A stretch of 64,000 nucleotides of DNA, from the NCBI GenBank assembly GCA_029959195.1, contig CP114120.1, positions 1,116,001-1,180,000 on the forward strand. Reading direction: 5' to 3'. Positions 1 through 64,000 of the stretch are shown here, piece by piece; position 1 is the first letter of the stretch, and every line of letters begins with the position of its first letter. Source of the stretch: Dictyophora rubrovolvata (lineage: Eukaryota; Basidiomycota; Agaricomycetes; Phallales; Phallaceae). The notes below the pieces were generated by a model. It made no database searches, was not told where the DNA came from, and worked only from the letters and a program-made list of their open reading frames with translations. The translations under genes and the position numbers were made by a program.

Positions 1-3000
1 GAGTGATAACTTTCCATTCACGGTGACTCGGCCACTCAGAGTAAACTTATCACCATTTTGCAGCAATTCCGTCCACAAGTTATTACCGTGTCTGCTCTTT
101 TCTTGCAGCTGTTGGTTTACATGTTCGGCAAAGTACTCGAATTCATCATTCCGAGTCCTCACAGTAAATGGCATAATGGCAATGCCTTTTGGAATTTTAT
201 GAACCCTGGCCCATTCAGTATGTCCTGTACCGTCAAGTAGTCGAATTTTAAACCTGACTTCACTTAATAAAAAAGACATTAAGGAGCATGCTGCAGCCCA
301 AATCATGGCCAATACTGCTGCAGGAGCCGCCACTGCATGCTTCGTATTTGCATCTGATGATTTATTTTACAACATAACCGTTAATGTATAGATTTGTCTC
401 AATTCTGACCTTTCTTTTTCTAAAGCTAATTTATCAAGGTTCCAAACGCAATATTTACGCTATTAGCCTCTCAACTCGTTGGCTATGGTTTTGCTGGAAT
501 GTTCCGTACGTAGAATACTCAATTTCCCAATTTCAGTCCATCATTTCCCCTTAGGATCGTTTCTCGTATATCCCACCGTTATGTTATACCCTCAGAACCT
601 CATCACGGTTAATCTTTTTGATGTCCTTCATCGTTCAAAGGGTGAACTCCTTCAAGGCAAACGGTATGTGTAGTGATTCTTGCCCCGAAGTTTGTTTTCA
701 TATTAACGCGATAATTAGTCTGAGATTTTTCTGGCTTGTTGTGGGTGCAGTGTAAGCAGCGAGCGTTTGACTCCATGTATGCGCTAGAATTATCATTCAA
801 ATTCATTTTAGATTCGTATACGAGGTGAATAAGTTCATTTACACCATTCTTTGAACCCCTAACCAATAGACGCATGATTAGTGGCTGCCAGAGGTACATC
901 TAATCTCACACTGGTAGTCTGTTTGACTAGCGAAACGCTGATATTTGTCGTATGATTAGTACATGGCCCCCCTCCTTGGTTCATTCAATATTGTTTGCTT
1001 GGCAGCCCGTCATTCAGTGTGGGTAACTAACATTTTCGGTGGAGCTGAAGCCAACGAAGGCATGGGCCTGCTTGGTTTCGGCTTGGATTGGGCGAGTGAG
1101 TAGACCATCCGCTGGTCCTCTCTCTTCTATATGCCTGATACGCTCGTTTCTAGACATTACCAGCGCACCATTTTATCAGCCCCTTGCTACTCAGATCTCC
1201 CGCAAGTAGTCCTTCAAAAGTGTGTAACGATTATTTACATCAACGCTTAGTATACCTCGGTTGGGCGCTCAACTACCTCGTCCTTCCTCTCGTTTTCGCC
1301 GGTAATGTCTGGTAAGGATTATGTTCGTCATATTATTACATGCTCTTATGACTTTATAGGCATTCCAAGAACTTCCCGTTCATTAGCCAAAACTTATTCT
1401 GTTAGTTCCAATGATAAAAGTTATCTGTGTTTTTAATTTAACATTTGATTAGTCGAAAACGGCTCAATTTATGACCAAAATCTTATCCTTACTCCGTCAG
1501 TACAATTCTTGTTGATTTTGATTGTTCGTTTGAACAATTCTTAAGGGATCTGTCGTTAAACAAAACTGCTGTGGAAATTTTCGGTACGCCTTGGCAAAGT
1601 GGTTCAACGGTAATATTCAACTTAGGCCTAAACCTTGCAATTGGTGAGTCTCAGACCCAGGTCAACAAATCCCGGTCTCATAAATACTAAATTTTCTTTA
1701 GGTGCAACTTTCGTGCACATTGGTCTTTGGTCTGTCCATCTTGCCAACATTTTCAAACATTCACTGATCCATTCTGTAATGTAACAGGCACGGTAGAGAA
1801 GTACGTAGTACCAAATCACAACAGCCGTTTCTAATAAAGCGATTTACATCATGTTTAGCTTTATACCGCTTTCGTAGACTAGTAAGTCTTTTTCTTAGTG
1901 TCTGGCAATCGAGGCTTCAATATTTTTTTAAGTTTCCGTGGTAAACTGGTAGAAGACCTCCACTATAAAAAAATGATGGTATGATCGATACCTCTTAGTT
2001 TGTATGTTTAACTGTCTAAGCAAAGTACATAGGCATATAAAGAAGGTATTGATATCAAAGCTCATACTTATTGGTTATGGACTCAAATTCCTGTAGTTCC
2101 AATGTGGTGGTATGCTCTCGTTACCCTTTCAGGTATGAAGTTCTAGCCTACCAGAGCAGATCTATGGTGGTATTTATAAATTCCCACGTCATAGCTTTCA
2201 TTGTAGCCAGTGAGTTTTCAAAACGGGCCCATGATCTTTATGACAACCAATAAAACATTGGACTACAGTGGTCTGCATCCACACGGAAAATTCCCAGTAC
2301 GTTTCTTCGCCAAAATGTCTGTTATAAAAATATTTACGCCCTTATAGACTTCCATGGTGGGCTCTGATAATAGCCCTAGTCATTGCACTTATTATCCTTC
2401 CCTTCTACGGAGCCATGGTGGCAATTTTTGCGTATGCAGCGTCTCTTCAAATATGCTTTTCCGCTCTAAATGATATAATTAGGACTGCACCAGGGATGAA
2501 CCCATTATTCCAGATTCTAGGATCAGCTGTTATCCCCGGTTCCTCTCAAGCAAACATGGTACGGAGTGTTTTTCGATTCTGCTGATATATCCACTAGCAA
2601 ATCATCGTAGTATTTTCAATTGTATTCCTCGGTTTCCTTGTCCCAAGCACAATTCATGCTTAGCGACTTAAAACTAGGCCAATACGTAAAGCGTAAGCTG
2701 AGCTTATTTTTGTCATAAATTAGTGATATCTAAATGAAATGATCGCTTTATCAGTTCCTCCTAGGGTAGGCTTTTCTATCCCCCTCTTACAATCTCAGAC
2801 TAAACTGTGAGCAATGTAGAGCACATTCGTTGTTCAATTGACGGGTACGGCTGTGGGAGCGTTATTGAACTGTATGTAATATGGGCTTACGAATCAATTC
2901 TATTACTAAGTACCAACAACTCCTTTAGACGTTATCATGCAAATCGTTGTTAACAACGAACGTGTAATATTGGTAAATAATTAGATTTCGTTCTGATTTT

Positions 3001-3926
3001 TCCCGATAATCTGGATGGTATTCCCTTATAGTTAAGTAATGAAGGTACACGTGTGTGGAGTGGTCAGCAAGTACAATCCTTCAACGCCAATGGTATGTCT
3101 CTTTTTTTTTCTTCTGCTATCATAGCCTGGTCATGGACATGCCCTTTCAGCTGTTCTTTGGGGGGCTCTGGGAAAAGAGATTTGTACGTCATAATGCTGA
3201 CTTCGGTAATACAAGCATTATCAATTCTTGAACAGATGGTCCACACGGTCCATATTTCCTTGTTCCACTCGGAATCGTGATTGGGTTGGTTCTCCCTGTT
3301 ATCCCATGGCTGCTATACAGAAAGTTTGGATGGAGGTGGCTTCCTTATCTTAATACCGCCTTTATTGCACGTATGTGAAAAATATTCTATTGATAAAAGT
3401 GTAGCATGCTTAGGTCAACCTTCTAGTCAACCTTGGCGACCTTGCTGGTGGAACCAATGGCTATATTAATACGTGGATGTCGATTGGATTGTTCTCGCAC
3501 TTCTATATTCGAAAATACCATGCGGGGTGGTTTAGGAAGTACAATGTGAGTATCGCTCACACTTTATCCCCAGAGTCAATTTCAATATCAGGGTTATGTA
3601 GTATCTTTTGGGAGCGGGAATTGACGGTGGCGCCCAAATCTTCGTTTTCATATTTTCAGTGAGTTGAAGCATTCACTCGATGGTGCGTTTTTTTAAGGCT
3701 AACACCTTAATAGTTTGCTCTCGCCGGAGCTGGAGGCGTCACAGTGCCATTTCCTCAGTAAATCAGATTCCCTTCGCTTAAGCTTTCAACTAGCTAATCT
3801 AGTTTACAGATGGGCTTTGAATCCTGTCGGGAACGCAGTGAGTACTTGGGACTTACTATTTATAGAACTGGAGTGATTGAATGTTTATTTTAGGATTATT
3901 GTACTATAACTGGTTCTGAGCAGTGA
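1..3926 (+). CDS. OPT-family oligopeptide transporter, 5' end outside the window
   Basis: Proton-coupled importer of small peptides (or related metal chelates) of the fungal OPT family, in the plasma membrane. About a dozen exons carry the family motifs in order: FRPQVITVSALFLQLLVY, NPGPFS then EHAAAQIMANTAAGAATA, TLLASQLVGYGFAGMFR, FLVYPTVMLYPQNLITV, NEGMGLLGFGLDW, LPWWALIIALVIAL, APGMNPLFQILG, and near the end NLGDLAGGTNGYINTWMSIG. The last exon (3894-3926) reads DYCTITGSEQ after NPVGNA, matching the usual NPxGNxDYC ending, so the stop at 3924-3926 is secure. The amino-terminal part, including the start codon, lies before base 1, and the exon edge around 36-64 is uncertain. I saw no disruption. 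It converges on the enoyl-CoA hydratase gene. Confidence 0.88.
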
Positions 3927-4154
3927 ACACTTGTGCGTTTAGTCTGTTTCGTGTGTATAAACCTGTATATTTTCACGAGTCACGTTATTACGTACATAAA
4001 TAGGTTCTAAAGCTTGCGATGGATATATATATAAACATATAAAGTTACATTGAAAACATGCCCTAAGAAAAACCCAAATGTACCACGAAGCAGTGCACAT
4101 GTGTGCCATTGAAAATGTCTCGATTACATACACTGAACCGATAACCATCCCAAA

Positions 4155-5510
4155 TCATAGCATGGGTTTTACCAAGCCCAAGCTTTGTGCCTGTAGTTGT
4201 TGTAGACGCTTGCGATTCTCATCCTCGGCCTTGATCAAAGGCGGATTGACTTTCTGTTCCAGAGCGAATGTAAAAGCATGAAGCAAGCGTTGCTACAGGG
4301 GGAAAAAAAAAATCACTGTTTGTTCACTTCGAATGCTACATCCAAAAGATGAGAACCTTGACGAGACCATATACACCCGTTCGAGCGTCTTGACATCGCT
4401 CTCTCGCCAGGGAAATGGATGCTTGCAGAACTAGGCGACTTCTCCATCCTGAAAGTGGAGTGCTAAAGTTGGAGGGGGAAGTATTCGCGGTTGAGACAAC
4501 TACGTCAACAGCACCCTCTGTTGATAACTCTTGAGGAGTAAATCTATGACCTTGGAGCATCAACTTTCGAATGAATATCGTGGATCTGAAGGAGGAGCGG
4601 AGGAACAGTGCGGTTAATAAAGGAAAATCGGAGCCGAAATGGACCTGGGTGAGTGTCATAAAGGGGAAAAAGAGTGGGGAGGATGGAAATTTCCATGCAT
4701 ACTTCGTTCATACATGCCCACAGTTTCCAATCACCTATTACACGATAATCGCTGGCTATAGCGGTAATCCACCCGCCGGCAAAAGCATGTCCGTTGATGG
4801 AGGCGATGACGGGGACTATATGAAAACATTAGTATGATGAATGAACATGTTTTACGTTTTGATGTACTTGGAAATGTGGCCAAACGTTGGATCCAGGGAT
4901 GGAATACATCTGTCTTGAAGATAAACGACTGTTTCTTATGAAACTTTTTCGTGATGTAAACACACCAAGAAAAAAGCTTTCTTGAGAAGTGGCCTCGTAA
5001 AAATCCAAGCCTAAGACGATTATATAAACAACCAAGGCAAGGGAATAATAATAAACGGTGAGATGATCATTACCGTTACAAAAGTATTTATCTTGGCTCA
5101 AATTTCCCGTGATGATCAAAGCACCACTGCCGTCAAAATCATCCCGATTTGAATCGAAATCCAGCCGAGCACTATTATATTTCCAATTGGACTGGAGACT
5201 TGCATCACTTCCTGGAACAGCTTTCCGCGTTGATCCTCGTTTATGCGCGATCTCCCACTGCTTCCGCCACTCGAGTTCGACATAGTCAAGAGCGGGAAGA
5301 AAAGCCTTCTCGATCATGTAACGTGTTAACCTGTTGTCACTGCCGTTGTGCAGCTCCATAACCCATATCGATTGACTTGCCGCTTTTGAGTTTGAAATTA
5401 ATTCATCATTATTCATATCTTCTTAATGAGAAAGAATTAATAAAAATTAATAACTTACGAGTCGTGACTGTGATACAGGAATTGGCTTTCGAAGGAAACT
5501 CGACGGCCAT
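4155..5510 (-). CDS. Enoyl-CoA hydratase/isomerase family protein
   Basis: Crotonase-fold enzyme of the enoyl-CoA hydratase/isomerase family, probably in fatty-acid beta-oxidation. Exon 1 gives MAVEFPSKANSCITVTT, and an intron (gtaagtt...caaaag) joins in frame to PASQSIWVMELHNGSDNRLT. Then come GALIITGNLSQDKYFCNG, the oxyanion-hole region SINGHAFAGGW (about 4770-4800) and VHFGSDFPLL...LQGHRFTPQELSTEGAVDVV. The last exon (about 4155-4290) ends LIKAEDENRKRLQQLQ...KPML. The junction before this last exon is unclear (donor near GTATATGG or GTTCTC). An in-frame ATG about 75 bases upstream exists, but its extension spans a good 3' splice motif (ttccag), so the start at 5510 fits the family better. 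The C-terminus shows no obvious SKL peroxisome signal. Confidence 0.8.
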
Positions 5511-5922
5511 CTGGAAAGAAAAAGCGAAAAGATTCAACGCGTCATTGAAGTTGTTTCCCACAGTATTCTTCTGCATGGCGGCCATTCTCTTATGTAAGTC
5601 GGTCGACCCATTACCGAATGTTTAACGTTTAACGTTTAAAGCTTAAAACACTGTCAATGGCGACGTGACTAATAAGTCTATACTATATACATGTTTCCTA
5701 AATCATCCAACCGCGGTCTCGCTAACTTTTGCCGAGCTACTCATGAACTTTAAAGCAGGACACTAAACCCATTCGAGGCAATTGTACTTACTAAGTCTCC
5801 TGGAACAACTCTTGTGCTCAAAGCCTCGTCAAATCCAGCTTCCAGTCCCAAAGTTACTACACATGATACATCAATTCTGGTTGGTTCACCTATAATGGTT
5901 TGAAAAGTACCCACGACGTGTC
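5511..5922. other. Intergenic, short TTTAACG repeat
   Basis: This is the upstream region of the enoyl-CoA hydratase gene, running to the tRNA. Around 5619-5645 there are three tandem copies of a TTTAACG-like unit. I see no gene. The open frame on the minus strand here is antisense to the tRNA and carries no family motif. Confidence 0.5.
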
Positions 5923-6002
5923 TGCCCCATGGCTTAGTTGGTGATAGCGTCCGACTGTTATTTGGCATCGGAAGGTCGTGAGTTCGAGCCTCACTGGGGC
6001 AG
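5923..6002 (+). tRNA. tRNA-Asn (GTT) with an apparent 6-base intron
   Basis: A full cloverleaf can be drawn. The acceptor is TGCCCCA paired with TGGGGCA. The D arm is GCTTAGTTGGTGATAGC. The anticodon stem is TCCGA/TCGGA, and the T arm is GTGAG-TTCGAGC-CTCAC. The anticodon loop is 13 bases; removing TTTGGC (5961-5966) from the canonical 37/38 position leaves CTGTTAA, the normal Asn loop with anticodon GTT (5957-5959). The anticodon-arm and T-arm sequence closely resembles yeast tRNA-Asn. The internal A and B boxes are intact, and a T5 pol III terminator follows. Confidence 0.9.
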
Positions 6003-6006
6003 TCCC

Positions 6007-6011
6007 TTTTT
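6007..6011 (+). terminator. RNA polymerase III T-run behind tRNA-Asn
   Basis: Five T residues begin five bases after the discriminator base, the usual distance for pol III termination. Confidence 0.7.
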
Positions 6012-6129
6012 GCAAACGCTTCAGAGGAAGAACCGTGTCTAGCCATTCTGTGCTATGAACTTTCACATCCTGAGGCCCTATCCTACATCAGTTAGTAATA
6101 CATAAACTGGCAACACTTGTCTCAGTATC

Positions 6130-7276
6130 TCAGTATCCGCTTTTATCTTCCCCTCTTGTGATGCCACTTGCCATCTGGAGATGGTTGCTAAGACCGTCCC
6201 GTAAAGATCCAACGTCAGACTGGATACTTATCTGCAAAACAAAAAAAAAAAGCTATTATATATGTAAATTGAAATCGTAAAGAGTCGACCAACCATATCG
6301 AATCCTTGTTCGGCCCGTTGCTGAGCGCGATCCCCAGAAGTACAATAATAGGCTCTGATTAACAGATACCAGATCGGACTGTATCTATGGCGCATATTTT
6401 TGATTTAAAGCACTTACACCTTTTTGCCATTGGCATGAGCAACCTGTTTGATTCTTTGAATCACTTTCTCAACTTCTGGGTGCGGATCTGGATTTGGTGT
6501 CGGGTATCCCAAGGCAAGGGAGAGATCAAAAGGACCGATAAAAAGAACATCTGTTGTGCGGAGATTAATATTTTCGGTTTAAAAACCCGAACTTGACCTA
6601 GATAGTGACAAAATATAAAACCACGTACCAATACCGGGTGTTTTGGCTATCTCCTCTAAATTCTCTACAGCATCCTTACTTTCTATTTGAACACAAACAA
6701 TAATTTGCTCGTTTGCTTCTTTAGTCAAATAGTCATCTGCTGAGGAAAGATTCCATAGTTGATGTGTGAACGGCGACCCAAAGCCCCTTCTACCTAAGTT
6801 GCCCTTTTCATGAGAACCGAACAGTTGGCGGGATAAATGAGCTAAGGAATATCCCAACCTATAGGTGGAAATCGAGCATCTAAAACAATTTGTTTGGCAA
6901 GCTCGGCATTCGATACCATGGGTACAACTATTCCATGAGCACCGGCATCCAGGGCAAGCTTGATCTGATGAGCTGTGGAAGGAGTGCTGTACTGAATTCC
7001 GGGGGCAGGGATGCGAACCAAGACAGAAAAATTCGAATTGTAATCATCATTTGTAGTAGTATTCAATGGCAATGCAGCAATAGTTTCAGCGACGCCAGGG
7101 ACGAGTGATGTCATGCCATGTTCACAATCGATGCAAACCCAGCTGAGGCCTTTGGGACGACCAACGAGAACGACTTGCCGTGCGGTGTGGGGACTGGGGA
7201 ACGAGAGCCAAGCGCCGAATGCAGGGCTGCTTGAGCGAAAGGCACGGAGCAAGGAATGGATGTGGGCGGGAGACAT
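6130..7276 (-). CDS. HpcH/HpaI family aldolase
   Basis: Class II, metal-dependent aldolase that cleaves or forms 2-keto-3-deoxy sugar acids or related 2-oxo acids (HpcH/HpaI, PF03328). The first exon starts MSPAHIHSLLRAFRSSSP and contains FGAWLSFPSPHTARQV, the conserved WVCIDCEHGMTS and VLVRIPAPG. Later exons give DAGAHGIVVPMVSNAEL, RGFGSPFTHQLWN, QIESKDAVENLEEIAKTPGI, DVLFIGPFDLSLALGYP and CTSGDRAQQRAEQGFDM. The last exon ends DVGSLRDGLSNHL...EDKSGY. The metal ligands (E of QIES, D of FIGPFDLS) and the substrate arginine of VRIPAPG are present. The ATG at 7276 is preferred over an in-frame upstream one because the family starts near here. The substrate cannot be told from sequence. Confidence 0.85.
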
Positions 7277-7595
7277 AGTATACAGTGTACACTGTGTAGA
7301 ACGCACGACCTCGGTGGAGGACTTTACATACTGACGTAAGCACTTGCGATCGATGATCAGTTCGATCTGCAAGCGCTGCTCCGTGTGTCTATAATCTCGA
7401 CCAATAGTAACTAATACATACAGACTTGTGGCATGTGATAATATTATTACCCATTCGCCCCAACAATCAAGGACACATATACAAGTAATCAGGTTTGGTC
7501 ATCGTCACCATCATCTATTTTCGAATCCGTAGTAGCTCTTCAATTCAAGATCAATGATTGCATGCTCAAAAAAAAAGGGAGAGAGCCTAGAAGGC
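7277..7595. other. Intergenic between aldolase start and MFS stop
   Basis: Upstream region of the aldolase gene and 3' flank of the MFS gene, both on the minus strand. There is an A-run near 7568-7576. I see no further gene. Confidence 0.5.
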
Positions 7596-10361
7596 TTACG
7601 GTAAGGGATTCTCTTGGATGAAGAGAGACGCTATGAATAATAGCACAGCCGCGCAAACTTGAAAAAGAAACGCCATCTTGATTGCACTCGCGTACGAGTC
7701 CACTGCTGCTTTCTTGAGCTCTGGAGGAAGAGTTGCGATGATCCCCGTTTCACGCCGGATGCGTTTGATCAGCTAAATGGTAATAATGCTCAGTGTTCCG
7801 TTCAAGTACTCGGGTGAAAGGCCTTCACCTCCTTGGATCCAGGTCCGAAAATCCTCCTTGGTAATTCTCTATTGAGCTGTGCCTGAATGATTGCTCCCGA
7901 GAGTGCAACGGCTAGTACTTGTCCGGAAGTTCGGAACAGATATGTGACTTTTTGGAGAGAGGCAATTACAAGGAAAATTCATAATCATCATGGTCGAACT
8001 TACTTCCGGTTGCTACCGCCATGTCATCTTTGGAAACACTGGTGATCATCGCCTACCATTCGAGATACATACAAATAGTTCAATCCTGCCCTCGCAACAG
8101 TACACTTGAACTTACAATTAGAGTTGTAGTAAGTAAACTCGCCCCTCCGAAACCATTTGGTACAATGTCGAACCACAGTCCGAAATTTGTAGTTGATTCG
8201 TCCCACAAGAATACCAGGACACAAGAAAGTACTGACAAAAGAGTCGAACAAAGCGTCAAATAATAATATTTCCCGGTTTGCCGCATCAACCTGTGAAAGG
8301 AATAGGTCATTTAGTCATGACAAAAATACTATAGCAATTCTATCGAAATTTACCAGCCTGCAAACAAGCTCCCGATGGAAACTGCAACCTAATTTATTTA
8401 TTTTTTTTAAAAAAAGTCCTAAGATCAAAAAATTAAACAGCTTACTGCATTCGGTAATAAATGTGCACCTAGGGTTTATTGTGCATAAGGAGACTGTCGT
8501 TATTATCGCTGGAGTACTCACCAGTTTCGGATGAACCCTTCAGCTGTACTATAGAGAAATACTAAAAAGATAAAGTGAAAAAATTTTCTTAAGAAAAGGC
8601 ACTCCTTTATTCACCAAAGGCACATTATAGAGCTAGGTTTTGGCTGTCAGACAGGGCAAAATGCGAATAAACAAGATGAATGATAACCGGTAACCCACCA
8701 TGCCGAAGGTAGTGATGCTAACAAAGCTAGAGACATGAAAAATCAGACCAAAAGTGTCGCACGGAGATTAAAGCTATGTCAGTAAACATACAAATTTCCA
8801 ATTGCTACGGCGAGAGGTGTCCTGTGCTTGAGGAGGTGAAGGGGCATGATCGGAGCAACGCTCCAGTACGCTTCGACCAGGACAAACGAAACTAGTCCAA
8901 AAACGCTCATCACCAAAGGCAACCACACCAAGATATTTCCAAACGCAAGATCTTCTGAAGCTTTCAAACTGAGTCCGAGCAATAATCCACCTACGCCCGT
9001 CACTAATGTTAAAGAGCCGAGCCAATCAACGCGGCGAAGTTTCTCCGAGTTGGGTTGTTTTTGCATTTCTTCTGAGAGTGGTATATCAACACGCAGGGCA
9101 ACGATTAGCGCAGCAAGGATGAGAGGAGGAATCTAGATGACAAATTACATAAATAACTATAGAGTTATTGGACGATCAAACCTGAAACAAAAATGCCCAT
9201 CGCCTACATCAATAAGTTAATACGGAGGGGAAAAAGTGTTGGTTCTTTGTGTGTACGTGCCATCCTATGACTTGGTTAATCCAACCGCCCAAAGGGCCTC
9301 CCAAGCCGGCACCGGCACCAAAAACCCTATGTAATGAGGATCCGGGATGAATGACGGTTTCTCAATATCACAGGCATGAAAGATGTTTACACGTTCGCTA
9401 AACCCTGGTATAATCCCCGTTGTCGACTGTGGAACATGAGGTTAATATGTGTAACTGTAAGATTAGTATACTCTTACATTGGTATAAGATCGGTAAGTGC
9501 TATGTTTGAAACTAAGACGGATTAAAAATTAATTCCAAGTATGTTACGAAAGCATGACATTAATATTCTGACCGGTCATAATTCCTCCTCCACCCTACTT
9601 ATATGTATTCAGAAATTGAATATCAAAGTCTGGTAATTCTTTTTACTGACCATACCAGCTATAGCTTGTGAAGCTATCAACATATCAAGGGAGGTCGAAA
9701 CGCCACACATAAGCGTTCCGGTTGCTGATTGGTTTTGGGGGTGAAGAAATTGAAAAGAGGAGGATTACTATAGGGAATACCTACTGAATAACGTGAGCGC
9801 CAATAGCATGGCAGCTCTGCGGCCAATTATATCAGACAGTCTTCCTGCAGAAGAATTCCCATCACGAATGCAAATTCAGCCCGAAAGAGAAAGTGGAGAC
9901 GAACCGTAAAGAGGAGTAAAACAGCAGACGGAGAGTAGGTATGATGTTCCCATATACGTGGATTTATGAGACTGAAAGACCACATGAAAAAAATATGTGA
10001 GATTGCAAGTGAAGCAACTGGGTGTGGTTTTAATTGCCTGTTGAAAGTAACTGCCAATTGGGGCAATGAGCGTAGCTAGTTGATCATTAGACAAAATTTG
10101 GTGTGGGTGATGACGATAAGGAGGATGATGTCGGACCTACGATGGTTGCTCAAGATCATTGTAAGATAAGAGTTGATGGATATGCAAGGAAATATAAATA
10201 TAGAAGATACCATCAAGAGCACCCAAAAATACAGGAGTCCAAAGACCGAACAAGATCCAAGGCATGGACCGTTTGGAACTCGCAAAGTCTCTGGAGACAT
10301 TCTGAGATTCCGCGGATTCAGAACTGAGAAGAGGGTCTCTCTCAGTTGGTTGAGCAGACAT
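7596..10361 (-). CDS. MFS drug/basic amino-acid transporter (DHA2, 14-helix type)
   Basis: Major-facilitator exporter of the fungal DHA2 group (multidrug or vacuolar basic amino-acid transporters), a proton antiporter in plasma or vacuolar membrane. It starts MSAQPTERDPLLSSESAES, and the acidic di-leucine DPLLSS resembles a vacuolar sorting signal. Helix 1 is PWILFGLWTPVFLGALDG. Next come APIGSYFQQ, the motif GTSYLLSVCCFTPLYGRLSD with IGRRAAM (motif A region, about 9810-9920), QIPP, EKLRRVDWLGSLTLVTGVGGLLLGLSL (about 9000) and FDIVPNGFGGASLLTTTLIAM. The last exon ends MAFLFQVCAAVLLFIASLFIQENPLP. It has about ten short introns. The start at 10361 gives the usual short cytosolic tail before helix 1. 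The substrate is unknown. Confidence 0.85.
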
Positions 10362-10533
10362 TGCAATTGGTGATTAATCTCGAAAAGCAATTCCACAAAT
10401 GCACTGACAAAGTCGGCGCCCAGTGACTGAGTCAGAGGGAAAGGAAAGAAGGGCGTCACGGAACTTTTACGTGATTATGTACTAGGCGAACCTTGGTGGT
10501 ACTACTATTCATATAGTATTCGTAGTATTCATA

Positions 10534-10758
10534 ATGTCGATCGCACAAAGTATGAAGCCTAAGAAATTTGCGGTCTTTTTTTTCGTTTATTTATTGGTTC
10601 TCTGTGCACTTGAAGGCCCATATGACAATTCACAAGCAATTGACAGCCAATTCAACTCAATTCAACAAATTAATATGATTAATCTGATTGGCCAACCGGG
10701 TACCGGAAAACAGCAATCGGAGCTCGACCCGGTCAAAGCGTTGCTGGACATACAGTGA
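10534..10758 (+). CDS. Possible first exon of a small secreted protein (doubtful)
   Basis: This 74-residue frame begins MSIAQSMKPKKFAVFFFVYL, with basic residues followed by a strongly hydrophobic stretch (FAVFFFVYLLVLCAL) that looks like a signal peptide or a single membrane helix. A polar Q/N-rich stretch follows. A GTGAGTAT splice donor sits at its end (about 10754), as for a first exon, but I could not find a convincing second exon. No family is recognised and it may be chance. Confidence 0.22.
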   Translation: MSIAQSMKPKKFAVFFFVYLLVLCALEGPYDNSQAIDSQFNSIQQINMINLIGQPGTGKQQSELDPVKALLDIQ

Positions 10759-12183
10759 GTATAATAGTAGTATTAGTAGTCGGCCTTCTGTCCTTCTGCG
10801 ATCATACTAGTCATCTCGGAATGGAACCGAGGATTGTTTTTTTTTTCCCTCCTTCTGGTCTTTTTGAATTCTCTGTGCTGCAATGCTGGTTGCCGTTGTA
10901 TCATGATGGGAAATAAGATTCGACAATAACACCACAAGTTTCGTTCTTGTCATTTACCAAACTAAGCCTCATCGCATGTATGTTGAGACTCTATCTCGCC
11001 TACCCTACAATAATAATGGTATCAGGGTAGTAATTACCTTTGAGAGGTGGCTGGTGAACAGCCACTGAGCACTGAAATCGCTCGAGGTTCAATGTCCAAA
11101 ACCAAGTTGATAGCTGACTGATAGGACTGAAGCCTCGAGTCTCATCACCGGTCCCGGCACAGTAGCTACTAGTAGCCCACTGAAGCATTTGTTGTCAGCT
11201 CGAAACTCCTGATAATCAAGGTATTATTCAAGCTGTCAGCGTTATGTTACAGCAGAAAAGCTGGCAACCTCCAAATCACTTGCCATTATTCTACTCGTCT
11301 GATGCTGGTAATGTCCTGGCATCTCAGCAAAGCGGTGTCGCTGAAATTCGAGCTCGATATTATTACAATCACTACCAAAATAATAATAATAAAAGAACTT
11401 GGTCCATAGGGTCCGTGTCTTATATTATTTTAACCATACTACCATTTGCGGATGAATTTCAGGCCATCACACAATAATCTTCCATTGCCTTGAGCTTCTT
11501 TGATGTCGCTAAATTCGTTTGAGTCAAAGCGTGCTCTCATTACATAAGCCTATTTGTTCCAGCACCTAACTTGACACACTGCCCAAACTATCCACGTATC
11601 TCAGCCACTAGACACTCTGGTTGGTCAATTCATCGCCATCTCGAAGTATGCCAGTCTTCTACGTGTTTTATTCCATTTGCGGACACGTAGGTTCTGGGTA
11701 ACAAACCATGCCGCCGCTCTATGGGCAGTCTTTCCTGCCAGTAAACTAGCAGTCACGGTCAGTGGAGTCGCTTGACTTTATTTAACTTAACATCAACTCT
11801 TAATGGCTCATGCAGCGCCCTTGATCTCTCAGGTTATATATAAACCCAGATTTCAAAAACAACAAAAAAATTTTAGAACTTGTCGCCGCTGAATTTACAT
11901 AACATGAGGGTGTTTTCTTTTTCAAGTGCGCCTTACACCATGACGAGATTTTGCCTTGCGAATTGTTTCATGTCAATCCTACCAATTATTTCTGAAAAAT
12001 CATGATCTACTAAATGCAACACCAGGTCAATCAAACTGATCCTTTTTCTTACTTTTTCCGGTAAACACTTTTTCAATTTGGTAGTACCATGGCGGGTCCA
12101 TGTCCCTCACATCTCAGCTTTTATGATTTTTTTTCGCATTTCGGCCTTCTTGTTTTTTTAACCACCGCCAGCTTCAATGTATG

Positions 12184-12190
12184 TATAAAA
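12184..12190 (+). promoter_or_regulatory. TATA box of the first C2H2 zinc-finger gene
   Basis: TATAAAA lies 58 bases before the ATG at 12248. It argues for that ATG rather than the in-frame one at 12089, which lies upstream of the box. Confidence 0.45.
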
Positions 12191-12247
12191 GTCGGTCAAT
12201 GTTCTAATCCATTTTTCACCCGGTTTCTTCATCATTTGCCAGTCCTC

Positions 12248-13132
12248 ATGAGCACCCCCAGTGAACAGCCCCCCGGCGACGGTTCGTCAAGAGAAAGAAG
12301 CTTGCCTCCGATAAGAGAAGTGTTCAGAGGTATCTTTAATGCTCATGCACATAGTCTTTGATAAATCATCTATTCAGCTGAATTGGGTAGTGCTCATTCG
12401 TCTGAATATCTACGCTACCAGCAGCAACAACAACAGCAACAGCAACAACAACAACAACATGGCTATTATGATTCTGCAAACGAATCAAGGTCTCGTCCCT
12501 TTACCGGCGCGGTAAGAATTAGAAGTATTCACTGTGTGCGCATTACTGTACCTTTCTCTCTCTTCAAGGCCACGTCCGAACGTACATATTATCAGCAGGC
12601 GTCAGGTCGTGCTCCAGGATCCTCAGACTCCCCATCTAGGTAAACGTCTCTTACACAATAATATATGTTTGTGTAAAATTGAAGGCTTTAAAACCTACTT
12701 CTAGCGGAGGTTTTTCATTTGGAGTACTTCGAACCTCAGGCACGTCCGGAATCCTCACGGATGCAATCCCTCCTTCAACTCAGCCACAAGGAATAATTCG
12801 TCAAACCTCTTATCCAGCATCTCATGAAAACGATGATGCAAACAGACGATACAGATGTGAATATTGCGGGAAACGTTTTGGCATGCCGAGTCATTTGCAG
12901 GTCACAAAAACAAGCTCGGAACTTGCGACTCAAACTGATACCAGTTATATTTAGATTCATCTTCGTACCCATACCGCTGACAGACGTTTGTCTTTCTTTT
13001 CTTTGAAATGCGTCATCGTCTAACCCACTATTTCTCTAACAAAAAGCATTTCATTGCGTATGGCCCGGATGTAACAAATCGTTTACCGTCAAGTCAAATC
13101 TTACTCGACACCTAAAGGCTCATGAGAAATAA
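12248..13132 (+). CDS. C2H2 zinc-finger protein with polyglutamine tract
   Basis: Probable nuclear DNA-binding transcription factor. It starts MSTPSEQPPGDG and has an N-terminal SLPPIREVFRG motif, a 13-residue glutamine run (about 12418-12459), Ser/Gly/Thr-rich linkers, then two fingers at the C-terminus. Finger 1 is YRCEYCGKRFGMPSHLQ continuing over an intron to IHLRTH. Finger 2 is FHCVWPGCNKSFTVKSNLTR followed by HLKAHEK and stop (TAA 13130-13132). All Cys and His ligands are present (C-x2-C...H-x3-H; C-x4-C...H-x3-H). There are about five introns. It converges on another C2H2 gene at 13451-14138 that shares the N-terminal motif and layout, which suggests a local duplication. Targets are unknown. 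Confidence 0.8.
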
Positions 13133-13450
13133 AGTGACGGTCCAATTTTTAAATATCATATCGAACATCCTTTCGAGATATGTACAAATATACATTTCAT
13201 CTTATGTGGCATTAACTTGTGCCCCGATGCGCCTTTCCCCGTGTCGCTTAAGTTTGGCTACGAAAGCCGCGAGAAGAAATCAATAACAGTTAATCAACAT
13301 ATACACCAATGTATTCTTTATATACATTTCCGAGAATATGAGCGTGTCAGTTCTATATAAACCGCTTGCAACTCTATTCTATTCTATTGTCAACAAAAGT
13401 TGCGGGGATTTAATAGCAAATAAATATGAAAATAAATTCATTATCTACCT
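13133..13450. other. Shared 3' region of two convergent zinc-finger genes
   Basis: A 318-base AT-rich gap holds both 3' ends. I see no gene or repeat in it. Confidence 0.5.
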
Positions 13451-14138
13451 TTAACGAGGAAGTCTTCCCGTACCGGGATAACCAGCATTCGGTCGTGGTC
13501 CTTCCGAGTCCGTCCAAGGCTCGAATCCGTCGGAGGGATTCAAGTGCGAAAGTTTGACGTGTCGATTGCAGTTTGAAATAGTTTTGAACCTCTTCGAGCA
13601 ATGAGGACATTGGTATGCTAATCAAAAATAAGAAAAAATTGTTATATACGGGATCAGAGCTACAAACGGGTATCATTATCATGCCTTCTTCTGTGTACCT
13701 GCACCAAGACACATTCAATAAGAAGGGTGAAAAATGAAAACGAAAAAAAAAAGTATTTACTTCGAGGGCAGAAGGTCTATCAGCTGCGAAATTGCAGTCA
13801 GGACATCTATACGGTCCAGTGCGTTGAGCTTGGCGAGGCTGAGACGGAGGTTGAGGGCGACCAGTTTCCATAACAAATGAGGGACCTATGTCAGGGGGAG
13901 GGGGCGCAATCCTAGACTAATGGGTAATTGAATTAGTGAATTAGTGACATGCATATTATCCCCCCGTACCGGAGATACCGGGGGAAGATGAATTTCCACT
14001 GCATGATTGTCAATCTTGGGTTAAAGAGATAAATAGGAAAAGTCTTGACTCACAATCGGGAATATCACGAATAGAGGGGAGATCGTTCCTATCACTAGGT
14101 TGGCTCCCTTGGCTTGACTGTGCAGGCTGTTGAGACAT
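13451..14138 (-). CDS. C2H2 zinc-finger protein, paralogue of the convergent neighbour
   Basis: Probable DNA-binding regulator. Exon 1 encodes MSQQPAQSSQGSQPSDRNDL followed by PSIRDIPDC, matching the neighbour's SLPPIREVF motif in place and spacing. A proline-rich exon (IAPPPPDIGPSF) leads to finger 1: YRCPDCNFAADRPSALE, then VHRRRHDNDT across an intron with a standard GTAAAT donor and GTGCAG acceptor. Finger 2 is YQCPHCSKRFKTISNCNR then HVKLSH. A short tail ends GYPGTGRLPR (stop 13451-13453). Finger ligands are complete. It is much shorter than the neighbour, without the glutamine run. It looks like an old duplicate in inverted orientation. Confidence 0.75.
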
Positions 14139-14963
14139 GCTGAATGAGCTAGCTTGAGCTGAACACAAAGAACTGAACCTTTTCTAAAGCGTTTTTTATA
14201 TGGGGATTGAGGAGTAAGTAACATTGGCTTGCATATCAAAGCCGGGGACACCCACAAAAAATGTGTAAGGCAGGAACACGGCCCCGTTGAAAGCCTCATT
14301 AGTTTCGGATAACCCAGTCACCGAAACAAAGCGTGTTTTCTATTATCCATAGATCAAAGAAGGATATGAGCCCACGATGAATGTCAAATATATATAGACG
14401 ACACCAAAACAGGAGGATTTGCAGGCTGCATATTACCCAGGCTATCCATTGTCCTTAGGTAGTAGGACAGGTGAAGTTTTATTCGAGTCTAACAGATGCG
14501 TGACCTCATTGCTCGCGAACATACTAATAACTTGAAGTCCAACTCACATCTGCATGATTTCGACTAACATTTGAGCTCGAATTACTGTAATATTTGAGCT
14601 CATGAGATTTTCTTTTACTGGTACGACGACTTTTTCAAAAATACTTACGTAATAAAAATTAAAGAATGAACCTGGGTGTTAGATATTTTGAAATTTGAAC
14701 AGGTGTGGTATTCGCACGACCGCGTCGCAGAGCGTTCCATGCAGTTGTGCTTCAGTCGCGTCTCAAGTCCAAGGCTGGTAAAAACATGTAAGCCAAACCT
14801 TATATGTATAAACTAAAAATTGAACGGTGCGAATTGCGAATTGCGAATTAGGGTGGAGTAATCCAGTTACATGAATTGCAAAATATGATATTAAGTGATA
14901 GACCAGATGGAGGAAGAAGAAATAAGATAATACGGTGGTATTGATTTCGAACCAGAGAACCTT
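14139..14963. other. Intergenic between zinc-finger start and G-alpha stop
   Basis: Contains the zinc-finger promoter (TATA box listed separately), an AT-rich stretch, and three tandem GCGAATT units near 14830-14848. No gene is seen. Confidence 0.5.
14192..14200 (-). promoter_or_regulatory. TATA box of the second C2H2 zinc-finger gene
   Basis: On the minus strand TATAAAAAA lies about 54 bases before the ATG at 14138, close to the spacing in the paralogue. Confidence 0.4.
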
Positions 14964-17352
14964 TCATATGAAATCGGCTCTTTGAAGATTTGCTCGCAGT
15001 ATGCCTTCTCTCACTGGCAGGTTCCGTCAAGTTCAAAAAGTCTAGGTTCCGAAGCAGACACAAGCTTACCTATACCGAGGGTAACACCTGTAGCTTTGGT
15101 ATCCTGCGGTTACCTGTGAATTATCTGATATTGCCCGGAAACAAAAGCATACCGTCACAGCCGTCAAATAAACGTAATAAGGTCTCGGCTGAGGGGAGTA
15201 TTGTCTTTGTATCTCCTTGAATTTCTGTTTGAAATCTTTGGTTGAAAGGCTTGAGTGATTTTGGAATTTATCAAATGTAAAACGCAATCACATTTGCAAA
15301 CCGTATCCAAATCATTGTTTCGGTCGCCGAAAGAAGTTACATATCTAGCAATGCGGACGCCGTGAGCCAGTTTCCGCCGTAGGATATCAATCTATCAAAT
15401 TTAATTTAGTAATAGTTGGTAAAATAACAAGAAACTAAACTTTATTTAGAAAGAGAATGAGCTGGACCTGCGTGAGTAACGGAGAACGGCAAAGCGTGCG
15501 CCATAAAGTGATGGAATCTTCCTGCAAATTGAATGTCACATTTTTTTTTTGAAAAACGTTCAGCGTCTGCATGATGCTCACCAGACGATTAATTCTGGGA
15601 TCCTCCGCTAGTGCTTCGTCAAAGCAGCTGATAGGCGCTAAAAATATAATTGCATCCACTGACAGGTCTCATCAGTTTCGGAACCCCCCCATACCCGAAA
15701 CAGACCACTTACTTTCGTCAAAGAAGGACAACCAGGACGCTAAATGCTTCTCTTAATAATAATAAAAAACAAGAAAGATAACAAGACGCGTACAGCGCTG
15801 GGGTTGACATTAGCACGCACTTGAAACTACGGCAAAGGAGAAGAAAAAACCGTTACCTGACTTCTGGATCCACCAATGTCATATACCCGCCACTCCCTTC
15901 CTGTATCCACACCACGCTCGAAAGTAAATCTATGTTCTTGGACGCCCATCGTACGCAAACGAGCCCGGATAACATCATCTGAGATGGACCCACAACTAAG
16001 TCCCAGAGGCACCAGGAAGAATAGAACACAAGGACCATACCATCTGAAGGTTGGTATCCAGGGGAGGCAATGCGCTCTGCATCGGGTAAGAAGCTGCGGT
16101 GATGATGTTAACTTATTTCAGGTAATAAGCCGAAGATTAAAAATGAAGGCATAAAATAAATGTAGATTCAGATGAGCTCAACACGTCCGAAGAGCAATAA
16201 CAAGGTGATGTAATGATATGAACAGGTGACTCACAACCCAGGGAAGTCTTCGATCCTGCCCCCGAGATATGATAGGGCTGACTTTCCAGCCGCAGTCCGT
16301 CCTTCGACAATCAGTAAAGCCCCCTGTACTTCAGGATCTCGCCAAAGAGTTCGTATTTCTGGCAGAGCTGCGTGCAAAATTGCACTAGGAGAGGTTTGGT
16401 CTCGTACATCCAATAACTTTCCCTCGGAAGTTGGGCGAGTATCAAAGCTTGAACGAAAGGAGTAGTCGGTTTCTGCAAGTCCGTTTGACTGAGATGAGGT
16501 CGAAACTCGACGAAGGAAGCGGCTCTTCCATGAGTTCGATCCTGAAGAACGGACAAAGAATTCTTGGGTATGGCGCAACGGTGGTGAACCGATCAATAAA
16601 GATGTATCTGAAACGTGTAAGTTATTAACAACAATTGCGAAGGTCCATTGATGGTATTGACCATGCGTTTTACCGTCGGCAGTGAAAGAACGATAATCTC
16701 CTGGTTCCTCAACATCGCTAGGAGAAAGTCTGCGTTGCAAAATCCGTTCTGCCACTTTCAACTGCATCATCAAAGAAGCATATCGGGCAATAATGTCTCC
16801 GGGAGTGGCTCCTTGGGACTGAGAAGTGCTGGGATGTGGGGAGGCACCGGAAGAAAACTCATTGAACACCGGCACTATAACGGTATCTTCGCCAAGGCTC
16901 GCAACTGCGTCAAGAACAAGGGCTACGGAACGAATCAAATTGAGCTGGATGACGGCCCTCCAAGCTGCCCGCTCATCTCGCCATGACTGCGGGGCATAGT
17001 GTATTTGGAAATCTGGCAAAGTTGGTGCGATTCGGAAAACGACCCGGGCCGACGGAGAGAAAAAAAGAGATTAGAACTCACTTTTCAGGGTGGTACTTTT
17101 CCCACTTTCGCTCTGACCGAGAAGAAGAAGACGAACAGGTTTCCTTTTCTTGAGTGCAGCCCTTTCCCGTCGAAGTTCCTCATCTATCTCATCACTAATG
17201 CGTTTCGCTTCCCGCTCAGTTCGTAGACGCTCTTCACGCTCAATAGGAGTTTCAGAGGGAGATGGTTGCAAAGCACGCGTTAAAGGATCATCAATGTCAG
17301 AGGATAAAGACCGCGACATGGACGCATTTGAACGACCACGAATGCGTGGCAT
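14964..17352 (-). CDS. Divergent heterotrimeric G-protein alpha subunit
   Basis: GTP-binding signal transducer at the plasma membrane. It starts MPRIRGRSNASMSRSLSSDI, with a long charged N-terminal helix (REERLRTEREAKRISDEIDE). The P-loop is LLLLGQSESGKSTTLK. The helical domain is large and carries a low-complexity insert (FSSGASPHPSTSQSQGATPG). Switch I is DVIRARLRTMGVQEHRF, the G3 motif is YDIGGSRSQRASW, G4 is FLNKID (NKxD), and KEIQRQYSPQPRPYYVYLTA carries the G5 region. The last exon ends VREGILRANLQRADFI (stop 14964-14966). No N-terminal MGxxxS myristoylation signal is present, and the P-loop has Ser where classic G-alphas have Gly/Ala (GxGES). This matches the expanded, divergent G-alphas of mushrooms. 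The partner receptor is unknown. Confidence 0.88.
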
Positions 17353-17521
17353 GGTGGTGGAGGAAAAGAAGGGCTCTCAGCGGACGGTGAGACCATCGAA
17401 TCGCTTGCTTAGTCAGACAACCATCCACTATTGACTTTTTAAAAATAACACATAATCTATTGGACATTGAAATGGCGACATAACTATATTTACCGCCCTT
17501 CCATATCATATCAGCATCCTT

Positions 17522-20500
17522 TTACACTGCGGTTGTACTTCCATCTGTGGCTGATGATTCAGAGGGACTGACGAGTGAAAATCTAGTATATATCAATAAG
17601 GACCAGTAGAGCAAAAAACCTCGAGCAACTTCTTGAATGGACTTACGCTGTAGATCTCCACTCCTCGCCCTCAACAGCAATCTTATTTTCAAAATCCTGT
17701 CTACATATCCATCCGCTCGGACTGCCTTCTTGAGGTAGTATTAGTGAATCCTAGACAAATTTAGGTCAGGATAACCAGACGACTTCCCAGGCTCCACTAG
17801 ACTCACTCTCTTCGGAATAAAATTGAAGCGCTTCTCGCGGAGTTGGAGCTGTTCAGTTGCTCGGATATCCTTGGTTTGTCGTTTGAGAATCTAAAACAGA
17901 TGTTAACATCATTCTAACGCGAACGAGCTATTTTTCTTACATCTCTTAGCACTTGGGTACGTGTGCTTCCTTCTTTTACTCTCGCTTCTTCCATCTTGTC
18001 GCGTACGTGCGCCAATTGTTGATCAATCAGCATCAACGCCGAAGTGATTCCATCTCGAACGGCACGTTGAACTTGTGTCTTCACTATCTTTGTGAAAATT
18101 CGTAGGAACCTGTATAAAGTATCGTGCTTGCTATCTCTTACACTGAACTTCAGCTGATCGATGTGGACTTTGACATCTTTCACGTTGAATACTGATCCAG
18201 AACCTTTTTCTGCACCTAGCAGGTGTATGGTCGTCTATTTTTACCCAAAATTTGATTCCATTTCACTGGAGTGTCTTGATGATACAACGCACCGTAATGC
18301 CATTCCCACTGATAAGCACATCAGCAATCCCGGAGTCCTTAACCTTTGGGAATCCCGTCTTTTTGTTGAAATAGAACCTTAAGTCTCTTAAGTCAGTCTA
18401 AGTGTAATTCAGCATTTCATCTCGAGAGGAAGGGGACAGAAGCCTCTCTCTCACTTGTATTTGACTTAATTTTATGGTGAAATTGTGTTGGGTTTGGCCA
18501 GAAATACCAGCATGAGGGGAGAATTTGACGTAATTACGGGCTTCAATTGTGACGATGCTAATTCTGGTTTAGGACTCGAAACCATAAAGAAGGATCATAC
18601 ACACTTTGGGAACAGGTTTTGCCCGCTCAGCGCCATATTTTCAACAACAAAGTCCCAAGTTTGATCCGTGAACTCTGCACGAGGGATAGGAATGTAACCT
18701 GCCTTCAAAAAAAGCGTTTGAGTTCTCTCTATTTGTGGGGCCGTTGACCGGCATATCTTAAAGATACCTTATCAATAAGTTGAGGGAGTATGACATTTCT
18801 GATATCAGCCCACAGTTCGGGCTTCCACGAGAGGGCTCCTTCAGAATTGAACAGCAAATCCCGAATAAGGCGAGTCCAATTGCTCATAAGACGCTCATTG
18901 AGAGGATCGTCCATGACGTTCTTAAGCCTGTCAATTTATTTGTGTTCAGAAGGCAACCTTGCGAGAGATGGAAATGAAGGTACCAATCTCCAACTGCGTT
19001 AAAAAAGTTGTCGAAATATGTCTTGTACTTTTGATCAAAGAATTTACGGCCTGATATAATTCAAATTCCATCATTTTGGATCACGCACTCTAATTTACGA
19101 CACGAACCATTTTCTCTTAGATCTCTACCCTTCTTTATGCATTCTTCGTCTACCACGTATCCTTTTTCCAGAAACATCTAGGTATTCCGATCAGCAAAGA
19201 GTGTAGAGAAGACGTCAGCTGATATCGCTCAACGTACCCTTCTCAGCCAGATAGTTATTTGATTAAACCACTCGCGTAGTTCATTGTCTTCGCGGGATCT
19301 GTTATATAATTGTTTACCAGTATCTACTACTGTCTGAGGAGGATGATTATTGGCAACACGAGTCAGAAGTGCAAACAGTTCATCTTTCGCCTGTATTCAT
19401 TGACCAGTTAAAAAATAGAAAAATAACAAAGAATGCCAGCGGAGCCAACCTGTTTCAAGGAACCTTGTTCCCAATCCACGCGGGGATGGCTTTCACTAGC
19501 CACCCCGGCGCTTTCGCTGGTATATTGAGAGAGCATATCTAGGAACCACCGTAGGCTTTCTTGATATTCTTCCTCGCGTTGGCATTCTACGATAACCTAT
19601 GGGAAAAATTGACCGACACGAAATACGAAAATGAGAAGCAACTTGCCTTTTTCAGGCGATATATCAGCCGCTCTCTTCGTTCTTGAGGGAAATAATCTTT
19701 GAGAAGAAAATCACGAGCTTGATCGTATCTTGTTGTGATCTGAGTTTTCTGTTTTTCTGGAACCGTATCTTTAAGTTTTGAGCCTGTCGCGGAAGTGTCT
19801 TTTTTAAGCTCCTGTGGTTGAGTGGTTTTCGTACGCTGGTCCCTTTGAGTGAGACCCATGGCTGTTTCAGCCATGGCATTGAATGCTCGTTCTGACCCTT
19901 GACGCACATCACGCGTTGTTTGTCGAACAGATTCTTGTTCTGCAAGTGGCAGACCAGTTCGGCTATCTTTGGGCTGAAACTTTGGTTGGTCGCTAGAGAC
20001 GGGATCGTCTACATGCTTTAAGGCGTCTTCCTGAGGTTTAGCAGATCGAGCTAAGATATCGCGGCCAATTAGAAAGAAGTCTGAGACTAGCTTCCTAGCT
20101 TCAGAGTTGGTGATCAACAACGATATGAGCACGCGTAGGTGATGAGCAGCTATTGCAAAACATTGGCAAACAAATACATATAGATATAGATATGACAGCC
20201 AAGCCTACCTTTAATACTATCATCCTTCAACCCGCCGGCCCTGAGTGACGTGGTCTGTGTGGCATTGGGTGGCTGAACTTGAACATCACGCGTATGCCAC
20301 AAAAAATACTGAAATAACTCGTCGTTGTTTTTCTCTCGAACCAAAATTCGCGCCTATTATGAAGGTAAAATTGCGTGAAGGTGAGTCGACACAGAATATA
20401 CTTACTGTCTCAATCATTCTTCGGAGATCTTGGATCAACTCCTTGCCTGCAGGACTGAGCGTGGAAAGATCTACAGGAGAGTGATTTTCAATATAGCCTA

Positions 20501-20734
20501 AGCTTTCGTCAATTTGGGCATTGGAGGGCAGTTTTCCCAATCTTAAGGCCTGTAATACGCCATATACCTTCAGCTGTTGATAGAAAAGTTATATAGATTT
20601 CCTTCCTTTTCTGTTGAAAAAAACCTCACCTTTCGATCGAGATCAGCTCCGAGTTTTTCCTTGTTAAGTGGATCGGTAACAGCACTCTTTGCAGGATGAT
20701 CAGAAACGTCTTTGACAGCGGGCGGAAGCGACAT
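17522..20734 (-). CDS. HAM1-like / DUF4449 family protein
   Basis: Large fungal-specific protein, about 850 residues, resembling the HAM1-like N- and C-terminal domain family (DUF4449). It starts MSLPPAVKDVSDHPAKSAVT. Readable segments include NNDELFQYFLWHTRD, LISLLITNSEARKLVSDFFL, a Gln/Lys/Thr-rich linker, YDQARDFLLKDYFPQERRER, EEEYQESLRWFLDMLSQYT, YKTYFDNFFNAVGDWYLHF, SNWTRLIRDLLFNSEGALSW, and the C-terminal-type block VKVHIDQLKFSVRDSKHD. It ends SESSATDGSTTAV. The family is thought to bind lipids in a tubular fold, but its cellular role is not established. Family assignment rests on remembered similarity and is moderate. It lies between the G-alpha and phosducin-like genes on the same strand; whether this has functional meaning is unknown. 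Confidence 0.65.
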
Positions 20735-20875
20735 GTTGAATGAGAAGAGCAAAAGGAGTTTCGGTGAGAGGAGTCTATGACGTCATGTATGCACTTGGCA
20801 GTTCAATTGAGCCTAAATTCAGACAGCCAGGGTACATACGGATACACATGTAGTACGTAAGCGACCTGGTCCTCG

Positions 20876-22112
20876 TCAAAGGTCAAATATCTCGTCGTCA
20901 TGATCATCTCCTTTATCTAGATCCTCGTCATCGCTCGAGAACCCACAATTATCATGTTTGGAGTGTTGAATGATATTATGTCTATCGTTGCCATGCTTAG
21001 TCAAGTATACACACACATATGAGATTAGTTTCCCCGACGCACCCTTTTAGCAACGCTTCAACTGGGTTATCCATTGATCCTCCTTCTTTCCGTTTGATCC
21101 ATCCGTCTGCTTCCCAGTCCACGCGAATCCATGTATACACCAATTCCCCACCCCGATAGACCAACATTGTCGGGAACAAATCAGAATCCACTTGTTCATT
21201 CTGAGAAGCTTGGCTTTCATCTTCGAGCTCGTCATCGTCGTCATCGTCGTCATCATCGTTATAAGTGATATCATCCAGCTCATACTCTCCTTCATCTTGC
21301 GTTTGACCAACAAAGTTCCTGAGAAAAGTCGATCGTCGGGGCGCCGGGGTCGGCATAAACGTAGCGAATCCTACTGCTCCTGCTCGTGTGCGGATGAATT
21401 TGGTGTTTGGATATTGTCTCGCAAGCCGGGCCAATGTTGAGTCTAAGTCATGGCAACGACTGGAAGTCTGTTTGAGTCTCCATGGTGAATGACTGTTCAA
21501 TGTTGAAGTGACAGACACATACGGGATCATATATGTGCAAAACAACCCACGTATCTTTCGGTGCTCCATCGATTGCATCTATAAACCCTGACCGCCCTAT
21601 CTCTCTAAGATGACCAAAGCGACCGGGGCGTTCGAAAAGCATTCGCTTGCTACTCCCTTGGTCTCGGCTTAATTCTTCTTCGGCGACTTTATCTAATAAT
21701 CGCAACTCCTCATCCTGGGTATAAGTTGTCGTTATCAGTGCCATTTTTTCCAAACGATGGTTTATATTGCGGATGTTTTCAATATGTTTATCTCGATCTC
21801 GCCGTACAGCCTCATTACGGTCTCGGATGACGCTCTTAACACCTGTCCCGTTTTGAGGTGTATTGACATATGTAGCAGAGTTACTCGGCCCCGAGGGCAT
21901 TCCAAACTGTGAAAGTGAAATATCTGAATCACTCAGGTCTTCATTTGCTGGGAAAAGCGGATCTGGCGAGGGTGATCTTGACTTGGGGGGCGAATGTTTA
22001 GGAGATAAAGTCGGAGAATTCGAAAAACCACTTCCAGAAAGAATTCTTGCTTCGAGGTCCTCAAGAAATTTCTAAGTGCATAATCCAGCTTCAGGAAATC
22101 ATAACTTACCAT
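20876..22112 (-). CDS. Phosducin-like protein (thioredoxin fold)
   Basis: Member of the phosducin-like family, cytosolic co-factor of the CCT chaperonin in G-beta or tubulin/actin folding. The coding first exon is only the ATG (22110-22112). A 38-base intron follows, then KFLEDLEARILSGSGFSNSP. The family block GVKSVIRDRNEAVRRDRDKH, then FGHLREIGRSGFIDAI, WVVLHIYDP, the thioredoxin-like CHDLDSTLARLARQYPNTKF and FPTMLVYRGGELVYTWIRVD are clear. A run of nine aspartates (about 21226-21252) sits inside the domain. The 3' end depends on the last donor: GTCGGG gives an acidic tail (GFSSDDEDLDKGDDHDDE, stop 20876-20878), as expected for the family, while GTGCGT, the stronger site, gives a different short tail ending at 20917. 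I prefer the acidic tail. It is divergent from the LENG1-like gene, 106 bases away. Confidence 0.8.
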
Positions 22113-22218
22113 AATAACCTCTGCGTTGCTAGTAGCAAGCTAGTAGTAAATACGCTGAGCAAATTACATAATCAGCAATATGTGACCTAACTTGGACGTA
22201 CCAGCCACAACGTTGAAG

Positions 22219-23243
22219 ATGGGGAAATTAAACATTGCACACCACAAATCTTACCATCCCTACCGTTTAGATAACATAGAACGTGTCAAACGGGATGAAG
22301 AAGAAGCGAAACGGAAAGAAGAAGGTCAAGAGGACCGTATGAGACTCGCGGTAAGTTGTTGTGATTGGCGTTGGCACCTGGACTATGCGTTTACCGCCCT
22401 CTTTACAATCTGGCCAGGACGCTGAAGCAAGGCTAGGGCTTTTGCGTGCTAGAGCCGATTCTGGTCTGGTTAACAATGCATCTCACAATGCAGACGTGGA
22501 ACTCCAGGAACGTCTTTCAGGCCATTCCGGCCATATCAATTTATTCGCCGACTTGGAACAGGTATGTTCGGCCTTTGACTCCCGTCGCGAATTGCTCGTT
22601 GAAACGACTAAATTCTAGCAAGAATTGGCTGCCACTATTGAGCGCTCACGACATTTCAAGCCGTCAACCAAAGTTGAAGAGGAGAAAGGAATCAGGTTAG
22701 CACCTTCCGCGAAGGACCTCAAGCCTTGGTATGTAGACGGAAAACTCAGCAAAGAAGATCTTCCTGAAGATAAAAAGTACGTAATAATCCCAGTCCGTTT
22801 GAGCTGCACTAATTCCTATCGGGCAGAATGAAGGATCTTACGTCGAAAATGCTATCAGACCCTTTAACATCTATTAAGCACGAACTCTCCAGGACCCATC
22901 CGTCTTCGCGAGGGGTATCCGTCTCTTCTGTCAACTATACCTCCCATTCTTCCGAAGATAGGATACGACGTGAATCGAAAGAAAGAGCTCGCGCCATGGA
23001 GCTTATTCGGAAAAGACAAAAAGAGAAAGAGCGTGAACTGCTTGGTAGCGTTTGTATGACACCCAGCACCGTTTACTCTGAGCATACCTCCGGATACCGT
23101 GATGTGTACAATCCAAGAGAGACGGAAGAAGCTCACCGACAATGGGAGAGGAAGACGGCGCCAGTCGAAAGGTACGCGCTTGAACAGTTGCAATCTTTTA
23201 AGATAACTTATCTCTTGCTAGGAGAAGAGACAAACGAAAGTGA
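22219..23243 (+). CDS. LENG1-like protein with Cir_N domain
   Basis: Nuclear protein of the LENG1/Cir_N group, often linked to splicing factors. It starts MGKLNIAHHKSYHPYRLDNI followed by ERVKRDEEEAKRKEEGQEDR, the classic Cir_N signature (KSWHxxxxxNxxKVxRDE). Exon 2 continues DAEARLGLLRARADSG. Exon 3 holds FKPSTKVEEEKGIRLAPSAK and DLKPWYVDGKLSKED. Exon 4 is highly charged (RIRRESKERARAMELIRKRQ). The final small exon gives RRDKRK and stop at 23241-23243; the junction AG|gtacgc...ctag|G is in frame. Short charged coiled segments dominate, with no catalytic domain. It shares a 106-base promoter region with the phosducin-like gene. Confidence 0.78.
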
Positions 23244-23622
23244 TTCCGTGCTCAGTTTATATGTCAAATAGGTTGGAGCCGTTAGGAGTTCATTTGACGC
23301 AGAAGCAGATGTCCGTGCAACGTTTGATATGCACTTTACTCGCGGCGACTGCCCTCTTTCTCTCCCTCTTTCTCGGCTTTGAGTAACCATCGATCCACCC
23401 AACTCAAGGTTTGCGGACGCAATATTGTCTGTTATATTATTCTGCGATATAATTTATATTCCTCCAGTATGTATCACAATCCGGACCAAATGTATGCCAG
23501 TGCGTTACCCACGTCAAATAGCTCGATTGGGTTTTCACAGTTTATTCTGCTCAGGTCTTTCTGGTCTCATTATTTCTCGTGAACACCAATAACAGTCAAG
23601 AGCTAGTTCTCCACATACATAA

Positions 23623-26600
23623 TTACTCCCCATGATGAATGAAATCCCAACAGATTTTCCCTGGTTCAGTACCTAGCACCTCTTGAATTTGTTCAACCTT
23701 CATGGCACATAGTGCTTGGACATTAAAAACCCTTCCCATAACATATCGCACATTTTTGTCAGTCATACCCGGAAACGAATGTAATAGTTCTTCCGCCCCC
23801 GTATTCCAGTTGTTAGCCACGGACATTCCGTCTTCTCCACCCATCGCGGCAGCTTTGAATACATCGGGTTCATGGTTATTCAGTTTTAAGTCTTTGAATA
23901 TCTCGGCAGTTGCATATGGAGAGGATGACCAAATTATTCGTAGGCGCGGGAAAGACAAAGTCAACAAAACCAATTTAGATTGCACAGAAACAGTGGCTGA
24001 ACCACATCCCCGTGTGTTCTCAGTCTGCCTTTTTGAGGGATACTTTCCGTCCTCTTTTTTGAAGGATTTAACTTCCGAAACCGTCTGTAATGAGTTAGTT
24101 CGACCTGTTATTCTGCTTGAATCGAAGATATCCCCGCTAACCTTTAAGGAAAACGCTTTGTTTTCTTCAAACTCAATCAACAATATCGGCTGTTTATAAT
24201 GCAATGACATCAATTCACATTGTGTATATCTGGTTGTGTCATTGCAAGTGAGCCACTGAAAGAAAAAGAAAAAGAAAAAACAAAGCACTGACAGTCGGCC
24301 CGTGTTCAAGCTCGAAATAAGATCAGGAATACTTTTCCTTTCGACGCAGATATCAGGGGTAAGGATATAATCTCCAATTATCAGTGTTGCAGGAATTATT
24401 TTGATGTTAGTAGCATGTAGTAAATTCGGCAGAGTAGATCTGAACTCCCGCATATCAACAATGACCTGGTAGGCAGCATATAATTCAGTTATAGACTAAT
24501 CTAGGGAGAGGTTCTACCTGAGGAGTTTGCAACGTTGCTATTTTTCCACCACCGGCTATGCGAGTATTAAGGGCACGTAAGCGAACATCGGATGTCCGGT
24601 TTTCGTTCAAGATAGGCATGAGCATGCTCTACATTCAGTAAATTATAGGGCTTGTTATGTTGCAGAGAGAGAGAAACTATTACTCCACGCTCTCTGATCA
24701 AACGCTCAAAACTATCTTTTTCTCGACGCAAACCATATAAATACTTGTGCTCCTCACAGCTCATGGAGTAGAACATGAAGTAAATTCTAACGGCGAGTCC
24801 CGGATTAGAATTGCGGTACACCTGTTAAAGCGCTAGAAGATATGACCGGGGCAGGAAGACATTAAACTTACTTCAATTCGACGGATGAAGTCCTGATTAG
24901 GCTCGTATAAAATGACGAAACGCGGATTTATGTCAGCTAGTACGTCATCATCAGTATCGTCAGAATATGCTCTGATAACAACTGTCTGTTCTGGGAGTAG
25001 CAGTCCAAAGTGGGCATCGAACGTTGCTTCAGTGCGCTGTTTCGGACGAGGAGTCCATAAATCCCTAAGAGTAGATAGGCAAGTTTACTTATCCGAAAGG
25101 TTGCTTCGGACAATTGAATACAAACCCTTGTGGCGGGTCCATGGATATCTCAGCCTCCCCTGAAATGGCGTCCTGTGTCTGAGACTCCGCGCGTGAGCAA
25201 CTTCCTGGGGCACCCCCTCTAATGCGTCGACGTTTCACCGCTCTCTCCATCCTTTCCTTGTCTTTTTTCACCAACGCTTCGCTCAAGGCAGCCCGAGGCT
25301 TCTCCGGCGCCAAGGGAGCATCCTGTTTTAACGCGCTATTTGACTTTGTCGATTTCTCCATTTTATGAAGATACGATTTCCAACGCAGATATTCTTGTAA
25401 GCGATCCGTCAACATTCGGCGACCTTGTCTGTTTTTGGGTTCGGCTGGGTCTCGCAAATCGAGATAATCGCGCAAAACAGTACATGTGCGAGTAGACGAT
25501 GTCATTATTAGCACATTATTCGTTCCAACTTGGTCTGGACCCGACTGAATGAATAGGGAAAATGAGCTGTACTAATTAAAGAACGCACCGTGAAGTCCGG
25601 GATTATCGTTCATCAGCTGTTCAATTTCAGCCAATACGTCCACTAAAAGAGACCATTTTGGAGGTTCTTCCAGCACAGGTTCTATATTTTGGAGCTGATG
25701 ACTAGTAGACTGGGCACGAGTAGATGTTCTCTCTATTTCGTCTAGAACTTCCCATTCCGCCTCAAATCCATCGACACTTTGCTTTTCAGGCGACTTGTAA
25801 TTCTCAACATAACACCGTTGTTTTGCGACGCTAATAATCGTATGTGCTGCATCTGTTGTCAACCAGGGAGGCCGTTCAGTCTGACTAAATAGAGAATCTG
25901 AAGATGGTGTATAGGTGGCAACGATCGTTTCAAGATATGCGTAGAAATCTAAGGGATCGTAGGAAAGGAGGCACCTTTTGATATTGAACGATCGGGATAA
26001 AATATCGCTGACGGCTGCCAAAAGGTTCACCACTTACGATAACAATTTGCGTAAAACGCTAAGGTCGGCTACCAACCGCTTGGTGCGGGGACCGACTTTA
26101 TTCCATACTGGGTCCAGCTGATGCCGAACAGTTGCATCGAATGAGCGAAAGTAAACTCCTTTTATATCCAAATCCTCCAAATCGAGCTGCGAGGAGGGTT
26201 AAGCGTATATAAATACGAAACATGTATGAAAGGACCCTTACAGAGGTGTTGCTTCGTTTTAGATCATTGAGGGTAGTTGTCATGCATGCGATAATTGCTT
26301 CATGGATGTCTTGCATGGATGCAGACATGTTCTGTGATAGCTCTATCACATCTGCCTTTCGCTTCTCCAAAGAGCTTTGTATTTCCTCGTGGAATCTATT
26401 GAGATTGAACATGGAATGATCATAAATTCAAATAATCCGATGTCACCTGGGATATAGGTGTACTGTTCTTATCTACAGCAAGTTCGATTGTGAATGATAG
26501 GGAATTGTATTACGCATACCTGAAGCTCTTTAAGGATATTTCTGAGAGGGAACAAACCTGAGGTAATCTGTTCAGGCTGATCTGAAAATGCCTTTAAGAA

Positions 26601-27208
26601 GCCTGCTGGATTGCGGTCGCGGTAGAGTCGTGTGATAAACGCGGTGGCGTCCAACGCTGTCACCCTGAACAGGAGGTGAACAAAAACCAGAGATGGGGGG
26701 AAACCATGCACCTTTCTGCATGCGTAATGATCAACCCCGTTATTTTATCAACGGGAACATCTGACTGTAGTAAGTCAACAATCAATATGCGCGACGTTAC
26801 AGAGACAAGGCCTCCGGTTTTGTACAGGATTTGGCTAAAAGCATATTTGGTCAAATTGCGGCGTTTTATGAAAACGCATCGCGCCACCAACCGTTCCTTT
26901 CTGGGAGTCTCGAACCCAACTATTTTCAAGGTAGGTCGGCAACCCATGATACTTAGTGATTCTCGTATAGCATTCTCCTCGTCGGGCGATGCGTTGACTA
27001 GGAATGTGCATGAGGATTGGCCGGTTTGATGAGCAAAGAAACAAGGCTCACCAAGAAATATTAACGTGTTGGGTACATTGAAAGTCTTTAACAGAGTGCA
27101 GATAAGGCTCCGAAGGCCTAGACCTCGAGCAAGAATTGTCAATGAAGATTCATTTGGATCGGAAAGCTTTTTAAGTAGAGTTAAAAAGTATGGTAGCATC
27201 ATTGTCAC
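23623..27208 (-). CDS. XPF/Rad1-type structure-specific endonuclease
   Basis: Catalytic subunit of the XPF-ERCC1 (Rad1-Rad10) nuclease that incises 5' of lesions in nucleotide excision repair and acts in recombination, in the nucleus. It starts MTMMLPYFLTLLKKLSD, then LTILARGLGLRSLICTLLKT and, over an intron, VNASPDEENAIRESL. The degenerate SF2 helicase half continues with ILIVDLLQSDVPVDKITGLI, TAFITRLYRDRNPAGFLKAF and RKLLSYDPLDFYAYLETIV. The ERCC4 nuclease motif GDYILTPDICVERKSIPDL is intact (GDx..ERKxxxD), followed by QPILLIEFEENKAFSL. The C-terminal tandem helix-hairpin-helix region (LLHSFPGMTDKNVRYVMGRV) ends FIHHGE at 23623. There are about 15 introns. It is divergent from the DOPA-dioxygenase gene, 126 bases apart. 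Confidence 0.92.
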
Positions 27209-27334
27209 AAAAACAAGTCATTCACATCCGAGCCGTCCGTGGTTGTGTTGTACGATTGCCACTGTGCGTAACGCGGTGACTTTGTCTCGACTGTCGTCAC
27301 AAGCACAAGCGAGATCCGATCACTCCCTGGTGCC

Positions 27335-28328
27335 ATGCAGCTTCATACTAGTGAGCGCACTCCATCCGATGATCTTGAGGAAGTAGTTGAAAGTGAAATA
27401 AAGTATGTGTTTTGATGTTCATGTTGGATTTATCTTGGAGACAGTTTCGTTACTTCAGGGAATGGCACTTTCGTAAGCTGGTCAAGAATGCGATCAACAA
27501 ACATCCGTTAATGCTGCCTTTTGTCAGATATATATTTCTTGCAGGACAATCAAAAGCAACGTTCTGAAGCTCTTGCTCTCAGGGATGCAGTCCTGAATTT
27601 ACGTCGTCAGGGTGCCTTCGTAGCAGTTCCTTTGAAGACAGTTAATTTCGGCCCTAGGGGCCCTCATCCTGCTGGTATGTTACTCTTGTCCTCAGGTCTA
27701 GTAAGCCAGCTAGTCTTCATCATCTTTATCGTATCAGGTTCTTATGAAATCTGGTGTCCGTCCGAATCTTTCGTGTCCTTGTATTCTTATCTCTGTCAGA
27801 ATATAGGAACATTGAGGTCCGTATTGTTCTTGTTTCTTCTTATGTCACAAAAGTGCAAGTATTTTAGCATTCTCGTTCACCCTCTGACACAGGAAGAGGC
27901 ACGTTTACCTTCTGGTCGATTCTTGTTATAGAGATTATTAACATCAGGCGATCGATCGGGATAGCTAGCGCAAGTGATATTTTTTTCGTCTATTGGAAAG
28001 AATGCTTATATGTCAGCATAAACTATAAACAGAGATCATGACTCACGAAAGGCCTGGATTGGTCAACCATGGCCTATAGACCTGTCCAAACTCCCCGAAC
28101 TATCTGAGTCTGTTCCGCTTCAATATCCCAGCTTAGGCACGTTTTTAGAGACACTATTGTCTATTATTGCTTCTTACAATTTACTTGCTTGATTATTTTC
28201 TAGGAATGGGTTACTCATCTAAAAAACCGCAGCCAACGTTGAGTGAACTTCGCAAGAGAGGTGCAGAGACAGAAGAGCTGTTGAAGCATGAGCCCGACGC
28301 TGCTCCAGCACCTACAGACCTCGATTGA
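27335..28328 (+). CDS. DOPA 4,5-dioxygenase family protein
   Basis: Extradiol-type ring-cleaving dioxygenase family that includes Amanita DodA, which opens DOPA toward betalain-type pigments; in most fungi the substrate is unproven. It starts MQLHTSERTPSDDLEEVVES. The junction TTTC|gtaagc...gtcag|AT restores EWHFHIYFLQDNQKQRSEAL, with the metal-binding WHFH. Next come LNLRRQGAFVAVPLKTVNFG, GPHPAGSYEIW, ILVHPLTQEE, RDHDSRKAWIGQPWPIDLSK and a C-terminal exon ending EPDAAPAPTDLD (stop 28326-28328). The histidines of WHFH, GPHP and VHPLT are kept. The splice between LTQEE and RDH could not be resolved with a clean GT-AG phase. The other junctions read well. Confidence 0.82.
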
Positions 28329-28585
28329 AATGATCAAATGATTATCATGCATCGTCTTGTAAATTTAGTATTCAATTGATTTCAATGGGTTAACGCATGT
28401 GACGGTGATACACAGCTAAGGGTTAAATGGTGGGCTTCATTACCTCTTATGTACCTCACGACCGGTTTCACGCTTAAGAAGAAGCAAGTAGTATCTGACA
28501 CAGCCAGAGGCAAAGGGTGGTAGATCGTTTCGTAGTTGACATTAATAGTCCATTGGACAGCATACATATAACAAAAAAGGCTATC

Positions 28586-30884
28586 TCAAGCAAACCTGAC
28601 TTTTTCACCTGGTCGCCCCTCAGAAAGGAGAACAACAGCCTGAATCCCCAAATCAATTTATCAGCATCTTTCAAGGGACGAAGTAATAACATAACCTACA
28701 TATTTTCCGCTGATCTTCCACCCAGGCTCCTTCTCATCGAGATTTTCAGCTATTTCGGGATTCGGGAAGCCGACCACCACGTCAGACTAATTGTGATTAG
28801 AAAAATCTGGTCGCCACTCAAAACACATGCATACCTTAATAGTCCTCATTGAACAAACTCTTGGGGCACCGGCATTACTAGCCATGGGACCAATTGCGTC
28901 CTCAAACGAAGTGGTGCTTGGAGCCGCGCAGTCATATGTCAATTTACGATGGTTGAGGTCTCCTTTGAATATCACTAAACGAGCCCGAGAGAGATGCAGG
29001 AATAAATCAGGTGCCTCTGAGCTTAAATCCCACTGTACATATTTAAAAGTTGGGAAACATTATATGTGAGGAGCGACTTACAAAAGTATAACCAGTACAC
29101 CAAAAGGGATGTTGTTCATAGGTCCATATACCATCCCTTTCGTACTGCTTCCAGCGTTGACCCATCCGTCGTAAAGACTCAATGTCCGTCTGTTATGGTG
29201 TTCACATTAGTTAATGCATAGAAGCGAAGCAGAGGTGCTCTTCTTTTCATACCTCTGAAGCAGATGGAAACAGGTGGCCATACACCATTGTATTCAAAAG
29301 CCAGCTCCAATCTTTACGAGTGACATCACTAACGAACCACGGTATGCGTTTACCATGGAATCGAATTTGAGACGCAAGTCCTGATTGGATGAGATAATCG
29401 GCTGTCATTAGAAGAATGAAAAAAAAAACGGGGGTTCAAAACATAAATATATACATATTCAATGAAATTGGCGTACCAAAGACACAATCACAATAAAGTT
29501 CGAAACCAGCGTTATCAAGAACGAAATCAACACGACCGCCTCGAACGGACGGTTCGGAAATAGTTTCCCACAGCTGTGGAAGGTGATTGCCGAGTATACT
29601 GTAAGAAAAGAAATATTGAGTTTAGATTGTTGCGACAAGATTTTGTTTTCATACTTTTTTTCTGTGGCTGCAAGATGTTCACCACCGGTACTTTGTAAAC
29701 TCTTAATTTGTTCTTCCGTCATATTGATGAGTAGACTAAGGTCGGTAGAATTCCCCCATAGACAAACTAGAAAAACAAGCGGAATCGTCACACGGTCTAG
29801 CATACGCGGCAAACAATCCAATCATTAAATAATACCTTGAGCCAACTCCAAGAACATCAATCTCTTCTTCTCCCATCCCTCCTCGCTATCGGTTGTGGAT
29901 ATTGGTTCAGCAAAACGGGTTGAAAGCTCAAAAACAGCATCAGCGGAACGAGAAAATGTGTCGCATTTCTGACGGAAGAAGACATCATAATCCTGAACGA
30001 AACGATGTTTCGTTTAGCTTAAACGTGTTCTATATCCAAAATGATGAGCACCAACCTTCCAAAAGCGACTGACACTGAAGCATTCGTGCAGGCGGCGGTA
30101 CTTGTAGGCTTCGGCGAACAACCAAGGCGCATTCATGAAATCTTTCCCTATGCGCATGCGAAAGTGACGATTGATGTCAGACTGGAACGAGGAAAAAAGA
30201 AAGGAGCATGAGGTTATTTTACCTTGAAAGTATCGAGCGATTTCCTTGTTCCACAAGGCTACATCGCCTTCACCATCGTCGGCAATTGGTCGTAATTTGC
30301 TACATTCTTGTCAGGAACAGAACAAAAAACTGACGATTGGAAGGAAACACGAACTGATTTGCACTCAGATTCTCCATGAGCTCATCCATTCTCTTGGTGC
30401 ATTCGACCAAGTCTTCGATCCTATCCACTTCCCACTGGCTGTTGAGAGTCTTTACGACGTCTTCAATGGCCTTGCCCAGGATAGTGGGCAGACGGACACC
30501 CATGGTAGCATGAGCAAAGGAGAACTCGTGATAGCCACGGAAAGCTGGCCATGGTGGGTTGTTGGGATCAATGCGAGAAGGAGTACGGGGACCGGAGGGG
30601 GGGATTTCTTTCCGAGACGGTAGATGCCCGAGAGTGAGTGTTATCTTATCTGGAGCGGTGGACATATTATGGCCTGGAGGAAGATGAGAGGGTGAAGATT
30701 GAGTGAGAGGGGGAGACGAGGAAGCAGATGTCAAGCTATCTTCGAGCTCAAGGTCGAGGTCTAAAGCTGAGGAGTCGTTGGTTGGGGAGTGGATGTGTTG
30801 GAAAGGCTCTTGGTGGTGGGCAACTATGACGGGGAAGTATGATCCCTGTTGTGACGAATGGTGGAGTGAATTTGAAGTAGACAT
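28586..30884 (-). CDS. ARMT1/DUF89 damage-control phosphatase
   Basis: Metal-dependent phosphatase of the DUF89 family (ARMT1 subgroup), which hydrolyses damaged or surplus sugar phosphates such as fructose-1-phosphate; a protein carboxyl-methylation role has also been proposed for the human homologue. The N-terminus is low complexity, then PPWPAFRGYHEFSFAHATMG, VRLPTILGKAIEDVVKTLNS, APWLFAEAYKYRRLHECF, and the metal-site motif VDFVLDNAGFELYCDCVFAD (about 29500). IRFHGKRIPWFVSDVTRKDW and the second motif VIFKGDLNHRKLTYDC follow. It ends GEKVRFA at 28586. All key Asp/Asn residues (DNAGFE, GDLNxRKL) are present. The start at 30884 lies about 80 bases behind a TATA-like box. A second in-frame ATG (about 30663) could also serve. 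Confidence 0.87.
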
Positions 30885-31290
30885 ACTGTGAAGAGCTGAG
30901 CTGGCAGAGCGTGCGCTGTCAGTGCCGATATGAAGCAGGGATGAGACTGCCAGCGGACTGTGTTTTTATATAACTGTTTCACAATCAAAAAAGGCTTGTC
31001 GAAAACGAGAAAAACAGGCTGAAAAACAGAGGTGAGTTCACGAAAAAGGCAGCAGCAATCAATATCAATTCCTCTTTCTCCACCTCGAGGTCCGATGGAT
31101 CTGCAGCTCTTCGGAGCTCTCCCTTTTTTTGTGGGGTGCTTTCGGGAAGCGGTCAATGACGTCACATGCAGATTGCGCCAAACTTCTTTCCGGCTGTGCC
31201 GAACTCGGCTGAGATTTGGGGTTTAAAAATGGATTTCCAATACAGATTACAACGCTGATTACTAATTTAGTCTTTAAGCACACTTCAGCT
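30885..31290. other. Intergenic between ARMT1-like start and RING-PBZ stop
   Basis: Both neighbours are on the minus strand, so this holds the 3' end of the RING gene and the ARMT1-like promoter. The short plus-strand frame here (31032-31226) has no family motif. Confidence 0.5.
30964..30974 (-). promoter_or_regulatory. TATA-like box of the ARMT1-like gene
   Basis: On the minus strand TTATATAAAAA lies 79-90 bases upstream of the ATG at 30884. Confidence 0.35.
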
Positions 31291-33095
31291 TCAGCGTCCA
31301 TGTGTGTTCTCGCAAATGTGCTACATACATACAGTGCCTCGGTCAGCCTTTGATTTACGCAAATGGATAGATATATCACCCGACATTGTATCTTTCCGCG
31401 TGAGAACGGCTATGTCTCTGTGTCCGACATTCTCTTCCGTACCTGGAAAACGAAAATAAATTTCCGATAGTAAACCACAGATCACACTCGACCCTTTAAT
31501 CTCTCACTCACCAACAGTCAGGCCTGACCGATAATATATCTGCAAACAACAAATTCATCGCCAGTGGATATATCTTCATTGGAGTATAGCTCTTACTGTC
31601 TCCTCTGTCAAAGCTACGCTTTCTCTCTTCCCTCCACCACTCAAATAGCGTCGTATAGAGAATATTCATTACACAGGTACTGCAATACCTCGAGTCTCGC
31701 CCCCATAACCGGTCCGCTTCCGCATCGTTCAAGTCTTCTCGCGTTTGCTCCTGTTTGTGGTCAAACACTCCCGACAGAATATCTCTCATATCCAGAGGTC
31801 GACTTTCGATGTAGTTTTCAAATCTCGTCATTTCCTCAGCATTACTCTTGATTCCAGCGGGAAAGAAATTGACCAATGCCCGCGCGCTCATTAACGGAAG
31901 TTCGGCATCTGTGGACGTGATGCACAAAGATGCATTCGAAACACTTTCATGCATGACTTACTTGAACGCGGGACTAGCTTAATGCCCATAGGGCACCCTT
32001 GAGGGTCTACATTGCTGCAGAATATTCCACTGCATAACGTACCTGGAAAAAATATTCAGGCTCAAACACATCTGTATATGAGTAGACCACTGCGAACAAT
32101 GTATTCCATTGGGAAACCCATTTGGCACATAGTTGCTGCACCGTTCACACTGTTGATGGTCGGACACGCCCTGTCTTTTAAAAAAAAAGGAGTCAATAAA
32201 ATTACATAGAAAACGATATATGATTACAACTGACTTTCCAGTGATGGATGGATCATTTAAAGAGAGTTTCCTTTGGTATCTTTCCGGCGCAGTAGCTGTA
32301 GCTGGGTCTAATCCAACCGCTCGGATCTCCGCTGCACTGGGCAACGGAATCGGGTTCGGACAAACATATCCAGTTGGATTGTTTGCGTCACAGGTAATAC
32401 ATGGCCATAATAATAGACTTGCAACATTGGTCTCGACGCCTTCATCTTCGTCACTCATAACGTCGGACAAGTACTCATCCTCATCATTTTCGTCACCATA
32501 TCTCGCCGGAAAAATTTCTTCATTACTATGAGATGAAGTTTCCGGTGGCAGTGATAGATTCTTTCTTTTCTTGCTAAGATGTGTTATTATTGATTTGAGC
32601 TGAAACGCGGGTTTCGCTGACGTCGATCGAGATTTACAGGTTGGGCAAGTGGAGTGCCTAAACGGACGTGCGTCATTTGTTCGATGCTTCCTTTTTACTG
32701 AGAGAAGATTATAAACTTACCTTCTCCACCAGGAGGCCAAACATCCCTTATCAAATGAGTGTAAACATGGTATTACTACAGGTATTATAGTGTGGAGTGA
32801 ATTCAGACAGAACAGACGCGTGTGTGCACATACTTGTGTATGGTTCCGTCAGCGTGTTAAGACAAATTGCTAACGTATCATAATTTGAATATGTCATGGG
32901 AAAGTATCAAAGAACTATACACGTACTACAGATGAATTCTTCATCAATTGATTGCATACTCAATTGGGAATCAACTCCACCGCCTTCAAGATTATCTTCG
33001 CTTTTCGCCTCATCCGTTTCGCGCTTCCTCTTACCTCTGTCCGTGTCAGTAAGTTCCAATTCACTTCCGTGGCTAGAAGGGTCCCGGTCAGACAT
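31291..33095 (-). CDS. CHFR-like RING E3 ligase with C-terminal PBZ finger
   Basis: Predicted ubiquitin ligase with a poly(ADP-ribose)-binding zinc finger, as in CHFR, but without an FHA domain: the N-terminus is only an acidic/basic low-complexity stretch (MSDRDPSSHGSELELTDTDR). The RING is ICLNTLTEP, then VIPCLHSFDKGCLASWW and STCPTCK. A Ser/Asp/Glu-rich linker follows, then a cysteine-rich region (DHQQCERCSNYVPNG; CSNVDPQGCPMGIK) like that of CHFR. The last exons encode DCW, YGRECRTQRHSRSHAERYN and HICENTHGR, a complete PBZ pattern (C-x5-C, H, H). Joining the last two exons needs a rare GTCGGG donor (intron 31321-31384); without it the frame stops at 31376 and the last His is lost. It is head to head with a PARP gene. 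Confidence 0.8.
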
Positions 33096-33253
33096 CCGTA
33101 GGCAAAGAGATTTTAAGGGACTTGCACGTTTAGGGCGTTACGTAATTTAGGAATGGATGTTCGCTTGTTTGTTTGCAGTGAGAAGCCGCTATTATCGCAC
33201 CCTCGGGCCGACTTGAAAAAGTTTGAAGTTACTTAGTTAAACCGGACCAAAAA
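33096..33253. promoter_or_regulatory. Shared divergent promoter of RING-PBZ and PARP genes
   Basis: Only 158 bases separate the two ATGs, so both genes must draw on this region. No TATA box is obvious. It contains GTTTGTTTGC and a GC-rich stretch near 33190-33210. Confidence 0.6.
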
Positions 33254-36036
33254 ATGCCCCCAAAGTCAAGAAAACCCAGAAGTACTGGTTCCAGCACAGT
33301 TGCTGCTTCTTCAGCAGCATCCAAATCCACCAAACCCGCTTCTGCTGCAGCCGGTACTACTCGAAAGCGCGCACCTGATGCTTCAGATTCTGATGGCGAC
33401 AACAAACCTGCAGCCAAAAAGACAAAACAAGACACTCCAAAAGATCCCAAAATTGTAACAGTTCTGAAACAAACCTCCGTTCCCGTCGATCCGTTCTCAG
33501 GCTTTGTTTGTAAGCCTGATCTTCATTTGTTGCTGTCTAGTTCTGCAATAATCATGTCAACTCTCTTCTCTCATATAAGATACTCACAGAGTTTATGAAG
33601 ATCAAAGTGGGGCGTGGGATGCAATGCTGTTCGTTTTTATTTTGCTCTATCCGCATTGTGCTAAAATTTTATAATCGCATAATCAGTAACCAGACCGACA
33701 TCTCGGGAAAGACAAATAGCAACAAGTCCTATACATCTTCTACTTTACGCTATAACAAACTGATATGCACTTTTTTTTAGATTTTACGTTTTACAACTTT
33801 TACACACCGGGAATAATGACTACACTCTGTTCACTCGATGGGGTCGTGTTGGAGAAACTGGCGCTCACCAGGTAAAGGTGAAATTTTCACATTCAAACAT
33901 AGATAAACACTGTAATAATAGCCGATAGGGGCCATGGAGGGCCGCTTCAGTAGCTATCGACCAGTTCAAGAAACAATTCAAAAGTAAATCCGGTACTGAT
34001 TGGGAGAAACGCCATGGCATGGTCACAAAAAAAGGTAAATGCTTACAATTATGTGGTGACAGTAAACTAATAGGCTGTTTTTATAGGAAAATACGTGTTC
34101 ATAGGTATGGTATGCAACCCACGAGATTATGTCTATCTCAACTTCTATCAGAGCGGGATTTTGAAGACGACTCAAAGAACACAGCTGGTGGTCCCTCAAC
34201 TTCTGGAGAATCTAAAGAAAACACCCAAGTGCCCGATTCAATTTTGGCACCCGAAATACAGGCATGTATAACTTGTTTTAGTCACGATATACTTCTCATA
34301 TATTATTGAAGGAATTTTGCCAATTGATTTTTTCAACGAAGTCCGTTTGTCAGGTTACAACTTTCTTAATGACCTTGAATTGTTTTGGCTATAGGCTTCT
34401 TGATGCACATTTATCAGAAATGAATTATGATGCCAATAAACTGCCTTTAGGTGATTTATACCGATGCACGGGTCTGAACAACTAACATCCTTCTCTCCAG
34501 GAAAACTGGCCAAAGCTACCATTCTCAAAGGCTTCGAAGTGCTCAAGGTAACACTATAACTTTCATTATTACGTACACATATGTGTGTGTATATTGAGCC
34601 ACCTACTAACAGGAATTGGCGGAAGTAATTGAAGACCCTAATCCTGCCAAGTTTGCCCAAAACGGTGGAATCAATGAAGTCTGTGCGGATCTAAGTGGTC
34701 GATACTACTCGTGCGTTTTCAGTGCGCGATAACAATCACTTTCTAAACCAGTGAAATTCAGGTTGATTCCACACAATTTTGGGCGCACTCGTCCTACCAT
34801 CATAAATGACATGTCACTTTTGAAGCACGTACATACTGTTTTCATTTGTCTCTATGGCCACTGCATATCTAATTGTCCTACAGGAGTTGGAGGTTCTGGA
34901 TAACCTTGGGGAGATGGTGACTACAAATTCTCTTTTGAAAGGGAAAGAAGCTTGATTGCTGACGTGTATAAACTAGGAAGTTGCTCATAAAATTATTACT
35001 TCTACCTCGACAACAGATGAAGGCGGGAAAGTCGTCAACCCTCTTGACATGCACTTTAACTCTCTGGGACTGTCGCTGATGGAGCCTGTAGGACGTGGGT
35101 CCAAGGAATTTGACGTACTTCAGGCTTACGTTCATGATACACATGGACACACACATGACTGGTATAAAGTCAATGTTCAACATATCTTTCGAGTTGGCAG
35201 GTAGATATCTATCTCTGGTCTTTCCTTCCTTTTTTTGTATTGAAGAGTCTTTTTGTAGAGACGCTGAAAATCAGGCATTCGGCGAAGCAGGGTATGATAA
35301 ACTGGAGCCTGGTCAGCGTCTTTTATTATGGCACGGTTCTCGATCCACCAATTTTGCTGGTATTCTCAAACAAGGGTTGCGTATTGCCCCACCAGAAGCT
35401 CCTGTCACGGGGTATATGTTTGGAAAGGGCATCTACCTTGCGGATGTAAGCTACAAACAATTTCTTATCAGTTGCTCCAGCTTACACTGTTTCCAAGATG
35501 ATGTCAAAGTCTGCTAATTATTGCTATGCACAGTGCGTGAAAATGTTGGTTCGTACGAACACCATCTAATTTATAATCTATTAATCAGTTTGAGTAATGG
35601 AACTGGCATATTGCTCCTTTGCGAGGCGGCCGTTAAACCCTTTAATGAACTTGAAAATGCTCTCTATGACGCCGATCAAGAGTGCAAAAAACATAACACC
35701 CTGTAAGTTATCGAGAAACGTTTTTGTACTATTTTTTGATCTGTAAACAAAAAAAAACACAGAGCTACAAAAGGTGTAGGAAGGTTCCAGCCTGTTGATT
35801 GGCAAGATGCAGCCGCTGCTTTAGGCCGCTCCGAATTATCAGGAGTTAGCATGCCAGAAGGAAGGGGAAGCGATGTCAATCAGGCTGGCCTTAATCTGCA
35901 GTACAACGAGGTAGTTTCAATCTTTCAATGCCGGCTTTTTCTTTCTCTGATTTGTTTATAGTACATCGTTTACTCCATTTCGCAAATACGCCTACGGTAT
36001 CTTCTTATGGTAAAAATGGGCAGAGATGCTTTCTAA
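33254..36036 (+). CDS. Poly(ADP-ribose) polymerase, WGR-PRD-catalytic (PARP2/3 type)
   Basis: Nuclear enzyme that transfers ADP-ribose from NAD+ to proteins at DNA breaks. The N-terminus is basic, disordered and Ser/Ala-rich ([23 protein letters not shown]-like [10 protein letters not shown]). The WGR domain includes [29 protein letters not shown] and [20 protein letters not shown]. The regulatory helical domain holds [38 protein letters not shown] and [11 protein letters not shown]. The catalytic domain has the H-Y-E triad: [16 protein letters not shown] (His), [10 protein letters not shown] (Tyr) and [20 protein letters not shown] (Glu, near 35920-35980). It ends MGRDAF at 36034-36036. Zinc fingers and BRCT are absent, so break recognition would rest on the WGR domain. 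There are about 12 introns. It is divergent from a PBZ-containing ligase. Confidence 0.92.
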
Positions 36037-36333
36037 GATAAACCTACTAATGCAACGTTGACTTCCTTATCTTCTGTCGGAATGTGCATTTCATTAAACA
36101 CTTATTACAATACATGTTCAATAATACGTTTTTCAAATTCGTTTGAACTTGAAATGACTTCGTGAGGGGTCATTTGTAGTATACAGCAACTCTTAGTTCA
36201 GTTGAGTCAACATGCGTCAAATTACATTCTCGTACTATTTAATCTATGCGCAGATGATATGATAACATACACCTGAGAAAAAAACAACAAAGGGAGGTTC
36301 AAAACTACGGGTATCAGAGTTTAGGTAGAGAAA

Positions 36334-37818
36334 CTATTTCTTCGGAGGCTTCTTCTTTACTTCTTCCTCTTTGCAAGGGTGAAGCATGATCTTATTAGCG
36401 GTCCCTGGGACATTGCCACTGTAACCCTAAAAAGTATCAAATAATATACATCAGAGATAACAGATCATACGAGTAGATATGTTTTACTGACTTTGCTCCA
36501 GTCGTAATTAACTGCATAGGCAAAAATTGTTCCTGCCTGATTAAAGGCCGTGCAAGAGATGGGAGCGGGAGCGGGGTCGAAAACTAAGTTGAATGTTTAT
36601 GAGTGTCTCAATGATGAAAGCAAATCAATAGAATTAGGCTTGCTTTTTAATCTTGTTCGGCTATCTTTGTCCCAGAAGTTTAACGAGCCGTCAGAACCTG
36701 CAGTGCTAAATGTCCCCTGTTGTTGGTGGAAACTAAAGACAACAGCTTAAGTTGACTTTGATGGAATGGCTGGGCAGTTTAAGTACCTGATATCATTGAC
36801 TGCAAAAACAAGTGTGTGGCTCTTATTCTGGGCAGATTGATCTCTCCTATGGCATTTGAAAGAGAAGTTTTCGGACCTGAGAATTGGTTTGTCTTATATG
36901 AGGGAAAACGTGGCTTCGAGGTGGAGTAGCTCGACTTACGAGCTCGCCTTTTCGTCGACATATGTGATAGCGACCCGACCTTCTATGCTTCCTATGGCAA
37001 AACCGTCTGCGGCGGGAAAGCAAGCGACAACGCGGGTCTGCATTCTGAGGGTCGACTCTAATGACTAGCAAGAGTGAATACTGAAAGAGGGGGGTACATG
37101 TTGACAACGGAAGTGCTCACCTTGAATACTTTGCCTGGTTCTTGCAGGTTGTATATGTTAATTTTTCTGTCGGCGCACCCGGCCACAAGCAAAGGGAAAG
37201 CCACATCCATCGTATAGCACCTTTCAGGTAGGGTATTAGTAATCACAGGATTCGGTGTTCGGAGATCCCAAAACTAGAGACGAATGCGATGCGTAAGAAG
37301 AGAATGAAAGGATCGAGTATGTTCCGACCTTTAGAGTTTTATCCCAACTACCTGTGGCAAGAATGCCGTTTTGCGCGTCAATCCATTTTACAGACTTAAT
37401 TGGCGCGTCATGCGCGGCGACTTGAGTGGTTTGACCCGTCTGAACGTCGAACATACGAGCGGCTTTGTCTGCACCTCCAGATATCACTTTTGTTCCATCT
37501 TTGCTCCAACAAACACTCAACACGGGTCCTTCGTGGCTAAACATGGCTTTCCCCTAAAAATCGATACGGTAAGAGATTTGGCGAGCACAAAAGAAATAAT
37601 ATGGTCGTACTCACCTGCGTCTGCCCACCGGGAGAGACTTCGTAGATCCTGACATTATTGTCCCAGCTTGCAGCTGCTAAAAAGTCTGCTTGGGGACTCC
37701 ATGCGAGACTAGAAACAGAGTCTGGAGGCGAATCCGAAACTTCGATGTCTTTGGCGGCGGGGGTTGCAGTTGAGGTATTCGTTACAGCGCTGGATGAGCC
37801 TGTGCTAAAGAAGGACAT
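36334..37818 (-). CDS. rae1: mRNA export factor Rae1/Gle2, WD40 protein
   Basis: Nuclear-pore-associated beta-propeller that binds the GLEBS motif of Nup98-type nucleoporins and supports mRNA export. It starts [20 protein letters not shown], then [60 protein letters not shown] with [27 protein letters not shown], and [20 protein letters not shown] with EGRVAI. The downstream YNFSFKCHR block, then [20 protein letters not shown] and [17 protein letters not shown] are the most diagnostic parts. The lysine-rich end [11 protein letters not shown] stops at 36334. Domain order, length and ending match Rae1 throughout. The start at 37818 is the first ATG before the conserved Gly/Ser-rich N-terminus. 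It is tail to tail with the PARP gene. Confidence 0.93.
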
Positions 37819-38658
37819 GTGGGAGCAGGTATAGCTGGTGACACGTGACACGCGACAGTCACGTTCATGTCGTTGTGCTCTTGTGCTCCCCAATGGTCAA
37901 CCAACTCCCTTGATACGGAATAATGTATCTCCTGGATGCAGGGGCTCGTATAGTTTATCCGGAAAACCTTGGGAATAAAAATCCTTTGGAAAGCTGCGGT
38001 CTGAGTCCATATATACATGATATTACATGTACGTATATGAATGTATTACGAAGAGACTGTCTGCTGACCTTGGAGTGCATCGATTTCTGCCCTGTCTCTT
38101 CTGTTTGTGCAGGTCATTCGATCATCCCGTAATCTACTTGTCGTCTTCGTCATCTCACGTGCCAGAAAAATATCACTTTTTCAGACCGAATCCGTCATGC
38201 GCCCATCAAAAATTCCAATTGTCTATCGTTCTGCAGCTGATCATCGGTCATTTTCAATTCACTGCACCGGTGTTCCCTCATTGACCGCGTGCTAGGCACG
38301 GTGCGAAGATTGTTGGGCCCAGCGATTATGCGCAAGGCATCGTAGCTCCTCTGTTCTTTTTCTGGAAACACATACCTAGCCTAAAAGTCCTCGACCCTTC
38401 ATTCTTTCCATTTTTGACTCTCTACCGTGTCAACGTTCCAAAGCCACTTTTCCACCATGTCTCTCGAATATCTCAAGTCCTGGTATGCTGACCACCTGAT
38501 TCATCCCCTTTCACACTTTTTCCATATTTCGAAGCAAACTTCTTCCTCCGAAATATTCTCACCGAGGCTCCGCAGATCCATATGCTTTTTCTAAATAAAT
38601 ACCGACTTTTGCATGCTTCTGCAGCTATCCCCTCCGACCTCTTCGTGTCAATCGAACA
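37819..38658. other. Divergent intergenic region, rae1 and xylanase
   Basis: This 840-base region carries both promoters. Near 38456 a well-placed ATG (CACCATGTCTCTC) followed by a GTATGC donor could be an upstream non-coding or short coding exon of the xylanase transcript. No other gene is seen. Confidence 0.45.
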
Positions 38659-40407
38659 ATGCCCCAGATGTTTCGTCTTCTAGGCCTGTTAGTTCTTCTT
38701 GTCCCATATGCTTCGGCCGCCATGAATGGCATCGGATTAGATCGTATTGCAGTTTCTCACGGGAAAAAATATTTTGGTACGGCTACGGACAATCCAGGTG
38801 AGTTTCCAGGAATTCCCGTTAGTGACGTTGTCTCTTGAAATAAAACCTCGTGTAGAGTTCATCAATAAGACTTACGTCGACATTCTGACGAATCCACATG
38901 AATTCGGACAATACACCCCAGCTAATTCCATGAAATGGGTCCGTTTCGATGCTGTTAACCTTAAATTTGTTTTAACTTGAAATCACTTCATTTTCACAGG
39001 ATGCTACAGAGCCTGAGCAGAACCAATTCAACTTTACCTTGGCAGACCAAATCGTTCAGTTGGCTGAGGCGCACGGTAATATCATGAGAGGACACAACCT
39101 TGGTGAGGGCAACCATGGCTTTTAAAACGGGCACCGACTTATTCATGTCATTTAGTTTGGATGTCTCAGTTACCAGCATGGTGATTTTTTCAAAAGTATC
39201 GTTATATTCAACCGTTAGCAATGCTTATCATTTTGCAAAGGCTTACCGATGGGAATTGGACAAAAGAGAAACTCATAGCGGTAATGCAGAATCATATTCA
39301 TAAAGTGGTTTCGCATTACAAAGGAAAAATCTACGCTTGGGGTTCGTCTTCAGAGTTTTCTTAATGGGATAGCTCAAACAGATTTGACAGATGTTGTGAA
39401 CGAACCTTTTGATGATAATGGTACGTTGACATTGATGCAAATATCATCTTTACATGCCGACAACTGCGTTAGGAAACCTTTCACAAAATATGTGGACTGA
39501 GATTATTGGGCCAGAATACATCGAAATCGCTTTACGTGCTGCTCATGCTGCTGACCCTCATGCGAAGCTGTGCGTCTTCGATCGGAATATTCTATTTGTG
39601 AACTAGTTTAACTCAATCCACAGGTATATCAACGATTTCAATATTGAAGGTATGAAGGAGTATCGTTGTTTTCTGTTTTTTTAGTTTAATAGCCATACTA
39701 GGCGAGGGTCCCAAGGCGACAGGTGCAAAAGCGCTCGTGAAAAGTCTCAAAGCACAAGGGGTCCCTCTTGACGGTATAGGCTTTGAAGTATGTCTACTAT
39801 GCTTTGAATATTTCATTACTTGGAGACTAAAAAAAAATTTGAAGTCTCACTTTATTCTCAACGAACTGCCCCAGAATATTTCTGAAAACATGAGGCAGTT
39901 CAATGATTTGGGTGTAGAGGTCGCTGTCACGGAACTCGACATTCGTAAGTATTCCATACCTAACTCCCTTGAAAGATTTGGCTAAAAAGCGAGCAAAGGC
40001 ATGACTTTGCCCTTCACTCCCACTTTACTCCAACAACAGAAGGAAAATTATCAAACGGTAATTGAGGCATGCAACAGCGTTGCGCTTTGTATAGGCGTTA
40101 CGCTTTGGGATTTCACCGACAAAGTGAGAGTTTATCAATTTTCGTTTTGAATTGTCCAATAACGTGCATGACTGTTCATAGTTTTCTTGGTAAAAATTAT
40201 TCTCTTTTTATTAAGTGAAATGCTCCCATCTGATATTTTGTCTCAGGATACCCGGCACTTTTCAAGGGCAGGGTGCCGCATGTCCATGGGATGACAATTT
40301 GATGATCAAGGTCAGCGAGTGGGGGGTTCGTCTCTAGATAAGAAGGTCCAGCTTATACAGCCTTTTAGCCCGCATACGACGGAATTGTGCAAGGTTTCCT
40401 GGCGTAA
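38659..40407 (+). CDS. Secreted GH10 endo-1,4-beta-xylanase
   Basis: Extracellular xylan-degrading enzyme, family GH10, retaining mechanism. A signal peptide (MPQMFRLLGLLVLLVPYASA) precedes GKKYFGTATDNP. Then come ANSMKW, DATEPEQNQFNFTLADQIV, IMRGHNLVW, HIHKVVSHYKGKIYAWDVVN with EPFDDNG (acid/base Glu in VVNEP), AADPHAKLYINDFNIEG, VEVAVTELDIR (nucleophile Glu in TELDIR), [34 protein letters not shown] and PAYDGIVQGFLA (stop 40405-40407). No cellulose-binding module is seen. The FSW part is encoded by an 8-base exon (40182-40189); with it the frame gives DKFSWIPG, the expected family motif. There are about nine introns. The second in-frame ATG (38668) is an alternative start. Saprotrophic plant-wall breakdown is the likely role. 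Confidence 0.92.
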
Positions 40408-40610
40408 GTTTCCATTTTTTGGTCCCTTTTCCAAATGGTCATATCGGCCGCTTTGCAGGACGGACACCGGTCGCATTCCATGATAGGAGAAGAAGGTTTT
40501 TAAATATAGAGTAGATGTACAGCCTGATGTACAAAAATTTGAAATACATGGAAAAATTTCGTGAAAGTCAGGACTGAAGAGACATATACACTCATTATTC
40601 ACTCGGAGAT

Positions 40611-41319
40611 TTAATAGCCGCGATGGTGGTGATGGTGATGATGTTCACCATAGCCAGGTGGGGGATATCCTTGTCCTTGTGGAGGAGGATAGTAGCCAGG
40701 TTGTTGATATCCGCCATAGTATCCTCCCGTGGGAGGAGGACCATAAGCGCCGTATCCACCGTGACCAGATGCGCCCCATGGGGCTCCACCACCAAAGTCA
40801 TACGGGGCAGCATACCCAGCCTGCTGCTGCGCATATTCCCACCCGGTTCCACCGCCGTAGCGTTGATCAGCCAACTCATGGGCTTGCCTTTCTGCCAGTT
40901 TCTTCGCTTTGTGGCGGTCGATCCAGTCGAGTCCTTTGGTTTCGACGAGTTTATCGACTTCCGCAGCTGCTATTCCCGCAAGAAGTTCCTAGGAAAATAA
41001 CAATATTCATAGCCCTCGTTTTTTTTTTAGGGATAGAGCACGGCGCACCTTCATAAGCGGATGAGATGGTTGCTCTCCAGTGGCACGCAAGTGGGATTCG
41101 TAAGCCCTCATTGCGGCAAAACCTGCAGCACCAGCAAGAGCTTTTAGATTAAAATAGGTATGTCAGGCTTCCAGAATCTGGCAGAGAAGATGGTGGCTGA
41201 CCTTCGTGTGTAAAACTGGCTTGGTGATGAGGCTGTATTTCTTCGGCGTGATAGATGTTCTGATAATGGTTATGAGCGTCATCATGATTATAGGGTGAAA
41301 ATGCGTTGAAGAAGTCCAT
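40611..41319 (-). CDS. CipC-like protein (DUF3759) with Gly/Tyr/Pro- and His-rich tail
   Basis: Small stress-related fungal protein of the CipC family, named from a concanamycin-induced Aspergillus protein; its biochemical role is unknown. It starts MDFFNAFSPYNHDDAHNHYQ, then ASFTHEVAGAAGFAAMRAYE, PSHPLMKELLAGIAAAEVDK and LVETKGLDWIDRHKAKKLAE, which are the family core. The tail is a repetitive Gly/Tyr/Pro region (GGYGAYGPPPTGGYYGGYQQ) ending in seven histidines and RGY. There are three exons, with stop at 40611. The tail is longer than in a minimal CipC core and may form a metal-binding or phase-separating segment, which is inference. It is convergent with the xylanase gene. Confidence 0.85.
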
Positions 41320-41546
41320 TGCGTCGATAAGGTATCGTTGTCAGATGTGTACACTATATACGCAGGTTCGGCACAAACCTGTCTAAGCTCGAGTCGGAGT
41401 ATAAAATGCCGAGCCTTAGGAGATAATCACTCGTAATTGAGAGCGCCAGTGCCCGATGTAGCGAACGGCCTACTCTGACACCCCTTTATGACTTGTCATT
41501 TTTAAAAAAATATTATTGTAATTATGAACGCATAAAATAGAACGAT

Positions 41547-42707
41547 CTACTCGAATATTATTGAGACGCCTAACTCTGCTAATCTACTCCATTTCGTCCG
41601 TGTAAAATGTTCAAATGTTACTGTCCGCTCTTTGTCGTTCCTTTTTGATCTTGTTCGAAGCACCACTCTCTTCAAGTTCCGGAATTGTGGCTGACATAGG
41701 ACGACCTCGACGCCACCCCAATCGAAGCATTCCAGTCGATCGATGTGGACCCATACAATATCAAAAGTAATTTCTTCTATAACCGGAGATCGCAACCTAT
41801 TGAGAAAACCGGGAAGCCACGTATAATTCTGACTTGCGTCGTGGATCATAAAAAGGTAATCCAGTGTGAGGTTATGGAGGTTGGTGGTGTTCTCTAAAAG
41901 ATTGAGACGAGCGAGGTCGGCAATCGCCAAATTATCGACGGAACCATCGAAGCTGAACGAGACCGCAAATCGCTCCAAAGAAAGACCAACAGCTTCCAAA
42001 AGTCCCGACAATGCCGACAGGTTAGGGCGACACATTATAGAGTTCCAAACGAGCTCTTTTATACTAACGTCTGTCAAATAAGCGATAAACCACTCGACAA
42101 TGCGCGGTGGAAGATCCACAAGGGTTATGTGTGAAAGATTTGGCCCAATAGTTTGGGAACACCGTGGTGGATCCTCCTCTGGATACTGGAGGCAGTCCTC
42201 TATCCATCCTACGTGGTTAAGATTTAATTCTGTGACCTGGGGATGAGCCAGTATTAGGCTGGTGAGATCGTGGAAACGACGAAAGGTCACGGCAGTCAGG
42301 GACACCCTGCGCAGTGTAGGGAAGTCGAAGAGAATTATTCTTTGAGAGGATATAGATAAACGGGAGAGATCGAAATGATTAAGACTCAAGGAGTGAATAT
42401 GGGATAATTTATAGTTCAGTAACGGTATGAGGATGTCAAAGAAGTTGGAGACCCTAAAGAGAGACTCCAGGGAATTCGCCAACGTCAGGTTTTCCACAAG
42501 GCCAGGAAGAGTTTCTGAGAATAGTATTGACTGTAGATTGGACTTGCAAGTGGCTGGGGTAAGCTTGATATTGTTGAATAGACGGTACTTGGATGCTGGT
42601 ACCCATGACCGACAAACTAGGTGGCAAGAGTATAATGTGGATGTGTCTTCGCGAAGAAGTCCGATGATATTATCAATTATTTCGGGAGGTAGAGTGTTTC
42701 TAGCCAA
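41547..42707 (-). CDS. F-box protein, single exon
   Basis: This uninterrupted frame of 386 residues starts MARNTLPPEIIDNIIGLLRE, then STLYSCHLVCRSWVPASKYR, the typical mushroom F-box (LPxEIIDxII...CxLVCRSW...R..LF). It would recruit substrates to an SCF ubiquitin ligase through Skp1. The rest is leucine-rich with irregular repeats (LSHIHSLSLNHFDLSRLSIS; HPQVTELNLNHVGWIEDC; LPPRIVEWFIAYLTD), an LRR-like substrate platform. The lack of introns is unusual among its neighbours but common for F-box genes of this lineage, which multiply and turn over quickly. The substrate is unknown. It lies 228 bases from the CipC start on the same strand. Confidence 0.85.
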   Translation of the reverse strand: MARNTLPPEIIDNIIGLLREDTSTLYSCHLVCRSWVPASKYRLFNNIKLTPATCKSNLQSILFSETLPGLVENLTLANSLESLFRVSNFFDILIPLLNYKLSHIHSLSLNHFDLSRLSISSQRIILFDFPTLRRVSLTAVTFRRFHDLTSLILAHPQVTELNLNHVGWIEDCLQYPEEDPPRCSQTIGPNLSHITLVDLPPRIVEWFIAYLTDVSIKELVWNSIMCRPNLSALSGLLEAVGLSLERFAVSFSFDGSVDNLAIADLARLNLLENTTNLHNLTLDYLFMIHDASQNYTWLPGFLNRLRSPVIEEITFDIVWVHIDRLECFDWGGVEVVLCQPQFRNLKRVVLRTRSKRNDKERTVTFEHFTRTKWSRLAELGVSIIFE

Positions 42708-44664
42708 ATTTATTTGAGTATTATCCTTTAGTGGCTCAGAAAAATGGAGAGCGGGGACTAGTACCTATAACTATGAACCTGAGACGGTATAACAGTATTA
42801 TGGAGTGAGGACATTGGTCGAGTATCTAATAGGAGCGAAGGAGGGTTCCAAGCTTGAGCGTGCCCTATATATGTTAGTTGGGGCAACTTTAGGACAGGGG
42901 TAGTCAAGTGAGGCTAGGAGAGTGTAGTATCAACAATTGAAAATAGCACCGGGCAACATTTGATTTGGCAATCAAAAGTACAAAGCCAGCCATGTTGGAT
43001 CAAGTTTAAAATGTGTTGCAAGAGAGCACAGAGCCAGCCCAAAATAGTGACTGTCGGTAGTTGAGATCGATACCCTGGTGCACCGCGAGTCAGCTGAGAC
43101 TTTGTTATGAATTGGGGTCAACGGGAAAAAAAACTACAAGATAGATATAGACGTACTAGTAAGCTTTCAAAAGCGTATATATAGAGCTACTTGCGGAAGT
43201 TTTCATTCATTGAGGACTTTAGAGTTTAAACTTAAGTACGATAGATCGGAATAAGAAGCCATCAAGGTAACCGAGACCTGAAATGTGAAGTTCCGAACGA
43301 ATAAGAACTTTAAGGAACATGTGATTTCCTGGACGAGCACTGCAAATGCACATGCAAGTTCCAAGTTGTCAACATTGAAATTAGCAGAGTGCCGCCAGGC
43401 ACTGGCGTTCAGCTGAGCAGGTAAGTGCCGTCGCTGTCACAACGGCACCTCGTCTAGCTCTCTGACCACCACGACAGAGACTCATAGCACTCACTAGAAT
43501 TCATTTCATCTCCTTTCGCATTCATTTCTTTCGCACCCTCCCACCATCATGCACTAAATTTGGCTCTAATATCGAACTATTACACTAAGAGTTCCCTTTG
43601 TACATACACAATTTCACAGTAACAAGCATTGAGTTCACCCCGCAAGCAAATGGCAGCGAGCGCAGGGGCACCTCCCTCCGCACACCGAACCCTTCAGGTT
43701 CCACCCCCTCTCACAGGGTCCCCACTGTGTCTCTGCTAGCGACAGAGCGTCCGACGAGGCTGGAATTGCCAGCACAGCGGCGGCGCTAATGCTGGATGTG
43801 TCACATCATGTCACCGACCTTCCGTCGGAGTCTCTCGGGACGGGATACCAGAGCCGCCGGATATGAGATGTATTTTTAAAACGCCGAATGAATCAAAGCC
43901 TTTTGATGTGCCAAGCACAGGACTCACGTGGTTGAATTGTGGACCCATCTCGATTCTCAGGGTCACAGCCTGTCGCTGCAGTGCTGTGCGTGATTCGTGA
44001 AATCTAAAACCTGGTTCAGAATGTCTGGAGAATGTCATGAATGGAAGCAAGTTCTGGAAGATCAAAGAGCGGGGTCCTGATAATATATTGATATCATTCG
44101 GGAATATGGTAAAGAAGGCAAGCGATCACAGATAGCTGTTCCTACGCAGGCTCACCATATTATTATTTAGCATCCTTATTGCATCTAATGCGGTACACTC
44201 ACTGCTCACTTGCACTAGACTCGGTTACACCTGTCATCATTACGCTTCCATTCGTGTTCCTAGACATAGACACTGCGAAGCTCCGATACTGGCTTCCAGC
44301 GTGTGCACTCAATTGTGACTTTTCGTCTTTTTTCTTTTTTTTTTTTTTGCGAGCAAGTGTCTTGCAAGTGCCTTGCAAGTGTCTCATTAAATTCTGTCTC
44401 AAGACAAGGGGAATGAAAAAGATTACATAATACGGACTCTTTTGGCCGCTGTGTTATCGGATCGCTTGAAACTATGCCTTATCTGCATAGCGCTCCAATC
44501 GGAATCTTTATCCTCGATAAAATCCACCGGTGCCTGGTCTAAAGCAGTATAAAACAGTTTAGGGTTTTTTTTCCAAACACTTTTGAGCCTCTCCCTCCTG
44601 TTTCAACGCCGTTCTTGGTTTCCTTGGACTTCTTGCCTCTAAACCTTCAGTCACAAATTTCATC
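42708..44664. other. Gene-poor stretch before the amino-acid permease
   Basis: A 1.9-kb region without a convincing gene. It holds two small hairpins near 43389-43448, a GC-richer coding-like patch at about 43645-43870 with short open frames in several phases (for example SDEAGIASTAAALMLDVS) but no recognised family, a pyrimidine run near 44325-44350, and a TATA box ahead of the permease (listed separately). Confidence 0.5.
44548..44554 (+). promoter_or_regulatory. TATA box of the amino-acid permease gene
   Basis: TATAAAA lies 111 bases before the ATG at 44665, with pyrimidine-rich sequence between them as is usual for highly expressed fungal genes. Confidence 0.45.
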
Positions 44665-47435
44665 ATGAGCGACACTTACCTGGACAAGGAGAAAGGATAC
44701 GAGCATGATCATTCCTCAGAACCAGCCACAGATGGCATGATCGTCGTCCAAGACAGAGAGGGGGAAGGTCTGCAGCGCCAGCTGAAGAATAGACACGCGC
44801 AAATGATTTCAATTGGTGAATACACACCCCCCGTCTTCCTTTCCCTATCTCTATTCACTCCATCTCACTCCTATGTCTCTCATTAATTAGGTGGCGTCAT
44901 TGGTACTGGTCTTTTCCTTGGGACAGCTGGCTCTCTTGCTCGTGGCGGTCCCGCCGGCCTCCTTTTCGGATATGTCGTTGTATCTACAGTTTGCGTCGGC
45001 AGTATGTTCCTTGACCCATTCTTTTTTGTCGTGTGACCAAAAAAAAAAAAACTAATCGTTTGCAGTGATGCTTTCTCTCGGAGAATTGGTCACCTTCCTG
45101 TGAGCTGGTTTAATTAAATTTTTTCTTGATCCGCATGTACCCAACCCCCAAAAAAGACCCGTTCCTGGTGGCCAGGTGACGCTCTCAGGTCGTTTCGTTG
45201 ACCCCGCATTAGCCTTCGCTATGGGATGGAATTACTGGTATTCATGGATTGTCACACTCCCAGGTAATTATCCATATCTCTACATGCCCAGCGAGGAATG
45301 GGAATCGAATCACTGCCAATTTGGTACCCACTTCAGTACCACCAGTATTAAAACGCAGTGAAAACCGCTGAAACGGCACCAAATTGGCGGCGATTCAGTA
45401 CTTAATCCATAGGTGTCATTAATGGTACCATTCCTCGCTCGGCGTGTATTATTCATTACACCCCTTTTCTAAACAATCACATGTTCATTTCGTCCATAGC
45501 CGAACTTTCTGCTGCGGCTGTGCTCATCAATTGTAAGCGTCTTTTTCCGGTTGTTGATGCATTGAATTCCGATTTCTCACTGGTATACTACTTATAAATT
45601 AGTTTGGAATCGCTCCATTAATGTGATAATCATTTTTTGTTCTTCACACTCCCAGGGTACCTTCTAATCTAGATATAACGTCCATAGAATGCCGTCTGGA
45701 TCACCATCTGTCTGCTGGTTGTCGTCGTTATCAACTTCTTTGGCACCCGTGCATTTGGAGAATGCGAATTCTGGTTCGGTGAGTTCATTAAGCGGTGTTC
45801 ACAGAGTGCAATTGATATTCACCTGTATCCCAGCCTCCATCAAAGTACTCACTATTGTTGGTCTCATTATTCTTGGACTCGTCATCGACCTAGGCGGCGG
45901 ACCTACGCATGATAGGCTAGGTTTCCGATTCTGGGTATTTTACTTTCCTCTCAAATATTCTTCCGTTAATTCCATTTTACAGCATCATCCCGGACCCTTC
46001 GTCCAATTCGACAACATCGGTGGTAGCAAAGGACGTTTTCTTGGGTTTTGGTCTGTCTTAATTAACGCGGCTTACGCCTTTGTAAGTTTTCTCTCGAAAA
46101 AATATTTTTCTTGTAGTTTATGCTAACCACAATTATGCATACATAGCTTGGAACCGAGATTCTGGGAATGACAGCAGCAGAAATGTCGAATCCGACCAAA
46201 AATATTCCTCGAGCCATTCGAGGCGTCTACCTTCGTATCCTTGTATTTTATATCCTTGGTGTATTCGTAAGTACAGTTTGAGTTGTGCGTGGGAGCCATT
46301 CATCCAAATTCAACGTCCGTATAGATCCTCGGTTTAATCTGTCCATCTAATAACTCCGACCTTCTCAACGGTGACGGTACAGCCAACGGCTCTGCATGGG
46401 TCATTGCTATCAAGCTCGCTGGAATAAAAGCATTGCCAAGTATCATAAATGCTTGTCTTCTCAGTATGTATAATACATTTTATTTTATTCGTCGTCTTAC
46501 CAAAACGACAATAGCGTCTGCATGGTCAGCCGGGTCTTCAGACCTATACACTTCTTCTCGTGCCTTGTATGGGCTGGCAAAGACTGGTCAGGCACCAAAG
46601 ATTTTCGCAAGAGTATGGTATAATCTACTCCTTATTTCTAGACATACAAGCTAAACCCTCGTTTGAACGTAGACGAATAGGTTCGGTACCCCATGGCCCT
46701 CGATCTGTGTCAGTACAGCTGTAAGTCATTTCGAAAGAGTTTAACCAATCTCGCAAATGCTCATATGCATTGTATATAGTTTGGCTTTCTAGCCTACATG
46801 GGCGTAACGAACGGCTCTTCCCAAGTTTTCACTTGGTTCTCGAACATGAGTTCCGTTACGGGGATGTTGAACTGGATGGGCATATGCATTACCTTGATTA
46901 GATTCCGCTCCGGATTGAAGGCAAGCCTTTCGCTGATCTCAGTGATAAAACACACGACATCTCATGTAACCCTAGGCTCAAGGAATTTCTCTTGATACTT
47001 TACCCTATAAAAGTCGCTTCCAACCATTCGCAGCCTGGTGGAGTTTGATGTAAGTATTCTCTAGTATTAATGCCTGGAGTAATTACAGGCTGATATCTTA
47101 ATTTCTAAAAGCTGGACTATATTAATCATCCTCTTTGCCGATTGGTCAGTATTTTTGAAAGGACAATGGAATCATGCAGACTTCATCACCAATTACTTCC
47201 CGATTCCTGTCTTCATCATGTAGGTGGTTTTGAGATTTCTCGAAAGCTGGTTTTGTCTTAACACCGCATCATCACAGCCTATTCATAGGATACAAGTACT
47301 TCTATAAAACGCGCTTTGTTTCGGGTAAGCAGATTCTTTAACATTGTGGTTCACGCTTGATTATTGACATGCGACATCACAGTTGAGGAGATGGATTTCG
47401 TTACGTTTGCAAATGTCAAAGACATGTCCTCATGA
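44665..47435 (+). CDS. Amino-acid permease (fungal YAT family)
   Basis: Proton symporter for amino acids in the plasma membrane, 12 helices. It starts [20 protein letters not shown], with a cytosolic N-tail, then [20 protein letters not shown], the family's first-helix signature. Also seen are [139 protein letters not shown] and [20 protein letters not shown]. It ends VKDMSS at 47433-47435. One intron (45264-45499) is 236 bases because it carries a MITE-like element; the others are about 50-80. Substrate range cannot be told from sequence. Confidence 0.92.
45281..45448. mobile_element. MITE-like element with terminal inverted repeats in a permease intron
   Basis: The ends are inverted repeats: CATGCCCAGCGAGGAATGG (45283-45301) against the complement of 45428-45446, with two mismatches in 19. 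Both sides are bordered by TA, which would be a TA target-site duplication. A second inner inverted pair (GCCAATTTGGTACC at 45315-45328; GGCACCAAATTGGC at 45375-45388) extends the fold-back. The 3' arm carries about 30 extra bases. No open frame is present. Removing 168 bases leaves a 68-base intron, the size of its neighbours. It most likely derives from a Tc1/mariner-like DNA transposon, an inference from the TA sites. Confidence 0.7.
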
Positions 47436-49227
47436 TTTATCTCTACTCACTATTATTGAATAAAATCTTCATGAAACACTTCTGAGGCACGGAGCAAGTA
47501 AGCCTTGGGCTAGTTGTAAGTAGCTAGTTAGCGCGAGCCATGTCGAAAGAGAGGTAGTGGGCCCGGATCGGCGAAACAACTTTCAAATATCTGATAGTGA
47601 TGCGGCATAAATCTCCGCCGATTCTAAGCACTGGGTACAAGTTCTTGCACGTGTCTTAGCACCATTTGCAACCGAAGCCTTTACGAAGGTCCAGAACGAT
47701 ACTCAACGAAGCTCAAAGATCCTAGTTCTGTAATACATGACTCCTAGTATTCTGAGCTTCGCACCATTCAGTTGCATTATAGACTAGACATCCATTAGTA
47801 CAGCTTCTTGGTCTGAGCATTTAATCATGACCTGCAAGGGCTATGCAAAGGCTACATATCTAATTTGTGTTGCCAAGGCCTTTGTTGCGACAATACCCAT
47901 ATGTGGCATATGGGGTTTCCCTCTTCAGGAGCTTGGGAATGGAAATAAAAACGACCGATTGGCTTCTGAGTCGTCGCATGTCAATCTAACTCAAAGCTAT
48001 AGGTTCGAATGTATATACAAACGGACAAAATTAAATCAATACCGGGGCCCGGGCTATTGGGTATAGTCGCAACAAAGGCCTTCGCAACACAAATTAGATA
48101 TGTACATATTCATGAACATCGACTCCAACTTCTGATGCAACCCTTAAATCACGAGAAGCCGATCAACCTTGGGAGATCTCACATACTCGACTTTCTGTTG
48201 AGCGCTGATTTGTTTGACTCCCAAATGAGTTGCGGAATCTAATTTACAGTATACAATGTGTTATGTAACCAGCGCTAAAAAAACCAAGTGGCTGAACGGC
48301 CTGGATTGGCCTGTAAGACACATGTAGACATGGACAAAGCCGAAACGCAAAAAGGGTCGATTAAATGGCTCGCGATCTTTAACAATTTTCAACTGTGATC
48401 GATTGATCTGCTAAAATACGGCTTAGATTGACCGTGACGTTCAAATCTAACATTTTCTGACCCTCAGTGTATATTCGTTGATATACAAACAATGAAGTAG
48501 ATCCATTAAACGCCATAATTATTGGTTGAACGTGCCACTATATACAAGTCAAAAATACCACGTTAAACGTTGACAATCCCGAGCAATGGAATAATCGACT
48601 GCCACGCGCGCTGCCTTAGAATTTTTTTGCACACGCTAGATTCTCTTTCATAGGCTATTTTCTTATGAAACAAACGAATTGCAGAATTGTTTTCCTGACA
48701 AGACAAACGTTATTATGTAAAAAATCATCCGCAATCTGGTGCTCCGCTTTACATCAAGACCAAAACTCTTTCTAGTTATTAAATATTTTATTTTTCGAGG
48801 GATAGTTGCTGCTCCTAAGCGAGTCTGTATGTAATTGACGGCCACGGTCAAGTTACCTGTACCTGTGGAGACCAGACATGATGGCATGAATCAGTGATAC
48901 TCGCTCGGCCTCTCGTATAGAAGTAATGATCAACGGCAAGCGCTCGCTTAATTTTTCATTTTGATATCGAAATGTAGAAAGAAAGACATTCACATACTGT
49001 TTGCTAGACTTTCGACGTGCTATGTACTGTAAAACGATACGTATTTTATTTCAAAGGGGAAAAAAGTGGAATGGCTGAGAACATTACTTTTCAAGAAAAC
49101 ATGCCGATTTTTGACTTTTTTGGTTCAAAGGTTCTAACTATATGCAAAAATGAAGTTTATGCGAATATTTTCAAAGCAAGTCAATCGCGCCTTGATTTGT
49201 AGAATTTTTTTTAATTCCTACATCTCA
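47436..49227. other. Gene-poor stretch with inverted repeats
   Basis: A 1.8-kb gap between the permease and the minus-strand membrane protein gene. It contains a small palindrome (CGAAGCTCA at 47707-47715 with its complement at 47753-47761), a long inverted repeat at 47854-48102 (listed separately) and AT-rich sequence. Short open frames show no family motif. Confidence 0.55.
47854..48102. repeat. Long near-perfect inverted repeat, possible fold-back element
   Basis: The left arm at 47854-47900 (ACATATCTAATTTGTGTTGC...) and the right arm at 48056-48102 are reverse complements over about 47 bases with about four mismatches, mostly at the inner end. The arms are separated by 155 bases of AT-rich sequence. 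Each outer end abuts TA. No coding frame lies inside. A MITE or fold-back transposon is the simplest reading. Confidence 0.6.
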
Positions 49228-50536
49228 TCAAACAGCGTTCCATTTCGCCTCGGAATTAAGTGAATCTCGGTCTTTCTGCTCTTGGTCGCGTTCAACTAGT
49301 TTCGTGACAGTTACAGCCAGAGGCTTCAATGGATAATGCGCTTGGCTAGGCACCTCGAAGTGGGGACCGGAAACTTCTGAAGTGGGTTTCGCGGATTGTA
49401 AACCCGTGGCACCACCATGAGCAATTCTAGAAATAGTTGTAGATACCATTATTCACCATTCGAAACCTTTGAAACCTACCCAAGACCTATCCGCACAATA
49501 ATAAGGTTAAACACAATCGATATAATGGGAAACGTCTAGAAATAATAAAAATCATGTCGATGGTGCGAACAGGAAAAAAGGGCTCTTACTCCGTCTAAAG
49601 CTGGATATTGCGCGTTGCTACCCAGAACATACGAGATGAGCAGTGTCAAACAAGAAATCGAGTAAAGGGCACCCGATTCAATGATAATGATAACAATTGG
49701 CATAAGAGATTGTTCCTGTGTTCCGGCGTATCTTTCCACTTTTCGATTGCTAGACCAAATCCGAAAAGCAATGAGACCTAGAAGGAAAACGGTGAATGAG
49801 TCATTTACATATTAACAACAGGAACCAACTCACTCGTACATAGCACGTTCGTGCTCAAAGTTAGGGTGAAAAATGAAGTAATCCAACTGGAGAGATCTCC
49901 GGAAAAAACATCCTCGCCGGGCCTGATTACGGACAATCTTTGGACAACAGTCATAGAGGTAATCAAGGTCCCGCATACAAAACTGGCCGGTATTACGATG
50001 GCAAACGGACGGCGCCATACCACCCAACAGCGATACGTCTATCAGCACCGCACGTATGATAGTCAGCGTCATATTTTCGAAAGAAACACTAAGCGGGGGT
50101 GAGAGTGCACATACGGCAAAAGAGTCAGCCAGAACTGTCTGGAGGGCAAAAACACACGTTTTGGAAACGTGTGACCATAGCCAAAGTTGCGAAAAATAAC
50201 CAACCGGTCCTCCGGGCAGGTCCCTCTGGTCAACAAAGCCCTGGAGGATACGTGTCAAGTCAATGGCCAGATGCAATGTGCCAAACGCCATCATGACGCA
50301 TGAAGTAATGACCAGGCTTTTATTGACCCTTTCGGTTTTACGGTGGTAAACGAGGACCCAGAGAGTGATTACGAATAGCAACACTGACACACCTAGCGCG
50401 GAATGTTCTGAAAGTTAAAAATGAGGGTTACAAGGGGTTTAGTAAACGTACCGTATAACAGTGTCTCCAGAAAAAAGGCAATCAACTCAGCTCTGTCGAG
50501 GGGGAGATGTTTATTGATATTGGGAATATTGACCAT
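49228..50536 (-). CDS. Multi-pass membrane protein, mushroom seven-helix type
   Basis: Integral membrane protein with about seven predicted helices, of a kind found in many copies in Agaricomycetes; function unknown. It starts MVNIPNINKHLPLDRAELIA followed by FFLETLLY, then VSVLLFVITLWVLVYHRK, VNKSLVITSCVMMAFGTLHL, CVFALQTVLADSFAVYRCW, RPFAIVIPASFVCGTLITSM, SWITSFFTLTLSTNVLCTS and SLMPIVIIIIESGALYSISC with LTLLISYVLGSN. The C-tail is cytosolic and polar (HGGATGLQSAKPTSEVSG) and ends DSLNSEAKWNAV at 49228. The conserved pattern of a tryptophan near VYRCWVVW and an ESGALYS helix is typical of this group. An AT microsatellite lies upstream at about 50650-50676. It is divergent from the myosin gene. 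Confidence 0.75.
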
Positions 50537-51366
50537 GCTGTCAAGAAAAGAGCGGAACAACTACTGTGCTGGCAACACTGAGACTGGCTCAGAAAACAAG
50601 AGCAGGGAAAATGGGAGTTTTCTTGGAAGGAGTTGAAAATTCTCAACGAATATATATATATATATATATTATATATCGTGTTTAGAACATTACCGTGCAC
50701 AGTGGTGCTTGCCCGTTTGCACTCCATACTTACATATCTCGGGGAATATAGCTCGGAAAATTGCCAGGGACGGCCTTCTTCGTAAGCAAACGATGCCCGT
50801 AGTAGTCTAGGCACGAGAAACTCCACGCCCAGATTGTAATTACTACATATGAATGAATGGTGATGCATACTGTTAGATCTATGCACGTTAAATCTAAACT
50901 TCCAAGTCCAAAATAATTATTTATTACGTAATCCGGCCAAAAATCGCAAAGTAAACTTGAAGAGCGAAATAGACTTTACTGATTTAATTTGCGTGCATTT
51001 GCATGTTTTTGGGGTTTTTGGGGCACTGATGCATGTGATGGTAATCCAGCGAAGAGACGGGGGTGGAGAAGTATCTGGTGACCACTGACCACACTCTTGA
51101 TGAAAACATATTACGCACATATGTGCGTAACTGTATAGAACCAGAGAATGACACTTAGTACTTCGCCGCGGATGTGTTTCGTATTATGTCTCAGTATTTC
51201 ATAGACGATAAATGACTGGCTGGATTGCACATAACCCTTGTCCAGATGAGCGGCCGCGAAAACTCAGAATCGGAGTTGAAATCAACTGGTAGCCGGTGAC
51301 GGCACAGCTGCGGCAAACAGGACCTCAAGATTTCAGTGGTGTCCACGACCTTTCCGAGCGCGACAT
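50537..51366. other. Divergent intergenic region with AT microsatellite
   Basis: This 830-base region between the membrane-protein gene and myosin carries both promoters and an (AT)n run at about 50650-50676. No gene is seen. A GCGGCCGC site lies near 51250. Confidence 0.5.
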
Positions 51367-54300
51367 ATGGTAAAGAACATACACCTGTTGCTTTTACCGT
51401 ATTTCGTTTATATATTTACCGCTGTTTAGGCCCCTTCCAAGAAAGCTGGAAAGAAGGTTGTTGCCTCCAGCGCAAAGAAATCAAATACCAACAATAAGTC
51501 AGGAGTACTCAAGGTATGAATGAGTTCGTTTCTTCAAATGACATCATATCCAAGCAGTCTGTAATCTCCTCGCAGGCAGACTGGAAGGATGGTTTCAAGA
51601 AGAAGAATGTTGGTGTATCAGATATGACCCTTTTGTCCACGATATCCGATGAAAGCGTTAACGACAACTTGCAAAAGCGATGGACCACTGGTGAAATTTA
51701 CACTTATATCGGATCAGTCCTGATATCCGTAAATCCCTTCAGAGGTATTCCGGTGCTTACTGTCATCGTTGTATATCTGCTGATTTGCCTGTTACAGATC
51801 TGGGTATTTATACCGACACTGTCTTAGCCAGTTATCGAGGAAAGAACAGACTTGAAGCACCCCCTCATGTTTACGCGATTGCAGAATCAGCTTATTATAA
51901 TATGCAAGCCTATCGAGAGAATCAATGTGTCATCATTTCTGGCGAGTCTGGTGCTGGCAAGACCGAAGCTGCGAAACGTATCATGCAGTATATCGCCGCG
52001 GTCTCTGGTGGAGGATCGACAGATATCCAACAAATCAAAGACATGGTTCTCGCGACTAATCCTTTACTTGAGAGTTTTGGATGCGCCAAGACCTTGCGCA
52101 ATAATAACTCAAGTCGTCATGGAAAATACTTGGAAATCATGTTTAATGAACAGGGTGAACCTGTTGGTGCTCAAATCACCAACTATCTTCTTGAAAAAGG
52201 TCGTGTCGTTGGACAAGTAGAAAATGAGCGAGATTTCCATATATTCTACCAGTTTACTAAGGGTGCATCAGAAGAGCAACGTGGTATGTTATTATATATA
52301 TCTGTTCTTTCCCTTTTTCGTAACTATTTTTTTTAAGAATCTTTGGGAATTCAAGGACCGGAAGCATATGCATATACCAGTCGAAGCAACTGTTTGGAAG
52401 TCACTGGTATTGACGATCTTGCTGACTTTGTAGAAACAAATGTAAGCTTCTCAGTCAAACGTACCACACACCTCTCTAAACTTTGGTATAGAAAGCAATG
52501 CATGTCATTGGACTAACCCACGAGGAGCAGACAAATATATACCGCATGCTCGCTGTTATACTCTGGCTAGGAAATATAGAATTTCGTGAAAAGGACGACG
52601 GAAATTCCCAAGTTCATCCATATTCTATCGACCGTGATTATCCTCTAATCAGGAAGTTTAGGTTGCAGATACTTCCGTGACCGATTTTGTGGCGTACTTA
52701 CTAGAGGTTGATTCTTCTATGGTAGAAAAAGTTATGATATCGAAAGTAGTGGAGACTCAGCGTGGAGGGCGCAGAGGTGACGTGAAAACCTTCCTTCGTA
52801 AAGTGTATCTTTGTCTGAAATAGGACTCAGGTTCGGTCTATGATGTTCCTCTGAACCCTTCTCAAGCAGGCGCTGGAAGAGATGCTCTTGCTAAAGCTAT
52901 TTATAATAATTTATTTGAGTGGATTGTCAACAGGATTAACGTTAGTATGAAGCCTCGGCAACCACATGCCCGCCTTATCGGAATATTGGACATATTTGGT
53001 TTCGAGGTTGGTATATTGCGCTTCGTGCTTTGCTGGATTGTTAAATCGTTTTTTTGTACAGATTTTTCAGGTAATGACCGAGATTTTTCGATAACCTGAA
53101 ATCGACCCTATAAGATTTTTCTAGAATAATAGCTTTGAACAACTCTGCATCAATTACGTTAATGAAAAATTGCAACAAATCTTTATCGAACTAACCTTGA
53201 AGACGGAACAAGAAGAATACGTTCGCGAGCAAATCAAATGGACTCCGATTGACTATTTCAACAACAAGGCACGTTTAATGACATTTTAATAAGGAAAAGT
53301 GTGATACTAATGCTATTCAATTAGGTCGTCTGCGATCTTATCGAGGAACGGCGACCCCCTGGAGTTTTCTCAGCTCTCAATGATGCCTGTGCAACCGCTC
53401 ATGCAGACCCGACGGCCGCTGATAACAGCTTTGTGCAACGATTGTCGGCTCTGTCTTCTAACCCGCACTTCGAGCCTCGTGGACAACAGTTTCTCATTCG
53501 TCACTACGCCGGTGATGTAATGTATGACATTCCCGGTATGACCGACAAGAACAAGGATGCCCTGATCAAAGACCTCCTCGATGTTGTTGCTAGTAGCTCG
53601 AACGATTTCTTGCAACTACTTTTCCCCGATCGCCCCGACCCTAATAATAAGAAAAGACCCCCAACTGCTGGCGATAAAATTAAGGTCTGCTTTTTTTTTT
53701 TTTTAATATTTCATGTTTTATGGCTGAAACGTCTGGGCAGGGATCCGCCGGGGCTCTGGTAGACAATTTGAAACAAGCTCAGCCTTCTTATATTCGAACC
53801 ATTAAACCCAATCAAAATCGCAGTCCAACTGAATACGATAATCGGGCTATTCTGCATCAGATTAAATATCTGGGACTCAAAGAAAATATCCGGGTTCGTC
53901 GTGCAGGGTTTGCCTACCGTAACACTTTTGAGAAGATGGTCGAAAGGTAAATGCTGTATTGTTGCGGTAATTTGAGCTTTACAAACCTGTCGATGTTCAG
54001 ATTCTTCCTGCTGTCTCCCGCGACATCATATGCAGGCGAATATATTTGGCAAGGTGATGCTAAATCGGGCTGTGAGCGAATTTTGAAGGACACAGGAATT
54101 GCTCGGGAAGAGTGGCAAATGGGTGTAACTAAGGCATTTATTAAGAACCCAGAAACAGTATGCTTGTCTATTATTTTGCGTATCAATGGTTTAATTTATT
54201 TGCTAGTTATTTGCGTTAGAAACTATGCGGGACCGATATTGGCACAATATGGCTATTCGTATCCAGCGCGCCTGGCGGAACTACATGAGATACAAACATG

Positions 54301-56285
54301 AATGTGCTCGTCGCATACAAAGGTTCTGGAAGAACAACAAGGAAGGCATAGTATATGCCCAGGTTCGGGATTATGGACATCAGATATTGGCAAGCCGAAA
54401 GGAGCGTCGCAGGTTTAGTTTACTGAGCTACAGGCGTTTCTTCGGCGATTATCTTGACATAGAGGGTAAAAACGGATCTCCACTAGGTGAGACAATAAGA
54501 GAGAAATGTAGCCTTGGTTGTAAGTGTAAATATTTGCTCAGCTTTTGTAGCCTTGTTGTTTACCATACCCAGCAACGGAAGAGGTTTCCTTCAGTGCGCA
54601 ATGTCAGCTGCTGGTATCTAAACTTGGCCGATCTAGCACACCGAGCCCTCGATATATTGTGATTGTAAGTGCGGACTTAGGCTCGTGTTTACTTCGGTCT
54701 AATAGCTACACAGACTTCCAAAGCGGTGTATCTTATTCTAAACGCCATTAAAGGTGGGGTCGTAGAGACATTACTCGACAGAAGAATTTTGATCGGATCA
54801 ATTAAATCCATCGGGATGACGAATTTACGTGATGACTGGTTTGCATTAAATCTCAATGCATCAGAGGAGGGTGACCCAGTTATCAGTTGCAATTTCAAGA
54901 CGGAGCTATCCGCTTGCCTCCTCACGCTGACTCAAGCGCGCATCTCTTTATTGATTGGACCAACGTATGTGATTTCTCTTGTTTTTCTCATTTGTCTCAA
55001 CAAGCTTCGTTTGCCTAGAATTGAGTATTCCAAAAAAAAAGATAAGAAGGCCGTCATCAAGGCTCAGAAGGATGAGACTGTTCAGAGAGATGATGTCTAT
55101 AAGAGTCATACTATTCATGTACCTTCCGGAGAGCCTTCGAACAGTGTTACCCGCCCTCCTGCCAAACGGAAAGCAGGCGTTGTTAGACCTATTACCCATG
55201 GCAAGCTGCTGAAAAAAGGTGGTCCGTCTGATGCTGTAAGCGATATGAACGTTGCTTGTCTTCGTTTAATCATTGTTGTATTTGCATAGAAACCCAAACC
55301 CACAGCTACACCGGCACTCAGACCTGTTCCTCGATCATTACCTACTGGACATATTGCTGCTCCTGTTGTCTCTAAACCTGCTAATATTGCCACTGCTGTA
55401 AAATCAGCTCCCGTGGCAAAGGCCGTGCCCAAGCCAGCTGGTATCGCGAGCAACAGAGGTACTACTGAATCTGAACCTAAGGGCCCTCCTCGAGCACCAC
55501 CGCCTCCGCCTCCGCCTCTACCAATAGCATCCGACATAGAGATGTATCGAGCCAAGTTTGATTTTGAAGGCCAAAGCGGGGAAATCACGTTGAAGAAAGA
55601 TGATTTGGTGGAGTTAATCCAGAAGGAAGACAACGGTAGATTTCGTTCGCTCTGCTTTGTTATATTTCACTCACTGCCCGAACCCCTCAGGTTGGTGGCT
55701 AGTGAAAAGAGGGTCTGAAGAAGGTTGGGCGCCGAATAACTATCTAGAGCTTGTACCTTCGAAACCAAAATCTGCGCCACCTCCCGCAAAGAGGCCTCCT
55801 CCGAGTGCCCCGAAACCAGTAGCCGCACCAAAACCAACAACTAACGCGTCGATACAAAAGCTTTCTTCGACAATCGCCGACGTAAATGCAAGACCTGTGG
55901 CCGTTTTTCCTGGACTCACGCCTGGTAATGGCTCTGCGACGCCTTGGAAGAAGACTGCTGCATCAACAGCGACAGGTTCGGAAACTCACTCGGCGAGCAA
56001 CGTAACCGCAAAGCCATCACCACCACCACCAACTGTCGCGAAGAATAAACCAACTCCTCCAATAGCAGCGAAACCACCTGCAAAGACCGCCAACAAACCA
56101 CCGATTCCCACTGCACCCCGTCCACCAGCTGGGGGAGGACCTTCCAAGCCTGGAGCTGTGAAGCCTCCACCCGCTGCGACCGGTCAAATAGACTTGGCGA
56201 CATTGGTAAGTTTCTTTGCTTCAAGCTATTTGATTTCCTGCTTAGTATTCCATAGATGGCACGAAGAGCAGGTCAAACAGGATGA
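51367..56285 (+). CDS. Class I myosin (motor-IQ-TH1-SH3)
   Basis: Actin motor of endocytic patches and hyphal tips. The coding first exon is only ATG (51367-51369). A 60-base intron leads to [18 protein letters not shown], so the protein starts [10 protein letters not shown] as fungal myosin-I does. The P-loop is [20 protein letters not shown], switch I is [15 protein letters not shown], and switch II is LDIFGFEIFQNNSFEQL, in which IFQ is a 9-base exon (53062-53070). The TEDS-site serine is in [37 protein letters not shown] motifs ([20 protein letters not shown]), a basic TH1 tail, an Ala/Pro-rich segment and an SH3 domain ([36 protein letters not shown]) follow. The frame ends [14 protein letters not shown] at 56283-56285. 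The usual acidic Arp2/3-binding tail is not seen. Confidence 0.93.
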
Positions 56286-56500
56286 AGTAAGACAAATAAA
56301 ACATGTTTTATATATATTTGTTTACCAAACCAGTACTACATTGCTATTGGCTGTTCGTGTAATTTTGGATTGTATTTTGCAGGCATCATAAGCTGCTTAA
56401 TTTATATGTATAACCTGGACATGCTTCGGGGCGCTGGGCGCCTTTTTCATGTTGTGAACTAAAGTTCAAAGTTCTATCCCTCCTCGTGTCGGATAGTACC

Positions 56501-59165
56501 ATGTCCTTGTTTCTTGCACCTCTATTTCTTTTGCTACGACCAATCTTGGATATTCTCGCCGACGACGACGGTTACGATAAGAGCTACGAATATGGCGACG
56601 AGCGTGGTAGTACTCCACTATACCTCATACTTGGGTTCTTCGCGCTAGGAATCTGGTTGGTTTTCAAAAGATACAAAAACGTTCAAAATAGACCTGTTGA
56701 CTTCACCTGGCCGGCTCCTGATGTGCGTTTTGTCCCATACTGCGACACCTTGAATATATTTATTGATTACACGTCAAATTCAGGCCGCAGACCCTGCCTG
56801 GCACTCTGTTATAATAGAGTCTCCTTCCTTAAAATCTCATCTGACTGATACAACTTTGCTGCCCCCAATCAGCTTTGATCGTAAATATATCACCTGTTAT
56901 GATCCTTCCAATGGCATGCACTTGTGTACTTTTCCTGCTGATTCGGCTTATGAGATTGGGGAGAAACTGGGCAAGGCTACCAGTGCACAAAAAGAATGGA
57001 GAAAAAGTGATTGGAATCAAAGACGGCGCGTCATTCGCAGTCTTATGAAGTGGCTTGTGAATAACAGAGAGTGTGTGTTGAACTTCTGTTTTGTTTCTAA
57101 ACTCATTTTATGCTCTAAGAATTTGTGCACGCGTTGCTTGCCGAGATACTGGAAAAACTAGTAAGGTTATTCGGCCCTGTCTTTCAAGTGCAGTATTAAC
57201 TGGAAGCGTTATTCATTCACTTATTAAGTGGTCGACGCTGCTCTTGGAGAAATCCTCACTACTTGCAGCAAAATGGAATGGATATTGAATCACGGAGAAG
57301 AAGCCTTAAGGCCTTCGAGACGTAACACTCCTTGGATATTGACTCACAAAAGCTCGATGGTTTATCATGAACCATTGGGTGTTGTTGCCGCGATCGTTTC
57401 ATGGAACTATCGTGTGTCTCATCTTGCTCGTTTGTGATGTATAATAACATGTAAAGGTTAGCTCTTCACAACGCTTGGTCACCTATTTTAGCCGCTATTT
57501 TCGCCGGGAATGCTATCATAATTAAATGCTCTGAACATGTTGCATGGTCCACATCATGGTTTGTTGGGGCTGTACGGGAATGCCTAACGTGCTGTGGTTG
57601 GGATCCTAATCTTGTGCAGGTATTTTATTTGAATAATACGAATGAAAAATAATTCTTTGACGTTACGACCTAACATAGCTCGTGGCTTGCTGGCCCGAAG
57701 AAGCGACCACTTTGACCCAAAATCCCTATATTAAGCATATCACCTTCATCGGTTCCGAAGAAGTTGGTCGCAAGGTGCATCATCATTCTTCAGACACCTT
57801 GAGGGACCGTGTATTCACTTTTCTCTAGGTTGCTCAAGCAGCAACAGTCCATCTGACTCCAGTAACACTTGAGTTAGGGGGTAAAGACCCAGCCATTATT
57901 CTTCCCGGAACTAATATTCAGAAGTGGTCTCCCACTTGGATGCGCGGTGTCTTGTAGGTTTTTTTGCGTTTCGTTTAAGAGTCTCCTTAACATTTTGAGG
58001 CTAATTCAGCCAGAATGTCGGCCAAAACTGCATCGGGATTGAACGTTTTATCGTCCATGAATCTCAGTATGAGGAGTTCGTTAGAACTATGACCACGGCT
58101 GTACGAAAATTACGTTTGGGGTACGTATAGAACTTTTTTATAAATTAAGGTTAACATCCTTTTTCTTCTCACCAGTTCCGTTATGACGCCTTCGAGCGAA
58201 GGATACATCAATCCCGTTGATTGCGGTGCAATGATAGGGACTGAACGATTCCATGAACTTGAACGTATGATCAATGATGCAGAATCTCAAGGAGCAGAGA
58301 TATGCTGTGGAGGCAAAAGATGGAGTCATCCATACTTGGAGAATGGATGTTATTTTGAAGGGACTGTTATCGGTGGAGTTGAAATGGATATGGAAATTGC
58401 TCAACGTGAACGTGAGCCCATCTTATCATTTTATTTCTTTAAAAACAAAAAGGCTAATTGCTTTCTACTTTTTGCAAGTTTTTGCTCCCATTGTATTGGT
58501 CATGAAGTATTCAACGATTCCGCATGCCATAGAGATTGCCAACTCTACCCGATATGGTCTGGGAGCCAGTGTATTCGGCCCCGATCAGCTCCTTGCTCTC
58601 AAAGTTGCTAAGAGATTGGAATGTGGTATGGTTGCAATTAACGACTTTGGTGTGTTCTACGTGCGTATGCGTGTATAGCTTTGTATCGTAAATCGTCCCT
58701 GATTCATTTATTCTTCCTAGGTCAAGTGCGTTGATTCGACTTGGGCTATTTACGTCATTTATTGATACATGCTTTCTTTTCAGTCAAGATCTTCCCTTCG
58801 GTGGTGTTAAGGCCAGCGGTTATGGACGGTTTGGTGTGTCGTCCACTGTCTTTACTGTGGCTGAAAATGCTGACTTGGATTATGAAGGTGGAGCAGAAGG
58901 TCTCCTTGCCCTTACTTATCCCAAGGTTATCACTATTGATAGATGGCCATGGCTTATCAATACCAGCATCCCAGCTGCACTAGATTATCCGATCGCATCA
59001 TTGGGAAAGAGTTGGTATGTAGCTGCTTGTTTTCTTATAGCCTGTATTATGTTGTTTAATTTTCTAATTAGGGAATTTGTTTCTGGACTACTGGCAATGT
59101 TCTACGCAGAATCCTGGTCGGAACGTTCGCAAGGCTTGGCGCATCTTGTTCGCGCCAGCTCGTGA
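56501..59165 (+). CDS. Membrane-anchored aldehyde dehydrogenase, Msc7 type
   Basis: NAD(P)-dependent aldehyde dehydrogenase with an N-terminal membrane anchor (PLYLILGFFALGIWLVFKR), like yeast Msc7 and probably in the ER. It starts MSLFLAPLFLLLRPILDILA. Family blocks in order are YDPSNGMHLCTFPADSAYEI, EWRKSDWNQRRRVIRSLMKW, EPLGVVAAIVSWNY, NAWSPILAAIFAGNAIIIKC, ITFIGSEEVGRKV, TLELGGKDPAIILPGTNI (active-site Glu), QNVGQNCIGIERFIVHESQY (nucleophile Cys), CYFEGTVIGGVEMDMEIAQ, NSTRYGLGASVFGPDQLLAL and DLPFGGVKASGYGRFG. It ends LVRASS at 59163-59165, after a second hydrophobic segment (FVSGLLAMFYAESW). There are about ten introns. The ATG at 56501 gives the right N-terminus. It follows myosin on the same strand. 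Confidence 0.88.
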
Positions 59166-59292
59166 AGATGTAGTGGTAGTATGATTTACGGAGTGTTTCT
59201 TGAATAGAATTTATACCCATGACCAAATCCAGGAAATTAAACAAAATAAATAAAGCCTCTAATGATGTGAAACAGGAGATAAATGCGGTTTT

Positions 59293-60771
59293 TCACCAGA
59301 GTGATTTATATGCATTCATGATAAGGTCGTAGGAAGTAAGAGTGATAATGGTATGTGGCGCGATCCGCATGAAATGTGCAGTGGTACCTGAGGAATTGAA
59401 GGTGTGTTAAGGGTCTGTATCACCCGGTTGAGGTAGATGGGTTGTGACTAACCTTTGTACCATCCTAGGGGACCTTCAGTTTTAAGAGTCTTCCAGAGAC
59501 AGTCTATAGGATTTCGGTATAACAAGCCGACCGTCCTCCCATTGGGAAGTTTTTCTACAGGTTGGTTATACATACGTGTTAAGGCTGTATCAGCTGGTTG
59601 CATGACGAGACACTACGTAAGCCAATCAGCCATCGTCGTACCAAAAAAATACGGAAGCACATACAACGCATGCTCCTGACACAGCGGAGCTGGCTAGGAA
59701 AGTAAGAGTGCTATCAGCCTTGCCCCAACCATTGCGAACAATTAATGATTTGGTAAAATTGTATGAAGGTAACTGAACCTGCAAATACATTTTCGGGATT
59801 TTGTTTCATGACTTAGTAAGAAATAGAAAGGCTGTGTACGAACAGAACTGCCCATTCCTGTTCGAAGCGCCGCAGCATCCACTCCGCGAACTAAACCACG
59901 CCATTTTTCAGCTTTCCAGATAGTTGAGAGAGCGTCCCAGGACGAGCGATAATAATGTTGGGTACCAATAGGCAATGCAGGAGAATAAGCCTGCATGCGC
60001 GCCTTGACAAGGAACAAGGGATTCCCAAGACAAGCTTATGAGACCATAAGTTAGAAGGCGAAAAAATAAATGACTGGGAAAAAAAAAAACGAACCACCAA
60101 CTACACCGCTAGCAGCACCTGCAATTCCAGATGTAGCGACAATCTGCTCTGATGGTGCGCGACCAATCAAGCGATTTATATTTTGTCTGAAAGGTTCATA
60201 AAATCCTAGGGTTCAAATTGGAGTATAATGACTGAGAAAAATGAAAAAAAAGGCAGAGAGTAAAACAGAAATATGGACATACCGAGACGGGACCCGTTCA
60301 ATAAAAACTGATATGCGAAATGAATAAAAGTGCAAAGACAAGAACAATAATAGCACAACGACACACTTGATAGATATACTGTTTTCCCGGCAAATGTGAG
60401 CAAACGGCAGAAAGGTTAAAAAAGAAATGGGGTTGCTCACGGCAGGTGTTAGACCACGTTGGATGCCTCGAATGCCTTCGTTCTTCCAGGTCTTGACGAA
60501 GGCATCGCGGGCATTATTGTAGACGCGCTTTGAAGTATCTTTTGAGAGTTCGCCTTGCAATTGAAGACGGGTTTTGACAACTTCTGCTGGATTTGACGCA
60601 GTGACCTACAAAGTTAGGTGAACCGAAGTCCCAGAATAGACTGAGTAATAGACAACCCATCGTACTTACAGCAACGCACGCAGCGATCGCGCCACACAAA
60701 AAGCCCTCGATCGTCGTTAGCTGCCTGGCGGCTGCAGGCTGCATTTTCTCTTTCGTTGTGGTCGAGGACAT
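59293..60771 (-). CDS. Mitochondrial carrier (OAC1 / SLC25A34-35 type)
   Basis: Inner-membrane mitochondrial solute carrier with three repeats; closest remembered match is the oxaloacetate/sulfate carrier group. It starts MSSTTTKEKMQPAAARQLTT followed by IEGFLCGAIAACVAVTASNP with AEVVKTRLQLQGEL (first PxxxxKxR signature). NARDAFVKTWKNEGIRGIQR with GLTPA follows, then the diagnostic LNGSRLGFYEP-like exon, SGVVGASLGNPLFLVKARMQ (second signature), YRSSWDALSTIWKAEKWRGL, VVMQPADTALTRMYNQP (third) and NPIDCLWKTLKTEGPLGWYK. The last exon ends IAPHTIITLTSYDLIMNAYK with SLW (stop 59293-59295). There are about eight introns. An in-frame upstream ATG at 60804 is possible. It is divergent from TRM6, 166 bases apart. 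Confidence 0.85.
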
Positions 60772-60937
60772 TTCGACAACAGCGGTTGTGTAAAACCCCT
60801 TCAAAGCCTTCGCTGGGCGTTTGTTTTTCGCGACTTGCTAGTACTTCGTTGGGGGTCGATAATTTGAGATTACATAAAAATAAGCCGAACAGGGTCTGGC
60901 GTGTCGCTGACTAACTTGAAAATAGTATCCTATTACG

Positions 60938-62813
60938 ATGTCTTCAACGTCGGTTTCCGATGCACTGCCCGGTCCGTCGGATTTGATTAAAAATGAAATT
61001 GAAGACACCGACCCCGCACTTGGGGGAGATGACGCGACGACGATAAACCCGCTGGATTCTTCCGAATTATTATTGTACAACAGGACGATCAAGTCGGGGC
61101 ACACAGTATTGTTTCGGTTGCCAAGTGGAGACACAAGAAGTTTCGTTATAAAAGCTGATCAGTAAAGTCGAATTCACACCGAATCAATCACCACATCTCA
61201 TTGTACAATACAGAGAAATAAATTTTGGAAAATTCGGTAAATTCAACACAAACAGCATAATCGGCCATCCCTTGGGGCTTGAATATGAATTGGTCGGTAA
61301 AGAACTGAAAATCATCCCCTCGAAACCTCTTGAGGAGCTAGGTACATTCCTTTTTTTTTTCATCGCAATGATTTCTTTTCCTATGTCAGTGTAGAGGACA
61401 CAGATGCAACCAATGAATTCATAAACGATGGCCAATCCGTTCAACCTCTGTCGTCCGACGACATCGAGCAGTTGAAAAAGGAAAACGTTTCTGCTGGTGC
61501 TATAATTGAAGCCCAGATAAATAATCATGTCAACTATCATCTTAAAACAGAATATAGCAAGGATAAATATCGCAAAAGGAAGGAAGCCAAGTACGTTCAT
61601 TCACATTACCACCGCTAACCTTCTTACCTTCTTGGCTACTAGATTCTCCAAATCATTCGCGACTCTCGAGCCGACACTATACAATATCAGTGAATACTGG
61701 TTTTCCAAGGAGCCATCAAAGGTTCGGGAATTAAGATCAGACGCATTAGGTCAGTTCCGTTTTTTTTTTCGCTCTTCTCCCTACTTGAAGCCAATCTCTT
61801 AGTCCTCCTGTCTAGCCCAGATGTTGTGTCATGGAAATGTACATCCAGGTGGTCATTATCTGACCGTGGACGATGGCTGTGGTATCCTAGTCGCCGCTAT
61901 CATCGAACGTCTTGCTGGTTTGTGGTGCTCACACAGAGAAACCCTTCCCTTTATCCCTCAACCTTATCCATGAAATTATAGGCAAAGGCCGACTATTTAT
62001 AATTCACAACACCGAATCCCCCCCAGCACACTTTGCTGTTGACCACATGAACTTTCCCAAAAATTATCTCGACGTTGTGACAGCCATGAATTGGGCATAT
62101 ACGGATGTCAATTGGAGCGTTGGTATGAAATCGCTCGCTTTTTTTTTTTTACTCTGTACAATAAAACTCAGGCGCCAAGTAGAGTATCATAGTGATGATG
62201 AATCAGAAAAAAAGAACGAAAAGCAAAGGGCCAGACTTCAGAAACGAAAACGTATGATTGAAAGCTTGTCGCTGTCACGAGAGGAGCTTTTCAAAGGAGA
62301 ATGGGACGGTCTCCTTGTATCCTCGGAGTATGAGCCATATTCTGTCATTGAGGTATTGGAGCCTTTCCTTGCTGGAAGCGCGAACATTGTCGTCCATCAC
62401 CCCAACATCCAGGTTTGTTTTCTGTTTCTCCTTTTAGCGTTGTTTGCCCAGCGCTCATAAAATTATTATTTACCGCAAATCCATTCGGCAGATACTTGCG
62501 GATACACAAACGAAATTACGCCAGTATCCTCAATATCTAGGCCCAAGTTTAACAGAGATATGGACTAGACGTTACCAAGTGTTACCGGGTCGGATGCATC
62601 CACTAATGAACATGAGTGGTAGCGCAGGTTATTTGTTACATGCTATCAAAGTGTACGTGGTGCTTATCTCCATATCGAGATTGAACGCTGATACCTTTCA
62701 CTTTCAGATATGATAATCCTGAAGCCAACGCCGTAGAAAGTGAAGAAAAACTAGCCCGCCTGGCTAAAAGGAGAAAAAACATGCTAGGCGAGCCTATTCC
62801 ACAGCCTTCATAA
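60938..62813 (+). CDS. TRM6: tRNA m1A58 methyltransferase non-catalytic subunit TRM6/Gcd10
   Basis: Partner of Trm61 in the enzyme that methylates A58 in tRNA, including initiator tRNA-Met, in the nucleus. It starts MSSTSVSDALPGPSDLIKNE. IKSGHTVLFRLPSGDTRSFV, NFGKFGKFNTNSIIGHPLGL with EYELVGKELKIIP, DDIEQLKKENVSAGAIIEAQ, YSKDKYRKRKEAK, TLYNISEYWFSKEPSKVREL, LCHGNVHPGGHYLTVDDGCG, PKNYLDVVTAMNWAY and LGPSLTEIWTRRYQVLPGRM, with HPLMNMSGSAGYLLHAIKV, follow the family order to the end, IPQPS at 62811-62813. The methyl-donor site is degenerate as in other TRM6 proteins. There are about eight short introns, one donor lying next to a T-run. It is divergent from the mitochondrial carrier. Confidence 0.92.
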
Positions 62814-63083
62814 CACACGATGCTTTGTGGAGATCTTTATTAGTAGCATTACGTTTAAAAGCGAGTACCTCGACAAAAAAAATATACATTATCAAACAGG
62901 TACAGATGCACGTTTTGGTATGATAGACTTTAATAGGCCGAGCTACCGAAAGCTCAGGAAAGTATATTCTCAGATAGAATCCGGGATCCGTCTAGGCAGA
63001 AGTAACTAGATACTGTCCGAGGTATATAATAATGAATCCGGAAGTTCAATTTTTTTGGTACGATGACGATAAACCCACATTGC

Positions 63084-64000
63084 TCATCGACGTTTTCTTC
63101 CATCATCGACAGGGGGTGAGCCGCGTCTTTTTCTAGAGGTGAAAAAGAGGGAAGGTTATTTTGAAAGACTAATGCTTACAGGGACAATCAAAAATACCTG
63201 ACAGTCCTTTCATCCATATCACCGCTATTTTGCATCCCGCCTCCATAGTCCAATCCTTCTACAGCTGGAGCGTTTCCGTCTCGATCCTTATATCGATTCT
63301 GATTCCGAGGACCCGTTGGTACACCCGGAGGAAGGGGAGACGCTGGTCGAATAGGTATCGGTGGTGGTCCTTTATAATAAACAACGCACATGAGTCTGAG
63401 AGGCCGCCGGGTATCTGCTTTCCCGTTTTCACTTACCACTCTCGCCTCCAAACGTACCGCCACGGCCTCTGCCTCTTGAGAAGGTCCCGCGCCCTCGTAA
63501 AGGCATGGATGCTATGGGTGCTCCTCGTCCTCTGAAGGGACCCATTGGGGGGACCGTACCAGGTCGTGCCGCTGCCGGCCCGGTTGGTGCAGACGATGAT
63601 GCGCTGTTAGAACCCGGTATGGACGGACTCTGACTGTTGCCGGGACCCGAACCCTCCATACTTTGGGGAAACAGACCCATAACACTAGAATCCTGTAACA
63701 TCCGGGAGAAAAAGAAAGCTATGTTAGACCTATTTTAAAATTTGGCAAGAGTCAGAGGAGGAAAAACCTGAATTGTATAATCCTGAGGCATGGGCATGAT
63801 TTGTGCAGCCGCGCCACCACCCAGGGGACCGTTTTGTTGAAAACCTTCTTGACTCATGCCAGAAAGATTCATCATTTCTCCATCTGAAACGTTCCCTGGC
63901 ATCATTGCAGTAGCTTGCATGGGTTGCATATCGCCACCAGCCATAACTCCCATCATACCCATTTCGTGTGGGTTCATCATCCCGCCCGGAGGGGGAACTG
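63084..64000 (-). CDS. Met/Gly- and RGG-rich RNA-processing protein, C-terminal part (Fip1-like?)
   Basis: Only the C-terminal part is in the window. The visible region is low complexity: Met/Gly-rich (MMNPHEMGMMGVMAGGDMQP), then AQIMPMPQDYTIQ, Ser/Pro-rich (GSGPGNSQSPSIPGSNSASS), an RGG block (GPFRGRGAPIASMPLRGRG; SRGRGRGG), Pro-rich (PIPIRPASPLPPGVPTGPRN), YKDRDGNAP, LDYGGGMQ, and a basic end KRRGSPPVDDGRKRR (stop 63084-63086). RGG boxes bind RNA. The layout and the KRR...KRR ending recall basidiomycete Fip1 polyadenylation factors, but the diagnostic Fip1 motif would lie beyond 64000, so the name is a guess. Confidence 0.55.

Follow-up and report, generated by a model that had tools for sequence, protein, structure and literature searches.

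A PARP2-type gene and a CHFR-like RING-CRD-PBZ ligase gene as divergent neighbours in Dictyophora rubrovolvata: a candidate fungal PAR writer/reader pair

A divergent PARP and ubiquitin ligase gene pair

The window, a stretch of 64,000 nucleotides from Dictyophora rubrovolvata, carries a PARP gene and a gene for a CHFR-like ubiquitin ligase in divergent orientation (Table 1). Both reading frames were complete after hand splicing and their ends coincided exactly with the gene coordinates given in the table. Splicing also confirmed the initial annotation in placing the two start codons 158 bases apart on opposite strands. The genes contain 26 introns (18 in the PARP gene and 8 in the ligase gene) with lengths of 47-70 bases, 25 of them GT-AG and one GC-AG. 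The intergenic region includes the palindrome TTACGTAA, which occurs three times in the window against 0.87 expected. This count was reached in 4 of 100 shuffles and was made post hoc, so the excess is a weak result and a lead only. The identities of both genes are solid.

Table 1. Features of the PARP/ligase locus, in window positions
Feature	Position	Strand	Details and evidence
CHFR-like ubiquitin ligase gene without FHA	31291..33095	-	9 exons, 441 aa; splicing, Pfam
PBZ finger, RPDC-x5-C-x8-H-x5-H	31318..31525	-	residues 409-433, exons 7-9; splicing, CHFR alignment
Intron 8 of ligase gene	31321..31384	-	inside PBZ finger
zf-CRD, CHFR cysteine-rich domain	31637..32161	-	residues 233-371; sole match found in genome
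RING domain	32633..32930	-	residues 56-95, Asp at fifth metal position; Pfam
Intergenic region, candidate shared promoter	33096..33253	none	158 bases, start codon to start codon; splicing
TTACGTAA palindrome	33138-33145		inside PARP/ligase intergenic region
PARP gene, PARP2-type	33254..36036	+	19 exons, 593 aa; splicing, Pfam, PDB match, genome search
WGR domain	33615..34012	+	residues 98-173, over several exons; Pfam
PARP regulatory (helical) domain, PARP_reg	34238..35057	+	residues 216-360; Pfam
PARP catalytic domain	35100..36018	+	residues 375-588, with H433, Y467, E569; Pfam

The predicted PARP protein has the composition of a PARP2-type enzyme, with a basic N-terminal tail followed by the WGR (65.3 bits), PARP_reg (144.7 bits) and catalytic (192.7 bits) domains, all scoring above the Pfam cut-off. 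The H-Y-E triad, a hallmark of PAR chain synthesis that the initial annotation gave as intact, was read from the spliced protein as H433, Y467 and E569, which we take to correspond to H862, Y896 and E988 of PARP1. The best PDB match was PARP2 (E 1.4e-95); the PARP2 and XPF chains of the PDB are here taken to be human. The alignment with PARP2 covers residues 6-587, taking in the basic tail, the WGR, regulatory and catalytic domains and the triad, but is interrupted by several short insertions of up to 7 residues in the window protein. Pfam returned only WGR, PARP_reg and PARP at E values up to 1, with no PARP1-type N-terminal zinc fingers or BRCT domain. The absence of zinc fingers was thus correctly noted before, but the description of the pair as "minimal" does not extend to a stripped-down enzyme, this being ordinary PARP2 architecture.

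The RING domain of the ligase scored above cut-off with four RING-type Pfam models (26.8-36.1 bits). Its fifth metal ligand is Asp in place of Cys (PCLHSFDKGC). The zf-CRD (PF17979) scored 46.2 bits against a cut-off of 26.3. In pairwise comparison with the CRD of CHFR, 28 of 500 shuffles reached the observed score, which is therefore not above shuffles, and the CRD-PBZ region as a whole scored the same as the PBZ finger alone. Domains of the zf-CRD type are annotated in many basidiomycete proteins in public databases. No FHA domain was matched by Pfam in the 441-aa protein at E values up to 1, and a start codon only 158 bases from that of PARP leaves little upstream room for one. The protein had been described as a RING protein ending in a PBZ finger and lacking the FHA domain of CHFR; this holds, except that the cysteine-rich domain in between was omitted. 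From its sequence, the domain order is RING-CRD-PBZ, i.e. that of CHFR minus FHA. Human CHFR has the same three domains in identical order, but the window ligase differs from it in the missing FHA domain, in the Asp at one RING metal position and in adjoining a PARP gene.

The usual fungal relatives of CHFR are FHA-RING ligases, named Dma1/Dma2, and the window ligase, as a RING ligase of the CHFR/RNF8/Dma circle, might be a member of the Dma/RNF8 group whose FHA domain was lost or is not shown. We consider this highly improbable. Dma ligases have neither CRD nor PBZ, whereas the window ligase carries both and its Pfam matches do not give an FHA domain followed by a RING. The genome also encodes its own Dma-type ligase. 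It contains 11 FHA matches, and a RING motif scan of all 11 loci, which overlooks RINGs interrupted by introns, identified a RING at one of them (L015), a separate Dma-like gene with FHA then RING at C4:247387-247512. What animal CHFR combines, an FHA half and a PBZ half, is thus divided between two genes here. Among the other FHA loci, L014 and L018 are adjacent and probably form one gene, and L009 and L010 are near-identical copies.

The PBZ finger and its intron

The PBZ finger is distributed across three exons and is intact only with intron 8 removed. After splicing, all four putative zinc ligands (C412, C418, H427 and H433) were present. Compared with the CHFR PBZ (PDB 2xoc), the finger gave a local score of 104 against a shuffle mean of 21.3 (sd 4.2, z 19.9), a score reached by 0 of 500 shuffles. 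The predicted ligase thus ends in a C-terminal PBZ finger as CHFR does, in agreement with the initial annotation. It follows human CHFR almost letter for letter (RPDC..GR.CRTQ...HA...NHICE.T), but has one extra residue in its Cys-His loop in the pairwise alignment. In a phmmer search of the PDB with the whole ligase, the CHFR chains 2xoc/2xp0, presumably human, were matched at E 5e-6 to 1e-5 and ranked after 17 RING chains; with the part of the ligase after the RING, they were the top two of five.

The finger could nonetheless be a degenerate PBZ, in which the longer loop or a retained intron blocks binding of zinc or PAR, leaving an ordinary RING ligase. Its Pfam score of 19.9 bits (E 7e-4) is below the 22.7 cut-off, and intron 8, whose donor GTCGGG is not textbook, lies within the finger. 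When the intron is retained the frame ends in YNVG* and H433 is lost. We regard a degenerate finger as unlikely. The spliced last exon reads HICENTH and aligns in frame and at the correct position with HICEQTR of CHFR, and besides the four putative ligands the finger agrees with the published consensus at its R, G and aromatic positions (PMC4030884).

Section 3.4 of a 2014 survey states that PBZ was not found in fungi (PMC4245714). A survey of that kind could overlook a finger whose coding sequence is divided among three exons and whose Pfam score falls below the cut-off. Since then, a PBZ finger has been described in DNA ligase E of Mortierella verticillata (PMC10665377, 2023), likewise a fungal DNA-damage protein, but there the finger is joined to ligase E and not to a RING-CRD ubiquitin ligase. 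We found no fungal CHFR-type PBZ in the open-access literature searched. Two further PBZ candidates in the genome were below cut-off (E 0.18 and 0.22) and neither was convincing when the translations were inspected. The genome search overlooked the window's own intron-split finger, so the absence of other PBZ genes cannot be inferred from it.

Occurrence of the pair and of other PAR genes

We also searched the genome for further copies of both genes and for other components of PAR metabolism. Of three PARP catalytic candidates scored (E <= 0.001), one was a match, the window gene. The only zf-CRD match was in the window ligase, and no further copy of the ligase was found. The two genes are thus neighbours despite each being found only once. 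The probability of this particular pairing by chance is estimated at ~5e-5 (~9,000 genes, assumed from ~3 kb per gene), but among all functionally linkable pairs of a genome chance alone should produce a few of this kind, so the figure is suggestive only.

A microbial-type PARG is encoded elsewhere in the genome (E 2e-37; motif GGG-x7-QEE), making a complete PAR cycle plausible. Its gene and that of a macrodomain protein are both on contig C2, a different contig from that of the window. Neither canonical PARG nor HPF1 was matched in the genome search, but the control genomes were equally without match, so these negatives do not establish absence. The ADP-ribosyl-glycohydrolase (ARH) family also gave no match in the genome; the control matched in 5 of 14, and searching exon by exon weakens this negative as well.

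Relatives in which to examine synteny were sought in four scans of two contig collections, one of genome and one of viral contigs, and no fungal relative was obtained from them. With the ligase protein, 28 stretches of the genome collection were pattern-matched and none confirmed; with the PARP protein, two stretches of the viral collection were matched and none confirmed. The PARP core matched 173 stretches of the genome collection, one of which was confirmed (L020), and 59 of the viral collection, three of which were confirmed (L021-L023). When both window proteins were compared by tblastn with these four loci (~10 kb each, none fungal), PARP was found in all four and a convincing ligase match in none (best E 6.2, in L020).

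The adjacency was seen in one genome only, and gene pairs in divergent orientation are frequent where genomes are compact. It is a serious possibility, though somewhat short of an even chance, that both genes are what they seem and their neighbourhood is accidental, the ligase reading chromatin PAR or acting in a mitotic checkpoint without being linked in any particular way to the PARP gene or its promoter. The placement of the eraser genes, those for PARG and the macrodomain protein, on contig C2 indicates that PAR genes are not generally clustered, and other divergent pairs are presumably present in so compact a genome. An accident must however account for the sole PARP and the sole zf-CRD gene found being immediate neighbours, at the low chance estimated for the named pair.

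A possible PAR-to-ubiquitin module

We consider it about evenly balanced whether the locus joins a fungal writer of PAR with a CHFR-type ligase that reads it, the two being divergently transcribed from one short region. Judged by its domains, the PARP and RING-CRD-PBZ pair looks like a compact version of the human signalling pair, and we put forward the writer/reader module as a testable hypothesis. At DNA breaks, the WGR domain would switch on the PARP, which would PARylate chromatin as well as itself. Through its PBZ finger the ligase would dock on this PAR, and its RING would thereby reach the site together with the E2. There the ligase may ubiquitinate PARylated PARP, leading to its release or degradation and ending the signal, and may also ubiquitinate nearby chromatin proteins, both as reported for human CHFR. 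PAR would be erased by the microbial-type PARG encoded elsewhere. The divergent layout would let writer and reader be produced jointly, although adjacency is not proof of co-regulation.

Findings in human cells are in line with such a scheme but also complicate it. CHFR binds PARylated PARP1 via its PBZ, CHFR knockdown raises PARP1, and CHFR that has lost its PBZ degrades itself (PMC4741567). A PARP inhibitor did not lower CHFR and did not break the CHFR-PARP1 interaction, the latter given as "not shown" in the paper (PMC4741567). Thus, PAR dependence is not simple even in human cells.

A more tentative extension, which we think possible but rather doubtful, is that animal CHFR has been split here, with a Dma-like FHA-RING ligase as the phosphate reader and the RING-CRD-PBZ ligase as the PAR reader, and that the latter shares a divergent promoter with the only PARP found, forming a self-limiting PAR-to-ubiquitin circuit. 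In such a circuit, the PAR reader might be turned off by retention of intron 8.

Yeasts are without PARP, according to the 2014 survey (PMC4245714), so they offer no simple model for a link from PAR to ubiquitin. With one PARP, one CHFR-type reader and a PARG found in its genome, this fungus would make it possible to delete each gene cleanly. The finger described here bears on the survey's statement, in section 3.4, that fungi yielded no PBZ (PMC4245714), and the two ligase genes suggest that the FHA half of animal CHFR can exist apart from its PBZ half.

The divergent PARP and ligase genes

The source genome (28.24 Mb, 11 contigs, with the window forming part of contig C4) is fungal, as indicated by profile-search matches to Zn_clus (17, all 17 over the cut-off) and hydrophobins (28 of 30 over the cut-off, counted as exons and not genes), and by the 47-70 base introns found in both genes by hand splicing. 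The ends of the spliced genes fell exactly on the coordinates given in the initial annotation. Splice sites followed GT-AG in 25 of the 26 introns and GC-AG in one. The two start codons were 158 bases apart in divergent orientation, confirming the earlier account of a PARP and a RING-PBZ ligase as head-to-head neighbours.

Features of the gene pair, its surroundings and related matches elsewhere
Feature	Sequence	Position	Strand	Details
PARP gene	window	33254-36036	+	19 exons, 593 residues, full-length by hand splicing
Ligase gene	window	33095-31291	-	9 exons, 441 residues, full-length by hand splicing
Ligase intron 8	window	31321-31384	-	within PBZ finger
TTACGTAA palindrome	window	33138-33145		between start codons
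XPF-type exon	window	23626-24495	-	~7 kb from ligase gene
WD40 exons	window	37239-37896	-	downstream of PARP
Dma-type FHA-RING gene	C4	247387-247512
L020	contig filed as Verrucomicrobiaceae MAG	3648-5623		WGR-PARP-like gene
L021, L022, L023	viral contigs	4953-5150		PARP catalytic block

In the PARP, the Pfam domains WGR, PARP_reg and PARP each scored well above cut-off, and no further Pfam domain was found at E up to 1. The catalytic triad described earlier as intact was located at H433, Y467 and E569. A PDB search gave PARP2 as the nearest solved structure (E 1.4e-95), matching almost the full length (residues 6-587). Its lack of zinc fingers thus matches the usual PARP2 layout and is no peculiarity. 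Judged by its sequence, the window PARP is of ordinary PARP2 type. It was the only PARP catalytic match at E <= 0.001 in the genome (3 candidates scored), a count that is a lower bound because the search ran exon by exon.

Domain identity of the ligase

The ligase carries a RING (four Pfam models above cut-off), then a CRD, then a PBZ. Its RING has Asp, a residue that can bind zinc, at the fifth metal position (PCLHSFDKGC). The spliced protein scored 46.2 bits for zf-CRD against a Pfam cut-off of 26.3. In pairwise comparison with the CHFR CRD the domain did not rise above shuffles (28/500 reached its score), and the joined CRD-PBZ region scored the same as the PBZ alone; support for the CRD therefore comes from the Pfam profile, together with three CxxC pairs shared with CHFR in a global alignment.

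The PBZ proposed for the C-terminus reached only 19.9 bits in Pfam, under the cut-off of 22.7, but direct comparison bore it out. The final 41 residues scored 104 against the CHFR PBZ, a value reached by 0/500 shuffles (mean 21.3, sd 4.2), strongly supporting a predicted PBZ. Using phmmer, the ligase matched CHFR in the PDB at E 5e-6 to 1e-5, ranking after 17 RING chains with the whole protein and at the top with the post-RING part. The finger is encoded across three exons. Splicing out intron 8, which has the non-textbook donor GTCGGG, gives YNHICENTHGR, paralleling FNHICEQTR in CHFR, whilst the unspliced frame stops after YNVG. This splicing event supplies the fourth putative zinc ligand, H433, which is encoded by the opening codon of the final exon, so retention of intron 8 would cost the ligase its last putative zinc ligand.

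RING, CRD and PBZ occur in the same order in CHFR. By contrast, the FHA domain of CHFR was absent from the ligase in Pfam, as previously stated. On its domain sequence, the ligase is an FHA-less CHFR. Searching the genome for zf-CRD returned a single candidate, the ligase's own exon, which in this exon-by-exon search scored 21.1 bits and itself stayed below the cut-off. With the whole ligase, 9 matches were obtained: 6 of its own exons and 3 weak RING-region matches (E 0.005-0.013).

Related genes in the genome and beyond

A separate Dma-type FHA-RING gene lies on C4; it is the 1 of 11 FHA loci in which a RING follows on the FHA strand, ~400-500 bases further downstream. The stretches holding two other FHA loci, ~35 kb apart on C10, are near-identical and inverted relative to each other (97.5% across 1947 bases), reflecting either a recent inverted duplication or an assembly effect.

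On contig C2 we found a microbial-type PARG (E 2e-37, profile search) carrying GGGFLAGAQAQEE, which fits the GGG-X6-8-QEE signature given in excerpts of PMC4245714. Macrodomain exons also occurred at one place on C2 (3 matches inside 500 bases). Canonical PARG and HPF1 had no match in the genome, and control genomes likewise gave none; the ARH family had no match in the genome, with control matches in 5/14.

Outside this genome, the match in L020 is interrupted in the manner of an intron-containing gene, and its contig is likely eukaryotic contamination. Over 66 residues, the catalytic block on the three viral contigs shares ~45% identity with the window PARP.

Adjacency and the proposed function

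Assuming ~9,000 genes, we estimated a probability of ~5e-5 for any two specified unique genes to lie side by side in divergent orientation. Plenty of other pairings would have attracted notice as well, and so chance alone should yield a few divergent pairs with linked functions across the genome. The adjacency is therefore suggestive of a functional link, not proof. Two genome-contig and two viral-contig scans for relatives yielded no fungal relative. One TTACGTAA palindrome lies in the intergenic region, of 3 in the window against 0.87 expected, and is weak evidence for anything.

Nearby, the XPF-type repair endonuclease exon has an ERCC4 domain (82.9 bits) and XPF as its best PDB match (E 7e-50). 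For one exon of the WD40 gene the best PDB matches were, in order, DAW1, a G-beta construct and the mRNA export factor Rae1.

The mere presence of a PBZ in a fungus is not a novelty, since excerpts of a 2023 paper (PMC10665377) describe one in a DNA ligase E from Mortierella. We found no open-access paper describing a PBZ-bearing CHFR-type ligase in a fungus, or its adjacency to a PARP; a curated database may contain such proteins.

According to excerpts of PMC4741567, human CHFR uses its PBZ to bind PARylated PARP1, CHFR knockdown raises PARP1 in human cells, and CHFR lacking the PBZ is exposed to self-ubiquitination. There, CHFR levels stayed the same under a PARP inhibitor, and the CHFR-PARP1 interaction was not broken either (the latter 'not shown' in the paper), indicating that the PAR dependence of CHFR is not simple. 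By homology, the ligase would be drawn to PAR produced by the neighbouring PARP and would then ubiquitinate that PARP and the surrounding chromatin. We infer every biochemical step of this model; what the sequence shows is domains, residues and gene order. Both core promoters presumably lie within the 158-base intergenic region. In this fungus a PAR writer does sit next to a predicted PAR-reading ligase, and we hypothesise that the pair may be co-regulated and may function as writer and reader.
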